DNA of 64,000 nt, taken from Caballeronia udeis. GTDB lineage: Bacteria > Pseudomonadota > Gammaproteobacteria > Burkholderiales > Burkholderiaceae. A model generated the notes under the pieces. The model was given only the letters and a program-made list of their open reading frames with translations. It did not search any database and had not been told where the DNA came from. Made by a program: the position numbers and the translations under genes. The DNA lies in the NCBI RefSeq assembly GCF_001544555.2, contig NZ_FCOK02000023.1, positions 1 through 64,000 on the forward strand, read 5' to 3'. Each line of letters opens with the position of its first letter. Position 1 is the first letter of the stretch. Below are positions 1 to 64,000 of the stretch, in pieces.

Positions 1-88
1 GCGTAAATCGATCATCGTTGCCTGCTGGAAGCAAGCCGAGCTTTGGTGATGTCATGATTTACGTAATACTCAATAGTACCTCAGCACC

Positions 89-352
89 TTAGTGAGTCTC
101 GTGCGGCACGTCGAGGATCAGGATGATGGTCCAGTCGGCGTCGCCGTCATGGTGATACTGACGCTCGGCCACAATGAACGGCTGCTGTTTGCCGTCCGGG
201 CCGAGAAATAGCACGTCGCCTTCCATGGGCAGGCACTCAACGGGCGGCAGCGCGAGATACGCGTCCTTGTCTTTTGTGTTGCGCGGCATCAGCTTTTCAA
301 TCTTGCGTGATGCTGCTTCGGTCCATTCGATATCCAGCTGGATGTTGCTCAT
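89..352 (-). CDS. conserved hypothetical protein, 87 aa
   Basis: A short soluble, acidic protein with no signal peptide or membrane segment. The start is well supported: GGAGG lies 5 nt upstream of the ATG on the reverse strand. The N-terminal part (SNIQLDIEWTEAASRKIEKL) looks helical. The C-terminal half has a glycine-containing stretch with LFLGPDGKQQPFIV, which reads like a small beta-barrel. I do not recognise the family and assign no function. A bidirectional terminator at 465-507 separates it from the next reverse-strand gene, so it probably has its own promoter. Real-gene status rests on the ribosome binding site and on sensible amino-acid composition. Confidence 0.6.
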   Translation of the reverse strand: MSNIQLDIEWTEAASRKIEKLMPRNTKDKDAYLALPPVECLPMEGDVLFLGPDGKQQPFIVAERQYHHDGDADWTIILILDVPHETH

Positions 353-464
353 ACGATCCTCCGCACACGGGTGCGATTCAATTTATCGACGCGGAATGTA
401 GCATACGCCGCGCCGGCGGGGGTATCGTTGCCGGCATCGTGGTCAGAAGTCGTCATTCACGAAC

Positions 465-507
465 AAAAGCCGGATACAACGCTTTGCGCGTCGTATCCGG
501 CTTTTTT
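465..507. terminator. bidirectional rho-independent terminator
   Basis: AAAAGCCGGATAC (465-477) pairs with GTATCCGGCTTTT (493-505). T runs lie on both sides. It ends transcription of the reverse-strand gene at 569-811. Confidence 0.75.
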
Positions 508-568
508 GTCGAACGGTCTGCCAAACAGCTAACGTTTGCGCGCCGTTGCGACGCGTACGCCCGATCGC

Positions 569-811
569 TTATTCGGCCGTGCCTTTCTTCGAATGCTTCA
601 TGCCCGGCTTCTTATGATGCATGGTGTCCTTGTGCATCGGCATTTCGCTCTGCATGTTCGACTGGCGTGCCTGCAGGTCCTGCGCGCGCTGCTCGATATC
701 GGAGATTTTGGCCGGATCGGTACTCATCGTGACGCCCTGATCGGATTGTGCGAATGCTGCGCTGGTCATTGCGCTCAGGGAAAACAAGACTGCCAGGGAC
801 ACTTTCTTCAT
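569..811 (-). CDS. small secreted protein, 80 aa
   Basis: The start used here is the ATG at 811, because the sequence ATGGAGGTAACAATG shows the ribosome binding site GGAGGT directly before it. An ATG 12 nt further upstream overlaps that site and is not a good start. The protein begins with a signal peptide (MKKVSLAVLFSLSAMTSAAFA) and is predicted to be periplasmic. The mature part is about 60 residues and mostly helical. It has a Q/A/M-rich middle and a C-terminal tail rich in His, Lys and Met (MHKDTMHHKKPGMKHSKK), which could bind metal ions; that is inference from composition only. No family is recognised. A strong terminator follows at 465-507. Confidence 0.7.
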   Translation of the reverse strand: MKKVSLAVLFSLSAMTSAAFAQSDQGVTMSTDPAKISDIEQRAQDLQARQSNMQSEMPMHKDTMHHKKPGMKHSKKGTAE

Positions 812-1090
812 TGTTACCTCCATAGACTCGTTGAACCCGGGTTGGCCTGTCCCGATTAGCGAGACATTACACGCTGCGTAGCAAATACCGATCCTGCTCG
901 CGAATCGTTACATGTAGTTACAGTGCCGTCACATTTCAGCAATAGCACTGCGGTTCGACTCTAACAGAGCTTCAGCCCGGCCAGTCGATTGACTGAGCCG
1001 GCGATAATACCGGCGAAGCGTTTTGGTTTCTAGTACTGAATTTTGAGATAACTGGCGGTGCTTCTGCATGATTTGTAACATCGAGATGAT

Positions 1091-1870
1091 TCAATAGAGC
1101 CCCAGGCGTCGGTACACCCGAAAGCGCGCGAGGCCGACCAGTTCATGAAGCGCAGTTTCCGCATCGATGAAACCACACGAGCCGGGAAAGAAGGTGGCCC
1201 GAGGTTGTCGCACGTTGCTGGTGAACGCTTGCGTGTCGAGGCCGAAAGCATTGAAGGCCAGCAGTGACCGTTCCATATGATAAGCAGAGGTAACCAGTAT
1301 CAGCGATCCGTCGGGTTCGGGCTGCACGATGCTGGCTACGTTGCGGGCGTTCTGGTACGTATTGAGGCTTTCGTTCTCGATCACGAGATCGGAGGCGCTC
1401 ACGCCGCGGGCAAGCAGGAAGGGGGCGTAATTGTCGGCTTCGGCTTGTTCGTGATGCTGCGGATTACCGCCGCTTACGATTACGCGGCAAGCGCCGCCTG
1501 CGCGCCGGCAATCACGATACAGCTCGGCTGTGACAACAATACGTGTGAACGCATCGCGTTTTGGAACAAGATGTTTTTCGCTGTCGTAACGCGTGCCGCC
1601 ACCCAGCAGGATAAAAGTCGTTCGCGATGCGAAATGCACGTCCTGCGGCGTCGACCTGGCTTCAAAGCCGCGCTGCGCAAGGTGCAGCAACGGCGCTGAA
1701 AGCCACCCCGCGCCCAGCGCCCAGAACAGCAAGACGCAAACAACCGCGACAGTGCGCCGGCGTTGTCGCCAAACTGCGAACAGTGCAAAGAAAAGCAGCA
1801 ATAAAGTTATAAGAACCAATTTGGTTTGAGGTAACGTATAGGTTTTCGAGATAATCCGCTTCGTGGTCAT
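1091..1870 (-). CDS. DUF218/YdcF-family membrane-anchored protein
   Basis: A 259-residue protein of the DUF218 family (SanA/ElyC/YdcF relatives in E. coli). There are two membrane segments near the N-terminus (about residues 17-33 and 41-58), after which the DUF218 domain faces the periplasm. Family marks visible are ILLGGGTRYD near residue 92, VSGGNP near 150, ENESLNTYQNA near 185 and LVTSAYHMERS near 208. ElyC and SanA affect envelope and vancomycin barrier functions in enteric bacteria, but the biochemical activity of the family is not settled, so only a general envelope role is inferred. No strong ribosome binding site is seen upstream. It appears to be a single-gene unit. Confidence 0.85.
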   Translation of the reverse strand: MTTKRIISKTYTLPQTKLVLITLLLLFFALFAVWRQRRRTVAVVCVLLFWALGAGWLSAPLLHLAQRGFEARSTPQDVHFASRTTFILLGGGTRYDSEKHLVPKRDAFTRIVVTAELYRDCRRAGGACRVIVSGGNPQHHEQAEADNYAPFLLARGVSASDLVIENESLNTYQNARNVASIVQPEPDGSLILVTSAYHMERSLLAFNAFGLDTQAFTSNVRQPRATFFPGSCGFIDAETALHELVGLARFRVYRRLGLY

Positions 1871-2123
1871 CGCATTCGTGAGAATGCATCGCCGGATCTG
1901 CGGAACGCTTTGCGTAGTGCACGTTTAACGGGCGCTCGGAATTATAAGTAGCGGTAAGCAGAAATAAGCAGCACCTAGCGCAAGCGGCGGCTGCGAGTTC
2001 CGGTCAGGGGCCGCGAAGTCGGCATTTTGACTGGTTTCGGGGCGTGCCGCGTTTAGTCGGTGCCGCTGGCAGTCAGTTACTGCCATGTGGCGCCGTCACG
2101 GCTGCACTGGAAGACATAACGAG

Positions 2124-2438
2124 ATGACCACGTATTCAAACGAAGCCGTACTCGAAGCGCTCCGGCGAGCTCAGTATCGTCAAGTTCCGTGGGCAAGACG
2201 CCCAAACGTTTTTAGCCATCTACGCGACCTGGGCCTGCTGGAACTGGTCCGGCAACGCACCGTAGCACCTGCTCCTGGTTTTCACGCTCCCGTGGACATT
2301 GCGGTGGTAACCGAGCGAGGCAAGCTCGAGTTCTCCCGGCTCGCACGAGACGAGCGCTCGATGGACTGGGATCTGCACCGCGCCGCGCCTTATTCTCCGG
2401 CCGTAATTCAGGAACCCTTGGCCGAAGCGCGCGCTTAA
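2124..2438 (+). CDS. hypothetical protein with winged-helix-like pattern, 104 aa
   Basis: The start at 2124 (MTTYSNEAVLEAL) is preferred over an in-frame ATG at 2085 because the earlier 13 codons encode an unusual Arg/His-rich stretch. The sequence runs as helix-helix-strand with FSHLRDLGLLELV followed by a VVTERGKLEFSRLA segment. This resembles the recognition helix and wing of small MarR/PadR-like winged-helix proteins. The protein at 42629-42868 shows the same 'helix, then LTEDG/VTERG' ending, although no direct homology is claimed. The C-terminal 30 residues are proline- and alanine-rich. Function is unknown; DNA binding is inference. Confidence 0.6.
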   Translation: MTTYSNEAVLEALRRAQYRQVPWARRPNVFSHLRDLGLLELVRQRTVAPAPGFHAPVDIAVVTERGKLEFSRLARDERSMDWDLHRAAPYSPAVIQEPLAEARA

Positions 2439-2585
2439 AGCGCTTCCATCCTCCGCGCTAAAACGGTCTTGCGCTTCGCAGTGCCCGAGTGCCGGGCAAA
2501 CGGTTGCGGCGACTGTCGCTCCACTTTTGGGTCGAATGAGTGCTGCTCTAAAGTGGCGCGCTCATGACCGCGGCAAAATTCCGGC

Positions 2586-2616
2586 AAAAAAAAGCCCGTA
2601 TCACAAGGATACGGGC
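2586..2616 (-). terminator. rho-independent terminator
   Basis: GCCCGTATC (2594-2602) pairs with GATACGGGC (2608-2616). On the reverse strand it is followed by eight T. It serves the gene at 2749-3012. The rest of the 2439-2748 gap shows no gene. Confidence 0.8.
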
Positions 2617-2748
2617 GTACCGGATCTACTTCTGCCACGCTGTGCTCATGGCATAACGTCGGACTTGTGCGATACGGAAGGGTTCCCCATCGGCTAAATA
2701 TGGCTTGAATTAGCGATATTCCGACGCTTTGGTGCGCGTCGACGCTGC

Positions 2749-3012
2749 TCAGCGCTTTGGCGGTCGATTACTACGCTCCGGTTCCGGCCGCGCTCGCGCG
2801 TTGCTCGCTATGTCGCCTCGCAAGTCTCCGCGCGGCGCCGTTTCGGTTATTGCACCACCACCACGCACTGGTTCCTTTTTCCAGGCCTGCAGACTGGGCT
2901 GCGTTTGCGCGCGCAGCGCGAAGTTGCCCGAGGGCGAACCGGCGTACACCGGAATTCCCGCGCCCAGCGATGAAACCACAATGCCGCACACCAGCAGTGA
3001 CATTGGTTTCAT
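2749..3012 (-). CDS. small secreted hypothetical protein, 87 aa
   Basis: The start chosen is the ATG at 3012 (MKPMSLLVCG...). It is preceded on the reverse strand by AAGGGGAG, a good ribosome binding site. A longer reading frame begins at 3060, but its 16 extra codons include no separate site. Residues 1-24 form a signal peptide ending PVYAG. The mature part of about 63 residues is rich in Arg, Pro and Gly and is probably disordered (ends RARPEPERSNRPPKR). No family is recognised. A strong terminator lies at 2586-2616, so this looks like a monocistronic gene. Confidence 0.6.
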   Translation of the reverse strand: MKPMSLLVCGIVVSSLGAGIPVYAGSPSGNFALRAQTQPSLQAWKKEPVRGGGAITETAPRGDLRGDIASNARARPEPERSNRPPKR

Positions 3013-3482
3013 GATGAAAACTCCCCTTCGGACCGATATCGGCCCGCTAGCCAGCTTCATAAGCTATGCCAGCGCACGAAAGGGTGCTGTAAATATTGGT
3101 AAAGAGTTGTTTCCTGATTTCCCGGCATGGACGGCAAGCAATGACCAAGCACGCGTTTAAGCTGCCGCAAAGACAAGGCGCGCAAAGACAAGGCATGCCA
3201 TGCGCTCGCTTTCGGTCAACGAAAGGCGAGCGCTTGCCGGCAGATTTTTGACAGGCTAAAACGGTCTGCGAGCGCAGACCGGCGACCCGTCACTCGAGAA
3301 GAGACATCGAGTGCTGAGCCGGGATAAAGCGCAGGAAACCTGCGCGCGGGTGCTTCGCGTGAATCTGGTCCTACCGCGCTGGTCATACACAGCTCATCGT
3401 ACAGCTCTGGTCACACCACGTGGGTCGTACCGCGACCGACCATACAGCCCGAACGTGCTACTTGCCGCGTTGTGCCAGCCTG
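3013..3482. other. intergenic stretch without a supported gene
   Basis: No convincing coding sequence in either direction. It holds a short tandem repeat at 3166-3194. Open frames reading through it have no ribosome binding site and atypical composition. Confidence 0.5.
3166..3194. repeat. 15-bp tandem repeat, two copies
   Basis: CGCAAAGACAAGGCG is followed immediately by a second copy lacking only the last base. No function is evident. Confidence 0.7.
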
Positions 3483-3881
3483 TCAGGCCATCTTGACCGG
3501 AGCGCGCCACGATTCCGGATTCGTCCAGAATGCGCCACGCAAACGGTCGCGGCTCGGCGGTACGGGCGGTTTCGCAGCGGTGGAACCGATCCGGCCCCGC
3601 AGCGACACCTCACGACCATTATTGCCAAGACGTTTCACGATTTCGGCGAGCGTACCGTCCGCTTGCCATTCGTCGAACCGGCGGCGGCAGGTCGGCGGCG
3701 ACGGGTAGCGGCCCGGCAGCTTCGACCACCCTTCACCCGTGGACAGGACCCACAACACGGCATTGACGACAGCGCGTGCTTCGACACGCGGACGGCCGCG
3801 CCGTTCGCTACGTGCCGGTTCTGCGCAAAACAAGGCCTCTACCAGCGCCCACTCGTTATCTCTTAAATCGTCGAACATCAT
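3483..3881 (-). CDS. orphan DUF4096 (IS5-type transposase N-terminal domain) protein
   Basis: A 132-residue protein whose first 85 or so residues match the N-terminal helix-turn-helix domain of IS5-family transposases. Marks seen are LRDNEWALVEALF, GRPRVEARAVVNAVLWVL, WSKLPGRYPSPPTCRRRF and a following W. The DDE catalytic domain of a transposase (usually 200 further residues) is absent. Residues 95-132 are unrelated and basic. GAGGTG lies upstream of a double ATG, so the gene could be translated. No inverted repeats or target-site duplications were seen around it. It resembles the protein at 32302-32796. It is either a transposase remnant or a stand-alone, domesticated DNA-binding protein; the sequence alone does not decide. 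Confidence 0.65.
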   Translation of the reverse strand: MMFDDLRDNEWALVEALFCAEPARSERRGRPRVEARAVVNAVLWVLSTGEGWSKLPGRYPSPPTCRRRFDEWQADGTLAEIVKRLGNNGREVSLRGRIGSTAAKPPVPPSRDRLRGAFWTNPESWRAPVKMA

Positions 3882-4292
3882 GTTTCACCTCAGCGAAGCT
3901 AACCCCGGTGCGCTGCCCCGCGCCGCGCACTCTGGTCGGAATTCGAAGATCGAATCCAGGTAAGGTCGGAGCAGACATTGCGACGGACGATTTGCGTTTA
4001 AAACTGCAATGGCACCGACCCCTGCGCAACTTAATGCGAGAACCGTGCCATGCGTGTATCGATCGGTCGGAAAGCCTCGCGGCAGTAGGCTGGCGCGGTG
4101 CCAGCATGGGCCGTATGAGACGCTATAAGTGCAGTTAATGAAATCGGGACAATCACCAATCAAGTGCAACAAGCCCATCTGGCGTGCGCAAATGCATTTT
4201 TGCTGCACCGCAGCGCGAGTGATGAAACCGTTTTCCTGGCCCAGCGTTGATCTACAATTTGCATTGATAAGCCGGATTGATGAGGGGAAGGT
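3882..4292. other. intergenic region before the LysR gene
   Basis: This 411-bp gap separates the reverse-strand DUF4096 gene from the forward-strand LysR gene. It should hold both promoters. Open frames across it have no support. ATTGAT words repeat near 4262 and 4276, but no clear LysR box was defined. Confidence 0.4.
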
Positions 4293-5207
4293 ATGGGCCG
4301 AGCGCTCAATGTGACGTTGCGGCAGCTTCGGGTGTTTATCGAAGTCGCCAAGCTGCAGAGTTTTAGCCGGGCCGGGGACGAAGTCGGCCTGACGCAGTCC
4401 GCGGTGAGCCGGTGCGTGAGGGAGCTCGAGGGGGAAATCGGCCTCAAGCTGGTCGACCGGACCACCCGCGAAGTGCAACTCACCGATGTAGGCGCCAATC
4501 TCGTGGGCAGCGTGTCGCGGCTGCTGTCGGACCTCGATGAAGCGCTCCGGGAAATCCGCGACCTCGGTCAGCAGCGACGGGGGCGGGTGATCGTGGCGGC
4601 CAGTCCGACGGTGGCGTGCCGCTTGATGCCGCTGGTCATTTCGGCCTGCGTCCGGGAATTTCCGTTGATTTCACTGGGCTTGCGCGACGATCTGCAAAGC
4701 GATGTGATCCGCAAGGTCAAGTCCGGCGAAGTCGATTTCGGCGTGGCGATCGGCCCGTACGCCAATGACGACCTGCATGGGGAAGTCGTGATGACCGACT
4801 CGTTCTGCGCGGTCGCGAGGCGGGACCACCCCCTTGCGGCGGCACAGGAGGTGCCATGGGCGGCATTGTCCGGCGAACGTCTGGTGATGCTGGATCACGC
4901 TTCCGGAAGCCGTCCGATTATCGATGCGGTGCTGCGCGAGCATCACGTTATCGCCGATGTGGTGCAGGAACTCGGCCATTCCGCCACCGTCTTCGGGCTG
5001 GTGGAGGCGGGCGTCGGCATCAGCGTGCTGCCGTGGCTGGCCCTGCCGTTGCCGGCGAACTCGTCGCTGGTGGCATTGCCGCTCGTGCCACGCGTGGAGC
5101 GAACTGTCGAACTGGTGCGCCGGCGCGACCGGTCGTTGTCGCCTGCGGCCGAGTCGGTGTGGGGGTTGGTTGCCGGATTGCCGAAGCGCGTCGAGGAACT
5201 GGCGTAG
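4293..5207 (+). CDS. LysR-family transcriptional regulator
   Basis: A 304-residue LysR regulator of normal length. The N-terminal winged helix-turn-helix covers about residues 7-65 (LRQLRVFIEVAKLQSFSRAG ... LTQSAVSRCVRELE). The type 2 periplasmic-binding-like effector domain spans about residues 95-300 (RVIVAASPTVACRLMPLVI, VDFGVAIGP, VFGLVEAGVGISVLP). The start is preceded by GGGGAAGG. A class I aminotransferase follows on the same strand after 191 bp, so amino-acid or keto-acid metabolism is the likely regulated process; this is inference from position. The effector is unknown. Confidence 0.9.
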   Translation: MGRALNVTLRQLRVFIEVAKLQSFSRAGDEVGLTQSAVSRCVRELEGEIGLKLVDRTTREVQLTDVGANLVGSVSRLLSDLDEALREIRDLGQQRRGRVIVAASPTVACRLMPLVISACVREFPLISLGLRDDLQSDVIRKVKSGEVDFGVAIGPYANDDLHGEVVMTDSFCAVARRDHPLAAAQEVPWAALSGERLVMLDHASGSRPIIDAVLREHHVIADVVQELGHSATVFGLVEAGVGISVLPWLALPLPANSSLVALPLVPRVERTVELVRRRDRSLSPAAESVWGLVAGLPKRVEELA

Positions 5208-5398
5208 CGGGCTTCTCGATAGCGTTGGCGGCTATGTGGGAGGGCGGGCTTCGTTCGATCGTCGAGGATTTGCCCGATTCCACGCTTCGCGAAACCCGCG
5301 AAAGCGCGAGAACTGGCCTGATGGCTAACGCGTGTGCCGTACAGCGCTTTTCAGAAGGCGCCGCGTTAGACTTTCGCTTTCCATCGGCGGAGGCGGCA

Positions 5399-6652
5399 AT
5401 GAGTGAGTCAGGAGGGGCGGTTATCTCGGAACTGGGTGCGCTGACCAGTGCGGCGGCCAATGCGCAGGAAGCGGGTGGACGTGCGCCGAATGCACGCGAC
5501 GCGGTCCGTGCGTTACGCCCGTCCCAGATCCGTGAGGTTGCCAACGCGGGTTTCGGTGTCCCGGACGTCCTGCCTTTCTGGTTCGGTGAATCAGACCAGG
5601 TCACGCCGCAATTCATCCGCGACGCCGCCAGCCGCGCGCTCGCCGACGGTGCAACCTTCTATACCCATAACCTGGGTATCGCCGCGTTGCGAGAAGCGCT
5701 TGCGGATTACGTCGGCAAGCTGCATGGCGCTACCCGGCCTGCTGAAATTGCCGTGACCAGCGCCGGAGTCAACGCGCTGATGCTCGCGACGCAACTGGTC
5801 GCAGGCGCGGGCGACCGTGTGGTGGCGGTCACGCCGCTGTGGCCGAACCTTGTGGAAATCCCGAAGATTCTTGGCGCGACGGTGGAAACGGTTACGTTGA
5901 CGTATGGCCCCGACGGCTGGACGCTCGATCTCGAACGTTTGCTTGCGGCGCTCACCCCGGGTACACGCATGCTGATGATCAATTCGCCGAACAACCCGAC
6001 CGGCTGGGTCATGACGCGCGAGCAGCAACAGGCAGTGCTCGACCGGTGCCGGCAGTTGGGCATCTGGCTGGTCGCTGATGAAGTCTACGAGCGCCTCTAT
6101 TACGGCGATGACGCCGCGGTCGCTCCTTCTTTCCTTGACCTGGCGACCCGCGACGAACGGGTGATCGCGGTGAATTCGTTCTCGAAGGCCTGGCTGATGA
6201 CGGGCTGGCGGCTGGGCTGGATCGTCGCGCCCGAGCGTCTGATGGAGGATCTCGGCAAGCTGGTCGAGTACAACACGTCGTGTGCGCCTTCGTTTGTCCA
6301 GATGGCCGGTGTCGCCGCGGTGAAGGACGGTGGGCAGTTTACGCAAGAGCTGGTCGCCGGCCTGCGCGCCAGCCGCGATTACCTCGTGGCGGCGTTGCAG
6401 CGCATTCCGGGTATCGACGTGCGGGCGCCCGCGGGTTCCATGTACCTGTTCTTCAGGCTTCCGGGCGCGGACCGCAGTCTTGAACTGTGCAAGGCGCTTG
6501 TGCGCGAGAGTGCGCTCGGACTGGCTCCCGGCAGCGCATTCGGGCCGGAAGGAGAGGGTTTTGTGCGCTGGTGCTACGCATGCGATACCGCTCGCCTGGA
6601 CGCCGGGGTGGCACGCCTGCGGGCGTTCATGGAAGCGCACCCGGTTTCGTAA
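5399..6652 (+). CDS. PLP-dependent class I/II aminotransferase
   Basis: A 417-residue fold-type I aminotransferase of the aspartate/aromatic aminotransferase family. The start at 5399 is chosen because GGAGG lies just before it; the reading frame stays open much further upstream, inside the LysR gene. The pyridoxal phosphate lysine is K263 in NSFSKAWLMTGWR. Other family marks are NSPNNPTGWV (binds the substrate carboxylate side of PLP), VADEVYERLYY and the YTHNLGIAALREAL segment near the N-terminus. The first 60 residues are an unusual alanine-rich extension. It probably converts an amino acid to its 2-oxo acid with 2-oxoglutarate as partner. The substrate cannot be named from sequence. It may be controlled by the LysR gene upstream. 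Confidence 0.88.
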   Translation: MSESGGAVISELGALTSAAANAQEAGGRAPNARDAVRALRPSQIREVANAGFGVPDVLPFWFGESDQVTPQFIRDAASRALADGATFYTHNLGIAALREALADYVGKLHGATRPAEIAVTSAGVNALMLATQLVAGAGDRVVAVTPLWPNLVEIPKILGATVETVTLTYGPDGWTLDLERLLAALTPGTRMLMINSPNNPTGWVMTREQQQAVLDRCRQLGIWLVADEVYERLYYGDDAAVAPSFLDLATRDERVIAVNSFSKAWLMTGWRLGWIVAPERLMEDLGKLVEYNTSCAPSFVQMAGVAAVKDGGQFTQELVAGLRASRDYLVAALQRIPGIDVRAPAGSMYLFFRLPGADRSLELCKALVRESALGLAPGSAFGPEGEGFVRWCYACDTARLDAGVARLRAFMEAHPVS

Positions 6653-7080
6653 GGGCTGCGGGCTGTCGGGGCGCAAGGGACGGATTGCCGGGAGCCGGGC
6701 GCGGGGTTTCGGCTCGCAGGGCCGCCAGACGGGATTGCCGACGTGACCGCCAGACGTGAGTCGGGCAGCTACCCAATGTTTCACCTTTACGCACCGTTTG
6801 TTTTTGCGTAATATGCGTCCAGTCACGCGCTTCCGCCTTGGAAAGTGCTACTTCGTCCGGCTGGGAAAAGCTCGGCGATCAGGATCTGATCCCGTATTTT
6901 GCCTCCCCCCGGTGCGTGCTCCCAATCAATATGACCGATCAGAAATCGGGCGAGCGCGTCGTCAGTATCCTCGTCCACGATTTTCCAGTCTGAGCGTTGC
7001 GAATGGTTCGAGTAGTCGGCGTCATTCGATTCGGCCTGACTTGACCGGTTCATAGACCATACAGGGTCCTATCTAGCTGC
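6653..7080. other. intergenic region upstream of scpB
   Basis: A 428-bp gap. A 76-codon reverse-strand frame (6823-7053) exists but lacks a ribosome binding site and a recognisable family, so it is not called. TTGACC at 7031-7036 is a possible -35 element for scpB, but no good -10 follows at the normal distance. Confidence 0.4.
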
Positions 7081-8340
7081 ATGAATACCCAAGAGGCGAA
7101 GATCGTCCTCGAGACTGCCTTGATCTGCGCGCAGGAGCCGCTGAAACTCGCCGAGTTGCGCAAGCTTTTCGCCGACGACATCTCGGCAGACACGGTTCGC
7201 ACCTTGCTCGACGCCCTGAAGCAGGATTGGTCGGGACGCGGCGTGGAACTCGTGGCGCTGGCGTCCGGATGGCGGTTTCAGAGCAAACCTGCAATGCGGG
7301 CCTATCTCGATCGGCTACACCCGGAAAAGCCGCCCAAATATTCGCGAGCTGTTCTTGAAACGCTTGCGATCATTGGTTACCGGCAGCCTGTGACGCGTGG
7401 AGACATCGAAGAAATTCGCGGTGTCACGGTGAACACGCAGGTCGTGAAGCAACTGGAAGACCGCGGTTGGATCGAGGTCATCGGTCATCGCGACGTGCCG
7501 GGCCGCCCGGCGCTTTATGCCACCACCAAGCAGTTCCTGGATGACCTGGGCTTGAGCGCACTGGACGAGTTGCCTGCTCTCGACAACCCGTCGGCGCAAC
7601 TGGAAGCGTCGTTGCTCGCGCAACATGCAATCGATTTTCCCGGTGACGACGCGGCGGCAATAGGCGCGGTGCTGGTGCAAGGGTTGGAATCGAAGGGCGA
7701 ACCCGCTTTGTCGCTGGACGCTCCGGACGCGGGCAATTCGCCGTCACCCGAGCATTTGTCCGGCGCTGACCCGGTCACGACAGCAATGGGTACGGCTGAA
7801 AACGAGGCGGGCGACGAGCACGGTGCTGTCGAGCCGGGAACGCCGGATGCTGCGGCGAGTACGACTATGCATGAAGCAGGTGAGTCACCCCGTTCGCAGG
7901 AACCCGTGGCGGCCGAAGCAGTCGACCCGGAAGGCGAAGCGTTTTTGCGTTCACGGGCCGGTGCTGACGAGCCTGTGAATGAGGAGAACGACGGCGCGCA
8001 AACGAACGCACCGGCGCAATTTGAATCGCATGAACCGCAACAAGCGGTGCCGCTGACCAGCCCGGAACCGCTCGAAGCGGCTGCGGGTGTCAGCCGGGAC
8101 CCAGTACAAGCAACGCCCGGCGACGCGCTCAAGCGTCGCGAGGCGGCGCCGGATGCCGGCGCATTGACGAGCGACGCAGCGCAACACGCATTACCGCGCG
8201 CCGCAGATGAATCCGATGGCGCTGACACCGCGCATGCATCGGATGCATCGAACCCATTCGACGCATCCGATGCGCCGGACGAATCAAGCGAAACCGACGA
8301 ATTCAACGCACCGGACGACCAGACTGCGCGCCGCGCCTGA
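7081..8340 (+). CDS. scpB: segregation and condensation protein B with long acidic tail
   Basis: ScpB is the winged-helix dimer that, with ScpA, binds SMC to form the condensin-like complex for chromosome segregation. The first 180 or so residues are the ScpB domain. It has two winged helices, with [18 protein letters not shown] at the start, [19 protein letters not shown] and [27 protein letters not shown]. Typical ScpB proteins are about 180-200 residues. Here residues 190-419 are an added low-complexity tail rich in Ala, Asp, Glu and Pro, ending in repeated DASD/DAPD words. Such tails are common in Burkholderiaceae and are probably disordered. rluB follows after 100 bp on the same strand. 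Confidence 0.93.
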
Positions 8341-8440
8341 GGCCTGTTTGCCCGAACCTTCATTCGGCTGCTAATCACCATCGGCCGGATTTTTTGACGC
8401 GCCTGCGACGGGCGCGCGACCCGACACAATTGAGGTTGTT

Positions 8441-10390
8441 TTGACACATTCCCACGACAGCGATTCGCCCGAATCCGAGCGCCCCGTTCGTGCCGATGAA
8501 GCACATGGCCAGGCCGACGCAGGCGAACGCACACGCAACGACGAACCCGCGGACGGCGAAGAACGTCCGCGTCGCGGTTTGCGGCGCGGGCCTCGCAGCC
8601 TGATTGCCCGCCGTCGCGCCGTCGCCAAGACGAAGGGCGCCGACGGTGCACCATCGGTGGCACCGGGTGGCGTGATTGCTGAAGCTCCCCCGGATGGCGT
8701 GGTTGCTGCGCAGGTGCGGATGCCGCGCAAGGATGCGGGCTCGCGTGGGCCGCGCAACGGCGCGGGAAGTGGCGACGGTGCACGGACCGGGGCGGCTGGC
8801 AAGCCCCGCGGTCCGCGTGAAGCGTCGGCCGAGGGAACTCGCGAAGGCCAGCCGCCGCGCGAAGGCGGCCGTCGCCCGGCGCGGCAGGCTCAACCCGGAC
8901 AGGCTCAAAAGCGCGGTCGCCGCGATGACGCGGCAGCACCGGCAATGCCGGCTTCGGCAACCGCCGCAGGAGGCGCTGAGGACGACGTTTTTGCCTATGT
9001 GACATCGCCGGCATTCGACGCCGACAACACCACGGGCGGCGTGCGCGCTCCCATGTTGCGGCGCGGTCGCAGCGCTCCCCAAAAACGCGTGCTCGAAGCG
9101 GACGACGACACGCCGAAGCTTCACAAAGTGCTCGCCGAGGCGGGAATGGGTTCGCGCCGCGACATGGAAGAGCTGATCGTGGCCGGCCGGGTATCGGTGA
9201 ATGGCGAGCCGGCGCATATCGGCCAGCGCATCATGCCGACCGACCAGGTCCGCATCAACGGCAAGCCTGTGAAGCGCAAGCTCGCCAGCAAGCCGCCGCG
9301 CATCCTCCTGTATCACAAGCCGACCGGCGAGATCGTCAGTCACGCCGACCCGGAAGGCCGTCCTTCTGTCTTCGACAACCTCCCGCCAATGAAAACAGCC
9401 AAGTGGCTCGCGGTCGGGCGGCTCGACTTCAACACAGAAGGTCTTTTGCTGCTGACAACGTCCGGCGATCTGGCCAACCGGTTCATGCATCCGCGTTACA
9501 GCGTCGAGCGTGAATATGCGGTGCGGGTGGTGGGTGAATTGTCGGAAGGCATGCGTCAGAAGTTGCTGCATGGCGTGGAGCTGGAAGACGGCCCGGCCAA
9601 TTTCCTTCGTATCCGCGACGGCGGCGGCGAAGGCACGAATCATTGGTATCACGTGGCGCTGGCTGAAGGCCGGAACCGCGAAGTGCGCCGCATGTTCGAA
9701 GCAGCCGGCCTGATGGTGAGCCGGCTGATCCGTACGCGCCACGGCCCGATCGCGTTGCCCAAGGGGCTCAAGCGCGGTCGCTGGGAAGAACTCGAAGACA
9801 ACGAAGTGCGTGGTCTCCTGGCATCGGTCGGACTGAAAGCACCGGCCGAAGAACGGGGCGCACGCAGCGCTGCACCGCGCATTCAGCCTGATCCGCTGCA
9901 AACGTCGATGGGCATCATCACCCGTGAACCCGTGCTCAGTTCGCATGGCCGATTCGCCCAGACGCCGACACGCGGTGGCCCTGGAGGCGCGGGCGGCCGG
10001 CGCGGCGCACCGGGCGGTTTCGGCGGCGGCTCCTCCAGTGGTGGTGGTTATGCGGGCAATGGCGGCGGGGGCTACGGCGCGCGCGGCAGCAATGGCGGCC
10101 GGGAAGCCAACGGCAACCGTGCGGGCGGCGAAGCGAACGGTAACCGCGCGATTCCACGTCCAGGCGGCTCGGCCGGCGGCCCACGCGGCAGTCGTCCGCC
10201 CGGTTCGCCTGCCATGGGTGGTGGCAATGGGGCAGGCGGACGCTCGGCAAACGCGGGCGGCAAACGTCCCGGACAGGGTGGCCGTCAAGGCCCGGCTGGC
10301 ACCGGTGCGCAAGGTAATGGCGGCAACGCGGGCGGCGCGGGCCGCGGCGGCGCACGCCCGGCGCCGCGCAACCGGACACGCGGACGCTAA
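8441..10390 (+). CDS. rluB: 23S rRNA pseudouridine synthase RluB, long form
   Basis: RluB makes the pseudouridine at position 2605 (E. coli numbering) of 23S rRNA. The start is TTG at 8441, preceded by GAGG; no ATG fits. The enzyme core lies in the middle: an S4 RNA-binding domain at about residues 223-285 ([20 protein letters not shown]) and the synthase domain at 290-480, with the catalytic aspartate in [14 protein letters not shown] near residue 328 and [15 protein letters not shown]. The N-terminal 220 residues are Arg/Pro/Ala-rich and the C-terminal 150 are Gly/Asn/Arg-rich; both look disordered and may bind RNA. E. coli RluB is 291 residues, so more than half of this protein is extension. 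Confidence 0.93.
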
Positions 10391-10619
10391 GAGTCAGATT
10401 TCGCGCCCGGCACAAACCTCAGAAATTTCTACGGCGCGGCATGTGACTTGAACAACGGACAAGGGGCAGGCGGGCAATCGGATCGCCCGCTCACTTCTCA
10501 CTTGTCCGTGAAATTCAGCTTGATCAGTTTTAGCCCGGGGAAGTCCGACAAAACGGTGATGAATGGCTTCGATTTGCCTTGTAAATGGCCGCCAAATGGC
10601 TATATACAGGGCGCATTGG

Positions 10620-10648
10620 TTGCGTTTATCCCGAAAAATGGCTAAAAT
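10620..10648 (+). promoter_or_regulatory. sigma-70 promoter of rimP operon
   Basis: TTGCGT (10620-10625), 17-bp spacer, TAAAAT (10643-10648). Transcription would start near 10655 and run into the hairpin at 10710. Confidence 0.55.
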
Positions 10649-10709
10649 CACAAAGTCGCTGGGCATGGTGTTTTGTTTCGCCGCCCGGATGTGATCTCGG
10701 TACAGAAGG

Positions 10710-10734
10710 ATGGGCGTTGCGCCCATTTTTTTTT
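10710..10734 (+). terminator. terminator-like attenuator in rimP leader
   Basis: ATGGGCG (10710-10716) and CGCCCAT (10720-10726) form a 7-bp stem with a TTG loop, followed by nine T. It sits about 55 nt after the predicted start and 100 nt before rimP, so it should stop part of the transcripts. TGGGC at 10660-10664 repeats the 5' arm and could compete for GCCCA. Leader attenuators before rimP have been proposed in other proteobacteria. Confidence 0.6.
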
Positions 10735-10837
10735 GGCCGTTCGGTTCAGCATCTTGGGGCAACGAAAGTGCGCCGGCTCAAGGCGCGGTCCGCAGGTGTT
10801 CGGCGTGGAGCGCGCGAACATCTTGGAGTCTTTCACT

Positions 10838-11299
10838 GTGCAACTGACGGAAATCATCGAAACCACGGTCTCGGGCCTGGGCTACGAACTTGTCGATATC
10901 GAGCGCGCGGGGGGCGGTTTGCTGCGTATCTCCATCGACCAGCCCGCCGGCATCGCGATCGAAGACTGTGAGAAGGTCACACGTCAGCTTCAGTATCTGT
11001 TCGAAGTGGAGAATATCGATTACTCACGGCTGGAAGTCGGGTCGCCGGGTCTCGATCGTCCGCTGAAGAAATTGGCGGATTTCGAACGCTTCGCAGGCAG
11101 CGAAGTCACTATCACATTGAAGAAGCCGCTGGACGGGCGCAAGTCGTACCGTGGCATCCTGCATGCCCCGGATGGCGAGTCGATTGGTTTGGAATTCGAA
11201 GGGAAGGACGGCGGCGCTGCGATGCTCGATTTCACGCTCGCAGACCTCGATAAAGCACGTCTCGTCCCCAAAGTTGACTTTAGGAGCCGCAAACAATGA
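10838..11299 (+). CDS. rimP: ribosome maturation factor RimP
   Basis: RimP helps mature the 30S ribosomal subunit. The start is GTG at 10838 with a TTGGAG site upstream; the frame is open from 10673, but the family begins at [18 protein letters not shown]. The product is 153 residues, normal for the family. The N-terminal alpha/beta domain covers residues 1-75 ([37 protein letters not shown]) and the C-terminal SH3-like barrel covers about 80-153. It overlaps nusA by 4 bases (ATGA), so translation is coupled. It is the first gene of the rimP-nusA-infB operon. Confidence 0.95.
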
Positions 11300-12771
11300 G
11301 TCGCGAAGTTTTGATGCTGGCGGATGCGCTGGCGCGCGAGAAGAACGTCAACAAGGACGTGGTGTACGCAGCGCTCGAAGCAGCGCTTGCTTCGGCAACG
11401 AAGAAGCTGTTCGAGGAAGACGTGGACATCCGCGTGGCAATCGACCGGGAAAGCGGCGAGCACGAAACTTTCCGTCGCTGGAAAGTGGTGCCGGACGAAG
11501 CCGGCCTGCAGGAGCCCGATCAGGAAATCCTGCTGTTCGAAGCGAAGGAAGAAAAGCCCGACGCACAGGTCGACGACTATATCGAGCAACCCATTCCGTC
11601 CATCGAGTTCGGCCGGATTGGCGCGCAGGCTGCCAAGCAGGTGATTCTTCAGAAGGTTCGCGACGCTGAGCGCGAGCAGATCCTGAACGACTTCCTGGAA
11701 CGCGGCGAAAAGATCATGACCGGCGCGGTCAAGCGTCTGGACAAGGGTAATTTCATCGTCGAATCGGGCCGTGTGGAAGCGCTGTTGCGCCGCGACCAGT
11801 TGATTCCGAAGGAAAACCTGCGGGTCGGCGACCGGGTTCGCGCCTACATTGCGAAGGTTGACCGCACGGCACGTGGTCCGCAGATCGAACTCTCGCGCAC
11901 GGCGCCCGAGTTCCTGATGAAGCTGTTTGAAATGGAAGTGCCGGAAATCGAGCAGGGCCTGCTCGAAATCAAGGCGGCCGCGCGCGATCCTGGCGTGCGT
12001 GCGAAAATCGGGGTGATTGCTTACGACAAGCGCATCGACCCTATTGGTACTTGCGTCGGGATTCGCGGTTCGCGGGTTCAGGCGGTGAGAAATGAGCTCG
12101 GTGGCGAGAACGTCGACATCGTGCTATGGTCAGAGGACCCCGCCCAGTTCGTGATCGGCGCGCTCGCGCCGGCTGCCGTACAGTCGATCGTCGTCGATGA
12201 AGAGAAACATTCGATGGACGTCGTTGTTGACGAGAACGAACTCGCGGTTGCCATTGGCCGTAGCGGCCAGAACGTGCGTCTTGCCAGCGAATTGACTGGC
12301 TGGCAAATCAACATCATGACGCCGGACGAGTCCGCGCTGAAGCAAAACGAAGAGCGTGGCACGTTGCGCAGCCTGTTCATGGCGCGACTCGACGTTGATG
12401 AAGAAGTGGCTGACATTCTCATCGACGAAGGCTTTACCAGCCTTGAAGAGATTGCGTATGTGCCGCTCAACGAAATGCTCGAAATCGAAGCCTTCGACGA
12501 AGACACCGTTCACGAGTTGCGTAATCGCTCCCGTGACGCGCTTCTGACGCTGGCGATCGCGAATGAAGAAAAGGTCGAGGGTGTGGCGCTCGACCTGAAG
12601 AGTCTCGAAGGTATGACCGATGAGTTGTACGCGAAGCTCGAAGAACACCAGATCCGGACGCGCGACGACCTCGCCGAGCTGGCTGTGGATGAACTGGTCG
12701 AGATGACCAGTATTGAAGAGGATGCCGCTAAGGCGTTGATCATGAAAGCACGTGAACACTGGTTCCAGTGA
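11296..12771 (+). CDS. nusA: transcription termination/antitermination protein NusA
   Basis: NusA binds RNA polymerase and controls pausing, termination and antitermination. At 491 residues it has the proteobacterial length (E. coli 495). Domains in order: polymerase-binding N-terminal domain (about 1-125), S1 domain (about 135-200, with [20 protein letters not shown]), KH1 and KH2 RNA-binding domains (about 200-345, [14 protein letters not shown] and [18 protein letters not shown]), and two C-terminal helix-hairpin-helix repeats (about 365-491). The start overlaps the rimP stop. infB follows after 92 bp. In E. coli this operon is autoregulated by NusA, which would fit the leader terminator seen before rimP. 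Confidence 0.97.
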
Positions 12772-12863
12772 GAAATGACCATGGCGCACTGACATATCGC
12801 GGCCGTTAGGCCGCATGACCCGATCAAACAGCAGGGAATTTGTCCTTGCATCAAGAGGAATGA

Positions 12864-15800
12864 ATGGCGAGTAACAACGTAGCCCAATTTGCCGCGGAAC
12901 TCAAAATGCCTGCGGGCGTCCTGCTCGAGCAGTTGCAGGCGGCTGGCGTCACGAAAGCGAGCGAGGATGACGATTTGTCCGAGACGGACAAGTCGCGCCT
13001 GCTCGAACACTTGCGCAAGTCGCACGGTTCCGCCGATGCTGACAAACGCAAGATCACTTTGACCCGCCGGCATACGTCGGAAATCAAACAATCCGACTCT
13101 ACGGGTAAAGCTCGCACCATTCAGGTCGAGGTCCGCAAGAAGCGCGTGTTCGTGCAGCGCGATCAGAGCGGTGTTGAACAGGTCGTTGAAGGTGCGAACC
13201 ACGTCGAAGAAGACGAAGTGGACGAAGCCGAATTGCAGCGTCGCGACGAAGAGGCGCGCCACGCCGCCGAATTGCTCGAGAAAGAAGCGCTGGAGTTGAA
13301 GGAACGCCAGGAACGCTTCGAACGCGAAGAGGCGGAACGGGTTGCGCGTGAAGCGGCTGCTGAAGCCGAGCGCCGCCGGGCCGAGGAAGAAGAGGCCAAG
13401 CGTGCTGCCGCTCAGGCGGAAGCCGCGGAAATCTCGCGTGCTGCATCGTCGGCGCGTCAGGAAGCCCGTGCGGAATCGAAGGCGGAACACACCGCCGATG
13501 AACCGGTAAAGGTCGAAGCTGCCGCACCGCAGGTCGATGAGAAGGCGGCTGCTGAGCGTGCCGCTCAACGCGAAGCCGCGAAGAAGGCGGAAGACGCCGC
13601 GCGCGCTGCGACCGAAAAGGCGCGGGCCGAGCACGACCAGATCGCGAAACGCCGTGCTGCAGCTGAAGCTGAAGCGCGCGCTATTCGCGAGATGATGAAT
13701 ACGCCGCGCAAGGCCCAACAGGCGAAACCGCCTGAGCCGTCGCCGGCCGTCGTGGCTGCTGCAGTTGCGACAGCGGCCGCCGCCGCGAAGGTGGCGGAAG
13801 GCGCGAAGGCTGCAGAAGCCAAGGGTACGCTGCACAAACCGGCACGCCCGGAAGGTTCGGCTCCGGCACGTCCGGCAGTGGCGAAAAAGCCGGCTGCAGG
13901 CGCACCGGCGGCTACCACGCCGTCGTTGGGACCGGACAAGAAGAAGGCCGGTGGCAAGAGCAGCTGGCAGGACGATGCAGCCAAGCGTCGCGGCATCAAG
14001 ACGCGTGGCGACACCAGCGGCGGTGTGGATCGCGGCTGGCGCGGCGGCCCGAAGGGTCGTGGCAAGCATCAGGACCAGACCAACTTCCAGGCGCCGACGG
14101 AACCGGTGGTGCGGGAAGTGCACGTGCCGGAAACCGTGTCGGTGGCGGACCTGGCGCACAAGATGTCGGTGAAGGCTTCGGAAGTCATCAAGGTAATGAT
14201 GAAGCTGGGCCAGATGGTCACGATCAACCAGGTGCTGGACCAGGAAACGGCGATGATTGTCGTCGAAGAACTGGGTCACAGCGCGGTTGCGGCCAAGCTG
14301 GACGATCCGGAAGCCATGCTGGTCGAAGGCGAGACGCAGGAAGAAGTGGGCGAACGCCTGCCGCGTCCGCCGGTGGTCACGGTCATGGGTCACGTCGACC
14401 ACGGCAAGACCTCGCTGCTCGATTACATTCGCCGCGCGAAGGTCGCCTCGGGTGAAGCGGGCGGGATTACGCAGCACATTGGCGCCTATCACGTGGAAAC
14501 GCCGCGCGGCGTGATTACGTTCCTGGACACGCCGGGTCACGAGGCCTTTACGGCCATGCGCGCTCGCGGTGCAAAGGCAACGGACATCGTGATCCTGGTG
14601 GTCGCAGCCGATGACGGCGTGATGCCGCAAACGAAGGAAGCCATCGCTCACGCGAAGGCGGGTGGCGTGCCTATCGTCGTGGCGATCAACAAGATCGACA
14701 AGCCGGATGCGAATTCGGAACGCGTGAAGCAGGAACTCGTGGCTGAAGGCGTCGTGCCGGAAGAATACGGTGGCGATTCCCCGTTCGTGGAAGTGTCGGC
14801 GAAGACGGGTTTTGGTATCGAAAGCCTGCTGGAAAACGTCTCGCTGCAAGCTGAAGTGATGGAGTTGAAGGCGCCGATCGAGGCTCCGGCCAAGGGTCTC
14901 GTGATTGAAGCGAAGCTCGACAAGGGCAAGGGCCCGGTTGCGACCATCCTGGTGCAGTCGGGTACGTTGAATCGCGGTGACATCGTGCTGGCGGGTACGG
15001 CTTTTGGTCGCGTCCGGGCCATGCTCGACGAAACCGGCAAGCCGATCAAGTCGGCAGGTCCGTCGATCCCGGTCGAGATTCAAGGTCTGTCGGAAGTGCC
15101 GGGCGCCGGCGAAGAAGTCATGGTCCTGCCGGACGAACGCAAGGCGCGCGAAATCGCCTTGTTCCGTCAAGGCAAGTTCCGCGACGTCAAGCTGGCGAAG
15201 CAGCAGGCAGCGAAGCTAGAAAACATGCTCGAGTCCATGACGGAAGGCAACGTGCAGAACCTGCCGTTGATCGTCAAGGCCGACGTGCAAGGTTCGCAGG
15301 AAGCGCTGGTGCAGTCGCTGGTCAAACTGTCGACCAACGAAGTGCGCGTGCAGATCGTGCACAGCGCGGTCGGCGCGATCAGCGAGTCGGACGTCAACCT
15401 GGCAACGGCATCAAAGGCGGTCATCATCGGCTTCAACACGCGGGCCGACGCTCAGGCGCGCAAGGTCGCGGAGTCGAACGGTATCGACATTCGCTACTAC
15501 AACATCATCTATGACGCTGTAGATGAAGTGAAAGCGGCCATGTCGGGCATGCTGGCGCCGGAGAAGCGCGAAGTGGTCACGGGTATGGTGGAAGTGCGCC
15601 AGATCATCCGTGTGCCGAAGATCGGCGCGATCGCGGGTTGTATGGTCACCGACGGCTTCGTCAAGCGGAACTCGATGGTGCGCGTGCTGCGCAACAACGT
15701 GGTCGTTCACACGGGCGAGATCGATTCGCTCAAGCGCTTCAAGGACGACGTGAAGGAAGTACGTCAGGGCTTCGAGTGCGGTATGTCGCTGAAGAATTAC

Positions 15801-15866
15801 AACGACATGGTGGAAGGCGATCAGTTCGAGATCTTCGAAGTGACCGAAGTCGCGCGTACGCTTTAA
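12864..15866 (+). CDS. infB: translation initiation factor IF-2
   Basis: IF-2 is the GTPase that brings initiator fMet-tRNA to the 30S subunit. It is 1000 residues here. The IF2 N-terminal domain lies at residues 1-55 ([19 protein letters not shown]). Residues 100-430 form a long Ala/Glu/Arg-rich coiled linker. A second IF2-N segment lies at about 430-480 ([22 protein letters not shown]). The G domain begins near residue 505 with P-loop [12 protein letters not shown], then DTPGHEAF and NKIDKPD. Domains II, III and C2 follow to the end. The start at 12864 has AAGAGGAA upstream. A terminator lies just downstream (15888-15923). Confidence 0.97.
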
Positions 15867-15887
15867 AAGATTCGCCGCTGGACTCGA

Positions 15888-15923
15888 GGGCGGAGGGGGC
15901 TTCACGCCCGCTCCGCCCTTTTT
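15888..15923 (+). terminator. rho-independent terminator after infB
   Basis: GGGCGGAG (15888-15895) pairs with CTCCGCCC (15911-15918), followed by TTTTTAT. It lies between infB and rbfA and should lower, but not necessarily stop, read-through. Confidence 0.75.
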
Positions 15924-15989
15924 ATTTGCCTGAGTGAGCGCCCTTGAGCGCCCCCATGAGTCCGGCGCATACACATTTATGGAAACATC

Positions 15990-16412
15990 ATGGCCAAGAA
16001 ACGTACTTCACTCAATCGCAATGTGCAGATCGCGGATCAGATCCAGCGCGATCTCGCAGAACTGGTGCGCGATGTCAAAGATCCGCGCATCGGCATGGTG
16101 ACGTTTCAGAGCGTCGAACTGACGCCTGATTACGCTCATGCAAAGGTGTATTTCACGACGCTGACCGGCGATCCGAAGGAAACGGAGGCCGGGCTGAATC
16201 ACGCAGCAGGGCATTTGCATAACCTGCTGTTCAAGCGCCTGCATATCCATACCGTGCCGACGCTGCATTTCCACTACGACCAGACTGTGGTGCGGGCGGT
16301 GGAAATGTCGAAGCTGATCGATGAAGCGAATTCCACGCGCGCGCTGGATGACGAAGAAGATGACGCGGACAAAGACGATGCGGACAAAACCGACGACGAG
16401 AAGGGCGCCTGA
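15990..16412 (+). CDS. rbfA: 30S ribosome-binding factor RbfA
   Basis: RbfA is a KH-type RNA-binding protein needed for late 30S maturation and cold adaptation. Length is 140 residues. The core domain is residues 1-110 ([63 protein letters not shown]). The last 28 residues are a highly acidic Asp/Glu/Lys tail, longer than in E. coli and probably disordered. truB begins 4 bp after its stop codon, so the two are co-transcribed. Confidence 0.96.
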
Positions 16413-16415
16413 CCG

Positions 16416-17345
16416 ATGAACGGTTCTACCCGCCCGAAGATCCCGCGTCGTGTGCTGGATGGCGTGTTGCTGCTCGACAAGCCACTCGGACTATCGAGTA
16501 ACGACGCGCTGATTCGTGCCAAGAAAATCTATCTGGCGAAGAAGGCTGGGCATACCGGCACGCTCGATCCGCTCGCAACGGGTCTGCTGCCGTTGTGTTT
16601 TGGTGAAGCGACCAAGTTTTCGCAGGATTTGCTTGAAGCCGATAAAACCTATGAAGCGACCATGCGTCTCGGCGTGCGCACGACGACTGGGGATGCCGAA
16701 GGCGAAGCAGTGCAAACACGTGACGTAAGCTGCGACGAAGCGGCCATCAGGGACGCGATGGCTCACTTTCTCGGCGAGATCGCGCAGGTTCCGCCGATGT
16801 ATTCTGCACTCAAGCGCGACGGCAAACCGTTGTACGAGTACGCTCGGGCCGGGCAGACGGTGGAGCGCGAAGCGCGCAACGTGACCATTCATGCACTTGA
16901 TCTGATTGCGTGTGCGTTGCCGGACGTGACGTTTCGCGTGACGTGCAGCAAGGGGACGTACGTGCGGACGCTTGCTGAGGATATCGGCGAGAAGCTGGGG
17001 TGTGGCGCGCATCTGGTTGGGCTGCGCCGCACGGGCGTTGGCGCGTTGACGCTAGAGCATGCGGTCACACTCGACACGCTTGCAGAAGCCACGCAAGACA
17101 CGCGGGACAGCTGGCTGCAACCGGTGGATGCATTGCTGTCCACTTTCCCGGCGGTTCACCTCGACGCCGATGCCACGCGTCGTTTTGCGCAAGGCCAGCG
17201 GCTGAAGCTATCGGAGATTGCGGATGCACCGGCTGAGGCCGACCGCGTGCGTGTCTATGCACTCGATGGCGATCGTCTGCTCGGCGTGGCGCGAGCGGGC
17301 GAGGGTGTGTTGGCGCCGGAGCGGCTGGTGGTATCGGCGGCTTGA
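16416..17345 (+). CDS. truB: tRNA pseudouridine(55) synthase TruB
   Basis: TruB makes pseudouridine 55 in the T-loop of all tRNAs. The protein is 309 residues, as expected. The catalytic aspartate is D51 in GHTGTLDPLATGLLPL. Other marks are LLLDKPLGLSSNDAL at the N-terminus, YEATMRLGVRTTTGDAEG, VPPMYSALKRDGKPLYEYAR and CSKGTYVRTLAEDIG. A PUA-like C-terminal domain follows residue 240. It is the last gene of the ribosome-maturation operon and is closed by a strong bidirectional terminator at 17359-17397. Confidence 0.97.
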   Translation: MNGSTRPKIPRRVLDGVLLLDKPLGLSSNDALIRAKKIYLAKKAGHTGTLDPLATGLLPLCFGEATKFSQDLLEADKTYEATMRLGVRTTTGDAEGEAVQTRDVSCDEAAIRDAMAHFLGEIAQVPPMYSALKRDGKPLYEYARAGQTVEREARNVTIHALDLIACALPDVTFRVTCSKGTYVRTLAEDIGEKLGCGAHLVGLRRTGVGALTLEHAVTLDTLAEATQDTRDSWLQPVDALLSTFPAVHLDADATRRFAQGQRLKLSEIADAPAEADRVRVYALDGDRLLGVARAGEGVLAPERLVVSAA

Positions 17346-17358
17346 AGATGGACCGTTG

Positions 17359-17397
17359 AAAAAAAACGCCACGAAAATTTTTCGTGGCGTTTTTTTT
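17359..17397. terminator. bidirectional terminator between truB and emrB
   Basis: AAAAAACGCCACGAAAA pairs with TTTTCGTGGCGTTTTTT. It serves truB from the left and the efflux operon from the right. Confidence 0.85.
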
Positions 17398-17416
17398 ATT
17401 GTGTATCGAACCAGCG

Positions 17417-18976
17417 TCAATGCGCTGCCGAAGCCGCGGCCGCGGAATCTCCGCCGCCGGATCGCTCTGGTTTCGTGATCCAGATCAGCGCAATCAGCGC
17501 GACGAATATCCCTGCCGAGATATAGAACAGGTCGTTTACGCCCAACTGCGCGGCCTGCTGCGTGGCCATGCTATTGAACAGACCGTACCCCTGCGACTGG
17601 CTGAAGCCGGCCGCACCGAACTGCTGCATGGACGCCGTGAAGTTCGGGTTGTACAAGTTGGCCTGCTCCACCAGTTGCGCATGATGAATATTCGACCGAT
17701 GGTCCCACGCGGTCGAAAAAATCGATGTGCCAATCCCGCCGCACATGATCCGCACGAAGTTCGACAATCCCGAAGCCGCCGGAATCCGGTTTCCCGGCAA
17801 TCCGGACAGCGTGATGGACACGAGCGGGATGAAAAATCCAGCCATGCCGATACCCTGGATCAAGGTGGGCATCATCAGCGAGAAGGTATCCACGCCCGTG
17901 GTGTAGCGCGAGCGCATCCAGAACACGAGCGCGAATACGAGGAATGCGGCGGTTGCGATCTTGCGAGGATCGACGCGTGGCAGGAACTTGCCCACCACCG
18001 GCGAGAGCACGACCGCAAACAGGCCGACCGGCGCGAGCACCAGGCCGGCGTCGGTAGCGGTGTAGCCAATGTCGGTCTGCAACCACAACGGCAGCAGCAC
18101 GAGATTGCCGAAGTACAGCCCATAACCGATCGCAAGCGCGATCGTCCCGCCCGTGAAATTGCGCAGCTTGAAGAGTGACAGGTCGACAACCGGATGTTCC
18201 GCCGTCAGCTCCCACACGATGAAAAACGCCAGCGCGATCACGGCAATCAAGGTCAACACCACAATGGTGGTGGAGTTGAACCAGTCGAGATCCTTGCCCT
18301 TGTCGAGCATGATCTGCAGCGATCCGACCCATAGCACGAGCAGCCCCAGGCCCACGGTATCAATAGGCGCCTTGCGGATCACCGAATCACGGTCGCGGAA
18401 GATCACGAACGTGGCGACAGCCGCGACGATACCCACCGGTATGTTGACGTAGAAAATCCACGGCCAGGAGATGTTGTCCGAGATCCAGCCGCCGAGTATT
18501 GGGCCGGCGACCGGCGCGATCAGCGTGGTCATCGACCACATGGAGAGCGCCATGGGCGCCTTCGCCCTGGGATAACTCGCGAGCAGCAAGGTCTGCGAGA
18601 GCGGGATCATGGGGCCGGCGACCGCACCCTGCAACACGCGTGCGGCGAGCAGGAAGGGCAGGGTCGGCGCGAGCCCGCACAACCACGAAGCGAGCACGAA
18701 CAATACGATTGACGTCATGAACAGGCGCACCTGTCCGAAGCGCTGCGTGAGCCAGCCGGTCAGCGGCACCGAGATTGCATTGGCGACCGCGAATGACGTG
18801 ATCACCCACGTGCCCTGATCCGACGATACCCCGAGGTCGCCGGAGATCGACGGAATGGACACGTTGGCAATCGACGTGTCGAGCACGTTCATGAACACCG
18901 CGAGCGACACCGCGATCGTACCGATCACGAGTTTCGCGCCCTCTAGCGGTGGATGAACGGCGTTTGGTTGAGACAT
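17417..18976 (-). CDS. emrB: DHA2-family MFS drug exporter, EmrB type
   Basis: A 519-residue inner-membrane proton-driven transporter of the 14-helix DHA2 (EmrB/QacA) group. Family marks are VFMNVLDTSIANVSIPSI in helix 1, TSFAVANAISVPLTGWL, RFGQVRLF between helices 2 and 3, and the helix 5 motif (about residues 135-165, with LIAPVAGPILGGWIS). It is the last gene of the marR - outer-membrane factor - emrA - emrB operon and follows emrA by 30 bp. With EmrA and the outer-membrane factor it forms a tripartite pump that exports hydrophobic drugs, uncouplers or organic acids. The real substrate is not known from sequence. Confidence 0.93.
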   Translation of the reverse strand: MSQPNAVHPPLEGAKLVIGTIAVSLAVFMNVLDTSIANVSIPSISGDLGVSSDQGTWVITSFAVANAISVPLTGWLTQRFGQVRLFMTSIVLFVLASWLCGLAPTLPFLLAARVLQGAVAGPMIPLSQTLLLASYPRAKAPMALSMWSMTTLIAPVAGPILGGWISDNISWPWIFYVNIPVGIVAAVATFVIFRDRDSVIRKAPIDTVGLGLLVLWVGSLQIMLDKGKDLDWFNSTTIVVLTLIAVIALAFFIVWELTAEHPVVDLSLFKLRNFTGGTIALAIGYGLYFGNLVLLPLWLQTDIGYTATDAGLVLAPVGLFAVVLSPVVGKFLPRVDPRKIATAAFLVFALVFWMRSRYTTGVDTFSLMMPTLIQGIGMAGFFIPLVSITLSGLPGNRIPAASGLSNFVRIMCGGIGTSIFSTAWDHRSNIHHAQLVEQANLYNPNFTASMQQFGAAGFSQSQGYGLFNSMATQQAAQLGVNDLFYISAGIFVALIALIWITKPERSGGGDSAAAASAAH

Positions 18977-19006
18977 ATGACGGTTCCGGAATACTTGTGC
19001 GAGCGC

Positions 19007-20263
19007 TTACATCAGCTTGGCGAGATCTTGCTTCGTCGCCGGCTGCACGTTGTCCTTCGACGTCTTCTGCGTGCCGCCGGTACCCGGACCCGAACTGCCT
19101 TCGTTCGCTTCGATAATGCGAGCGATCTCGGCGTCGGCCTGATCGCCGTACTTGGCGAACACGTCGGTCTGGTACACGGTGTTGGGTGCCGCGCCGAGCT
19201 GGCCGCCGTTCTCGGACTTGATCGTCACGTCCACGTTCATCGACAAACCGATGCGCAGCGGATGTTTCTCAAGTTCCTGCGGGTCGAGTCCGATCCGCAC
19301 CGGCAAACGCTGCACGACCTTGATCCAGTTGCCGGTTGCGTTTTGCGCCGGCAGCAGCGAGAACGCCGAGCCCGTGCCGGCCGAGAAGCCGATCACCTTG
19401 CCGTGGAACACCACGCCGGAGCCGTACACGTCGGCCGTCAATTCGACCGGCTGGCCAATACGCATATGCGTGAGCTGCACTTCCTTGAAGTTGGCATCGA
19501 CCCATACGCCGTTCAGCGGCACGATCGCCATCAACGGATTACCCGGCGAGACGCGCTGGCCGACCTGCACCGAACGCTTCGCGACATAACCCGTCACCGG
19601 CGCCGGCATGGTGTTGCGTGCGTAGTTGATGTACGAATCGCGGACCTTCGCGGCAGCGGCGAGCACGTTTGGATGACTCGCGATAGTCGTATTCGCGGTG
19701 AGCGAACGGTTCGCCTGGAGCTCTTGTTGCGCGGCGTTGAGCGACGCCTGCGCGGCACGCACGGCGTCGCGGGCATGCGAAATTTCTTCGCCCGAGACCG
19801 CGCCCGTCTGCGCAATCGTCATGCGGCGGCGCAAGTCGTCCTGCGCACGCGAGAGATCCGACTGACGCAGCGCGACTTGCGCGGCGTACTGGTCGTCGTT
19901 GACGAACAGCGTGCGGACCTGGCGCACCGTCTGCGCGAGATTCGCTTCGGCCTGATCGAGCGCGACCTTGGAGTCGGCGGGATCGAGTACGACCAGCGGA
20001 TCGCCCATCTTCACGGTTTGCGTGTCGTCGGCGTTCACCGAGATTACCGTGCCGACCACTTGCGGCGTGATCTGCACGATATTGCCGTTCACGTACGCGT
20101 CATCCGTGCTTTCGTGGAAACGCGCGATCAGGAAGTAGTACAGCCCGTAAGCAATAGCAGCGATGATCACGACCAGCACGATCAGGCTCATCAACACCCG
20201 GCGTTTGGTGTTGTTGGTTTTGGGCGCCGGCGCGGCTGCGGCGTTTTGTTGAGGGTCGCTCAT
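19007..20263 (-). CDS. emrA: membrane fusion protein, EmrA/HlyD type
   Basis: A 418-residue periplasmic adaptor. It has one N-terminal membrane helix (residues 23-47, RRVLMSLIVLVVIIAAIAYG) and then HlyD domains: beta-barrel, lipoyl (QITPQVVGTVISVNADDTQTV), a long coiled coil (about 100-210) and the second lipoyl half (TNTTIASHP... APVTGYVAKRSVQVGQRVSPG). It links EmrB in the inner membrane to the outer-membrane factor encoded just upstream. GGAGC lies before the ATG. Compared with E. coli EmrA (390 residues) it has about 40 extra C-terminal residues, Gly/Thr/Lys-rich and probably disordered. Confidence 0.93.
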   Translation of the reverse strand: MSDPQQNAAAAPAPKTNNTKRRVLMSLIVLVVIIAAIAYGLYYFLIARFHESTDDAYVNGNIVQITPQVVGTVISVNADDTQTVKMGDPLVVLDPADSKVALDQAEANLAQTVRQVRTLFVNDDQYAAQVALRQSDLSRAQDDLRRRMTIAQTGAVSGEEISHARDAVRAAQASLNAAQQELQANRSLTANTTIASHPNVLAAAAKVRDSYINYARNTMPAPVTGYVAKRSVQVGQRVSPGNPLMAIVPLNGVWVDANFKEVQLTHMRIGQPVELTADVYGSGVVFHGKVIGFSAGTGSAFSLLPAQNATGNWIKVVQRLPVRIGLDPQELEKHPLRIGLSMNVDVTIKSENGGQLGAAPNTVYQTDVFAKYGDQADAEIARIIEANEGSSGPGTGGTQKTSKDNVQPATKQDLAKLM

Positions 20264-20305
20264 GAATAGCTCCGTATGCTCTGTCTTGGATTGCTGCTAG
20301 TCGAT

Positions 20306-21838
20306 TCAGTTTGCTGTCTTGGACGCAGCCGACGCGGTCTGCGACGGTGCGCTCTTCGACGTTTGCCCGTCGATGGCCAGGTTTGTGTCCGCGGCGTCAA
20401 ATCCTCCGCCCAGCGCCTTGATGAGCCCGAGTTGCAGGTCACGGCGCTTCATGCGCAGATTCGTCACGGTCTGCTCGTTCGCCAGCCGGTTCTGATCGGC
20501 GGTGAGCACTTGCAGTTGCTGCGACAAACCAGCCTTGTAGCGAATCACGGCGAGCTGATACGCGTGCGTCGAGGCGTCGAGGGCGCGCGCGGCGTCGCTG
20601 GTTTGCTGATCCACCGAACGAATCGATGCGATCTGCGTGGCCACGTCGTTCAGCGCATTGATCAGGGTCTGGTTGTAGTTGGCCACGTCCAGATCAAAGT
20701 CCGCGTAACGGCCTTTCAACTGTGCGCGTAATGCGCCGGCGTCGAAGATCGGCAGGTGAATGGCGGGTCCCGCCTGGAACTGACGGCTCGTAAAGTTGAG
20801 AAAGCGGCTCCACCCGAACGCGTCGAATCCTGCCGCCGCCGACAAATTGATGTCGGGGAAGAACTCTGCCTTCGCTTCCTTGATGTCCGATGTCGCTGCC
20901 TCCACCTGCCAGCGGGCCGCGACAATATCCGGACGGCGCGAGATCAGATCCGCCGGCACGTTGTCCGGCAGCGTGACCTCGATCTTCGAATTGAGCACCG
21001 GGGTGGCGATCTTCAAGCCCCGATCCGGGCCTTGGCCGAGCAAAGCGCCCAACTGATATCGCGTGGTCGTGATCTGGCCGTCGAGTTCGGACAGGTTCGT
21101 CTGGCTAGTCGCAATATTGCCTTCGGCGGTGCGGCTTTCCACGTTCGTGTCGAGCCCCGCCAGCACGCGGCCGTTCGTGATCCGCCCGATGTCCAGCCGG
21201 TTTGCGATCTCGCGCTGGGCCACGTCACGCAGTGCGTAGAGCAGGGCGAGCTGGTTATAGGTCTGCGCAACGGACGCGGCCAGCGTTATGCGCGCCTGCT
21301 GCATGTCGGCCTCGGCGGCTTTCTGCTGCGACACAGCCTGATCCAGCCGTGCGCGGTTCTTGCCCCACAGGTCGAGATCCCACGACGCGCTGACGAGCGC
21401 ATTGTTTTCGCTATACCACGACCCGCCGAACGGAGGCGGGTAGAGCGCATTGCCGGAGTAAAGTTCGCGCGTCCATGAATACGAGCCGTTCACCTTCGGG
21501 TAAAGACTGGAGCGGGAGGACTCGATATAGGACGACGCCTTCGCGATGCGCGCCTGTGCCTGCGCAATCGACGGATTACCGGCCAGCGCTTCGTCGATCA
21601 ATTGCGGCAATTGCGGATCGCCGAACTGCTTGGCCCAGTCAAGCGATGGCCATTGGCCGCCTTGCGATGGCAGGCTTTGCGTGGCTTGCAGCGCATCGCT
21701 TTGGGGCTGGGCAATCTGCTTGTCGCTTTTGATGCCGGCGTAGTTCGCGCAACCTGCCAGCGCGAACGCCGCCACGGCGACAGCCACGGCGCTGCGCGCA
21801 GCGACGGGCGCGGAAGCGGACGAATAAAAGAGTTTCAT
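20306..21838 (-). CDS. outer-membrane efflux lipoprotein (NodT/OprM type)
   Basis: A 510-residue TolC-like outer-membrane factor. The start at 21838 (MKLFYSSASA) is preferred because AAAGAG precedes it and it gives a normal lipoprotein signal peptide with lipobox LAGC at about residue 35; the frame extends 14 codons further. The two outer-membrane efflux repeats (about 95-290 and 300-490) are visible, with PSIAQAQARIAKASSYIESSRS and RRPDIVAARWQVEAATSDI as family marks. It lies between marR and emrA, 42 bp before emrA, so it is the exit duct of the Emr pump. A dedicated outer-membrane factor inside the operon differs from E. coli, where TolC is encoded elsewhere. Confidence 0.93.
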   Translation of the reverse strand: MKLFYSSASAPVAARSAVAVAVAAFALAGCANYAGIKSDKQIAQPQSDALQATQSLPSQGGQWPSLDWAKQFGDPQLPQLIDEALAGNPSIAQAQARIAKASSYIESSRSSLYPKVNGSYSWTRELYSGNALYPPPFGGSWYSENNALVSASWDLDLWGKNRARLDQAVSQQKAAEADMQQARITLAASVAQTYNQLALLYALRDVAQREIANRLDIGRITNGRVLAGLDTNVESRTAEGNIATSQTNLSELDGQITTTRYQLGALLGQGPDRGLKIATPVLNSKIEVTLPDNVPADLISRRPDIVAARWQVEAATSDIKEAKAEFFPDINLSAAAGFDAFGWSRFLNFTSRQFQAGPAIHLPIFDAGALRAQLKGRYADFDLDVANYNQTLINALNDVATQIASIRSVDQQTSDAARALDASTHAYQLAVIRYKAGLSQQLQVLTADQNRLANEQTVTNLRMKRRDLQLGLIKALGGGFDAADTNLAIDGQTSKSAPSQTASAASKTAN

Positions 21839-21971
21839 CGCTCGGCTCTTTGATAGGGTGTGTAAAGATGGACGCTGCAACTAATTTCTTTCGTTTCCGT
21901 TACGATATCAGGCGCGTAAGAGGAACGTACTGTCATCCCGCGGGCATCATTCAGCGGCGCGCGACGGGTCA

Positions 21972-22493
21972 TCAATAGGAGGGTTTGGAAGCGGATTTTT
22001 CCTGCATGCCAAGCATTGCCGCAGACATGGGGTCGCCCGAATTCAACAGGATTCGACGCAGCATGCTTTTCAGGAAGCCTACTTCCTCTGGCGTAAATCC
22101 GCAGAGCAGCTTGTCGAGCACCTTCGTAAAAATGGCGGGGATCTGTCCGGCAAGCGCGCGGCCTTCTTCGGTCAGCGCCAGTCGAACGACCCGCCGGTCT
22201 TCCTCGCTGCGCAAGCGCGTAATGAGTCCGCGCTTTTCCAGCCGGTCGATCAGGCGCGTGACGGCGCTCGCGTCGATCCCGTATTCGCGGGCGAGATCCG
22301 CTGCGGCGAGGCTCCGGCCGCTCGCCAGCATGAACATGATGCTGGCTTGCGTGCTGGTGATGCCGAGATCGGCCATGGTGAGCTGCGTGACGTTGTTCCA
22401 CAAAGTCGAGCGGACACGGCTAAGCAGGTAACCCACGCTTTCGCTGAGTTCGTAGTTCGCGATTTCGGGAACCGGCTGGGGGGTGTCGCTCAT
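21972..22493 (-). CDS. MarR-family repressor of the emr operon
   Basis: A 173-residue MarR/EmrR-type winged-helix dimer. The DNA-binding part is at about residues 55-115, with GITSTQASIMFMLASG, LAREYGIDASAVTRLIDRLE and the wing RLRSEEDRRVVRLALTEEG. The C-terminal 45 residues extend beyond the usual 140-150-residue MarR proteins. It is the first gene of the efflux operon. A 23-bp palindrome (22507-22529) lies 14 bp upstream of its start and over the predicted transcription start, so autorepression with release by drug or phenolic ligands is likely. That model is inference from position. Confidence 0.92.
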   Translation of the reverse strand: MSDTPQPVPEIANYELSESVGYLLSRVRSTLWNNVTQLTMADLGITSTQASIMFMLASGRSLAAADLAREYGIDASAVTRLIDRLEKRGLITRLRSEEDRRVVRLALTEEGRALAGQIPAIFTKVLDKLLCGFTPEEVGFLKSMLRRILLNSGDPMSAAMLGMQEKSASKPSY

Positions 22494-22506
22494 GGATTCT
22501 CGTGCG

Positions 22507-22529
22507 CTTGCAATAATTGACTATGCAAG
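22507..22529 (-). promoter_or_regulatory. MarR-type operator
   Basis: Interrupted palindrome CTTGCA-N11-TGCAAG centred at 22518, downstream of the -10 element and covering the predicted start point. Confidence 0.6.
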
Positions 22530-22558
22530 ATTATAGGGTCAGGTAGTTGACGCGGCAA
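22530..22558 (-). promoter_or_regulatory. sigma-70 promoter of the marR-emr operon
   Basis: Read on the reverse strand: TTGCCG (22558-22553), 17-bp spacer, perfect TATAAT (22535-22530). Confidence 0.7.
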
Positions 22559-22896
22559 GGACTTTAAGAATCCCCTTAATTCGTCTGGGGCTATCGCCGG
22601 TGTTGTTATTTTGAGATTCGTTTGAGGCTCGCCGAGTCCCGAAGGCAGGCGTTGACGGCGTTTTTAGTCTGTCTTGAAATTGGCAGGCGGTTCCGGGTTA
22701 TGTCCTATTGCACGATGGGGAGGAAGAGGACACGCCGGCGTGTTACACTCTCGGGTTCCCATCGCGCCGAGTGCGGGGGGCGTGGACGTTTCTTTTTGAG
22801 TTGACCTTTTGCGTCAACTTTCTGAGTTGACCCCGCGGCCTGCTGCTTGCACCCACCCACGGCGCTCAACTGTATGTAAAAGCTCCTCAGCCTCCT
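22559..22896 (+). other. intergenic region upstream of typA
   Basis: No gene is seen in this stretch. A possible typA promoter is TTGACG (22652-22657), 17-bp spacer, TGAAAT (22675-22680). The typA leader would then be about 210 nt. Confidence 0.4.
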
Positions 22897-24723
<1,827 letters not shown>

Positions 24724-24746
24724 CTTCACGCGAGTGCGCGTGTCTG

Positions 24747-24774
24747 GAAAAGCCGCCTTCGGGCGGCTTTTTTA
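24747..24774 (+). terminator. rho-independent terminator after typA
   Basis: AAAAGCCGCC-TTC-GGGCGGCTTTTTT. A short perfect stem with a T run. Confidence 0.85.
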
Positions 24775-25026
24775 TTGCAATGAGGCACCGCATCGGATGC
24801 GTCCCTTATTCACGAAAGATCCTCGAAAGCCCGCTGGATAAGCATTCCGGCTGCGACCATCCGCGCGTCGACGCATTGATCTGTGCTATGCTAGAGAAGG
24901 TATTGCCAGTTTTAGGTCCTTCCAAGCAGACTTGATTCGCGCAATCCGCTAAACGGTCAGGCCGTGTTGCGGAAGGTTGAGTAACCCGCTATTTCTCGAG
25001 AAACTCGAAGAAAGGTGAGCGTAAAA
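24775..25026 (+). other. promoter region of sucA-odhB-lpd
   Basis: Together with the typA terminator this makes a 303-bp gap. The best promoter mark is an extended -10, TGC followed by TATGCT (24887-24892); no good -35 is seen. No coding sequence is present. Confidence 0.4.
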
Positions 25027-27885
25027 ATGATGAAGAATTCCCAGCTGAACTCCTATTTGTTCGGCGGTAATGCCCCGTACGTCGAAGAACAGTACGAGGC
25101 ATATCTCGATAATCCCGCGTCAGTGCCCGAGACCTGGCGTACCTATTTCGATGCGCTGCAGAACGTGCCTGCATCGGATGGGACGAATCACAACGACGTG
25201 GCCCACGGCCCTATCGTCGAATCGTTCGCGCAACGCGCGAAATCGAACGGCTTCGTGCCGCGCGAGAGCAGTGGTGATCTGGCGACCGCGCGCAAGCAGG
25301 TCTACGTCCAGTCACTGATTGGCGCCTACCGTTTCCTCGGCTCGCAATGGGCCAACCTCGATCCGCTGAAGCGCCGCGAGCGCCCGGCCATTCCTGAGCT
25401 CGAACCCGCGTTCTACGACTTCACCGAAGCCGACATGGACCAGATGTTCCATGCACAGAACCTGTATTTCGGGTTCGAACAGGCGTCGCTGCGCGAGATC
25501 GTGAAGGCATTGCGTGACACGTACTGCGGCACGATCGGCGCCGAGTTCATGTACATCAGCGATCCGGAACAGAAGCGCTGGTGGAAGGAAAGGCTCGAAT
25601 CGATCCGCTCCACGCCGAATTTCACCCCCGACAAGAAAAAGCACATTCTTCAGCGCCTGACGGCGTCTGAAGGGCTCGAGCGTTTCCTGCATACGAAATA
25701 CGTTGGCCAGAAGCGTTTTTCGCTGGAAGGCGGCGAGAGCTTCATCGCTTCCATGGACGAAGTCGTGCGCCACGCCGGTGCAGCCGGCGTGCAGGAAATC
25801 ATTATCGGCATGGCTCACCGCGGACGTCTGAACGTCCTGGTGAACACGCTGGGCAAGATGCCGGCTGACCTGTTCGCCGAGTTCGAAGGCAAGCACGTCG
25901 ACGACTTGCCGGCCGGTGACGTGAAATATCACAAGGGTTTCTCGTCGGATGTATCCACCGACGGCGGCCCGGTCCACCTGTCGCTCGCGTTCAACCCGTC
26001 GCACCTCGAAATCGTGAACCCGGTGGTCGAAGGGTCGGCGAAGGCACGGATGGACCGTCGCGGCGACGTCGACGGGCTGCAAGTGCTGCCGGTCCAGATT
26101 CACGGCGACGCGGCGTTTGCCGGTCAGGGCGTGGTCATGGAAACGCTGAACCTTGCGCAAACGCGCGGTTACGGCACGCACGGCACGCTGCATATCGTCA
26201 TCAACAACCAGATCGGCTTTACGACGTCCGACCCGCGCGATGCACGCTCGACGCTGTATTGCTCGGATGTGGCGAAGATGATCGAAGCGCCGGTGCTGCA
26301 CGTGAACGGCGACGATCCGGAAGCGGTCGTGCTGTGCACGCAGTTGGCAATCGACTTCCGCATGCAATTCCACAAGGACGTGGTTGTCGACATCATCTGT
26401 TTCCGCAAGCTCGGCCACAACGAACAGGACACGCCGGCGGTCACGCAGCCGCTGATGTACAAGACCATCGCGAAGCATCCGGGTACGCGCGCGCTGTACG
26501 CTGAAAAGCTGGTGCAGCAAGGCGTGATCACGGCTGAAGACGCTGACGGTTATGTGAAGGCGTACCGCCAGGCAATGGACGACGGTCACCACACGGTCGA
26601 TCCGGTGCTCTCGAACTACAAGAGCAAATATGCGGTGGACTGGGTTCCGTTCCTGAACCGCAAGTGGACCGATGCAGCCGACACGGCCGTGCCGCTGGCA
26701 GAACTGAAGCGCCTCGCTGAACGGATCACGTCGATTCCGGAAAACTTCAAGGTGCATCCGCTGGTCGAGCGTGTGATCAACGATCGTCGCGCCATGGGCC
26801 GTGGCGAAGCGAAGCTTGACTGGGGCATGGGCGAGCATCTGGCCTATGCGTCGCTGGTGGCGTCGGGTTACGCCGTTCGTCTCACGGGCCAGGACTCGGG
26901 CCGTGGCACGTTCACGCACCGTCACGCCGTGCTGCACGACCAGAACCGCGAACGCTGGAACGACGGTACGTATATTCCGTTGCAGAACATTGCTGAAGGT
27001 CAGGCGAAGTTCACCGTGATCGACTCGGTGTTGTCGGAAGAAGCGGTGCTCGGTTTCGAGTACGGTTATTCGACTGCGGAACCGAACACGCTGGTTGCAT
27101 GGGAAGCGCAATTCGGCGACTTCGTGAACGGCGCGCAAGTCGTGATCGACCAGTTCATCTCGTCGGGCGAAGTGAAGTGGGGCCGCGTTTCGGGTCTCAC
27201 CATGCTCTTGCCGCACGGCTATGAAGGCCAAGGTCCGGAGCACTCTTCGGCACGTATCGAACGATTCCTGCAACTGTGCGCGGATCACAACATGCAAGTG
27301 GTCCAGCCGACCACGCCGGCGCAGATTTTCCATCTGTTGCGCCGCCAGATGATCCGTTTGTTCAGGAAGCCGCTGATTGTCGCTACGCCGAAGTCGCTGC
27401 TGCGTCACAAGGAAGCGGTGTCGGATCTGTCGGAACTGGCGAAGGGCTCGTTCCAGCCGATCATCGGCGAAGTGGACGGCGCGGTCGAGCCGAAGAAGGT
27501 CAAGCGCGTGATCGTGTGCTCGGGCCGCGTGTATTACGACCTGGTGGCGCATCGTCGCGAAGCGAAGGCGAACGACGTCGCGATCATCCGTATCGAGCAG
27601 TTGTATCCGTTTGCCCATAAGCAATTCGACGCGGAAATCAAGAAATACGAAAACGCGACCGAAGTGGTCTGGGCACAGGACGAGCCGCAGAACCAGGGCG
27701 CCTGGTTCTACGTCGAGCACCATCTGCGTGAAGGCATGCGTGAAGGACAGAAGCTGGCTTACAGCGGCCGTCCGGCATCGGCATCCCCGGCAGTCGGCTA
27801 CTACGCGAAGCACTACGAGCAGCTGAAGGCGCTGATCGAAGGCGCGTTTGGCCGGTTGAAGGGCGCGCAGACAATCTCGAAGTAA
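25027..27885 (+). CDS. sucA: 2-oxoglutarate dehydrogenase E1 component
   Basis: The thiamine-diphosphate E1 subunit of the TCA-cycle 2-oxoglutarate dehydrogenase complex. The start at ATG 25027 (or the next ATG, 25030) is chosen because AAAGGTGA lies at the right distance; a GTG at 25015 falls within that site. Length is 952 residues. Residues 1-45 are the E2-binding N-terminal segment ([20 protein letters not shown]). The catalytic core includes [19 protein letters not shown], the ThDP/Mg segment [14 protein letters not shown] near residue 360 and, in the second half, [17 protein letters not shown]. odhB and lpd follow in the same orientation, giving a complete complex. Confidence 0.97.
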
Positions 27886-28082
27886 ACGGCTGTGACCGGG
27901 GATCGGCCTTTGGCGGCTCCCCGGTTTTTCATGCGCTGTCCTGTGATTCAAGTTTCGATTTTGAACGTGGAATGCACAAGCAGCGCTCGCGGTTGGTAAG
28001 ACCCGTTGGACGCGCGCTGCATTTACACGCTCTGGTCACCCAGGAATTGACGTTGTACCCAGATACATTCAGGAAAAACATA

Positions 28083-29375
28083 ATGTCTATCGTAGAAGTC
28101 AAGGTTCCCCAGCTTTCTGAGTCCGTGTCGGAAGGCACTTTGCTGACGTGGAAGAAAAAACCGGGCGATGCAATTGCCATCGACGAAATTCTCGTCGAAG
28201 TCGAAACGGATAAGGTCGTGCTGGAAGTGCCGGCACCGGCTGCGGGCGTGCTGGCGCAAGTGATCAAGCATGACGGCGATATAGTGACGGCCGAAGAATT
28301 GATCGCGACGATCGATACGGAAGCGAAAGCGGGCGCAGCACCAGTTGCTGCCGCCGCAGGCGCGGCTGAAGTGCGGCCGGCACCGGCCGCGCAGGAAGCT
28401 GCTCCGGCAACGGCATCGGCTGCCGCTTCCAACACGTCGGCTTCGCCGTCGGCCGCCAAGATCCTGGCCGAGAAGAACGTCTCGAGCGACCAGGTTTCAG
28501 GTTCGGGCCGCGATGGCCGCATCACGAAGGGCGACGCCCTGGCCGCCACGCAAGGTGCGCCGGCTGTTTCCGCTGCGGTTTCCGCGCCTGCTGCAAAGCC
28601 GGCCGCTCCTGCCAAGGCTGCTCGTCCGTCCCTGCCGGACGTGAAGGCGCCGGGCGCTGACCAATGGCTGAAGGATCGCCCGGAACAACGCGTGCCGATG
28701 TCGCGTCTGCGCGCACGTATTGCCGAGCGTCTGCTCGAGTCGCAGCAAACCAACGCCATCCTGACCACGTTCAACGAAGTGAACATGGCGCCGGTGATGG
28801 ACCTGCGCAACAAGTACAAGGACAAGTTCGAGAAGGAACATGGCGTGAAGCTCGGCTTCATGTCGTTCTTCGTAAAGGCGGCAGTCCACGCACTGAAGAA
28901 GTATCCGCTGGTGAACGCGTCGATCGACGGTAACGATATTGTCTATCACGGTTACTTCGACATCGGTATTGCTGTTGGTTCGCCGCGTGGCCTGGTGGTG
29001 CCGATCGTTCGCAATGCGGATCAATTGAGCCTGGCCGACATCGAGAAGAAGATTGCTGAATACGGCGTGAAGGCGCGCGACGGCAAGCTGTCGATCGAGG
29101 AAATGACAGGTGGTACGTTCTCGATCTCGAACGGCGGTGTGTTCGGTTCCATGTTGTCCACGCCGATTATCAACCCGCCGCAGTCGGCCATTCTCGGCGT
29201 GCACGCAACGAAGGAACGCGCCGTGGTCGAGAACGGCCAGATCGTGATTCGTCCGATGAACTACCTGGCGCTGTCTTACGACCACCGGATCATCGACGGC
29301 CGCGAAGCCGTGTTGTCGCTGGTCGCGATGAAGGATGCGCTGGAAGACCCGGCTCGCTTGCTGCTGGACCTGTAA
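28083..29375 (+). CDS. odhB: dihydrolipoyl succinyltransferase (E2)
   Basis: The E2 core of 2-oxoglutarate dehydrogenase, 430 residues. The start is ATG at 28083 ([14 protein letters not shown]), where the family begins. The lipoyl domain is residues 1-78, with the lipoylated lysine K44 in ETDKVV. An Ala/Pro linker follows. The peripheral E1/E3-binding domain is at about 117-155 ([27 protein letters not shown]). The catalytic acyltransferase domain is at 200-430, with the active-site [14 protein letters not shown] near residue 400. A second Ala/Pro linker precedes the core. It lies 197 bp after sucA and 104 bp before lpd, consistent with one operon. Confidence 0.97.
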
Positions 29376-29479
29376 GCCCTGCGTTGGCCCTTTAAATCTG
29401 GCAGTAAAACCTTATTTGGGACTCATGGCGCGTTCGGTAGACCCGGACGCGTTGTGTATCCAACAAGAGAAGGATAGTC

Positions 29480-30910
29480 ATGTCCAAAGAATTTGATGTC
29501 GTCGTGATCGGTGCGGGCCCTGGCGGTTACATCGCGGCAATTCGTGCAGCGCAACTCGGCAAGTCGGTTGCGTGCATTGAAAGCTGGAAGAACCCGGCCG
29601 GCAATCTGAAGCTCGGCGGCACGTGCCTGAACGTGGGCTGCATTCCGTCGAAGGCGCTGCTGGCTTCGTCGGAGGAATTTGAAAACGTTTCGCATCACCT
29701 GGCCGATCACGGTATCAACGTGGGCGACGTGAAGCTCGATATCGCGAAGATGCTCGCCCGCAAGGACGGCATTGTCGAGAAGATGACGAAGGGCATCGAG
29801 TTCCTGTTCCGCAAGAACAAGATCACGTGGCTGAAGGGTCACGGCAAGTTCACCGGCAAGACGGACGCCGGTGTGCAGATCGAAGTGAGCGGCGAAGCAG
29901 AAACCGAAACCGTGACCGCGAAGAACGTGATCATTGCGACGGGATCGAAGGCGCGTCATCTGCCGGGCATTCCTGTCGACAACAAGATTGTTGCGGATAA
30001 CGAAGGCGCGCTGTCGTTCGACGCCGTGCCGAAGAAGCTCACCGTGATCGGCGCGGGCGTGATCGGGCTGGAACTGGGCTCGGTGTGGCGCCGTTTGGGC
30101 GCGGACGTGACCGTGCTCGAAGCGCTGCCCGCGTTCCTCGGCGCGTGCGACGAGTCGCTGGCCAAGGAAGCCGCAAAGCAGTTCAAGAAGCAGGGCCTGG
30201 ACATTCATCTTGGCGTGAAGATCGGCGAAGTGAAGACGACGGATTCGAGCGTCTCGGTGGCCTACACGGACAAGGACGGCAACGCGCAGACGCTGGACGC
30301 CGACCGCCTGATCGTGTCGATCGGCCGCGTGCCGAACACGGATAACCTCGGTCTGGAAGCCATCGGCCTGAAGGTGGACGAACGCGGTTTTGTTCCCGTT
30401 GACGACCATTGCGCGACCAGCGTGCCGAACGTGTACGCAATCGGCGACGTGGTGCGTGGTCCGATGCTCGCGCACAAGGCCGAAGATGAAGGCGTGCTGG
30501 TGGCGGAGATCATCGACGGTCAGAAGCCGCATATCGACTACAACTGCATTCCGTGGGTGATCTACACCGAACCGGAAATCGCGTGGGTCGGCAAGACGGA
30601 ACAGCAGTTGAAGGCTGAAGGCCGCGAGATCAAGACCGGCCAGTTCCCGATGATGGCGAACGGCCGCGCGCTGGGTATCGGCAAGGCTGACGGCTTCGTG
30701 AAGATGATCGCGGACGCGAAGACCGACGAACTGCTCGGTTGCCACATCATTGCAGCGAACGCGTCGGACCTGATCGCTGAAGCCGTGGTGGCGATGGAAT
30801 TCAAGGCGGCATCGGAAGATATCGGCCGGATCTGCCATCCGCACCCGTCGTTGTCGGAAGTGATGCGCGAAGCCGCGCTCGCCGTCGACAAACGCGCGCT
30901 CAACATGTAA
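29480..30910 (+). CDS. lpdA: dihydrolipoamide dehydrogenase (E3)
   Basis: The FAD-dependent E3 that reoxidises the lipoyl group and makes NADH. Length is 476 residues. The FAD-binding Rossmann motif is [20 protein letters not shown] at residues 8-27. The redox disulfide is C49/C54 in [16 protein letters not shown]. The NAD-binding motif is [19 protein letters not shown] near residue 187. The C-terminal dimer interface ends with the His-Glu pair in [10 protein letters not shown]. It is the last gene of the sucA-odhB-lpdA set. A terminator follows at 30938-30974. Confidence 0.97.
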
Positions 30911-30937
30911 TAGCAGCACGGCTTGAGCAGCAGGACG

Positions 30938-30974
30938 AAGGCGGGCGGGAGTTTTCCCGCTCGCCTTTGTTTTA
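30938..30974 (+). terminator. rho-independent terminator after lpdA
   Basis: AAGGCGGGCGGGA pairs with TCCCGCTCGCCTT with one G-T mismatch, then TGTTTT. Confidence 0.7.
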
Positions 30975-31037
30975 TCCACGGCCTTCAGCCTCTTCAGCTC
31001 ATTTTGGCTCACTTCAGGGCACCCGGTCCCTCGCACC

Positions 31038-32135
31038 ATGAACGTCAACGAATACTACGAACACGAACTGCAGACACGGGGTTATCAGTCGGACGCAGCG
31101 CAACTGGCGGCGGTCGAACGGTTGCAGCGTTGCTATGACGAGTGGGTCGCCTACAAGGCGCGCCGCTCGAACGCGTTCAAGAAGCTGATCGTGCATCCGG
31201 AGATCCCGCGCGGCGTCTACATGTGGGGCGGCGTGGGACGCGGCAAGAGCTTCCTGATGGACAGTTTCTTCGCGGTGGTGCCGGTGCAGCGCAAGACGCG
31301 CCTGCACTTCCACGAGTTCATGCGCGAGGTGCATCGGGAACTGGAGGAGTTGAAGGGCACGGCCGATCCGCTCGATGAACTCGCGCGACGTGTGGCAAAG
31401 CGTTACCGGTTGATTTGCTTCGACGAGTTCCATGTCTCGGACATTGCCGACGCCATGATTCTTTATCGGCTGCTCGACCGCTTGTTCGGCGCCGGCGTGC
31501 AGTTCGTGATGACGTCGAACTACGACCCTGACTTGCTGTATCCCGATGGCTTGCATCGCGATCGGCTGCTGCCTGCCATTGAGCTGATCAAGTCGAAGCT
31601 GGACGTGATCAATGTCGATGCCGGTACGGATTATCGTAAGCGGACCTTGTCGCAAGTGACCGCCTACCATACGCCGCTGGGCGCTGCCGCCGACAAGGCG
31701 CTGCGCGCCGACTTCGCCAAGCTTGCCGCCGTGCCGGACGAAAGCCCGATCCTGCGCATCGAGAAGCGTGAGCTGAAGGCCCTGCGCAAAGCCGATGGCG
31801 TGGTCTGGTTCGACTTCGCGACGCTCTGCGGCGGCCCGCGTTCGCAGAACGATTACCTCGAACTGGCGAGCCGCTTCCACGCGGTGATTCTCTCCGATGT
31901 ACCAAAGATGTCGCCGCGCAATGCGTCCGAGGCACGGCGTTTTACGTGGCTGATCGATGTCTTCTATGACCACAAGGTGAAGCTGCTGATGTCGGCGGAG
32001 GTGCCCGCGGAAGAACTGTACGTGGAAGGGCCGATGGCCAACGAGTTTGCCCGCACGGTCTCGCGGATCACGGAGATGCAGTCGAAGGAGTATCTGGAGT
32101 CCGAGCGCCGGCTGGTGGATACCTCGCTGACCTGA
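31038..32135 (+). CDS. zapE: cell division ATPase ZapE (AFG1 family)
   Basis: ZapE is an AAA+-like ATPase of the AFG1 family that modulates Z-ring constriction in E. coli under stress or low oxygen. Length is 365 residues (E. coli 375). The Walker A P-loop is GGVGRGKSFLMDSF near residue 68. Walker B is LICFDEFHVSDIADAM at about 130-145. MTSNYDPDLLYPDGLHRDR is the sensor region, and the family-typical DFATLCGGPRSQNDYLEL is near 265. The gene lies directly after the 2-oxoglutarate dehydrogenase operon, a conserved neighbourhood in Burkholderiaceae, but a terminator separates them. Confidence 0.94.
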   Translation: MNVNEYYEHELQTRGYQSDAAQLAAVERLQRCYDEWVAYKARRSNAFKKLIVHPEIPRGVYMWGGVGRGKSFLMDSFFAVVPVQRKTRLHFHEFMREVHRELEELKGTADPLDELARRVAKRYRLICFDEFHVSDIADAMILYRLLDRLFGAGVQFVMTSNYDPDLLYPDGLHRDRLLPAIELIKSKLDVINVDAGTDYRKRTLSQVTAYHTPLGAAADKALRADFAKLAAVPDESPILRIEKRELKALRKADGVVWFDFATLCGGPRSQNDYLELASRFHAVILSDVPKMSPRNASEARRFTWLIDVFYDHKVKLLMSAEVPAEELYVEGPMANEFARTVSRITEMQSKEYLESERRLVDTSLT

Positions 32136-32301
32136 AGCAGCGTCGGCCGAACGGCCGAGTTGACAATGCGAGACTCATAATTTCGCTGCGAGCTTACTGC
32201 TGTAAGGCTTTGAACCGTATTTCAAGATTCGGACATGTCTTATTCCGGGGTTTCCGGCGGATCGGTATCTTCTAATCACTTACTTGTGACTGGAGAGAAC
32301 C

Positions 32302-32796
32302 ATGAAGCCTTACCGCGATATGTCCGACGAAGAATGGCAAATGGTCGCGCCTTTGCTGCCCGAGTTGCGGCCTCGTCCCGAGTTGCGCGGGCGGCCGCTC
32401 GCCAACACCCGCGCCGTGCTCAACGGCGTGCTCTGGGTCATGTACAGCGGCGCTTCATGGTCAACATTGCCCCGCAAATATCCGTCGTATCAGACATGCC
32501 ACCGGCGCTTCAAGGCGTGGCACGAATCCGGTGTGCTCGGGCGCGTGATGCAGCAATTGTTCGGCCCAGCGAGTGAAGGGTTGTATTCGCTGATGACCTC
32601 GCGCATGCGAGTGCCAACCGAGTTACCCGAGGGATTGGGCGACCATGCGGTTGCTGCGGATATCGCTCAGCTTGCGGAGATGCAGGGCGATGTGCGGCCC
32701 GTGCTCATGCCGCCTGGGTCGCTCGTTCCGCTCGGACCGCTGACCCCGGCCGAGCCGGTTGAATACACGCGGGGCGGTGTGCGTCACGCGGCCTGA
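32302..32796 (+). CDS. orphan DUF4096 (IS5-type transposase N-terminal domain) protein
   Basis: A 164-residue protein with the IS5-type N-terminal helix-turn-helix (DUF4096) at residues 1-90: MSDEEWQMVAPLLPEL, RGRPLANTRAVLNGVLWVM, SWSTLPRKYPSYQTCHRRF and a following KAWHESGVL. There is no DDE catalytic domain. Residues 95-164 are unrelated and proline/valine-rich. A good site (GGAGAG) precedes the ATG and a strong terminator follows, so this looks like a properly expressed gene rather than debris. It is a clear paralogue of the protein at 3483-3881. No IS ends are seen. It may have become a host DNA-binding protein; this is inference. Confidence 0.75.
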   Translation: MKPYRDMSDEEWQMVAPLLPELRPRPELRGRPLANTRAVLNGVLWVMYSGASWSTLPRKYPSYQTCHRRFKAWHESGVLGRVMQQLFGPASEGLYSLMTSRMRVPTELPEGLGDHAVAADIAQLAEMQGDVRPVLMPPGSLVPLGPLTPAEPVEYTRGGVRHAA

Positions 32797-32845
32797 TGGC
32801 GGTGTGATAGGCGATGTGACGTGCGAGCAAAGGTCGCTCGCACAC

Positions 32846-32887
32846 AAAAACCCGTCTGGGAGGCTCGACGTCCTCAGACGGGTTTTT
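32846..32887 (+). terminator. bidirectional rho-independent terminator
   Basis: AAAAACCCGTCTG (32846-32858) pairs with CAGACGGGTTTTT (32875-32887). It lies between the DUF4096 gene and the convergent DUF2147 gene. Confidence 0.85.
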
Positions 32888-32915
32888 ATGCTTCAGACAA
32901 CATGACGCAGCGTTC

Positions 32916-33389
32916 CTATTGCTGTCGAATCCAGGTTTGCGAGCGTCCGAGCAGTGAAATGCCAATATATCCGCGCACCACAAGTTTCTGGCCGCCGTCT
33001 TCCAGATGCATCTTGCATTTGTATACCTTGCCGTTCTCCGGGTCGAGGATCTCGCCGCCATCCCACGTATCGCCATCGGGCTTCATGCCGTTGATGATGG
33101 TCATGCCCTTCATCAACTGATCCTTGCGTGAATCCGTGCAGGCCGTGCAGCGGCGGTTCGGATCGTCGTTGTTGCCCAGGCCGTTGAGGACCTTGCCGCT
33201 GAGCGTGCCATCGCTGTCCTGGGCGATCTGCACGACTGCCTTGGGCTGACCGGTCTTGTCGTCGATGGTCTGCCAGAGTCCCGTGGGAGATGCAGCCTGC
33301 GCCATGGCTGTTGCTGCCGAGGCGAGTAGTGCGCCGGCCAGCAGGATGCGTCTGAAATGCCCATAGGCGCGTGGGGTAAGTCCCGTCAT
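32916..33389 (-). CDS. DUF2147 secreted protein
   Basis: A 157-residue exported protein of the DUF2147 family. The start at 33389 is set by a perfect AAGGAGG on the reverse strand; the frame runs 77 codons further but without a site. The signal peptide is residues 1-35 (RRILLAGALLASAATAMAQA). The mature domain has the family pattern PTGLWQTIDDKTGQPKAVV, a CTAC pair, GMTIINGMKPDGDTWDGGEI, LDPENGKVYKCKMHLEDGG and RGYIGISLLGRSQTW at the end. It is a small beta-barrel probably in the periplasm; its ligand is unknown. It converges on the DUF4096 gene with a shared terminator. Confidence 0.9.
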   Translation of the reverse strand: MTGLTPRAYGHFRRILLAGALLASAATAMAQAASPTGLWQTIDDKTGQPKAVVQIAQDSDGTLSGKVLNGLGNNDDPNRRCTACTDSRKDQLMKGMTIINGMKPDGDTWDGGEILDPENGKVYKCKMHLEDGGQKLVVRGYIGISLLGRSQTWIRQQ

Positions 33390-33549
33390 GCTTCCTCCTT
33401 GAGGTAAAACGTCTCTTGATACATTGTCGATGTCGTTATTCTGCCGGCCACGGGGCACAGCGTGCCGGACAGAATACGTCAAAGCATCGGGATGCGTTTT
33501 GTACAAACCCTCTAGTCGGACCTGGTTGGCCGCTATGGCTTGTCCTGCT

Positions 33550-34726
33550 TCAATTGAATTGGTAGGAAAAGGTTGCGTTGACGCGCGGGCGGCGCGATCC
33601 GCTCCCTTCCAGCGGGGCATCGCTCACCGGTTTCGCCAGCGATAAATCCAGGCTGTAGTACTTAGCATCGGAGATCCGGAAGCCCACGCCTATTGATGCC
33701 AGGCGGCTTGGTTTCGCGCCGCCGGCATGGAGATACGTGTGGGCGGTATCGACGGAAACGTCGGGCGTGAAGGTCTTCAAAAACGCCAGGCCAATTGCAA
33801 ACGGCCGGTTGATTTCGGCCGATGCGGCCCAACCCGAATCGCCCGATACTTCTCCCGGCTGATAACCGAGCGCGAAGCGTTGTCCGCCAAATGCGATCTG
33901 TTCCGACGTCGGCAGGGAGTCCGCACTGTATTGTCCGGTCGCCGCAATCGCGGTGCCTATCTTGAACGGCCATTCGTTGGTCTGCGAGACCGTCGCGCCG
34001 GTGCGCACGAAGGTGAGCGACGCAGGGTTGGTCGTGACAACGCCCGGAATGTTGGTGTCCGCCGATTTCGATGCCCCAAGCACATCGAACGCTTTCGCCA
34101 CGTTCAGGCTCGCGCGCCGTACAGTTCCCGTATCCACGCCGGTGTAGTCGAGTTGCAACGTGGTTACACGCACCTGCGAACGCTGGCCAAGCTGCGCGCC
34201 CGTGATGGTGTTCTTGTAGCGGTCCTCGTCATGCGAAGCGTACGCGCCGACCGTGCCGATCAGGTTGCGCGTGTTGCTCAACACGAACGTATACGACGCA
34301 GACAGGCCCACTTTGTCGTTGACGACAGTGCGCTCGACATAGGAGGGTAGATAGGGGTTATCGACAGGATGTCCATAGTAGTGCGATGCATCTACCTTGA
34401 CGGTGAAGCCGTCGGTACCTATTGGCAATGAGCCGTTGACGTCGAAATAGGTCTGATCGTCGCGGCCCTTGGGCGCGAGCGCCGAGACGCCCAGCGTCTC
34501 ACCCTGTCCGAGCAGGCCGTTTTCCGTTGCAGTAATAATCCCCTGCACACCGGAATGATTCATGTCTATCCCGGTCGCGAAATTGAAGGGCTTGCGCTCG
34601 ACATCGAGATCGAGCGTGGTCGCGCCGTCGGTGGTCTGCGGGGGCGCCAAGGGCCAACACGGTCGCGATAGCCGCGGTGAGAATGGTGACGCGCAATGCG
34701 CCGCTTTGGATTTGGATGGTCTTCAT
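33550..34726 (-). pseudogene. TpsB (ShlB/FhaC) outer-membrane porin, POTRA-less and frameshifted
   Basis: A broken two-partner-secretion transporter gene. On the reverse strand an intact start (ATG 34726, with GAGGG upstream) and signal peptide (about 29 residues ending LALGAP) are followed by a +1 frame change at a run of five C (34640-34644). The rest, 33550 to about 34645, reads the end of the second POTRA domain (TTLDLDVERKPF) and the complete 16-strand barrel (about 340 residues, ending SYQFN). One C fewer would restore the frame. Even then the two POTRA domains (about 180 residues), needed to bind the exported TpsA partner, would be missing. So an internal deletion happened as well. No TpsA gene is nearby. 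Confidence 0.8.
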
Positions 34727-34921
34727 AACGCCCTCGGATGGTATTTAGTTTTTGCTTTTTGAATTGCCATCGTCTTATTGCAGGACGCGTGCCATTTGTA
34801 TGGAGGATGACGAACGGTTTGGTATGAATAAAGGATTAACCAGACGGTACAAGGCCTGGCATGGCTTTGCCGGTGGGCCGAAGGTCTTGAGGAAATGGGG
34901 CGACGCCGCGCCGAGGTCTCA

Positions 34922-34986
34922 CGTAACGTAACGTGCGGTCAAGGTCGTTACGCCTTGGCCCGTAACGCCGTATGCGTCGGGTTACG
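34922..34986. repeat. cluster of GTAACG words around a hairpin
   Basis: GTAACG or its complement occurs at 34923, 34928, 34946, 34962 and 34981 (GTTACG). GGTCAAGG (34937-34944) and CCTTGGCC (34953-34960) can form a hairpin with CGTTACG in the loop region. Confidence 0.45.
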
Positions 34987-35112
34987 AATCCGGCTATGAA
35001 TTCGAGCACGCATTCAACGCTTACTACGTGAGCGGTCGGTCATGCGCAATCACACCCCTTGTCGCTCGTGTGCACTGTCAGACATTCACTTGACGGTAGT
35101 ACGAACGATTTC

Positions 35113-35130
35113 CAATACGAAGCCGTATTG
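35113..35130. repeat. perfect 7-bp inverted repeat
   Basis: CAATACG-AAGC-CGTATTG. Role unknown. Confidence 0.5.
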
Positions 35131-35139
35131 CGTCGGCCT

Positions 35140-35175
35140 AATAATGCGTGCGGGTCATCCGAATAATGAGTGCGG
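35140..35175. repeat. direct repeat, 22-bp period
   Basis: AATAATGCGTGCGG at 35140-35153 and AATAATGAGTGCGG at 35162-35175. The 22-bp spacing is two helix turns, as for paired regulator sites. Confidence 0.5.
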
Positions 35176-35341
35176 ACGGGAGGGAAAACACTAGAAGATA
35201 AGAATTCTTAAAGTTTGTGAGAGACGTTCCGCTAACTGGATGGTTAGCCGTCGCATCGTTCGGCGAATGCCAACAAAAATGACAGGTCGAGGTAAGTGTT
35301 TGAATACAAAGTGTTGTTGTGACACAAACCTTACCTGTCGA

Positions 35342-35375
35342 GGGTAACAACCGATGAAATTATTGCTGGTTACCC
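35342..35375 (+). promoter_or_regulatory. inverted repeat abutting the flp -35 element
   Basis: GGGTAAC (35342-35348) and GTTACCC (35369-35375), 20 bp apart. The right arm ends 1 bp before the -35 box, a usual place for an activator site. Confidence 0.45.
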
Positions 35376-35376
35376 G

Positions 35377-35405
35377 TTGATTTCAAGATAGCGTTCAGCT
35401 ATAAA
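35377..35405 (+). promoter_or_regulatory. sigma-70 promoter of the Flp pilin gene
   Basis: TTGATT (35377-35382), 17-bp spacer, TATAAA (35400-35405). The start near 35412 gives a leader of about 210 nt. Confidence 0.6.
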
Positions 35406-35516
35406 TCGTTTCAGGGATTCATCGTTTGATATCCTGACTGATGGAGGCACCATCGATTACACGTCTAGAACTTGAGAGAAGCGGCAAATGAAATCGCGCG
35501 CAACGACGCGCACCCA

Positions 35517-35578
35517 GGCATGTGGAGCCAAGCCCGCGGGGAAGAGAGAACCCGCTGGCGGCGACCCAGAAAAATGCC
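35517..35578 (+). ncRNA. candidate structured 5' leader of flp mRNA
   Basis: Nested pairing: outer stem GGCAT (35517-35521) with ATGCC (35574-35578); middle GCCA (35527-35530) with TGGC (35556-35559); inner GCGGG (35536-35540) with CCCGC (35551-35555) around a purine-rich 10-nt loop. It matches no riboswitch class I can recognise, including c-di-GMP-I. Confidence 0.35.
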
Positions 35579-35623
35579 GGATCATTTGCCAGATGGCCAT
35601 TAAAAATATCCGAGGGAAGCATC

Positions 35624-35785
35624 ATGTCTAAGTTTATCAAAGGCTTCGTCAAAGACGAACGCGGCGTCACTGCCATTGAATACGCGATTATTGCCGGTCT
35701 TATCGCGGTTGCACTCGCGGCCTCGGTAGGTGGCGTTGTCACGAAACTGCAGAGCGTGTTCACCTCTATTGTGGGTGTGTTATAG
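35624..35785 (+). CDS. flp: Flp/Fap-type pilin (type IVb prepilin)
   Basis: A 53-residue Flp prepilin, the major subunit of Tad pili. The start at 35624 has GAGGGAAG upstream. The leader MSKFIKGFVKDERG is cut after glycine by a TadV/CpaA prepilin peptidase. The mature protein begins VTAIEYAIIAGLIAVAL, with the conserved Glu-Tyr pair of Flp pilins, and is little more than one hydrophobic helix. The gene has its own promoter and a stable hairpin downstream, as is common for highly expressed pilin genes. It is intact although the assembly machinery downstream is broken. Confidence 0.93.
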   Translation: MSKFIKGFVKDERGVTAIEYAIIAGLIAVALAASVGGVVTKLQSVFTSIVGVL

Positions 35786-35847
35786 CGACACAGGCTTCGC
35801 GCCGCCGGGCATCAAAGCGTCACATTCTTCTCGCGTAGCAATTATTG

Positions 35848-35875
35848 GCTATACCGGCCTGTTGGCCGGTATAGC
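35848..35875 (+). terminator. strong hairpin after flp, no T run
   Basis: GCTATACCGGCC (35848-35859), TGTT loop, GGCCGGTATAGC (35864-35875): a perfect 12-bp stem. Without a T tract it is more likely an mRNA 3'-end stabiliser or partial block than a full terminator. Confidence 0.6.
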
Positions 35876-36016
35876 TCACTCACTGTGTGGTGTTGCGTTA
35901 ATTCGCATAACACGTAGCGGATCTGCTGCGCGCAGGCGTGACGCCGGGCTGTCCAGTCGACTGCTTTAAAGAGCGGCCGGCGGGATTAGTTTGCCTGGTT
36001 GAAGCGAGTCCATATC

Positions 36017-36586
36017 ATGATTAACGCCGCGTTATTCATTAGCTGGGCACTCGCGGTCGTCTTATTCGATTGCCGGTCGCGCCGCATACCCAACTGGCTC
36101 GTTATTGCGGGACTGGCGGTGGCCTGGGTGCTTGTGGCGGGTGGTCATTCGCCATTTCATATCGACGTATCCAGTGCCGCGCTCGGTTCCATGGCCGGGC
36201 TGCTTGCGCTCTTGCCGTTCTATTTGATCGGCCTGATGGGCGCCGCCGACGTCAAGGTGTTCACTACGCTCGGTGCATGGTGCGGTTTTCACGCATTGCC
36301 CGCGCTGTGGATCGTCGCCAGTATTGCCGCTGGGATTCATGCCCTGTATTTGCTTGCGTCAGCGGTGATCGAGGGGAGGCGGAAGAACGCGTCAAGTTCA
36401 TTGGAATCCTCACCGAATGTTGACGGCTACGTGGAAGGCTTTCACGACGTCACTAGACCTGGCGCCGAACGGTCATCAGGGTACACCTTCATTGTTGGAG
36501 GTCGAAGGGCTACGCCGTATGCCGCACTGCTCGCCATCTCCGCGATAGGAAGTCTGACGCTGCAAGCATTAGAGGCCGCCCGATGA
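36017..36586 (+). CDS. cpaA: prepilin peptidase CpaA/TadV (A24 family)
   Basis: A 189-residue inner-membrane aspartic protease that cuts Flp and pseudopilin leaders. The start is ATG 36017; a TTG upstream is less likely. About five hydrophobic segments are visible. The first catalytic aspartate lies in VLFDCRSRRIPNW. The second is in GLMGAADVKVFT; the family motif is GxGD, but here the glycine before Asp is alanine (GAAD), an unusual change that may weaken activity. About 60 residues of hydrophilic sequence precede the last membrane segment. Its stop overlaps the tadE start by 4 bases. Confidence 0.9.
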   Translation: MINAALFISWALAVVLFDCRSRRIPNWLVIAGLAVAWVLVAGGHSPFHIDVSSAALGSMAGLLALLPFYLIGLMGAADVKVFTTLGAWCGFHALPALWIVASIAAGIHALYLLASAVIEGRRKNASSSLESSPNVDGYVEGFHDVTRPGAERSSGYTFIVGGRRATPYAALLAISAIGSLTLQALEAAR

Positions 36587-37046
36587 CCCTGCTCAATTCC
36601 GCACGGCCGGTGTCGCAGGACGCTCAACAGCGTGTCCGAATACGTGCCCCCGTACATGGGCGATCCCGCGCTGGTCGCCGGGTGCAACGCGGCAGCATGG
36701 CGGTGGAATTCGCCATCGTGTTTCCGCTTTTCTTCCTCGTGTTCTACGCGATCGTTACGTACAGCATGATCTTCGTCGCGCAGCAATCGCTCACGCTCGC
36801 TGCATCGGAAGGAGCGCGTGCACCACTGCGACGGGTCTCGTCAACTGGCTCGCGGGCGTGGCACCCTGTACCGCCACGTATGCGGCATGCAGCTTCGACG
36901 CCACGATGCAATGCGTGAATGTGACGCTCAAATATAACTACGCGGGCCAGCCGCTCGTGCCCTCGCTGCCATTGATCGGGCTACCGGTACCGACAAGTCT
37001 CATCGCAAGCGCCATGGTGCAACTGAACCCGGAGAACCTGTTTTAG
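36583..37046 (+). pseudogene. tadE: tadE-like pseudopilin gene, frameshifted
   Basis: TadE is a minor pseudopilin of the Tad apparatus. The first part (36583 to about 36830) reads a TadE domain: RGSMAVEFAIVFPLFFLVFY, then TYSMIFVAQQSLTLAASEGARA. It then leaves frame. The usual C-terminal half appears in another frame from about 36832 to 37046 (TGLVNWLAGVAPCTATYAAC ... VPSLPLIGLPVPTSLI ... VQLNPENLF). Compared with normal TadE spacing, some 15-25 codons between SEGARA and TGLVNW are also missing, so this is a small deletion that also shifts the frame. The functional protein cannot be made unless frameshifting occurs. Confidence 0.8.
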
Positions 37047-37079
37047 GCGTTCTCCGCGCTTGAAACAACCAAGACGATC

Positions 37080-38045
37080 ATGGCTAACATTACCCGCATC
37101 CTCGCTGTGTCCCTGATCGTACTTGCCGTGCTGCTCGGCATTTTCGCGTGGACCCTCTCGCGCCGGCCTGTGGCGCCCGTGCCGCAGATCGTGCAGGGCC
37201 AGGCAAGCTTTCCCGTGGTCGTGGCCAAGCGCGATCTGCCTCCCGGCAAGCCGATCGACGCCGATGCATTGACCTTGCGGATGGCGCCATCGCGCGGAGC
37301 GGGTGAGTTCGCCGATGCCACTGGGCTCGTGGGGCGCGTGCCACTGATCGCGATAACCGCGAATACGCCGCTCTCCGAAGCGAATCTCACTACCGGACTT
37401 GCCGATGCCATCGCCCCCGGCGAACGTGCCATCGCGGTGCGGGTGGACGAGGGCAATGCGGTGGGCAACCGGGTGCGGCCGGGCAATTTCGTCGACGTGT
37501 TTTTCATGCTCAAACGCGATATGTCCGCTGGTCCTGGCGCGGATGCGGAGGTGGATGCGACGCAAGCGCGGCTGTTGTTGTCGAAGGTCCGGGTGCTCAG
37601 TTTCGGCGATGCGACGCTGCCCGGCACGTCGGATGCTGGCGACGCTAACGCCAACGCGGCCAATGCCCCGCGCGGTGCGGGTGCGCGTACGGCGGTGCTG
37701 GCCGTGCGCACGGCGGATATCGATGCGCTCACGCTCGCCGAAGGCGCAGGCCGTCTGGTGCTGGCGCTGCGTAATCCCGCCGACACCGACATAGCCGAGC
37801 CGCCCGCCATGGCACCGCTTCTCGCATCGATAAGGATGCCGAATAATGATGCATCGCGTGCGGCTACGGGTTTGTCCCTGGAGGCGCTGGCGGGTTCCCG
37901 TGGCGAACGGTCGGCGCGCACGCCGGTCATGCCGCCATTGCCGGCAATGCCTTCCATGCTTGCGGCGCGTGCGCCGCGTGTTCAGGCGGTGTCGAATGAT
38001 CTCGAGTTGATTCGCGGTGCGCATAGGGAAAAGGTGACGTACTGA
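37080..38045 (+). CDS. cpaB: Flp pilus assembly protein CpaB/RcpC
   Basis: A 321-residue periplasmic Tad protein with an N-terminal membrane anchor (residues 7-26). A SAF domain lies at about 42-105 (VVVAKRDLPPGKPIDADAL) and the RcpC/CpaB domain at about 110-245 (AIAVRVDEGNAVGNRVRPGNFVDVFF). It is thought to work with the CpaC secretin at the outer membrane. The C-terminal 70 residues are Pro/Ala-rich. The reading frame is intact, unlike tadE and cpaE on either side. It starts 34 bp after the tadE remnant and is followed by cpaC after 83 bp. Confidence 0.9.
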   Translation: MANITRILAVSLIVLAVLLGIFAWTLSRRPVAPVPQIVQGQASFPVVVAKRDLPPGKPIDADALTLRMAPSRGAGEFADATGLVGRVPLIAITANTPLSEANLTTGLADAIAPGERAIAVRVDEGNAVGNRVRPGNFVDVFFMLKRDMSAGPGADAEVDATQARLLLSKVRVLSFGDATLPGTSDAGDANANAANAPRGAGARTAVLAVRTADIDALTLAEGAGRLVLALRNPADTDIAEPPAMAPLLASIRMPNNDASRAATGLSLEALAGSRGERSARTPVMPPLPAMPSMLAARAPRVQAVSNDLELIRGAHREKVTY

Positions 38046-38128
38046 AAATGCAGGCTGCGCCGTAAACACATTTAGAAGCATGAGTAGAAGGACGAGTAGG
38101 AGTCGAAATCAAAAGAAAGTTCGGGGCC

Positions 38129-39658
38129 ATGCCGCCGTATGGCGACAAAGCAGTACGCAGTCGATATATAAAAATCATGAAAGCCACGGCTTCTTATCGA
38201 GGACACGGCGTCTCTGGCGCTGGTCGGTTATTGCTCGCCACGCTGGTGTGCGCGTGTACGGCGAGTCCGTACGCCAGTGCGAAGACTGCTAGGCCTGCGG
38301 CTGATGTGGCCGACTCGGCGGTGTCGAGGGTTATCGACATCACCGTCGGCGCCCAGAAGCAGATCGCGATGGGGCGCACATTGCAGCGTGTTGCCGTGGG
38401 CGACCCCGCGGTCGCGGACGTGCTTTGGCTCAAGAGCAGCAGTGGTGCGAACGGTGGCTTGTTGCTGGTCGGAAAAAGCGCGGGACGTACCGAGATGATG
38501 ATCTGGGAGCGCGGTCAGGGCGCGCCCCGGACCTACACGATCAACGTCACCACGCTGGCCGCCCGCAAACTGCTCGGCAGCGATACACCTGCGGTGAACG
38601 TGCTTGGCCGGACAGCGGTTGTAACGGGGTCCGCCGCGAGCATGGATGCCCATGAGCTTGCTATCGCCGTAGCGAGGGAGTCGGTTGCGGGTACCACCGG
38701 TTCGCCGGATACGTCATCAGGAGCATCAGCCAAGGATTCGCGCGGGCAGAACGGCGGTTCGCCTGACCCGGCGGTGACCGGAGGCAGTAGCGGGGGCGGT
38801 GCGAAGGAGGGCGCGGTCCTCGATGCATCGACGGTGGCGACAAGTCCCGTCGTGCAGGTCGATGTGAAGGTGGTCGAATTCAGCAAGGCTGTGCTGAAGG
38901 AAGCGGGCTTCAATTTCTTCAAGCAGAACAACGCGTTTGCATTCGGCACTTTCTCGCCTTCGTCGGTGACGTCGTATACAGGGGGCGCAACCTCGAATCT
39001 GCAGGTCATGTCCACGACGCCCATCAGCAGCGCGTTCAACCTGATGGTGAACCTCGGGACTCGCGGTATTTTCGCGAACCTGAGCCTGCTCGAATCGAAC
39101 AACCTGGCGCGCGTGCTGGCCGAGCCGACGCTTGTCGCATTGTCGGGGCAGAGTGCGAGCTTTCTCGCAGGCGGCGAGATCCCGGTGCCGGTGCCGCAGT
39201 CCCTTGGGACGATCAGCATTGTCTATAAGCCCTACGGTATCGGGTTGACCGTCACACCGACCGTGCTCGGGCCGCGGCGGATCGCGCTGACCATCAATGG
39301 CATTTCGGTGCCGGCCATCACGACGCGGCGTGCGGACACCACAGTCGAACTCGGCGACGGCGAGAGTTTCGTGATCGGCGGCCTGATCGATCGCGAGACG
39401 GCATCGAACGTCGACAAAGTGCCGTTGCTCGGCGACTTGCCGATCATCGGCTCGTTCTTCAAGACCTTGCAATACACGCAGAACGATCGCGAACTGGTGA
39501 TCATCGTGACACCGCACCTGGTCTCGCCGATCGCAAAGGGCGCAGTGCTTCCCGCCACGCCCGGCGAGCAATCCGAGCAGCGCGACGGACCGGTGTGGCG
39601 CTCGTTCATGGGAGGTGTCGCGGCGTCGAGTGACGAGGTGCCGGGGTTCTCGAAATGA
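38129..39658 (+). CDS. cpaC: Tad secretin CpaC/RcpA
   Basis: The outer-membrane secretin of the Tad system, 509 residues from ATG 38129; an ATG at 38177 gives a more typical signal peptide (GRLLLATLVCACTASPYASA) but has no ribosome binding site. The N-terminal pilus domain is at about residues 70-155 (RVIDITVGAQKQIAMG, VAVGDPAVADVLWL). A Gly/Ser-rich linker (190-235) replaces the usual BON region in part. The secretin channel domain is at about 300-485, with the hallmark GGEIPVPVP, LTVTPTVLGPRRIALTI and VPLLGDLPIIGSFFK. The frame is intact and would still give a secretin although the motor is missing. Confidence 0.92.
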   Translation: MPPYGDKAVRSRYIKIMKATASYRGHGVSGAGRLLLATLVCACTASPYASAKTARPAADVADSAVSRVIDITVGAQKQIAMGRTLQRVAVGDPAVADVLWLKSSSGANGGLLLVGKSAGRTEMMIWERGQGAPRTYTINVTTLAARKLLGSDTPAVNVLGRTAVVTGSAASMDAHELAIAVARESVAGTTGSPDTSSGASAKDSRGQNGGSPDPAVTGGSSGGGAKEGAVLDASTVATSPVVQVDVKVVEFSKAVLKEAGFNFFKQNNAFAFGTFSPSSVTSYTGGATSNLQVMSTTPISSAFNLMVNLGTRGIFANLSLLESNNLARVLAEPTLVALSGQSASFLAGGEIPVPVPQSLGTISIVYKPYGIGLTVTPTVLGPRRIALTINGISVPAITTRRADTTVELGDGESFVIGGLIDRETASNVDKVPLLGDLPIIGSFFKTLQYTQNDRELVIIVTPHLVSPIAKGAVLPATPGEQSEQRDGPVWRSFMGGVAASSDEVPGFSK

Positions 39659-39787
39659 TCGGCGCAAGTGCTGAGAGAGGGGGTGGCAGGCAGATTGTGA
39701 AGACGCGTGCAAGTTCGTCCGGAACGGCGGCGCGCGCGAGGTGTGCAGGCAGCGTTGCCCGCGCCGATGTGGCAGGAGAAAGCGGCG

Positions 39788-40926
39788 ATGAACGCAAGAG
39801 TTCTATCTTTGACTGAGACGGAAGCGCGTCCTCCAGGCGTCCGGTTCCTGTGCGTCTGCTCGGATTCGGGACACCGGGCCTGGCTCGCGCACGCGCTGGG
39901 TACGCTGGGCGCGCTCGAGTATGTGCCGTTCGACGCTGTCGAGTTGATGCCGAAGATATCGACGCTGGGCGCCGCGATGGTGTTCATCGACTTTGCCCGC
40001 GCGCCGCTTGAAGCGCCCGAGGCCAGCATCGCAAGCGCGACCGCCGTGGCGGCCGCAGTGCACGATGCATTCCCGGGAGTTGCCATTGTTGCGCTCGGTC
40101 ACTGCAGCAGTCGGCTAGCGCGATTGCGGCATTGCGCGCCGGTGTACGTGATTTTATCGACGTGGAAGGTGAGCCTGGCGAAGCACTTCGGATTGCGAAG
40201 CAGTTGATCGAGCAGGCCGGCCAGTCCGCGAAGACAGAACAGATCACCAACCGTCACGGGCATATGACGGTGTTGCTCGGCGCGCGTATTGGCGTAGGCG
40301 TCAGCACGCTGGCGGCGAACCTGGCGGTGAAGCTGCAAAAGCGTGGTACGGCAGCGGCGAAGACCGCCGCGCTGCTCGACTTGGGCATTCCCGCTGCCGA
40401 CAGTTCGGTGTTGCTCGACACGCAAAGCGAATTTAATTTCGTCGATGCCGTGCGTAACCTGCGCCGCTTCGACCAGACCTTCGTCCATACCGCGTTCGGG
40501 CGCCACGTGAGTGGCCTGGCGGTAACCACACTGCCGCCGGATCTCACGGCGATGCGCGAGGTGTCGTATGCGTCGGCGGTGAACCTGGTTAACCGGTTGC
40601 GGACCTTCTTCGATCACCAGATCGTCGATCTCGGCGGTTTTACCAACCTTGAGTTTGTCGCGCAGATGGTGCGTGCCGCGGACAACGTGTGGCTGGTTTG
40701 CGATCCGAACGTGGCGTCAGCGGTGTCCGCCATGGAGTTGCTGGAAGGCCTGCGTTTCCAGGATGTCGATGCGCGCTTGCCGAAGGATCGCGATACCGCC
40801 GATGCGCCGCAGAAGCTGCAGCTGGTCGTGAACAAGTTCGATCCTATGTTGCAATTTGGCGCCGAGCAGATTGCCGAGCGGCTTGGCTTGCCGCTGCTCG
40901 CGGTGCTGCCGGCGCGGGCGCTGTGA
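39788..40926 (+). pseudogene. cpaE: cpaE/tadZ, frameshifted and 3'-truncated
   Basis: CpaE/TadZ is the MinD-like ATPase that places the Tad apparatus. The gene starts at ATG 39788 (GGAGAAAG upstream) and reads the receiver-like N-terminal domain up to about 40104. A 1-base frame change in the CAGCAG run (40104-40111) then breaks it. The remainder continues in another frame (ALRAGVRDFIDVEGEPGEAL; deviant Walker [37 protein letters not shown]) as far as LPLLAVLPA. There the last 60 or more residues are missing and the sequence runs into a sigma-54 activator gene. So it carries two lesions. Confidence 0.82.
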
Positions 40927-41660
40927 TCGCGCACAAAGGTTACTTCGAACAAGCCGACGGCGGTACGTTGTTCCTCGATGAAATCGGCGATATGCCGCTC
41001 TATCAGCAGGTCAAGTTATTGCGCGTGCTGGAAGACAGTGCGGTCACGCGGATCGGTTCGGCCACACCGGTCAAGGTGGATTTCCGGCTGGTCGCCGCGA
41101 CTCACAAGAGCCTGCCGCAATTGGTGAAGGACGGCGACTTCCGCGCGGATCTTTACTATCGGCTGGCGGTGATCGAGTTGAAGATTCCGTCGCTGGAGGA
41201 ACGCGGGGCACTGGACAAGATTGCGTTGTTCAAGTCGTTCATCGCGCAGGTGGTGGGGCAAGAGAAGCTCGCGACCTTGCCCGAGTTGCCGTACTGGCTG
41301 GCCGATGCCGTCGCCGATAATTATTTCCCCGGCAACGTGCGTGAGCTGCGCAATCTGGCGGAGCGCATAGGCGTGACTGTGCGGCAAGTGGGATCGTGGG
41401 ATACCGCGCGGCTGCAACGCTTGCTTACGCTTGCCCGCACCTCTCAGCCGGTGCCGCCAGAGCTGAGTGCTGAAGTGATCGTTGATCGCAGCAAGTGGGA
41501 CATGAACGAACGCAACCGCGTGCTGGCCGCCCTCGAGGCGAACGGCTGGCGGCGGCAGGATACCGCGAGTCACCTTGGCATCAGCCGCAAGGAGCTGTGG
41601 GAAAAAATGCGCAAGTTCCAGATCTTCGACGAAGAACCTGAAACTCGCGCCGAGGAGTGA
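40917..41660 (+). pseudogene. 3' remnant of a sigma-54-dependent activator (AAA+ EBP)
   Basis: The C-terminal part of a PspF/NtrC-like enhancer-binding protein, about 247 residues. It begins with the last residues of the GAFTGA loop ([16 protein letters not shown]). Walker B ([12 protein letters not shown]), the sensor I/arginine-finger segment ([20 protein letters not shown]), sensor II ([16 protein letters not shown]) and a Fis-type helix-turn-helix ([20 protein letters not shown]) remain. Walker A and all regulatory sequence are missing, so it cannot hydrolyse ATP. In Burkholderia-type Tad loci such an activator lies at the far end of the cluster. Its fusion to cpaE marks a large deletion. 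It has no start codon of its own with a site. Confidence 0.8.
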
Positions 41661-41713
41661 GACGTTGCAGGCAGCGGTGCCGCACCCGACGCGCTCGCCG
41701 CCTGGGTTGACTT

Positions 41714-42502
41714 CTACGCCAGTGCTGCGGTTAACGCGGCGAACGTGTGTTCGTCGGTCCGCTCGAAGTGCAGCGGCGTGACCGAGACCCGGCCCGACGC
41801 TACCACCGCCGTCTCGCTGTCGGCCGCGTTCTCGCGCGGGCCGCGCTGGAAACGCAGCCAGTAATATTGCAGGCCGCGCGGATCGGTTTGCGGCAGCACG
41901 TCGATACCTTCAACCAACCCCACGCCCTGGCGCGTCGGGGTAAGAGGGCCGGCCAAAGCGGCGTCTATGTCCGGGAAATTCACGTTGAGGCAAGTCGGTG
42001 CGTCGTGCGCGATGGCGAGCAGCGAGCGGATCACGCCGGGTGCGAGTTCGCGCGCCGTATCCCAGCGCACGTTGTCGCGATCGCTGAAGGTCTGGCTCAA
42101 TGCAATGGATGGCAAGCCGAGCAGCAAGCCCGTCATGGCCGCGCCGACCGTGCCGGAGAACATGGTCTCCACGCCCAGGTTGCCGCCGCGGTTGATTCCC
42201 GACAACACCAGCGTAGGGGGCGCGTCCTGCATCAAATGCCGCACAGCCATCACTACGCAATCGCCGGGGGTGCCGAGCACGCCGAAGCGATGCTTGCCGT
42301 GCTGGCTCACGCGCAGCGGCGAATGCAAACTGATGGAGTGCGAGGTGCCGCTCTGGTCGTGCTCGGGGGCGACGACCCACACTTCGTCAGCGAGTTCGGC
42401 AGCAACGGCTTCAAGCACGGCGAGGCCGGGTGCGTCGATACCGTCGTCGTTGGTCAGCAGAACGCGTGCAAGTCTGGGTCGGGCGGACGTCGCAGAGGGC
42501 AT
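41714..42502 (-). CDS. surE: 5'/3'-nucleotidase SurE
   Basis: SurE is a divalent-metal nucleotidase that removes phosphate from nucleoside monophosphates and is linked to stationary-phase survival. Length is 262 residues. The metal-binding N-terminus is RVLLTNDDGIDAPGL (residues 13-27); other marks are VVAPEHDQSGTSHSISLHSPLR, GTPGDCVVMAV and LVLSGINRGGNLGVETMFSG. The start has AAGGAG upstream. In many proteobacteria surE lies beside pcm, nlpD and rpoS; here it stands alone beside the Tad deletion scar, so it may be a second copy. That needs the rest of the genome. It points toward the activator remnant. Confidence 0.93.
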   Translation of the reverse strand: MPSATSARPRLARVLLTNDDGIDAPGLAVLEAVAAELADEVWVVAPEHDQSGTSHSISLHSPLRVSQHGKHRFGVLGTPGDCVVMAVRHLMQDAPPTLVLSGINRGGNLGVETMFSGTVGAAMTGLLLGLPSIALSQTFSDRDNVRWDTARELAPGVIRSLLAIAHDAPTCLNVNFPDIDAALAGPLTPTRQGVGLVEGIDVLPQTDPRGLQYYWLRFQRGPRENAADSETAVVASGRVSVTPLHFERTDEHTFAALTAALA

Positions 42503-42628
42503 TGCAAATCTCCTTTCGATTGAGGGAAAACGTCAATCGATCGATTATTCCAGAGATCGCGATGCGGGGCGGAGACGTGATGGGGAGTCTTCGTGAACGG
42601 TGTCCACGAAGACTGTGTGCTTGCGTAT

Positions 42629-42868
42629 TTACTTGATGCCAAGTCCGCGCAGCACCGCATTGCCGTCTTCGGTGAGGCGGAACTTGGCCTCGCCTGGCGT
42701 GGGCGATACCATTTCCACGTAGCCGTATTCGCTCAGCGAGGCTACGTCGGGAGGCGCGGCCATTGCGTCGATCGGCGCGTGCAGCAGCAACAGCAGCGTG
42801 GCGATTTCGTGATGGCTGAGTAATCGTTTGATGGCTCGTACCGGAGCCGATGCGTTGCGGAGGTTCAT
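42629..42868 (-). CDS. small hypothetical protein, 79 aa
   Basis: AAGGAG lies 7 nt before the ATG, a strong sign of a real gene. Sequence features: a helical start (NASAPVRAIKRLLSHHEIATLLLLLHAP), then VASLSEYGYVEMVSP and FRLTEDGNAVLRGLG. The last part matches the recognition-helix/wing pattern of small winged-helix proteins ('LTEDG' is common there). No catalytic or membrane features. It lies upstream of surE on the same strand, 126 bp away. DNA binding is a guess from pattern alone. Confidence 0.65.
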   Translation of the reverse strand: MNLRNASAPVRAIKRLLSHHEIATLLLLLHAPIDAMAAPPDVASLSEYGYVEMVSPTPGEAKFRLTEDGNAVLRGLGIK

Positions 42869-43064
42869 GACGAACTCCTTTCGTTAATGCTTTGTCTTTG
42901 TTTCGTGCAGAGCGTCGATTGAACCACGCAACAGCGTGTCACGTTTCGATGAAGTTGGGGCAGGGTACCGATCAAGTCTTAGGCGAAACTTAAAACAGAA
43001 CAAATGCCACGCGTGCGTCTGCGATGAAGACGATCGGGGAGGCTAAATATTGTGTTTGATGAGG

Positions 43065-44087
43065 TTAAAAATTGTAAGCCGGGTTCCTGGGGCTGAACGT
43101 GGCGTTGTCGAAGGTCTTCGGCACGATGTTCTGGAACACAATGCTTTCGAAGATATTGCCGTCGTTGTCGAAGGATTCCGCCGTCCGGAAAAACGGCCGC
43201 CTCAGGTCCAGGCCGAGTATTTCCTTCTTGGCATAAAAATCGGGCTGTCCGGAAGGGGTTTCGTAAGTGAAGGCGACCACGCGCGCACCGTCAATGGTTT
43301 TTACTTCGATGTCGTCGGCACGCGTGACCCCGGCGTCGGCGAATTTCTTGCCTTCGGCCAGGAACTGCTGCGTGATGTATTCGGTACCGAGATCGCGGAC
43401 CGAATGTCGCGATTGCGAGTGCGCAAGCGGGCCGTTGAGTGACGCCCAGAGCGCAATCACCTTCAGAAAACCGCCCAGATGGCCGTACATTTGGTCGGGC
43501 CGTGAGGTTTCGTCATAGAGAATTTCCTGGCCCGCATGCGCACCGTCGGGCAGCCATTTTGCGTAGACCCGCAGCGGGTCACGCGTCAGGCGCACCAGCA
43601 TGTGGTCAGCCTGATTCGGCCACCTGCCATGGATACGCTCACGCCGCAGCATGGTGAACTCATACGACGGATAACCGTTGGGGCCGTTCTTCAGGTAGCG
43701 CGGCAGCGCAAGCGGATCAAGCGATTTGAACAGCGCCACGAGCGCCGGGTCGCTCATATTGGCGAGCATGCCGCTCAACGCGGCTTGGCTCAGCCAGCGG
43801 ACCTGGTCATCGAGCGGGAGTTTGTCGACCTGCGCCGCGGGTGTCGTCGGCGGTGCGCTCGATGTGCTCGATGCGTTTGTTACGCTCGTTATGCTGGCGG
43901 AGAGCGCCGGACCGGCCGCGGAGGTGGCGGAGGACACTGGCAAGGCGGCCGTGGCCGCGCTGGCCGCGTCTTGTGCGCTGGCGGGCATGGCGATGGTTGC
44001 GAGTCCAATCGCGGTCCACATACCCCAGATCCAGACGCTTACGCGAATCAGCTGACGGTTTTGGCGGCGCTGTCGTGCTCGATGCAT
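43065..44087 (-). CDS. DUF1571 secreted protein
   Basis: A 340-residue exported protein of the DUF1571 family. GGAGAA precedes the ATG. A signal peptide/anchor lies at about residues 13-38 (VWIWGMWTAIGLATIAMPASA). Residues 40-85 are Ala/Ser/Thr-rich linker. The DUF1571 domain is at about 100-335, with YEFTMLRRERIHGRWPN, MLVRLTRDPLRVYAKWLPDG, AGQEILYDETSRPDQMYGHL, GLDLRRPFFRTAESFDNDGN. The structure resembles outer-membrane-lipoprotein-sorting (LolB-like) open beta folds, but the role is unknown. No co-transcribed partner is clear. Confidence 0.88.
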   Translation of the reverse strand: MHRARQRRQNRQLIRVSVWIWGMWTAIGLATIAMPASAQDAASAATAALPVSSATSAAGPALSASITSVTNASSTSSAPPTTPAAQVDKLPLDDQVRWLSQAALSGMLANMSDPALVALFKSLDPLALPRYLKNGPNGYPSYEFTMLRRERIHGRWPNQADHMLVRLTRDPLRVYAKWLPDGAHAGQEILYDETSRPDQMYGHLGGFLKVIALWASLNGPLAHSQSRHSVRDLGTEYITQQFLAEGKKFADAGVTRADDIEVKTIDGARVVAFTYETPSGQPDFYAKKEILGLDLRRPFFRTAESFDNDGNIFESIVFQNIVPKTFDNATFSPRNPAYNF

Positions 44088-44257
44088 GAAGTTCTCCGTG
44101 GTCCGTTCGTTCTACTTTGGCTGCGTATGCGTCGCACAGTTCACGGCCGAAATCTTTCCTTGTCTTAGAACGGCTCGGGGAGACCGAAAATTCCGGGGCA
44201 TCGCGCTATATCTTCGGGGGTACCGTCGACAAAACCTGATCGGCTCGCCCGCCGGCG

Positions 44258-45571
44258 TCAGCGCTCGAGAATGGCGACAACCCCCTGTCCGCCCGCGGCG
44301 CAGATGGAGATGAGACCGCGGCGCGTTCGCGTGTCGCCGGGCGCCTGTGCCAGCGTCGCCAGCATCTTGGCGAGCGTCCCCACGATCCGTCCGCCGGTCG
44401 CCGCGAACGGGTGACCGGTTGCCAGTGAACCGCCATTGAGGTTCATGCGGCTGCGCTCGATCGAGCCGAACGGGCCGTCCAGCCCGAGTTGCGTGCGGCA
44501 GTATTCCTCGTCCTCCCAGGCCGCGAGCGTGCACAGCACCTGTGCCGCGAATGCCTCATGGATCTCGTAGAAATCGAAGTCGGCCAGTGCAAGTCCGGCC
44601 CGTTCGAGCAAGCGCGGCACGGCGTACGCGGGCGCCATCAGGAGGCCTTCTTTCTTGTCGAAGAAATCGACTGCCGCGGTTGCCGAGAGCGTCAGATAAG
44701 CGAGCACGGGCAGGTTGCGCGCAGCCGCCCATTCTTCGGACGCCAGCAACACCGCCGATGCGCCGTCAGTGAGCGGCGTGGAATTACCGGCTGTGAGCGT
44801 ACCGGCGTCGCGATCGAAGACGGGTTTCAGCGCAGCGAGTTGCCCGGCCGTGAGGTCCGGGCGCAAGATGTTGTCGCGTGAAAGGCCTTTGTACGGTGTC
44901 ATCAGGTCGTTGAAAAAACCGCGCTCGTACGCCGCTGCCAGCTTGCGGTGACTGTCGAGCGCAAGTTCATCCTGCGCTTCGCGCGAGATCTTCCAGCGCT
45001 TGGCCATCAACTCGCAGTGTTCACCCATTGACAGGCCGGTACGGGGTTCGCTGTTACGCGGCAGCATGGGCTTGAGCAGCATGCCGGGCCGCAGCTTCGC
45101 CAGTGCGCTCATGCGCTGCGCCGTGGACTTGCCGCGGTTCGCTTCCAGCAGGATCTTGCGCATCCGTTCGTTCACGCCAATAGGCGCGTCGGAAGTCGTA
45201 TCCACGCCACCCGCAATGCCTGCATCAATCTGCCCGAGTGCAATCTTGTTCGCGATGAGGATCGCGGTTTCAAGGCCTGTCCCGCACGCCTGGCTCACGT
45301 CGTAGGCGGGCGTTTCCCAGGCGAGCGTGGTGGACAGCACTGCTTCGCGCGTTAGATTGAAGTCGCGTGAATGCTTGATCACCGCGCCCGCCGCGACTTC
45401 ACCGAGACGCAGGCCGTGCAGGTCGTATCGATCGATCAGGCCTTGCAGCGTGAACGTCAGCATGTCCTGATTCGATGCCGTTGAATACGCCGTGTTGGAA
45501 CGCGCGAACGGAATCCGGTTGCTGCCGACGATAGCCACGCGGCGCACGGCGGGAAGGGCGCTCACAGTCAT
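44258..45571 (-). CDS. acetyl-CoA C-acyltransferase (FadI-type thiolase)
   Basis: A 437-residue thiolase, the same length as E. coli FadI. The start at 45571 (MTVSALPAVRRVAIVG) is where the family begins; the frame continues upstream without support. The nucleophilic cysteine is in SQACGTGLETA near residue 95. The GHPFAATGGRI histidine motif lies near 385 and the second catalytic cysteine in ICAAGGQGVVAIL at the C-terminus. It would cleave 3-oxoacyl-CoA to acetyl-CoA plus a shortened acyl-CoA. It is the last gene of the tetR-fadE-fabG-maoC-thiolase operon, 133 bp after maoC. Confidence 0.92.
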   Translation of the reverse strand: MTVSALPAVRRVAIVGSNRIPFARSNTAYSTASNQDMLTFTLQGLIDRYDLHGLRLGEVAAGAVIKHSRDFNLTREAVLSTTLAWETPAYDVSQACGTGLETAILIANKIALGQIDAGIAGGVDTTSDAPIGVNERMRKILLEANRGKSTAQRMSALAKLRPGMLLKPMLPRNSEPRTGLSMGEHCELMAKRWKISREAQDELALDSHRKLAAAYERGFFNDLMTPYKGLSRDNILRPDLTAGQLAALKPVFDRDAGTLTAGNSTPLTDGASAVLLASEEWAAARNLPVLAYLTLSATAAVDFFDKKEGLLMAPAYAVPRLLERAGLALADFDFYEIHEAFAAQVLCTLAAWEDEEYCRTQLGLDGPFGSIERSRMNLNGGSLATGHPFAATGGRIVGTLAKMLATLAQAPGDTRTRRGLISICAAGGQGVVAILER

Positions 45572-45704
45572 GATGAAATCTCGTCGAAGGATACGGCGGG
45601 CGCTTCGGGATCGAAACCGGCCGGCGCGGCTGGTTTCAAACACCGCACGTTCTTGTACAAGGCTGCGAGTACATCGCGGCACTCGTTCATGACTCGGGGT
45701 TGCA

Positions 45705-46607
45705 TCATGGCAATTCCCACTCGAAGCGGCCGCGCAGATGGTGCCGCTCACCCGCCAGATCGCGCACTTCAAAGTCGCGCGCTGTCGCCGATAAAGCCGC
45801 GGTCCACAGCGTCGTCTCTGCCGGCAGGAAAATAGGCGACTTGAAGTCGCCACGCACATTGGCGGTATCCAGTTGCTTCGACGGTTGCAGCGCCGCGAGC
45901 GTACGCCCGAGTGTCCACATGCCATGCGCGATTGCGTGCGGAAAGCCGAACGCTTTCGCCGTCAGCGCGTGCAGATGAATCGGGTTGAAGTCGCCGGACA
46001 CTTTTGCATAATCGCGGCCGAGTTGTGCAGGAAGTTGCCAGCGTGCTTCACGTATGAGCGCGGGGGGCGTTGTATCGGTGACGATCGAAGCGCTGCCCCG
46101 ACCCTCGGCACCACGCTTCAGATACACACTGTCCGCATCCCATACCGCTTCGCCACCACGATAGATACGCGTATGCAGCGTGAACACCTGGCCCTTGTCA
46201 TGCGCCTCGAGCGCGCCGTTTTCCACTTCAATGCGCAATGTCTGTCCGGAGTGCAGCGTACGCCGCAAGCGCACGCTGTTCGACACATGCACGAGACCCA
46301 TCGCGGGCCAGGGAAACGCGGGATCGGTGAGCAGCATCAGATGCAGCGGGAACGCCATCACGTGAGGGAACGTGACTGGCACGCCTTGCTCGGGGATAAA
46401 CCCGCACACCCGCGCATAGCGGCCGATCTGTTCAGGATCGAGCGTCACGCCCGGGCGCACGAGCCGCAGCGGCGGCAGTTGGTCGACCGCATCCGCGCGT
46501 TTAAAAATGCCCCGCAGCGCGCGGCCATAGAGTTTTGCCGGAGGCGGCAGGGTCTCCAGGATCACCGTGCGCATGCGTGGCGAGCCCGACGGAAGCGGCA
46601 TGCTCAT
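45705..46607 (-). CDS. MaoC-like (R)-specific enoyl-CoA hydratase
   Basis: A 300-residue double-hotdog protein. The first half (about 1-160) is a degenerate hotdog. The second half has the active MaoC motif DYAKVSGDFNPIHLHALTAK with the catalytic Asp-x-Asn-x-x-His, then AHGMWTLGRTLAAL. Members of this group hydrate trans-2-enoyl-CoA to (R)-3-hydroxyacyl-CoA. The start codon follows the fabG stop by a single base, with GGAGCG inside the end of fabG, so the two are translationally coupled. With a FabG-type dehydrogenase next to it, an (R)-specific beta-oxidation route is likely. Confidence 0.9.
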   Translation of the reverse strand: MSMPLPSGSPRMRTVILETLPPPAKLYGRALRGIFKRADAVDQLPPLRLVRPGVTLDPEQIGRYARVCGFIPEQGVPVTFPHVMAFPLHLMLLTDPAFPWPAMGLVHVSNSVRLRRTLHSGQTLRIEVENGALEAHDKGQVFTLHTRIYRGGEAVWDADSVYLKRGAEGRGSASIVTDTTPPALIREARWQLPAQLGRDYAKVSGDFNPIHLHALTAKAFGFPHAIAHGMWTLGRTLAALQPSKQLDTANVRGDFKSPIFLPAETTLWTAALSATARDFEVRDLAGERHHLRGRFEWELP

Positions 46608-46608
46608 G

Positions 46609-48039
46609 TCACGCTCCGATCAGGCTTTGTCCGCACACGCGCACCACGTTGCCGGTGATGCCGGCGGATGCGGGGCTGGCGAGCCACGCGACAGTCTCTG
46701 CTACATCCACGGGCCGGCCGCCCTGGCTCATCGAATTCAAGCGGCGTCCGGCTTCGCGAAGTCCCAGCGGAATCCGGGCGGTCATCTGCGTTTCGATGAA
46801 CCCCGGCGCCACCGCGTTGATCGTGATGCCCCGTGTGCGCAGCGATTCGGCCATGCTCTGCACGCGGCCGATCACACCGGCCTTCGACGTCGCATAGTTG
46901 GTCTGGCCAGGATTGCCGGCAATCCCGCTGATCGACGATATCCCCATGATCCGGCCGCCGTCATGCAGCACATGCTGATCGAGCAGCATGTCGTCTATCC
47001 GTTCCTGCGCCGAAAGATTCACGTCGATCACGCTGTCCCACGCGGCCTCCGTCATTTTCGCGATGGTCTTGTCGCGCGTAATGCCGGCGTTGTGCACGAC
47101 GATATGGACACCGCCCATTGCCAGCAGCGCGGCCGCGATGGTCGCGGGTGCGTCAGAGGCGGTGATATCCGCGACGAGCGCCGTGTGCGCGCCTTGCGAC
47201 GGCCAGGCATCTTCAAGCGAGAGCATGGTCTGGTCGAGCGCGTCCTGCGCCTCGCGTACGTCGAGCCCGATTACATGCGCGCCACGATCGGCCAGCACCT
47301 GCGCAATCGCCGCACCGATCCCTTGCGCCGCGCCCGTCACGAGCGCGCGTTTGCCCGCGAGCGGCTGGTTCCAGTCGGCGGGTGGATTGGCAGGCGTGGC
47401 GTCGATACGCACGACCTGGCCCGACACATAGGCCGAGCGTGGCGACAGCAGAAAACGCAGCGCCCCTTCAATATCCCCGCCCGGTTCGACCTGCACCAGA
47501 TTCGCAGAGATACCCCCACGCGCTTCCTTCCCGAGCGAACGTGTCATGCCTTCCAGCGCCCGTTGCGCGGTCCAGGCACGCGGTGAAGCGCAGGATTCGG
47601 GCGGCAATCCGAGTACGACAATGCGCCCGCTCTTCGCCACCGACCGGATGGCATCGTGGAAGAAGCCGTAAAGCGCATGTAGTTGCGTGCTGTCGGTAAT
47701 GCCCGTTGCGTCGAAGATCAGCGCCTGCACCCGGTCGTTCGGCGGCGCGCCCGGCGCACGCGCTTCGAAGCGGCCGCTCATGGCGCCATGTCTTGCCGCG
47801 ACGGACAGCCAGCCGAGCGCACTTTCGTGGGCGACGCTTGTCATGCCGAGCGAAGTCAGCAGCGTCAGCATCGGTTCGAACAGCGTAGGCGACGGCCCTG
47901 CTCCAATGGCTGCTATACCCCCGAATTCCGCGCGGCCCTGCGCGTACCGCAGCAATACTTCGGGCTGCGGCAGGCCGATGGAGCGCGCGATGCTCGCGCC
48001 GAAGGGTGAATTGACGAAGTCGAGATAGCGATCTTTCAT
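46609..48039 (-). CDS. FabG4-type 3-oxoacyl-ACP/CoA reductase (SDR)
   Basis: A 476-residue short-chain dehydrogenase of the large FabG4 type, about twice the size of ordinary FabG (245 residues). Residues 1-215 form a Rossmann-like domain lacking the normal catalytic set. Residues 220-476 are the active SDR domain, with RALVTGAAQGIGAAIAQVL for NAD(P) binding, HNAGITRDKTIAKM, and the catalytic Ser, Tyr and Lys in SSISG and NYATSKAGVIG (about 366-384). Such enzymes interconvert 3-oxoacyl and (R)-3-hydroxyacyl-CoA/ACP. It lies 36 bp after fadE and is coupled to maoC. Confidence 0.92.
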   Translation of the reverse strand: MKDRYLDFVNSPFGASIARSIGLPQPEVLLRYAQGRAEFGGIAAIGAGPSPTLFEPMLTLLTSLGMTSVAHESALGWLSVAARHGAMSGRFEARAPGAPPNDRVQALIFDATGITDSTQLHALYGFFHDAIRSVAKSGRIVVLGLPPESCASPRAWTAQRALEGMTRSLGKEARGGISANLVQVEPGGDIEGALRFLLSPRSAYVSGQVVRIDATPANPPADWNQPLAGKRALVTGAAQGIGAAIAQVLADRGAHVIGLDVREAQDALDQTMLSLEDAWPSQGAHTALVADITASDAPATIAAALLAMGGVHIVVHNAGITRDKTIAKMTEAAWDSVIDVNLSAQERIDDMLLDQHVLHDGGRIMGISSISGIAGNPGQTNYATSKAGVIGRVQSMAESLRTRGITINAVAPGFIETQMTARIPLGLREAGRRLNSMSQGGRPVDVAETVAWLASPASAGITGNVVRVCGQSLIGA

Positions 48040-48075
48040 GCCTGCCTGAGAACAATTTAGGGCTTATGTGAAGGG

Positions 48076-50580
48076 TCACGCATGGATCTCCTCCGGCTCG
48101 TTCGCCAGCGCTTGCTGACGTTTCTTCAACGCATCGAGCATACCGAAGTCCGCGCCGAAGTCGTCGACCTTGACGACCTCCACGCCGTAGCGCGCGTAGT
48201 CGGAGAGTACCTGACGTTCGTTTGCATCGATCAAACCGCGCGATTCGCAAGCCGCGCTCCAAGCGTCGAGTTCGGGCAGGCTTTGCGGCATCGGCGGGAT
48301 CTGCCTGGCCTTGACCGCATCCCGCAGCTTATGCTCGATTTCAGCGTATCTCGGGCTGAGCGCGAACATCAACTCGCCGTAACCGAGCGGATCAATATGC
48401 GCGGGCGGCGCGTACGAGTCCGCAACCAGACGTTCGCGGGCGTCCCCGGGGGTTGTCATCAACTCGGCAATGGCGCTTCCCAGCCGATCCCCCGGCACGC
48501 AATGCGGCATGCCAAACGGAAACGCAAGGACGCGCACAAAACCTGCAGCGAGTGGTTTCGGATAATTGGAGAGTATGCCTTCGAAGGCCGTTTGCGCTTG
48601 ATGCAGCGCATCTTCAACACCCCAGCGCACGAGCGGAAGATCGGCTTCAGGGCGGCCATCGTCTTCGAAGCGTTTGAGCGTGGCCGAGATCAGGTAGAGC
48701 TGCGAGAGGATATCGCCGAGTCTTGCGGACAGGCGTTCGCGCCGCTTCAATTCGCCGCCGAGCACGAACATCGATACATCTGCCAGCAGTGCAAACGCGG
48801 TGGACATGCGCGTGGCCGCGCGATAGTAGGGCACAAGACGCGCGTCGGCGCGCTGGGGTCTTGCGATCAGCACGCTGCCGCCCAACGCGAACACGAGGCT
48901 GCGCGCCACGTTCGATGCCGTGAAACTCGCGTGACCGAAGAACGCGTTGTCGAAATCACGCAGGCCTTTCGCGCGGTCGGCATCGCGTGTTGCGGTCATC
49001 TCTTTCAGCACGTAGGGATGACAGCGGATCGCGCCCTGGCCGAAGATGATCAGGCTGCGCGTGAGGATGTTCGCGCCTTCCACCGTGATCGAGATGGGCA
49101 CCTGCTGATAAGCGCGGGCGAGGAAATTCGATGGCCCCATGCAGATGCCCTTGCCGGCGACCACGTCCATGCCGTCGTTGATCACTTTGCGCGCACGTTC
49201 GGTGATGTGATATTTCGCGATCGCGGAAATCACCGACGGTTTCTCGCCGAGATCGACACCTTGCGCCGACAAGCGGCGTGCCGCGTCCATCACATACAGG
49301 TTGCCGCCCATGCGGCCGAGCGCTTCCTGCACACCTTCAAACTTGCCGATAGCGGTACGGAACTGCCGCCGCACGGCGGAGTACGCACCGGTGCCGCGCA
49401 CGGCGAGCTTCGCCATGCCCACGTTCGACGATGGCAACGAAATCGCGCGCCCCGCTGCAAGGCATTCCATCAGCATGCGCCAGCCGTTGCCGACCTGTTC
49501 GCGTCCGCCGATCACCCAGTCGAGAGGGATGAATACATCGTTGCCCCGGTTCGGGCCGTTCTGGAACACCGCGTTCAGCGGCCAGTGACGACGACCGATG
49601 TTGACGCCCGGATGCGTGGTGGGAATGAGCGCGCAGGTGATGCCGGCTTCGTCGTCGGCGCCAAGCAGATGGTCGGGATCGAGTGCGCGAAACGCGAGGC
49701 CGAGCACGGTCGCGATCGGCCCAAGCGTGATGTAGCGCTTGTCCCAGGTCACACGAAAGCCGAGCGTTTCGCGGCCCTCATGCAAACCCTTGCATACGAT
49801 CCCCACGTCGGGAATGGCCGCCGCGTCCGATCCCGCGTAGGGGCTGGTCAGCGCGAAGCAGGGGATTTCGTCGCCACGGGCGAGGCGCGGCAGATAGTGA
49901 TCCTTCTGCGCTTCGGTGCCGTAGTGCATCAGCAATTCGGCGGGACCCAGCGAGTTGGGCACCATCACCGAAACCGCTGCGGCGGAGCAGCGCGTGGCGA
50001 GTTTCATGATGACCTGCGAATGCGCGTAGGCGGAGAATTGTTTGCCGCCGTACTGCTTCGGAATGATCATGCCGAGAAAGCCCTTCGACTTGATGAATTC
50101 CCATGCCTGCGGTGACAGGTCCTGCCAGACCGCCGTCGTCTCCCAGTCATTGGCGAGATCGCAGAGTTGCGTGCATTCAGTGTTGATGAACGCTTGTTCT
50201 TCAGCCGTGAGCGTGGGTGCGCCGAGTGCGAGCAACGTGTCCCATGCCGGGCGTCCCGAGAACAGCGCTGCATCCCACCAGACCGTGCCGGCTTCGATCG
50301 CATCGCGTTCGGTCGGCGACATCTCCGGCAGGATCTTGCGGAACAGCTCGAAGATGGATTTGGTCAGGAGCGCGCGGCGCACTGGCTTGATGGCAAGCAC
50401 GAGCGGCGGCAGCACGAAGACGATCGCAAGCAACGCTGTGACGACTGGTCCGGTCACCCCCGCGAACCAGCCGATAGCCACCCATATCACCGTCCATGCG
50501 AGCCAGGCAACGGCGGGTGCTTGCCTGTACAGCAGAGCGCCGCTCACGATAAACAGTGCGATCACGAAGCTGGCTGTCAT
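48076..50580 (-). CDS. fadE: acyl-CoA dehydrogenase, FadE type
   Basis: The FAD enzyme for the first step of beta-oxidation, acyl-CoA to trans-2-enoyl-CoA. At 834 residues it is of the large FadE type (E. coli 814). The N-terminus has two or three membrane helices (about 3-65, LAWTVIWVAIGWFAGVTGP). The acyl-CoA dehydrogenase domains lie at about 80-520 (SKGFLGMIIPKQYGGKQFSA, CFALTSPYAGSDAA, ISITVEGANILTRSL with the catalytic glutamate region). A FadE-specific C-terminal domain follows to the end. AGGAGAGG precedes the ATG. It heads the structural genes of the operon, 111 bp after tetR. Confidence 0.95.
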   Translation of the reverse strand: MTASFVIALFIVSGALLYRQAPAVAWLAWTVIWVAIGWFAGVTGPVVTALLAIVFVLPPLVLAIKPVRRALLTKSIFELFRKILPEMSPTERDAIEAGTVWWDAALFSGRPAWDTLLALGAPTLTAEEQAFINTECTQLCDLANDWETTAVWQDLSPQAWEFIKSKGFLGMIIPKQYGGKQFSAYAHSQVIMKLATRCSAAAVSVMVPNSLGPAELLMHYGTEAQKDHYLPRLARGDEIPCFALTSPYAGSDAAAIPDVGIVCKGLHEGRETLGFRVTWDKRYITLGPIATVLGLAFRALDPDHLLGADDEAGITCALIPTTHPGVNIGRRHWPLNAVFQNGPNRGNDVFIPLDWVIGGREQVGNGWRMLMECLAAGRAISLPSSNVGMAKLAVRGTGAYSAVRRQFRTAIGKFEGVQEALGRMGGNLYVMDAARRLSAQGVDLGEKPSVISAIAKYHITERARKVINDGMDVVAGKGICMGPSNFLARAYQQVPISITVEGANILTRSLIIFGQGAIRCHPYVLKEMTATRDADRAKGLRDFDNAFFGHASFTASNVARSLVFALGGSVLIARPQRADARLVPYYRAATRMSTAFALLADVSMFVLGGELKRRERLSARLGDILSQLYLISATLKRFEDDGRPEADLPLVRWGVEDALHQAQTAFEGILSNYPKPLAAGFVRVLAFPFGMPHCVPGDRLGSAIAELMTTPGDARERLVADSYAPPAHIDPLGYGELMFALSPRYAEIEHKLRDAVKARQIPPMPQSLPELDAWSAACESRGLIDANERQVLSDYARYGVEVVKVDDFGADFGMLDALKKRQQALANEPEEIHA

Positions 50581-50691
50581 GACGACCTCTCCTGATGTTG
50601 TTCGATAGTGTGCGGCAGAACGGCATGGAGGCGGCGTGCATCGGCAGCTTATTGTTCAGCACATTACATACCCGGCACGCGCGTCGTCAAT

Positions 50692-51510
50692 TCAGGCATT
50701 GGCATGTTGCGATGCAGCATCGTGCGCGAACCGACTCTCGTTCGAAGGGTCGGTCTTCAAGGGTGCTGCGTTGTTCAGAACCGGTCCGTGCTCGGCGAAC
50801 ATGGAGGCGAACTGGCAGACGCTGTTCGGGAGCAACAAGGGTGCCTTGAGCGCGGCGACCATGACGAGCGCGAGACGGCCGATCAATTGCGAATCTTCCA
50901 GACGCTGCCCTTGCGCGAAATCTGCGATGCGACTGTCGGTATCGGCACCGGCGAGAATGCCCGCGAGCGAGCCGATGCAAAAGTGCAGCCGCCAGCCGAG
51001 TTCTTCGCGAGGCAGATGCGGGAGGACTGTTTGAAAAGCGTTGAAGAAACGCTCGGCCACCTCGGCATAGACGCCGCGCAGGAAGCCGCGGATGAACGGC
51101 GACGGGTCGGTGTAGGCGCGGCCGAGGAGGCGCAGCAACGCAGGGCCGCTCTTCTCGGCGCAACGGGATTGCTGAAGCGCCGGGATGAACATTGCACCGA
51201 GGATATGCTCGCACGTGAGGTGCGAACCCAGAGACGACTGGAAGCGTTCGAGCAGGGCCAGGCGGCCCTGGTTGAGACCGTCCAGGCGACGGCTGAGCAT
51301 GGCGTGGATCAGCGCGTCCTTGCCGCCGAAGTGATAGTTCACGGCAGCCAGGTTCGCCTCGGCGCGGGCGGTGATGAGCCGCATCGACATGGCTTCATAA
51401 CCGGCGTCGATAAAGAGCGTTTCGGCGGCGTCGAGCAAGCGGGTTTTGGTATTGCCGGTTGTGCGTAAGGATGCGCGACTGGAAGGGTTAAGCGTGGAAC
51501 GGGTGGGCAC
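50692..51510 (-). CDS. TetR-family repressor of the fad operon
   Basis: A TetR regulator with N-terminal helix-turn-helix (TRLLDAAETLFIDAGYEAMS, AEANLAAVNYHFGGKDALIH). The start chosen is GTG at 51510, preceded by GGAGA at the right distance. An in-frame ATG at 51543 has no site and would lie only 18 bp from the large palindrome. The product is 272 residues, with a C-terminal ligand domain that includes FRL-type helices typical of acyl-CoA-responsive members (DUF1956-like); that last point is inference. It is the first gene of the reverse-strand operon and most likely binds the palindrome at 51562-51611. Confidence 0.88.
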   Translation of the reverse strand: MPTRSTLNPSSRASLRTTGNTKTRLLDAAETLFIDAGYEAMSMRLITARAEANLAAVNYHFGGKDALIHAMLSRRLDGLNQGRLALLERFQSSLGSHLTCEHILGAMFIPALQQSRCAEKSGPALLRLLGRAYTDPSPFIRGFLRGVYAEVAERFFNAFQTVLPHLPREELGWRLHFCIGSLAGILAGADTDSRIADFAQGQRLEDSQLIGRLALVMVAALKAPLLLPNSVCQFASMFAEHGPVLNNAAPLKTDPSNESRFAHDAASQHANA

Positions 51511-51561
51511 TGGCGTCTCCGGGACCGTTATGGCGGTCCGCATGGTCGGAATTGTGGATGC

Positions 51562-51611
51562 AAGCTTTTTATCGTGATTAAAACGATCGTTCTAATCACG
51601 ATAAAAAGCTT
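51562..51611. promoter_or_regulatory. 50-bp near-perfect palindrome, TetR operator
   Basis: The outer arms AAGCTTTTTATCGTGATTA (51562-51580) and its exact complement (51593-51611) enclose AACGATCGTT, itself palindromic. Only one base pair (A/C beside the core) breaks symmetry. AACGATCGTT resembles cores bound by TetR proteins of fatty-acid metabolism. Confidence 0.65.
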
Positions 51612-51706
51612 TGGCGAAATCGACAAGCCATTTCATGGAGCGTGCTCTCTAGAAAGAGAGCGATAGCACGGGAGGAAGAGAAGCAGACGGATATGAGGCG
51701 AGTGGG

Positions 51707-51733
51707 AAAATGGGGACGCGAGCGCGTCCCCAT
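51707..51733 (-). terminator. terminator after the MFS gene
   Basis: ATGGGGACGCG (51710-51720) pairs with CGCGTCCCCAT (51723-51733). On the reverse strand it is followed by a short T run. Confidence 0.65.
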
Positions 51734-51756
51734 CGAATAAAAATGCTTAACCGAAT

Positions 51757-52983
51757 TTAAACCGATTCCGTAGCCCCGATGTGCTGGGCAGACTCCGTCA
51801 TGTCAATACCGCGCCGCTCGCGGCTAAAGAAAATAAGCCCCGCGATCACCACGGCGACCGTGCCGCCGACCAGCGCCATGGCGAGCCCATAGTTGTTGCC
51901 ATTCTTGATAGCGATAGACGCTTGCATGGTGGCATTAACCGAAGCCAGCAGATTGCCCAACTGATAAATGAGCCCGGGAAACGTGGCGCGAATCTCATCG
52001 GGCGAAATCTCGTTCAGGTGTACCGGAATCACCCCCCAGGCCCCTTGAACAGAGATCTGCATCAGAAACGCTCCGGCGGCCAAGGCTACCGGGCCACTCG
52101 AGAATGCCCAGAGCGGCAATACCGGCAACGCAATTAAAGCGGCAATAAAAATTGCCCAACGGCGCCCGATTTTCTCCGACATGGACCCGAAGAACAGCCC
52201 GCCGCAGATTGCCCCGATATTCAGGACAATGGTAATGAGCGCAACCGTGTGTGGATCGAAGTGATGCTGTTCGCGCAGGAAGGTCGGATAAAGATCCTGG
52301 GTGCCGTGCGAGAAGAAGTTAAACGCGGTCATCAAGACAATGGCATAGATGGAGAGCTGCCAGTTTTTCTTCAGTGTCACCAGCAAGCCGGGCCGTGGCC
52401 GCTTCTCCATGGCTTTCCATGCCGGTGACTCAGGGACGTGTGCACGGACATATAAAACCAGCAGCGCGGGCGCCACGCCGATAAAAAACATCCCGCGCCA
52501 GCCGACATATTGATACGCGACGCCGAATACGATGGAAGCCAGCAGATATCCGCTCGGATAACCCGCTTGCAAGAGACCTGATACAAAACCGCGTGCCTTG
52601 GTTGGCACGGTTTCCATCGTAAGGGCCGAACCCACGCCCCATTCACCGCCCATCGCAATGCCGAACAGCGAACGCAACACAAGCAGCGTAAAGAGGTTCG
52701 GCGAGAAACCCGACAGCATTTCCAGCAACGAATAGATGGCGATATTGACCATCAGCGTCGGACGCCGGCCGTACTTGTCGGCGAGACGGCCGAAGATCAG
52801 CGCTCCAATAGGGCGCATTGCAAGAGTAAGGGTAATCCCCAGAGCGACCTCCGGGATCTTCGTATTAAATTCCGCGGCAATATCTTTCAATACGAAAACC
52901 ATTAGAAAGAAATCGAAGGCATCGAGTGTCCAGCCTAAATAGGCCGCAATCGTCACGTTTCTTTGTTCTCGCGTCCAGCTCAT
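51757..52983 (-). CDS. MFS carboxylate transporter (SHS family, lactate/sialate type)
   Basis: A 408-residue 12-helix major facilitator of the sialate:H+ symporter (SHS) group, which includes NanT and fungal Jen1. Marks are WTLDAFDFFLMVFVLKDIA in helix 1 (the charged motif of this group), GRLADKYGRRPTLM between helices 2 and 3, GIAMGGEWGVGSALTMETVP in helix 4 and KIGRRWAIFI between 8 and 9. It probably imports a monocarboxylate such as lactate or a related organic acid with protons. GGGGAG lies before the ATG. It stands alone with its own terminator, between the fad operon and the Lrp gene. Confidence 0.9.
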   Translation of the reverse strand: MSWTREQRNVTIAAYLGWTLDAFDFFLMVFVLKDIAAEFNTKIPEVALGITLTLAMRPIGALIFGRLADKYGRRPTLMVNIAIYSLLEMLSGFSPNLFTLLVLRSLFGIAMGGEWGVGSALTMETVPTKARGFVSGLLQAGYPSGYLLASIVFGVAYQYVGWRGMFFIGVAPALLVLYVRAHVPESPAWKAMEKRPRPGLLVTLKKNWQLSIYAIVLMTAFNFFSHGTQDLYPTFLREQHHFDPHTVALITIVLNIGAICGGLFFGSMSEKIGRRWAIFIAALIALPVLPLWAFSSGPVALAAGAFLMQISVQGAWGVIPVHLNEISPDEIRATFPGLIYQLGNLLASVNATMQASIAIKNGNNYGLAMALVGGTVAVVIAGLIFFSRERRGIDMTESAQHIGATESV

Positions 52984-53474
52984 TACCGTAATCTCCCCAT
53001 TCGCGTAATTGATTAATCATGACGACGTCACCGAGGCCTTCTCTGCGCCGCGCCGGATAAGGCGCTCGGCTGGTGTCGGCAGGTTGGAGTGTACGCCGCT
53101 GTTTAATTGGATGCTCGCAACGATCACTCAAACTGGTATTAACCCCGGTATGGTTTCACGTTTGCTGGGCAACACGTCAATCGAATGGCTTTCGATTAAG
53201 CCCGATACTTAAAGAAAATGAAAGTTAATTGAATTATTTTTGTATTAAACAGGTTTGCGGGAGAGGGGCGTCCGAGCTTCACTTGGGGTCAAGACATCGG
53301 TTTATCTACGGACAAGTTCGCTCACTGTGCGCATCATGTACTCCTGGTGTGGTGGTTGACCCCTCGACTCTAGCGAGCGGCCAGCCGGTGCGCTGCGGCG
53401 GAAACGCCATTCGATACGCTTTCCACGCCAACGGCACGGCTCATGAGCCATTGAAAGCCGCTAATTGAAGGCCG
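52984..53474. other. intergenic region between MFS and Lrp genes
   Basis: A gap of 491 bp. It should hold the MFS promoter and the 3' end of the Lrp transcript. Near the MFS start there are short palindromes (ATTACCGTAAT at 52983-52993). A 67-codon forward frame at 53009 has no support. The middle (53220-53250) is AT-rich. Confidence 0.4.
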
Positions 53475-54005
53475 CTAACTCCACTCCGTATCCGCGTTCT
53501 CGTCAGGGTCATGCAACGTCAGTCCCGACAGCGGCAGCGGCAACGCCGTTTTATACCGCACCTGCTTGAGCGCGAAGCTTGAACGGATGTTCGAGATGCC
53601 CGGAATCTTGGTAAGCCGTTCAATGATGAAGCGCTGCAGCGACTGGATGTCCGGCATCATCACGCGCAGCAGGTAATCCGCGTCGCCGGTCATCAGGTAA
53701 CACTCCATGACCTCGGGCCGCTCGCCTATCGCTTCTTCGAAACGCCGTAGCGCATCTTCGTCCTGTTTCGTCAGGCTGACCTGTATGAACACGTTGATCC
53801 GAAGCCCAAGCGGTTCCGGGTTCAGCAGGGTGACCTGTTGCTTGAACAGTCCCAGCTTTTCGAGCGCGCGAACGCGGTTGAAACACGGCGTCTGCGAGAG
53901 GTTCACCGCCCGCGCCAACTCCGAATTAGTGATGCGCGCATTCTGCTGCAACTGGTTCAGGATGCCGATGTCGATACGGTCCAGGCGTTTAGGCGATGTG
54001 GTCAT
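53475..54005 (-). CDS. Lrp/AsnC-family regulator (MdeR-like)
   Basis: A 176-residue Lrp-type regulator counted from ATG 54005 ([16 protein letters not shown]); the frame continues 15 codons upstream, but the family starts here. The helix-turn-helix is at about residues 5-60 ([34 protein letters not shown]). The ligand-binding RAM domain is at about 75-155 ([20 protein letters not shown]). It is transcribed divergently from the AceE-like gene at 54157. In Pseudomonas putida an Lrp protein, MdeR, controls mdeAB for methionine breakdown. The same pairing here suggests an amino acid or 2-oxo acid as effector. Inverted repeats in the shared promoter region support this. Confidence 0.88.
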
Positions 54006-54061
54006 AGCTCGAATATTCTGGAGAAGGGGGCGTACACGGAATAAATACACTATCCCGGAGC

Positions 54062-54080
54062 CTGATTAAAAGCAAATCAG
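54062..54080. promoter_or_regulatory. inverted repeat, candidate Lrp site
   Basis: CTGATT-AAAAGCA-AATCAG, perfect 6-bp arms. The word AAAGCAAAT inside it recurs at 54117-54125. Confidence 0.45.
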
Positions 54081-54112
54081 TGGCACATTCTGCGGCGTAA
54101 TAGCTAAGCTGT

Positions 54113-54143
54113 ATTGAAAGCAAATGCTATTTCCCCATTCAAT
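54113..54143. promoter_or_regulatory. second inverted repeat before mdeB-like gene
   Basis: ATTGAA (54113-54118) and TTCAAT (54138-54143), 19 bp apart, just before the ribosome binding site of the dehydrogenase gene. Confidence 0.4.
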
Positions 54144-54156
54144 GCGGAGCCGTGCC

Positions 54157-56877
54157 ATGACCGATTTATCCAGCGGAAGCGAACAGATTCTGTCGATATC
54201 CCGAGGTCGCGAAGACAGCGATCCCGAGGAAACCGCCGAATGGCTGGAGGCGCTCGACGCGGTCACGGAACACGTCGGCCGAGACCGCGCTCAATACCTT
54301 TATGACCGCCTTGCCGAGCATGCGCTGTCGCTTGGGATCGAGTCGTCGAGGGCGCGTGTCACGCCCTACATCAATACCATTCCTGTTGCAGAGCAGCCGC
54401 GTTATCCGGGCAATCTGGAGATCGAGGAAAAGCTCGCCGCCGCATTGCGCTGGAATGCGCTCGCCATGGTTGTGCGCGCCAACAAGGCTTACGGAGAGCT
54501 CGGCGGCCATATTGCGAGCTATGCCTCCGCGGCCGATCTCTTCGAAGTGGGTTTCAACCATTTTTTCCGCGCCTCAGCGCCGGATGCCGGTGAAGGCACG
54601 GGCGGCGACCTGGTGTATTTCCAGCCGCATTCATCGCCGGGCGTTTATGCACGCGCGTTCCTCGAAGGCTTTCTTGGCGAAGAGCATTTGCAGCACTACC
54701 GGCAGGAGATAGCGGGACCCGGGCTGTGTTCGTATCCGCACCCGTGGCTCATGCCGGATTTCTGGCAGTTCCCCACGGGCTCCATGGGCATTGGTCCGAT
54801 CAACTCGATCTATCAAGCGCGCTTCATGCGCTACCTGCAAAACCGTGGCCTCGCAAAGACGCAGGACCGCAAGGTGTGGGGCTTCTTTGGCGACGGCGAG
54901 ATGGACGAGCCGGAATCGATCGGCGCATTGTCGCTGGCTGCGCGCGAACAGCTCGACAACCTGGTGTTCGTGATCAATTGCAACCTGCAGCGGCTCGACG
55001 GTCCAGTGCGCAGCAACGGCCGCATTATCGATGAGCTCGAAGCGCAGTTCATTGGCGCGGGCTGGAACGTGATCAAGGTCTTGTGGGGTTCGGACTGGGA
55101 CGCGCTCTTTGCACGCGACCAGACGAACGCGCTGCTGCGTGCGTTCGCGCATACGGTCGACGGTCAGTTCCAGACCTTCTCGGCAAACGATGGCGGTTAT
55201 AACCGCGAGCGTTTTTTCGGCCAGAATCCCGAGCTTGCCGCGTTAGCTTCGCATCTTAGCGACGAGGATATTGACGGCTTGCGCCGTGGCGGTCACGACG
55301 TGCGCAAACTCCACGCGGCTTACGCGAAGGCGCTGAGTCACCGAGGCCAGCCGACCGTGATCCTTGCCAAGACCATGAAGGGCTTCGGCATGGGTACGTC
55401 GGGCCAGGGCAGGATGACGACGCATCAGCAAAAGAAACTGGGCTTCGACGACCTCAAGGCGTTTCGCGATCGCTTTCGCTTGCCGCTGTCGGACGCCGAT
55501 GTCGAGGCAGTCAAGTTCTACAAACCTGCGGAAGACAGTCCGGAGATGCAGTACCTGCACGCACGACGCGCAGGCCTTGGAGGTTATCTGCCCAGAAGGC
55601 GGAGAGCGGCGTCGAAGGGGCTGATCGTCCCTTCGATTGCTACCTGGGGCCAGTTTGCAATCGATGCGGCGGGCAAGGAGATGTCGACCACCATGGCGAT
55701 CGTGCGCATGTTCGGCACGCTGATGAAAGATGCAACGCTGGGCCCTCGCGTGGTGCCGGTGGTCGCCGATGAAGCGCGCACCTTCGGCATGGCGAACATG
55801 TTCCGGCAGGTGGGCATCTATTCGCCGCTCGGGCAGCTGTATGAGCCGGAAGATCTCGGTTCCATGCTCTACTACCGCGAGGACACCAAGGGGCAGATTC
55901 TTGAAGAGGGCATTTCGGAAGCAGGGGCAATGTCGTCATGGATTGCCGCGGCAACGTCATACAGCGTGCACGACCTGCCCATGCTGCCGTTCTACATCTA
56001 TTACTCGATGTTCGGCTTCCAGCGCATTGGCGACATCATCTGGGCGGCGGCGGACCAGCGCGCACGCGGTTTCCTGATCGGCGCGACCGCGGGCAAGACC
56101 ACACTTGGCGGCGAAGGGCTGCAGCATCAGGACGGCAGCAGCCATCTGGTGGCATCGACCATACCGAACTGCCGTGCCTACGATCCCGCGTTCGCCTATG
56201 AAGTCGCGGCTATCGTGGACGAAGGCATGCGCGAGATGGTCGAGCGCCAGCGTGACGTGTTCTATTACGTCACGGTGATGAACGAGAACTACGCGCAGCC
56301 GTCGGTGCCCGGCGGTAACCTGGAGATGCTGCGCGAGGGTATTCTCAAAGGCATGTATCCGCTCGCGGCGGAACCGGACGAGACAGCACGGGTGCAGTTG
56401 CTTGGCGCCGGTGCGATTCTTGGCGAGGTGATCGCGGCGCAGCAGATGTTGCGCGACGACTGGGGTATGGAAGCAGCGGTATGGAGCGTGACGAGCTTCA
56501 CGGAGTTGCAGCGCGACGGCATGGCGTCCGAGCGGCTTGCCCGTCTCGGCGAGGTGGCTCCAGCGCCGTATGCAAGCACGATGCTTGGTGCATCGCGTGG
56601 TCCGGTGATCGCGGCAACGGACTATGTGCGTGCTGTGCCTGAACTGATCCGCGCTTACGTGCCACGCCGCTACGTGACGCTTGGCACGGATGGCTTCGGC
56701 CGTAGCGACACACGTCAGGCGTTGCGCGAGTTCTTTGAAGTGGATCGCGCGTCCATTGTGATCGCGGCGCTGAAAGCGCTGGCCGACGACGGTGAGATCG
56801 ATATGGCGACTGTGCGAAAAGCGTCGCAGCAATATGGGAAGGCGGCGTCGGCGTTGGGAGCTCCCTGGCAGCGGTAG
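54157..56877 (+). CDS. AceE-type 2-oxo-acid dehydrogenase E1 (MdeB-like)
   Basis: A 906-residue homodimeric pyruvate-dehydrogenase-type E1 (E. coli AceE 887). The start at 54157 has GGAG upstream. The thiamine diphosphate/Mg motif is GDGEMDEPES at residue 245, with INCNLQRLDGPVR about 30 residues later. Other marks are LVYFQPHSSPGVYARAFLEG, AKTMKGFGMG, and, in the second half, RTFGMANMFRQVGIY and GKTTLGGEGLQHQDG. No E2 or E3 gene is adjacent and the gene is divergent from an Lrp regulator. This is the arrangement of mdeB/mdeR, where the enzyme handles 2-oxobutyrate from methionine. The main pyruvate dehydrogenase is probably encoded elsewhere. The substrate is inference. Confidence 0.9.
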   Translation: MTDLSSGSEQILSISRGREDSDPEETAEWLEALDAVTEHVGRDRAQYLYDRLAEHALSLGIESSRARVTPYINTIPVAEQPRYPGNLEIEEKLAAALRWNALAMVVRANKAYGELGGHIASYASAADLFEVGFNHFFRASAPDAGEGTGGDLVYFQPHSSPGVYARAFLEGFLGEEHLQHYRQEIAGPGLCSYPHPWLMPDFWQFPTGSMGIGPINSIYQARFMRYLQNRGLAKTQDRKVWGFFGDGEMDEPESIGALSLAAREQLDNLVFVINCNLQRLDGPVRSNGRIIDELEAQFIGAGWNVIKVLWGSDWDALFARDQTNALLRAFAHTVDGQFQTFSANDGGYNRERFFGQNPELAALASHLSDEDIDGLRRGGHDVRKLHAAYAKALSHRGQPTVILAKTMKGFGMGTSGQGRMTTHQQKKLGFDDLKAFRDRFRLPLSDADVEAVKFYKPAEDSPEMQYLHARRAGLGGYLPRRRRAASKGLIVPSIATWGQFAIDAAGKEMSTTMAIVRMFGTLMKDATLGPRVVPVVADEARTFGMANMFRQVGIYSPLGQLYEPEDLGSMLYYREDTKGQILEEGISEAGAMSSWIAAATSYSVHDLPMLPFYIYYSMFGFQRIGDIIWAAADQRARGFLIGATAGKTTLGGEGLQHQDGSSHLVASTIPNCRAYDPAFAYEVAAIVDEGMREMVERQRDVFYYVTVMNENYAQPSVPGGNLEMLREGILKGMYPLAAEPDETARVQLLGAGAILGEVIAAQQMLRDDWGMEAAVWSVTSFTELQRDGMASERLARLGEVAPAPYASTMLGASRGPVIAATDYVRAVPELIRAYVPRRYVTLGTDGFGRSDTRQALREFFEVDRASIVIAALKALADDGEIDMATVRKASQQYGKAASALGAPWQR

Positions 56878-57016
56878 GAGCAACAGCTCCCTCTTGATCG
56901 CAGGCTCATTCTGATCGGATGAGCCATGCAGTTAACCTGCCGCGCGATTGACGCATTTATGTTGTGCGGAGCCACTGCGCCGCGGTATAAAAGCCGTTCC
57001 AGAGGGTTCCCCGGCC

Positions 57017-57344
57017 ATGTCCGCTCCGCTTCTTGATCCTGCAAAAACTCATTCGGCTGATGGCCCGGTGTTGATCGCGGTCGAGCTATCCGGCGATGAC
57101 GCGCGTGTCACCAGGTCTCGTTGCTACGCCCGTGGCAAGACTTCGGTGCGCTTCGCGGCTTCGCGGCTTCGCGCGTCCGATGCGGGCGTTGGAGATGCTT
57201 GCATCGGGCACGGCGGTCACGACTATTGCGCTCGATCTCGGTTATGAAAACGTCAGCGCGTTCATTGCGATGTTTCGACGGACCTTCGGTGTGACGCCAA
57301 CCCAATATTTTGCTGAGCTAGTACCTGACCGGAAAGAACCATGA
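57017..57344 (+). pseudogene. AraC-family regulator remnant
   Basis: Two pieces of an AraC-type regulator in different frames. The first (from ATG 57017) reads an N-terminal stretch, ADGPVLIAVELSGDDARVT then SRCYARG. The second (to 57344) reads the second helix-turn-helix, RALEMLASGTAVTTIALDLG, YENVSAFIAMFRRTFGVTP, TQYF. The middle, about 150-180 residues, is missing. At the join lies an 8-bp tandem repeat, CTTCGCGG, 2.9 copies at 57151-57173. The stop overlaps the ATG of the decarboxylase gene by 4 bases, so the intact gene was probably its translationally coupled regulator. Confidence 0.75.
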
Positions 57345-58687
57345 ACGAACTAACACTGCTGACCGAAGCCGATGATCGTGCCCGGCGCTATACCGAGTCC
57401 ATTCCGGGGCGCCGCGTGTTCCCGGATCAAGCGGCGTTGCAGGCTCTGGCCGCATTCAACGAGCCACTGCCCGTTCACGGATACGCCGCGGAGGACGTGT
57501 TGCGATTACTGGACGATATCGGTTCGCCCGGCACGGTGGCGTCGAACGGACCGCGTTACTTTGGTTTTGTGATTGGTGCGTCGCTGCCTGCCGCTGCGGC
57601 CGCAGAACGCTTGATGCTTGCATGGGACCAATGTGCATCGTCATTCGACAACTCACCGGTCGCGGCCACGCTCGAACGGGTCGCGGCGGGTTGGGTCCTT
57701 GATGCGCTCGACCTGCCTCGCGAAAGTGCCGTGGGATTCGGAACCAGCGCCACGGCTTGCACGCTGAGCTGCCTTGCCGCTGCGCGTCGCGTGCTGCTTG
57801 CGCGCAAGGGATGGGACTTCGACAACGACGGACTGGCAGGTGCTCCCGAGGTTAAGGTCGTGGTGTCCGAGCTTGTGCATATCACCGTGAAAAAGGCGCT
57901 TCGCCTGCTTGGTTTCGGCATGAACAAGATACTGTTCGCGCCGGTCAACCACCATGGTCAGGTGGACCCGGAACGTTTGCCGCCGCTCGATGACATGACC
58001 ATCCTTTGTTTGCAGGCGGGTGAGGTCAACACCGGCGAATTCGATCCATTCGACGTGCTCATTCCTCAAGCCAAGGCCGCCGGTACCTGGGTTCATGTGG
58101 ATGCGGCGTTCGGCTTGTGGGCGCGGGCTTCATCGCATGCGGAATTGACGAAAGGCATAGAAGCGGCCGATAGCTGGACCACCGACGCCCATAAATGGCT
58201 GAACACCCCCTACGACTGCGCGATGGCAATCTGCCGCGATAGCGAAGCGCTCGCCGCTGCAATGAATAGCGATGCAGTCTATTTGAGCGGCGCGAGAGAC
58301 GCGCAAAAGAACCTGACTCTCGAATTTTCGCGAAGGGCTCGCGGCATACCTGTGTGGGCCGCGTTGCGCTCGTTAGGACGTGAAGGCGTGGCTTTACTAG
58401 GCGACCGGCAATGCGCGCTGGCGCGTCGCATTGCACAGGGCTTGGCACAGGCGGGATTCGAGGTCCTGAACCGTGTCACGCTGAACCAGGTCCTGGTTCG
58501 CGCGCATACCGATGAACTCACCGTTGCTGCCCGCGAAGCGGTCCAGGCGTCCGGCGAGGCCTGGTTTGGCGCGACCGTCTGGCAAGGGCGGCCGGCCTTC
58601 CGGATCAGCGTGTCATCCTGGCGGACGACGGAACACGAAGCCGACGCACTCGTGCAATTGTTGACCAGGCTTGCAAAGCCGCGCTAA
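57341..58687 (+). CDS. group II PLP-dependent amino-acid decarboxylase family protein
   Basis: A 448-residue fold-type I PLP enzyme of the aromatic-amino-acid/glutamate decarboxylase family. The PLP lysine is K285 in TDAHKWLNTPYD. WVHVDAAFGLWAR carries the aspartate that binds the pyridine nitrogen. SNGPRYFGFVIGASLPAAAA and GFGTSATACTLSCLAAARR are N-terminal family marks. Typical reactions are amine formation by decarboxylation or aldehyde synthesis; the substrate cannot be read from sequence. It follows an AraC remnant with an ATGA overlap and lies after the mdeB-like gene on the same strand, so a shared amino-acid breakdown role is possible. Confidence 0.88.
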   Translation: MNELTLLTEADDRARRYTESIPGRRVFPDQAALQALAAFNEPLPVHGYAAEDVLRLLDDIGSPGTVASNGPRYFGFVIGASLPAAAAAERLMLAWDQCASSFDNSPVAATLERVAAGWVLDALDLPRESAVGFGTSATACTLSCLAAARRVLLARKGWDFDNDGLAGAPEVKVVVSELVHITVKKALRLLGFGMNKILFAPVNHHGQVDPERLPPLDDMTILCLQAGEVNTGEFDPFDVLIPQAKAAGTWVHVDAAFGLWARASSHAELTKGIEAADSWTTDAHKWLNTPYDCAMAICRDSEALAAAMNSDAVYLSGARDAQKNLTLEFSRRARGIPVWAALRSLGREGVALLGDRQCALARRIAQGLAQAGFEVLNRVTLNQVLVRAHTDELTVAAREAVQASGEAWFGATVWQGRPAFRISVSSWRTTEHEADALVQLLTRLAKPR

Positions 58688-58728
58688 GCAACGCGGCGGT
58701 CATCGCGCTATTGGCGCGGTTCGCGAGG

Positions 58729-58821
58729 CTACCGATGCCGATCGAAAAATGCGCGAAGGTTGATTGCGAGGCTGGCCAATACCGCCAGCGCGCCCAGTGT
58801 TTCGAGCAATGGTGAGAGCAT
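58729..58821 (-). CDS. possible 30-aa membrane peptide
   Basis: A tiny frame reading MLSPLLETLGALAVLASL and ending RAFFDRHR: one hydrophobic helix followed by a positively charged tail. GGGAG lies 11 nt upstream. It sits just downstream of the TauE gene on the same strand. It is too short to be sure; it could be chance. Confidence 0.3.
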   Translation of the reverse strand: MLSPLLETLGALAVLASLAINLRAFFDRHR

Positions 58822-58872
58822 CGCGTCTGATCTCCCAGAGTCGAAGCCGGTTGCATGCTCCCGGCACGACAC

Positions 58873-59622
58873 TTAGATGAAATGCCGTAACAGCAGTTGA
58901 AGACCGAGCGCCAGCATGCAGATAAAGAACCATCGGCGGAAGGTCGTGGGGCTGATACGGCCGCGTATGCGTTGACCGATCCACATGCCGAGCAAGGCAG
59001 GGACGACAGCGAACAGCGAGCTTGCGATGTTGTTGAGGGCGAATGCGTTTTCTCGTGCAAGCCCAATGGCCAATGCCACGGTCGATACCGTAAATGATAG
59101 TCCGAGGGCCTGGACGAGATCCTCCTTTTTTAGATCGAGCGCCTGAAGATAGGGGACTGCTGGTACGACAAAAACACCTGTTCCTCCCGTGACAAGACCG
59201 GTTACCACGCCAATCACGGGGAACAGGCGCCGCTCATGCCGTGGCGCCACGGAGAAGTGCCAGGACAGCAGCCCCGAGGCCGCATAAAGCGTCAGCGCGG
59301 CGCCAAGGCCGGTCACGGCCCACACCCCGCCGCTGCCGGCGATGAACGAAGCCGCGGCCACGGTGCCGATCACAATGCCCGCCATCATCAGCCAGAAGCG
59401 CCTGACAAGCGCACCCAGGCGAGGACCTGCAACAAGCTGCCAGACGTTGGTGACGAACGACGGCAGGATCAGCAGCGAAGCGGCCTCGGCCGGCAGCATG
59501 AGCGTTCCGAGCACACCCATGGCCACGGTCGGCAGGCCCATGCCCGTGACGCCTTTTACGGTGCCGGCGATCAGGAAGGTCAGCGTAATGGCGGCAAAAC
59601 GCGCAATGGCGAACGAGGTCAT
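58873..59622 (-). CDS. TauE/SafE-family anion exporter
   Basis: A 249-residue membrane protein with about eight hydrophobic segments in two similar halves, as in the TauE/SafE (sulfite or organic anion export) family. Family marks are ITLTFLIAGTVKGVTGMGLP in the first half and GVVTGLVTGGTGVFVVPAVP in the second. The family handles sulfite, sulfoacetate and other sulfur or carbon anions; the substrate here is unknown. It is divergent from a LysR regulator gene 121 bp away, with a LysR-type inverted repeat between them, so the regulator very likely controls it. Confidence 0.9.
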   Translation of the reverse strand: MTSFAIARFAAITLTFLIAGTVKGVTGMGLPTVAMGVLGTLMLPAEAASLLILPSFVTNVWQLVAGPRLGALVRRFWLMMAGIVIGTVAAASFIAGSGGVWAVTGLGAALTLYAASGLLSWHFSVAPRHERRLFPVIGVVTGLVTGGTGVFVVPAVPYLQALDLKKEDLVQALGLSFTVSTVALAIGLARENAFALNNIASSLFAVVPALLGMWIGQRIRGRISPTTFRRWFFICMLALGLQLLLRHFI

Positions 59623-59699
59623 CGGTACTTCCGGAGAAATGATCTGCCCTCATTTTCCCCGGATTCGCAACGGCCACAATGCGGAAGATACGTACTGTG

Positions 59700-59718
59700 C
59701 CTTAGGGTATAACTAAGG
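59700..59718. promoter_or_regulatory. LysR-type box between tauE-like and lysR genes
   Basis: CCTTAG-GGTATAA-CTAAGG, perfect 6-bp arms that contain T-N11-A, the LysR consensus. Confidence 0.6.
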
Positions 59719-59743
59719 CTGATCAACAGAATTTCCTTGGACC

Positions 59744-60646
59744 ATGCGCCTCGATCTGATAGACCTGCGCCTTTTCCTGTTCATCCTGGAGACCGGCAGC
59801 ATTACGCACGGCGCGGCTCAGGCGAATATGTCGTTGCCGTCGGCCAGCGCCCGGTTGCGCGGCATGGAGGAAGCGCTCGGGCTGCCGCTGCTGGAGCGAG
59901 GCCGCCGTGGGGTGGAATCCACGCCCGCAGGGGACACGCTGGCACACCACGCGCGTCTGGTGCTCGGCCAGATCGAACGGATGCAGGGCGAACTGGGAGA
60001 GCACTCCGAGTCCCGCAGAACGCGTGTGCGGCTGTGGGCGAATACCGCTGCCGTCACCGAATTCCTGCCGCGTCCCCTTGGCGGATTTCTTCGGCGTAAC
60101 CCCGGCGTGCATATCGACCTGAAGGAGCGGCAGAGTACCGAGACGGTCAAGGCCATCCTTAACGGTTCCGCGGAGATAGGCGTTGTTTCCGATGCGCTCG
60201 AACATGGGACGTTGCAGACGTTCCCGTTCGCAACCGACAAGCTCGTCCTGATCGTCGCTCGCGATCATGCGCTGAGCGGGCGTCGTCGTGTCGCGCTCAG
60301 GGACGTGGTCGAGCAGGATTTCATCGGGTTGAGCGCCGGCAGCGCCCTTCAGGAGTATCTGGGCGAGCAGGCGTTGTTTGCCGGGCAGCCTTTCTACTTT
60401 CGCGCGCGGGTGCGGACCTTCGAAAACATATGCAGCATGGTCGAGCAAGGGGCCGGTCTGGGGATCGTGCCGGCAACGGCCGCCAAGCGCTACCGGGGGA
60501 CGCCGGGCGTGCACACCATAGAGTTGACCGACCGCTGGGCGACACGCCAGTTGCTGATCTGCGTTCGCGATCTGGAGGCGTTGCAACGGCCGGAGCGCGC
60601 GCTGGTTGAGGAGCTTGGTGTTGCCGCTAAAGCGCGCTCAAGCTAG
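59744..60646 (+). CDS. LysR-family transcriptional regulator
   Basis: A 300-residue LysR protein. The helix-turn-helix is at about residues 3-62 (LRLFLFILETGSITHGAAQA, LPSASARLRGMEEALGLPLL). The effector domain is at about 90-295 (RLWANTAAVTEFLPRPLGGF, AEIGVVSDALEHGTLQTFPF, FENICSMVEQGAGLGIVPA). It is divergent from the TauE/SafE exporter and close to the inverted repeat at 59700-59718, 25 bp from the start. This is the classic LysR arrangement of regulator and divergent target. The inducer is unknown but may be the anion exported. Confidence 0.92.
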   Translation: MRLDLIDLRLFLFILETGSITHGAAQANMSLPSASARLRGMEEALGLPLLERGRRGVESTPAGDTLAHHARLVLGQIERMQGELGEHSESRRTRVRLWANTAAVTEFLPRPLGGFLRRNPGVHIDLKERQSTETVKAILNGSAEIGVVSDALEHGTLQTFPFATDKLVLIVARDHALSGRRRVALRDVVEQDFIGLSAGSALQEYLGEQALFAGQPFYFRARVRTFENICSMVEQGAGLGIVPATAAKRYRGTPGVHTIELTDRWATRQLLICVRDLEALQRPERALVEELGVAAKARSS

Positions 60647-60675
60647 CGGGAACCCGGGTTGCGATGGTTCAATGC

Positions 60676-61773
60676 TCAACAACTCAGGTCGAAATATCCT
60701 TTGGCAAGGCATACCCCGTTCACCAGTATCTCGACGTCGTGACGCCCTGCGTAATGCACGCGCGTGGTGAAGTCCCGGATGTTCTGCGTGCGTTCTATCG
60801 CTACCTTCTGTCCGCCATCGAGTGTCAGTTCCTTTAGCTTGAATACCTTCGCGGCCGTCACGCCCGATTTCTTCACGTAATGCATCCTGTAGTCGATCAC
60901 GAGCCGCTGGCTTTCCGGGCACTTCGAGGCAAGATCGAATGACAAGGTCACACGCTCGCCCAACGCAACCTGGCGTGGCGTCACGGCGAACTTGCTGAGC
61001 TTCACATCGGGCATGCCGCCCGCGCCGATCACCGCCAGTGCGCGGCCATTGCCGGCCTTGATCAGGGAGCGCAGGGCGCGCTTCGCAATCCAGGCCGTGT
61101 GAGCGTTTTCAATCGGCCAAGTCGCCAGCCGGTCCAGCACCCAGTCAGGATGCGATTTGGTCACATCGTTCAGATGATTGGCGACCGACTTGCGGACGTA
61201 GAGGCTCGTGTCCGAACGAAGGTTCTCCAGAATTGGTGCGGCCAGTGAAGGATCAGCCAGGATTGCGTCGAGCCGGAACGACCATGGCAAGCGCGGACGG
61301 CTTCCCTCACTGGCGAGACGTCGCACGGCGTCGCTGTCATCGCGTGACCACGTTGTCATGATGACCAGGGCTCGCTTCAGGTCCTTGCGCAGGAACTCGC
61401 GGACAGCGAATTCGGACGTGCCGAAGGCCGTGAAAAACTTGAGCGCGTCCATCGATATATCGAAGTCGTCCTGGCCGTATTGTCCAACGTAATCGGGAAG
61501 GACCAGCGTAGCAAATCCGTTCCCCATGCGTGGTGCCAGCGCACGAAGAATCTCGAGCGCCTGGCGGTAGTCCGCGGGAAGGGTTGCATGCAACGCCTGA
61601 GTCATGCGGCGCAGGCGCTGCATCAGGGTCAGCTCGTCAAGCCCGGCTAGAGAAATCTTGAGGAAACGTCGCGTGTCGAACGGGGGATAAACCGCTTTGA
61701 CGTCGAGCGCCATGTCGCGGAACCGGCGCTCGTTGAAGATCTCTTTCAGTGCGGTGTTTTCGGTGTCCGGCAT
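60676..61773 (-). CDS. DNA alkylation repair protein, AlkC/AlkD type (HEAT-like)
   Basis: A 365-residue all-helical protein of the DNA alkylation repair (AlkD/AlkC-like HEAT repeat) family. The start at 61773 (MPDTENTALKEIFN) is where the family begins; the longer frame has a Cys/His-rich unrelated start. Marks are FKKI-like FLKISLAGLDELTLMQRLRR, the central ILEKLRSDTS-like ILENLRSDTSLYVRKSVANH, and HPDWVLDRLATW. The C-terminal 90 residues are a beta-rich domain (YRMHYVKKSGVTAAKVFKL), as seen in AlkC-type proteins. Members remove 3-methyladenine or N7-alkylated bases by a non-base-flipping glycosylase mechanism. The gene converges on the LysR gene. Confidence 0.87.
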   Translation of the reverse strand: MPDTENTALKEIFNERRFRDMALDVKAVYPPFDTRRFLKISLAGLDELTLMQRLRRMTQALHATLPADYRQALEILRALAPRMGNGFATLVLPDYVGQYGQDDFDISMDALKFFTAFGTSEFAVREFLRKDLKRALVIMTTWSRDDSDAVRRLASEGSRPRLPWSFRLDAILADPSLAAPILENLRSDTSLYVRKSVANHLNDVTKSHPDWVLDRLATWPIENAHTAWIAKRALRSLIKAGNGRALAVIGAGGMPDVKLSKFAVTPRQVALGERVTLSFDLASKCPESQRLVIDYRMHYVKKSGVTAAKVFKLKELTLDGGQKVAIERTQNIRDFTTRVHYAGRHDVEILVNGVCLAKGYFDLSC

Positions 61774-62260
61774 CGTTATCGTTTTCTTGTAGCAAGTGCA
61801 ATGGAGGCGCAGCGGGGCGCCCAATAGTACCGCCGCGCAACTATGCTTTTGTTCATGGTCCTGGTCGCGGCCTGCGTCACATCGCTCGTCATGAGAGTGC
61901 GTCTCTCGCAACGGCGGGAAACAGCATATCCGCCCTCCCTGTCAGATCTTGTCAGGAGCGGTGTTTTTAGGGCGTGTTCAATAACAATTCTCGCGCTTCC
62001 CCGTCCTCTCGCAAGCTTAAGTATCCGTCAATGCAGCCGTTAACAAGAGGCCAGCCTGTCAGGTTTCAACGCTGTCTTAGATCACTCGACGACCATCCGG
62101 CAATAGCTTTTCCGATCCACATCCGATGACATTCCCGCGCCGTTTCGTGCTGCCGTGAATGGGCGCTGTCGACGGGTGCTGCAGAAAGATATCTGTTGTT
62201 TGACAGGCTAAGACGCGTTGAAGGGCCATATCGAATTCAACGTTACGAAGAGTCGTCAAT
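61774..62260. other. intergenic region before the chemotaxis receptor
   Basis: This 487-bp gap has no convincing gene. A 66-codon forward frame (61843-62043) starts with a hydrophobic stretch but has no ribosome binding site. No flagellar sigma-28 promoter with proper spacing was found. Confidence 0.4.
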
Positions 62261-63826
62261 ATGCTTAGAAAAGCCAGCGTTTCCACCAGCCTTCTTGTCG
62301 TCCTGGTCGTGTTCTGTCTTTTCCAGGTCGTCACCGAAGGGCTGGGTTTCTGGTCGTTGACCGAAACTCACGAGGATGTGGGCAACCTGTCGAACATCGC
62401 GCTCAAGCAAGTCAACGAGGTCAATGAAACCACCCAGCGCCTGATGGACGCGCGGATCAACCTGTCGCGCGCCGGTACGCGCATGGCGCGCGGGGGCACG
62501 GAACCGGTCGATATCGTCCAGCACGCGCGCGAGCAGTTGGTGTTGGCGGACAAGTCGTTTACTGCTTTCGTCAATGCGCCGAAAACCGGCGATGAAAACA
62601 GGGCGCGCACCGCCGCGTTGCAGGAAAAATTCCAGGCGTATCACGGCGCACTGAATGAACTGACCCAATATCTCGATGCCAACAATCTCCAGGCTTTCCT
62701 CGACCAGCCGACTCAGGGCTTCCAGGACCGCTACCTCGCCGAGCAACAAAACTTCGCCCAGTTTGGCGACGCGGCGAGCCAGTCGTACCTCGATTCCATC
62801 GATGCCCGGCTTGACTTGTTCCGGGGCGTTGGGTTGGCGATTTTCATCGTGCTGGTAGCGGGCGTTGCATTTGTGCACGTCTCGTTGCGCCGCGGCGTGG
62901 TCGCACCGCTCGAGGAGGCCGGCCGTCACTTCGAACGGATTGCAGAGGGCAAGCTCGACGAGCAGATTGCCGATCACGGCACGAACGAGATCGGCCGCCT
63001 GTTCGCCGGTCTCGCGTCCATGCAGGCAAGCGTCGCGCACACGGTAAAGACAGTGCGCGAGTCGTCGGACTCGATCAATCTTGGCGCTGATGAAATCGCA
63101 ACCGGCAACGCGGACCTGTCGGCACGTACGGAGAACCAGGCGGCCTCGCTGGAAGAGACTGCATCGAGCATGGAGGAGTTGACCGCGACCGTGCGCCAGA
63201 ACGCCGAGCATGCCCGCGATGCAAACAGTCTTGCAGGCGACGCGCTGACGGCGACATCGCGAGGCACGGGTGTGGTTGACCAGGTAGTCGAGAAGATGAC
63301 CAGCATTGCCAGGAGCTCGGACAAGATCGCGGAGATCATCTCGGTGATCGACGGCATCGCTTTCCAGACCAACATCCTTGCTTTGAATGCAGCAGTCGAG
63401 GCGGCGCGTGCGGGCGAGCAGGGCCGCGGATTCGCGGTCGTGGCAAGCGAGGTGCGGGGGCTTGCGCAACGCAGCGCGCAATCAGCCAAGGAGATCAAGG
63501 AGCTGATCGGCGAATCGGTTTCGCAGGTGAACGATGGCTCAGCGCTGGCGGGACGCGCTGGTGAGGCCATGCGCGAGGTATCGACGTCAATCTCGCGCCT
63601 CACGCAGATGATGGCGGAAATCAGCGCCTCGTCCCTCGAGCAAAGCACGGGCATCGACCAGGTCAATCAGGCTGTGGTGCAGATGGACGAGATGACGCAA
63701 CAGAACGCGGCGCTGGTGGAGCAGGCGGCGTCGGCGGCGGCGTCGCTGCATGAGCAGACGCGCCACCTGAAGGCCGCGGTATCCGTGTTCAAGATCCCGG
63801 ACGAGGGAAGGGTAACGCGGTACTAA
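62261..63826 (+). CDS. methyl-accepting chemotaxis protein
   Basis: A 521-residue chemoreceptor. Membrane helix 1 is residues 9-32 and helix 2 about 188-211; between them lies a four-helix periplasmic sensor domain of the Tar type (about 155 residues). A HAMP domain follows (about 212-265), then the signalling coiled coil. The invariant hairpin tip is IISVIDGIAFQTNILALNAA, followed by VEAARAGEQGRGFAVVASEV. The protein ends RVTRY, without the C-terminal pentapeptide (NWETF type) that tethers CheR/CheB, so it probably depends on other receptors for adaptation. The ligand is unknown. Confidence 0.93.
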   Translation: MLRKASVSTSLLVVLVVFCLFQVVTEGLGFWSLTETHEDVGNLSNIALKQVNEVNETTQRLMDARINLSRAGTRMARGGTEPVDIVQHAREQLVLADKSFTAFVNAPKTGDENRARTAALQEKFQAYHGALNELTQYLDANNLQAFLDQPTQGFQDRYLAEQQNFAQFGDAASQSYLDSIDARLDLFRGVGLAIFIVLVAGVAFVHVSLRRGVVAPLEEAGRHFERIAEGKLDEQIADHGTNEIGRLFAGLASMQASVAHTVKTVRESSDSINLGADEIATGNADLSARTENQAASLEETASSMEELTATVRQNAEHARDANSLAGDALTATSRGTGVVDQVVEKMTSIARSSDKIAEIISVIDGIAFQTNILALNAAVEAARAGEQGRGFAVVASEVRGLAQRSAQSAKEIKELIGESVSQVNDGSALAGRAGEAMREVSTSISRLTQMMAEISASSLEQSTGIDQVNQAVVQMDEMTQQNAALVEQAASAAASLHEQTRHLKAAVSVFKIPDEGRVTRY

Positions 63827-63866
63827 GAACTCGATCCGGGACAAGGACGTTGGCAGAGGCCTCACG

Positions 63867-63971
63867 ATGGCGAAAGCAGGGATAATAATGCTCGCCGGAG
63901 GGTTAAGCGCAATCGGCCCGCCTATCGTGATCGGCGCCGTGCTTTCCCGGCGCAATTTATCGAGGTCCTGA
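63867..63971 (+). CDS. possible 34-aa hydrophobic peptide
   Basis: ATG at 63867 follows GAGG at a usable distance. The product (MAKAGIIMLAGGLSAIGPP ... VLSRRN) is a single hydrophobic helix with a basic end. Its stop overlaps the ATG at 63971 (TGATG), suggesting coupling. Short length keeps confidence low. Confidence 0.3.
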   Translation: MAKAGIIMLAGGLSAIGPPIVIGAVLSRRNLSRS

Positions 63972-64000
63972 TGTCCATTGCAATGACAAGATTGATTCTC
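63971..64000 (+). CDS. start of a gene cut by the window edge
   Basis: ATG at 63971 with GAGG before it begins MSIAMTRLIL and runs off the window. Nothing more can be said. Confidence 0.3.
   Translation, partial: MSIAMTRLIL

What the first reader, a model, noticed from the sequence alone, without database searches (positions are those of the whole stretch)
39788..41660. Deletion scar joins cpaE to a sigma-54 activator and removes the Tad motor
Seen: cpaE reads up to LPLLAVLPA and then, at 40911-40920, the sequence becomes the end of the GAFTGA loop and the rest of an AAA+ sigma-54 activator. The activator lacks Walker A. Known: in Tad loci cpaE is followed by cpaF (ATPase), tadB, tadC, tadD and minor pilins. 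In Burkholderia relatives a sigma-54 activator lies near the far end. Inference: one deletion of several kb, perhaps through the GGCG-rich short homology at the junction, removed all of them. This leaves a pilin with no motor.
Basis: partly seen in the sequence, partly recalled or inferred. Interest (0 to 1): 0.75.

Follow-up and report, generated by a model that had tools for sequence, protein, structure and literature searches.

The report
Recently wrecked Tad pilus gene cluster
This bacterium has recently lost a 7.6-kb block that held the motor of one of its two Tad pilus systems and half of the regulator gene beside it; the loss is ordinary gene decay, but comparison with intact relatives exposed a conserved switch that probably ties that regulator to a neighbouring collagen-like adhesin.

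Summary
At 40917-40919 cpaE stops matching relatives, and the sequence resumes inside the AAA+ domain of the sigma-54 activator that closes the same Tad locus in Caballeronia and Burkholderia. Five related genomes keep 7,552-7,640 bp there: the cpaE 3' end, cpaF, tadB, tadC, tadD, a DUF3613 gene, tadG and the activator's 5' half. That DNA was not found elsewhere in this assembly. Of 58 genomes of the genus, only this one matches straight across the join.

The scar is not alone. cpaE is also frameshifted, tadE has lost 67-70 bp, and the divergent collagen-like/ShlB operon has lost 2.7-3.0 kb. Substitution patterns suggest the damage is recent. The genome keeps a second, divergent, apparently complete Tad locus, so "no motor" holds for this locus only.

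Additional result: in relatives the divergent promoter region carries a sigma-54 site and a 31-bp motif (CGTAACGTWACG-N12-CGTTACG); both were present in 16 of 16 flp-bearing loci in a set I chose, though less uniformly among named loci. By position and length the activator corresponds to BCAL1536 (GtrR) of B. cenocepacia. I infer that GtrR drives the adjacent collagen-like adhesin operon, and that this lineage lost regulator, motor and adhesin together.

The parts
33553..34650 (-). Remnant of a ShlB-type two-partner secretion transporter; POTRA part lost
   Evidence: Matches PF03865 only, while relative L078 has POTRA_2 plus ShlB; truncated against G129
34643..34647 (.). Deletion scar, 5-bp GGCGC overlap; 2,718-2,990 bp present in five relatives are missing
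34648..34726 (-). First codons (signal peptide) of the collagen-like lipoprotein gene; the rest is deleted
   Evidence: Collagen_mid in relatives
34779..34794 (-). Putative sigma-54 -24/-12 promoter of the collagen-like/ShlB operon
   Evidence: consensus recalled
34922..34952 (.). 31-bp motif CGTAACGTAACG-N12-CGTTACG, putative activator binding site
35624..35785 (+). flp pilin gene, open
   Evidence: PF04964
35999..36586 (+). cpaA prepilin peptidase, open; start codon uncertain
   Evidence: PF01478
36583..36918 (+). tadE, broken: 67-70 bp missing near 36.82 kb put it out of frame
   Evidence: PF07811 on the 5' part
37080..38045 (+). cpaB/rcpC, open
   Evidence: TIGR03177 above cut-off
38129..39658 (+). 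cpaC/rcpA secretin, open
   Evidence: PF00263
39788..40919 (+). cpaE/tadZ, frameshifted near 40.1 kb and cut off by the deletion
40917..40919 (.). Main deletion junction (GGC overlap); 7,552-7,640 bp present in five relatives are missing
40917..41660 (+). Remnant of the sigma-54 activator (GtrR-like): rear part of AAA+ domain, lid and Fis-type HTH; no Walker A

Best explanation
This is a dead, recently eroded Tad pilus locus in a Caballeronia close to C. sordidicola. One deletion of about 7.6 kb joined the interior of cpaE to the interior of the terminal sigma-54 activator and removed motor, platform, TadD, TadG and the activator's N-terminal half (shown by comparison with relatives). The ends share only GGC and no longer repeat lies there, so illegitimate recombination is the likely mechanism (inferred). 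Separate lesions in tadE, in cpaE and in the divergent collagen-like/ShlB operon complete the wreck (shown). In relatives the region between the two operons carries a conserved sigma-54 site and a 31-bp motif, so the activator probably switches on the collagen-like operon and belongs to the same surface-adhesion programme as the pilus; once one part failed the rest lost its value and collected lesions (inferred, order unknown).
For: Both flanks are collinear with relatives that keep 7.4-7.6 kb between them. The missing DNA is not elsewhere in the assembly. The lost genes have the expected domains. Of 58 genus genomes only G000 matches across the join; at least 16 others have both halves on one contig 6.8-7.6 kb apart. 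Three further lesions lie in the same block. cpaE is intact in five of five relatives. No repeat at the junction.
Against: No reads were seen, so the join itself is unproven. There is one genome of this species only. The genes left open show no clear sign of decay, which fits recent damage but also intact function. Overlaps of 3 bp or more arise by chance in 6.6% of random joins, so the main scar alone barely supports microhomology. The activator-promoter link has no experimental support here.
Confidence: 0.9

Rival explanations
1. Assembly error: the join is a misassembly and the 7.6 kb exists in the cell.
For: The assembly has 242 contigs and no reads were available; no protein among the best 120 listed by a capped search covers more than 80% of the ORF that crosses the join, so there is no independent record of it.
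Against: The missing stretch is not found on any other contig. The overlap is 3 bp with no repeat. Three other lesions lie nearby in the same system. The join is 40 kb inside a 113.6-kb contig.
Confidence: 0.05
2. A working short form: cpaE and activator form a functional fusion or a minimal locus.
For: Activator remnant keeps low dN/dS (0.051, relatives 0.046). A GTG overlaps the cpaE stop.
Against: Frames differ at the join, cpaE is frameshifted upstream, Walker A is gone. Derived changes in the remnant lean towards relaxation (3N/9S against 2N/53S in relatives, p 0.037, uncorrected). No relative shares the form.
Confidence: 0.02
3. Selected loss: removal of pilus and adhesin was favoured, for example to avoid phages or a host response.
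For: Four lesions in two divergent surface operons and recent on the branch: about 3-5%, at most 9-14%, under an assumed neutral N/S of 2-3. Lack of Flp expression is said to be common in B. cenocepacia outbreak isolates (PMC7970998, passage).
Against: Neutral decay after a first lesion gives the same clustering; there is one genome per species, so no frequency data.
Confidence: 0.25

Closest known systems
Tad/Flp (type IVc) pilus locus of Burkholderia, BCAL1525-1537 type
   Same: Gene order flp, cpaA, tadE, cpaB, cpaC, cpaE, then in relatives cpaF, tadB, tadC, tadD, DUF3613, tadG, activator
   Different: Here everything from the cpaE 3' end to the activator's middle is deleted, and tadE and cpaE are also broken
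GtrR (BCAL1536) of B. cenocepacia
   Same: Position at the end of the flp operon and length of 463 aa in relatives (PMC8174753 and PMC2753556 passages); L072 activator is 75% identical to the one in B. cenocepacia NCTC13227 (L082)
   Different: Only the C-terminal half remains here. I did not compare with the BCAL1536 sequence itself; the correspondence is by locus, species and length
Collagen-like lipoprotein operon BCAL1524-1520
   Same: Divergent from flp, Collagen_mid domain, followed by a ShlB-type transporter (PMC10224339 passages)
   Different: In this genome the collagen-like gene is almost entirely deleted and the transporter truncated

Membership tests
Functional Tad pilus locus | Flp pilin and prepilin peptidase genes | tested here: met
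   PF04964 and PF01478
Functional Tad pilus locus | CpaF motor ATPase and TadB/TadC platform in the locus | tested here: not met
   Deleted; a divergent set is on contig C116
Functional Tad pilus locus | Intact CpaE and TadE | tested here: not met
   Frameshift and truncation, 67-70 bp loss
Sigma-54 enhancer-binding protein | Complete AAA+ domain with Walker A | tested here: not met
   PF00158 only from position 85
Sigma-54 enhancer-binding protein | C-terminal Fis-type HTH | tested here: met
   PF02954
GtrR regulon (proposed) | Sigma-54 site plus 31-bp motif before the Collagen_mid operon in loci with the activator's Tad type | tested here: met
   16 of 16 flp-bearing loci in a chosen set; among 16 named loci with flp, exact motif in 12 and no sigma-54 site in L088
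GtrR regulon (proposed) | Binding by GtrR and sigma-54-dependent transcription | not testable with these tools
   Needs EMSA and promoter fusions

The most novel reading that the evidence does not exclude
The Tad-end activator (GtrR), reported as the output partner of the BDSF/c-di-GMP sensor RpfR, acts first of all on the neighbouring sigma-54 promoter of the collagen-like adhesin/ShlB operon through the 31-bp motif CGTAACGTWACG-N12-CGTTACG. Pilus and collagen-like adhesin thus form one old Burkholderiaceae surface programme, and the present genome is a natural case in which regulator, motor and adhesin were deleted together.
Probability: 0.65. Interest if true: 0.5.

Novelty: new member of a known kind. 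Interest (0 to 1): 0.33.

Why it matters
As gene loss this is routine. It matters a little more because the scar led to a conserved promoter architecture, seen from Caballeronia to the B. cepacia complex, that offers a direct and testable target and binding site for GtrR, a regulator reported to act in quorum sensing and c-di-GMP signalling. It also shows pilus, adhesin and regulator being lost as a set.

Tried and rejected
In-frame cpaE-activator fusion: rejected, the frames differ and cpaE is frameshifted upstream. Deletion through a long repeat: no repeat at the junction; I did not search separately for insertion sequences. Old pseudogene: disfavoured, most remaining genes show no raised dN/dS, with the exceptions told in the full report. 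Short arrangement shared by relatives: not found. Orthologous motor elsewhere in the genome: not found; the T2SSE-family protein on C15 lies near a TraN-like gene and I do not take it for a Tad motor. Sigma-54 site serving flp: none conserved on that strand. The scan of the window for sigma-54-like sites at up to 2 mismatches gave fewer hits than chance (24 against 34.6 expected), so the proposed site rests on conservation and position, not on that scan. Genomes with the activator but without an orthologous cpaF (G116, G139, G144) were read: in G116 the contig ends inside tadB; G139 and G144 are 3.9-Mb genomes with partial or broken loci. My tadB query was cut in the wrong frame (one search prints one stop), so tadB identities are not reliable. 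Papers PMC4371752 and PMC5552954 were searched for flp or pilus passages and gave nothing that bears on this.

They showed TadE- and TadG-like genes in the C116 locus and intact cpaE in five relatives, and sorted the flagged frames.

Full report
Check of the observation. cpaE is read in two frames, 39788-40207 and 40132-40926, and stops matching relatives at 40916-40919. From 40915-40917 on the sequence matches the activator at the far end of the same locus. In relatives the right-hand side of the junction reads [12 protein letters not shown], so the join lies inside the sigma-54 contact loop (my reading of the printed DNA). The remnant matches PF00158 only from position 85 of 168, so the Walker A part is absent. 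The frames do not agree: cpaE's frame ends at TGA 40924-40926.

What is missing. In G129, G126, G128, G131 and G141 there are 7,589, 7,608, 7,640, 7,552 and 7,565 bp between the two points; in G009 and G047 about 7.4-7.5 kb. therefore overlap and are not independent. The lost stretch encodes the CpaE C-terminus, CpaF (T2SSE), TadB and TadC (T2SSF), a TPR protein taken as TadD, a DUF3613 protein, a TadG-like protein (Tad, Tad_C) and the activator's N-terminal half. A search of this genome with that stretch finds the two flanks at 87% and 94%, a 67% match to cpaF on C116, and matches to sigma-54 activator domains.

Is it shared? Among 58 genomes of the genus only G000 matches through the join. 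At least 16 others have both halves on one contig with 6.8-7.6 kb between the matched pieces: G126, G128, G129, G131, G125, G141, G009, G047, G124, G127, G138, G115, G113, G120, G132, G146 (the list is truncated, and in G132 and G146 the cpaE match ends short of the junction). CpaF pieces of at least 84% identity occur in 20 of 58; in 17 of 58 they cover nearly the whole protein in one open frame (list truncated). Most others have only the divergent type at 44-51%.

More lesions. Against all five relatives the window has lost 67-70 bp in tadE, 2,718-2,990 bp between the ShlB-type gene and the collagen-like gene, and one base in cpaE near 40.1 kb. Exact overlaps are GGC at the main scar and GGCGC at the ShlB/collagen scar; for tadE I read about 3 bp by eye. 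In simulated random joins overlaps of at least 3 and at least 5 bp occur in 6.6% and 0.7%, so the main scar alone is weak evidence for microhomology. Of 62 G129 ORFs compared with the window, 30 are intact, 18 are flagged and 14 have no hit. Within the block lie 5 flagged and 6 without a hit; the other 8 without a hit form one stretch of G129 at window 53.3 kb that the window lacks. Of the 13 flagged outside the block, 5 are explained by an intact, conserved window ORF at the same place, mostly in another frame. Four are also interrupted in at least two of the four other relatives. One, at 43-44 kb, has one stop in the window over its full 356 codons, while an open 340-aa frame remains. Three short ones (near 0.7, 2.9 and 62 kb) I could not settle. 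Damage to clearly conserved genes is thus seen only in this block, with those three open.

Age. Mean dN/dS, window to relatives against among relatives: cpaB 0.121/0.130, cpaC 0.167/0.141, cpaA 0.191/0.245, flp 0.264/0.262, cpaE 3' part 0.086/0.115, activator remnant 0.051/0.046. Two pieces are raised: the cpaE 5' part, 0.216/0.093, and the tadE start, 0.416/0.102, the latter on only 2 relatives. Derived changes over seven tad pieces: window 20N/68S; relatives G129 14/58, G126 5/47, G128 10/52, G131 11/34, G141 20/96; none differs from the window at p<0.05 (lowest 0.067), and tadE was left out because too few relatives aligned. The broken pieces alone hint at relaxation (9N/28S against 16N/117S, p 0.07; activator p 0.037; cpaE 5' part p 0.008; uncorrected), the unbroken ones do not (p 0.85). 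With an assumed neutral N/S of 2-3 the locus has been free of constraint for about 3-5% of its branch, at most 9-14%.

Second motor. The genome has four T2SSE matches and six T2SSF matches. C116 carries a second Tad locus: pilin, peptidase, CpaB, secretin, CpaD, CpaE, CpaF, two T2SSF proteins and a TPR protein, a Tad/TadG-like protein and a weak TadE match just under its cut-off. Its CpaF is 44-49% identical to the lost type. Whether it could serve the orphan Flp pilin is unknown; I think it unlikely.

The regulator and its promoter. The region between the divergent operons holds TGGCACGCGTCCTGCA on the minus strand, 68 nt before the collagen-like start, conserved in all 7 relatives aligned, with one spacer change in G131. 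Burkholderia loci L081, L082, L084, L085 and L086 have a perfect consensus (consensus recalled). The first long minus-strand ORF begins 62-78 nt below the start of the site in 12 of 15 loci examined; L089 has a nearer start call, L037 has no such ORF in the DNA held and L087 does not fit. Upstream lies CGTAACGTAACG-N12-CGTTACG. As an exact pattern with a gap of 8-20 it is found in 13 of 58 genus genomes and 15 of 100 family genomes, once each, and the reversed control in none. These are 25 distinct genomes: 23 have it at a Tad locus of this kind (a few kb upstream of cpaE on the same contig, or beside flp and Collagen_mid), while G148 and G037 do not. I then fetched 18 further stretches of my choosing; 16 contained flp, 7 of them already known to have the exact motif. 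All 16 had the motif within 3 mismatches, a minus-strand sigma-54 site within 2 mismatches 96-163 bp away, and a minus-strand Collagen_mid gene. Against this, among 16 named loci with flp the exact motif is missing in L037, L080, L087 and L088, and L088 has no sigma-54 site. The activator (E <= 1e-150) occurs in 46 of 100 family genomes, the G000 remnant included, many more than carry the exact motif, so the motif varies or is absent in farther genera.

Literature. In B. cenocepacia the two putative operons are BCAL1524-1520 and BCAL1525-1537, and genes of both fall in a cepR mutant (PMC2753556, passages). BCAL1520, BCAL1523, BCAL1524 and flp genes rise together on contact with host-derived vesicles (PMC7970998, passages). 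BCAL1523 and BCAL1524 are Collagen_mid lipoproteins beside the flp operon (PMC10224339, passages). [quoted passage not shown] GtrR has 463 residues (PMC8174753, passages), like the relatives' activators here. From titles, abstract starts and the passages I saw, the searches listed no paper that ties GtrR to a sigma-54 promoter of the collagen-like operon; the original GtrR report and subscription papers were not seen.

Verdict. It is an ordinary kind of event. The conserved promoter and motif are the more useful outcome.

Noticed in passing
window 34779-34794 (-) and 34922-34952: Conserved sigma-54 site and 31-bp motif between the collagen-like/ShlB operon and the flp operon, kept in this genome although its likely activator and target gene are broken.
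   Followed up: yes
window 33550-34726: A second deletion scar fuses the start of a collagen-like lipoprotein gene to a ShlB-type transporter out of frame.
   Followed up: yes
L115 (G144), L117 (G139); genomes G140 and G113: Smaller genomes of the genus (3.8-5.1 Mb) have partial or interrupted copies of the same Tad locus, suggesting repeated loss.
   Followed up: partly
window 53327-53329: G129 carries about 9 kb here, including three similar short ORFs in a row, that the window lacks; the site varies among relatives.
   Followed up: no
window 56878-58726: About 1.8 kb absent from G129, with a 448-aa ORF at 57341-58687 that looks like a pyridoxal-phosphate decarboxylase (recalled, not searched).
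   Followed up: no
window 32235-32796: Overlapping short ORFs that look like a degenerate transposase (my reading, not searched); an ORF here is also present in G129.
   Followed up: no
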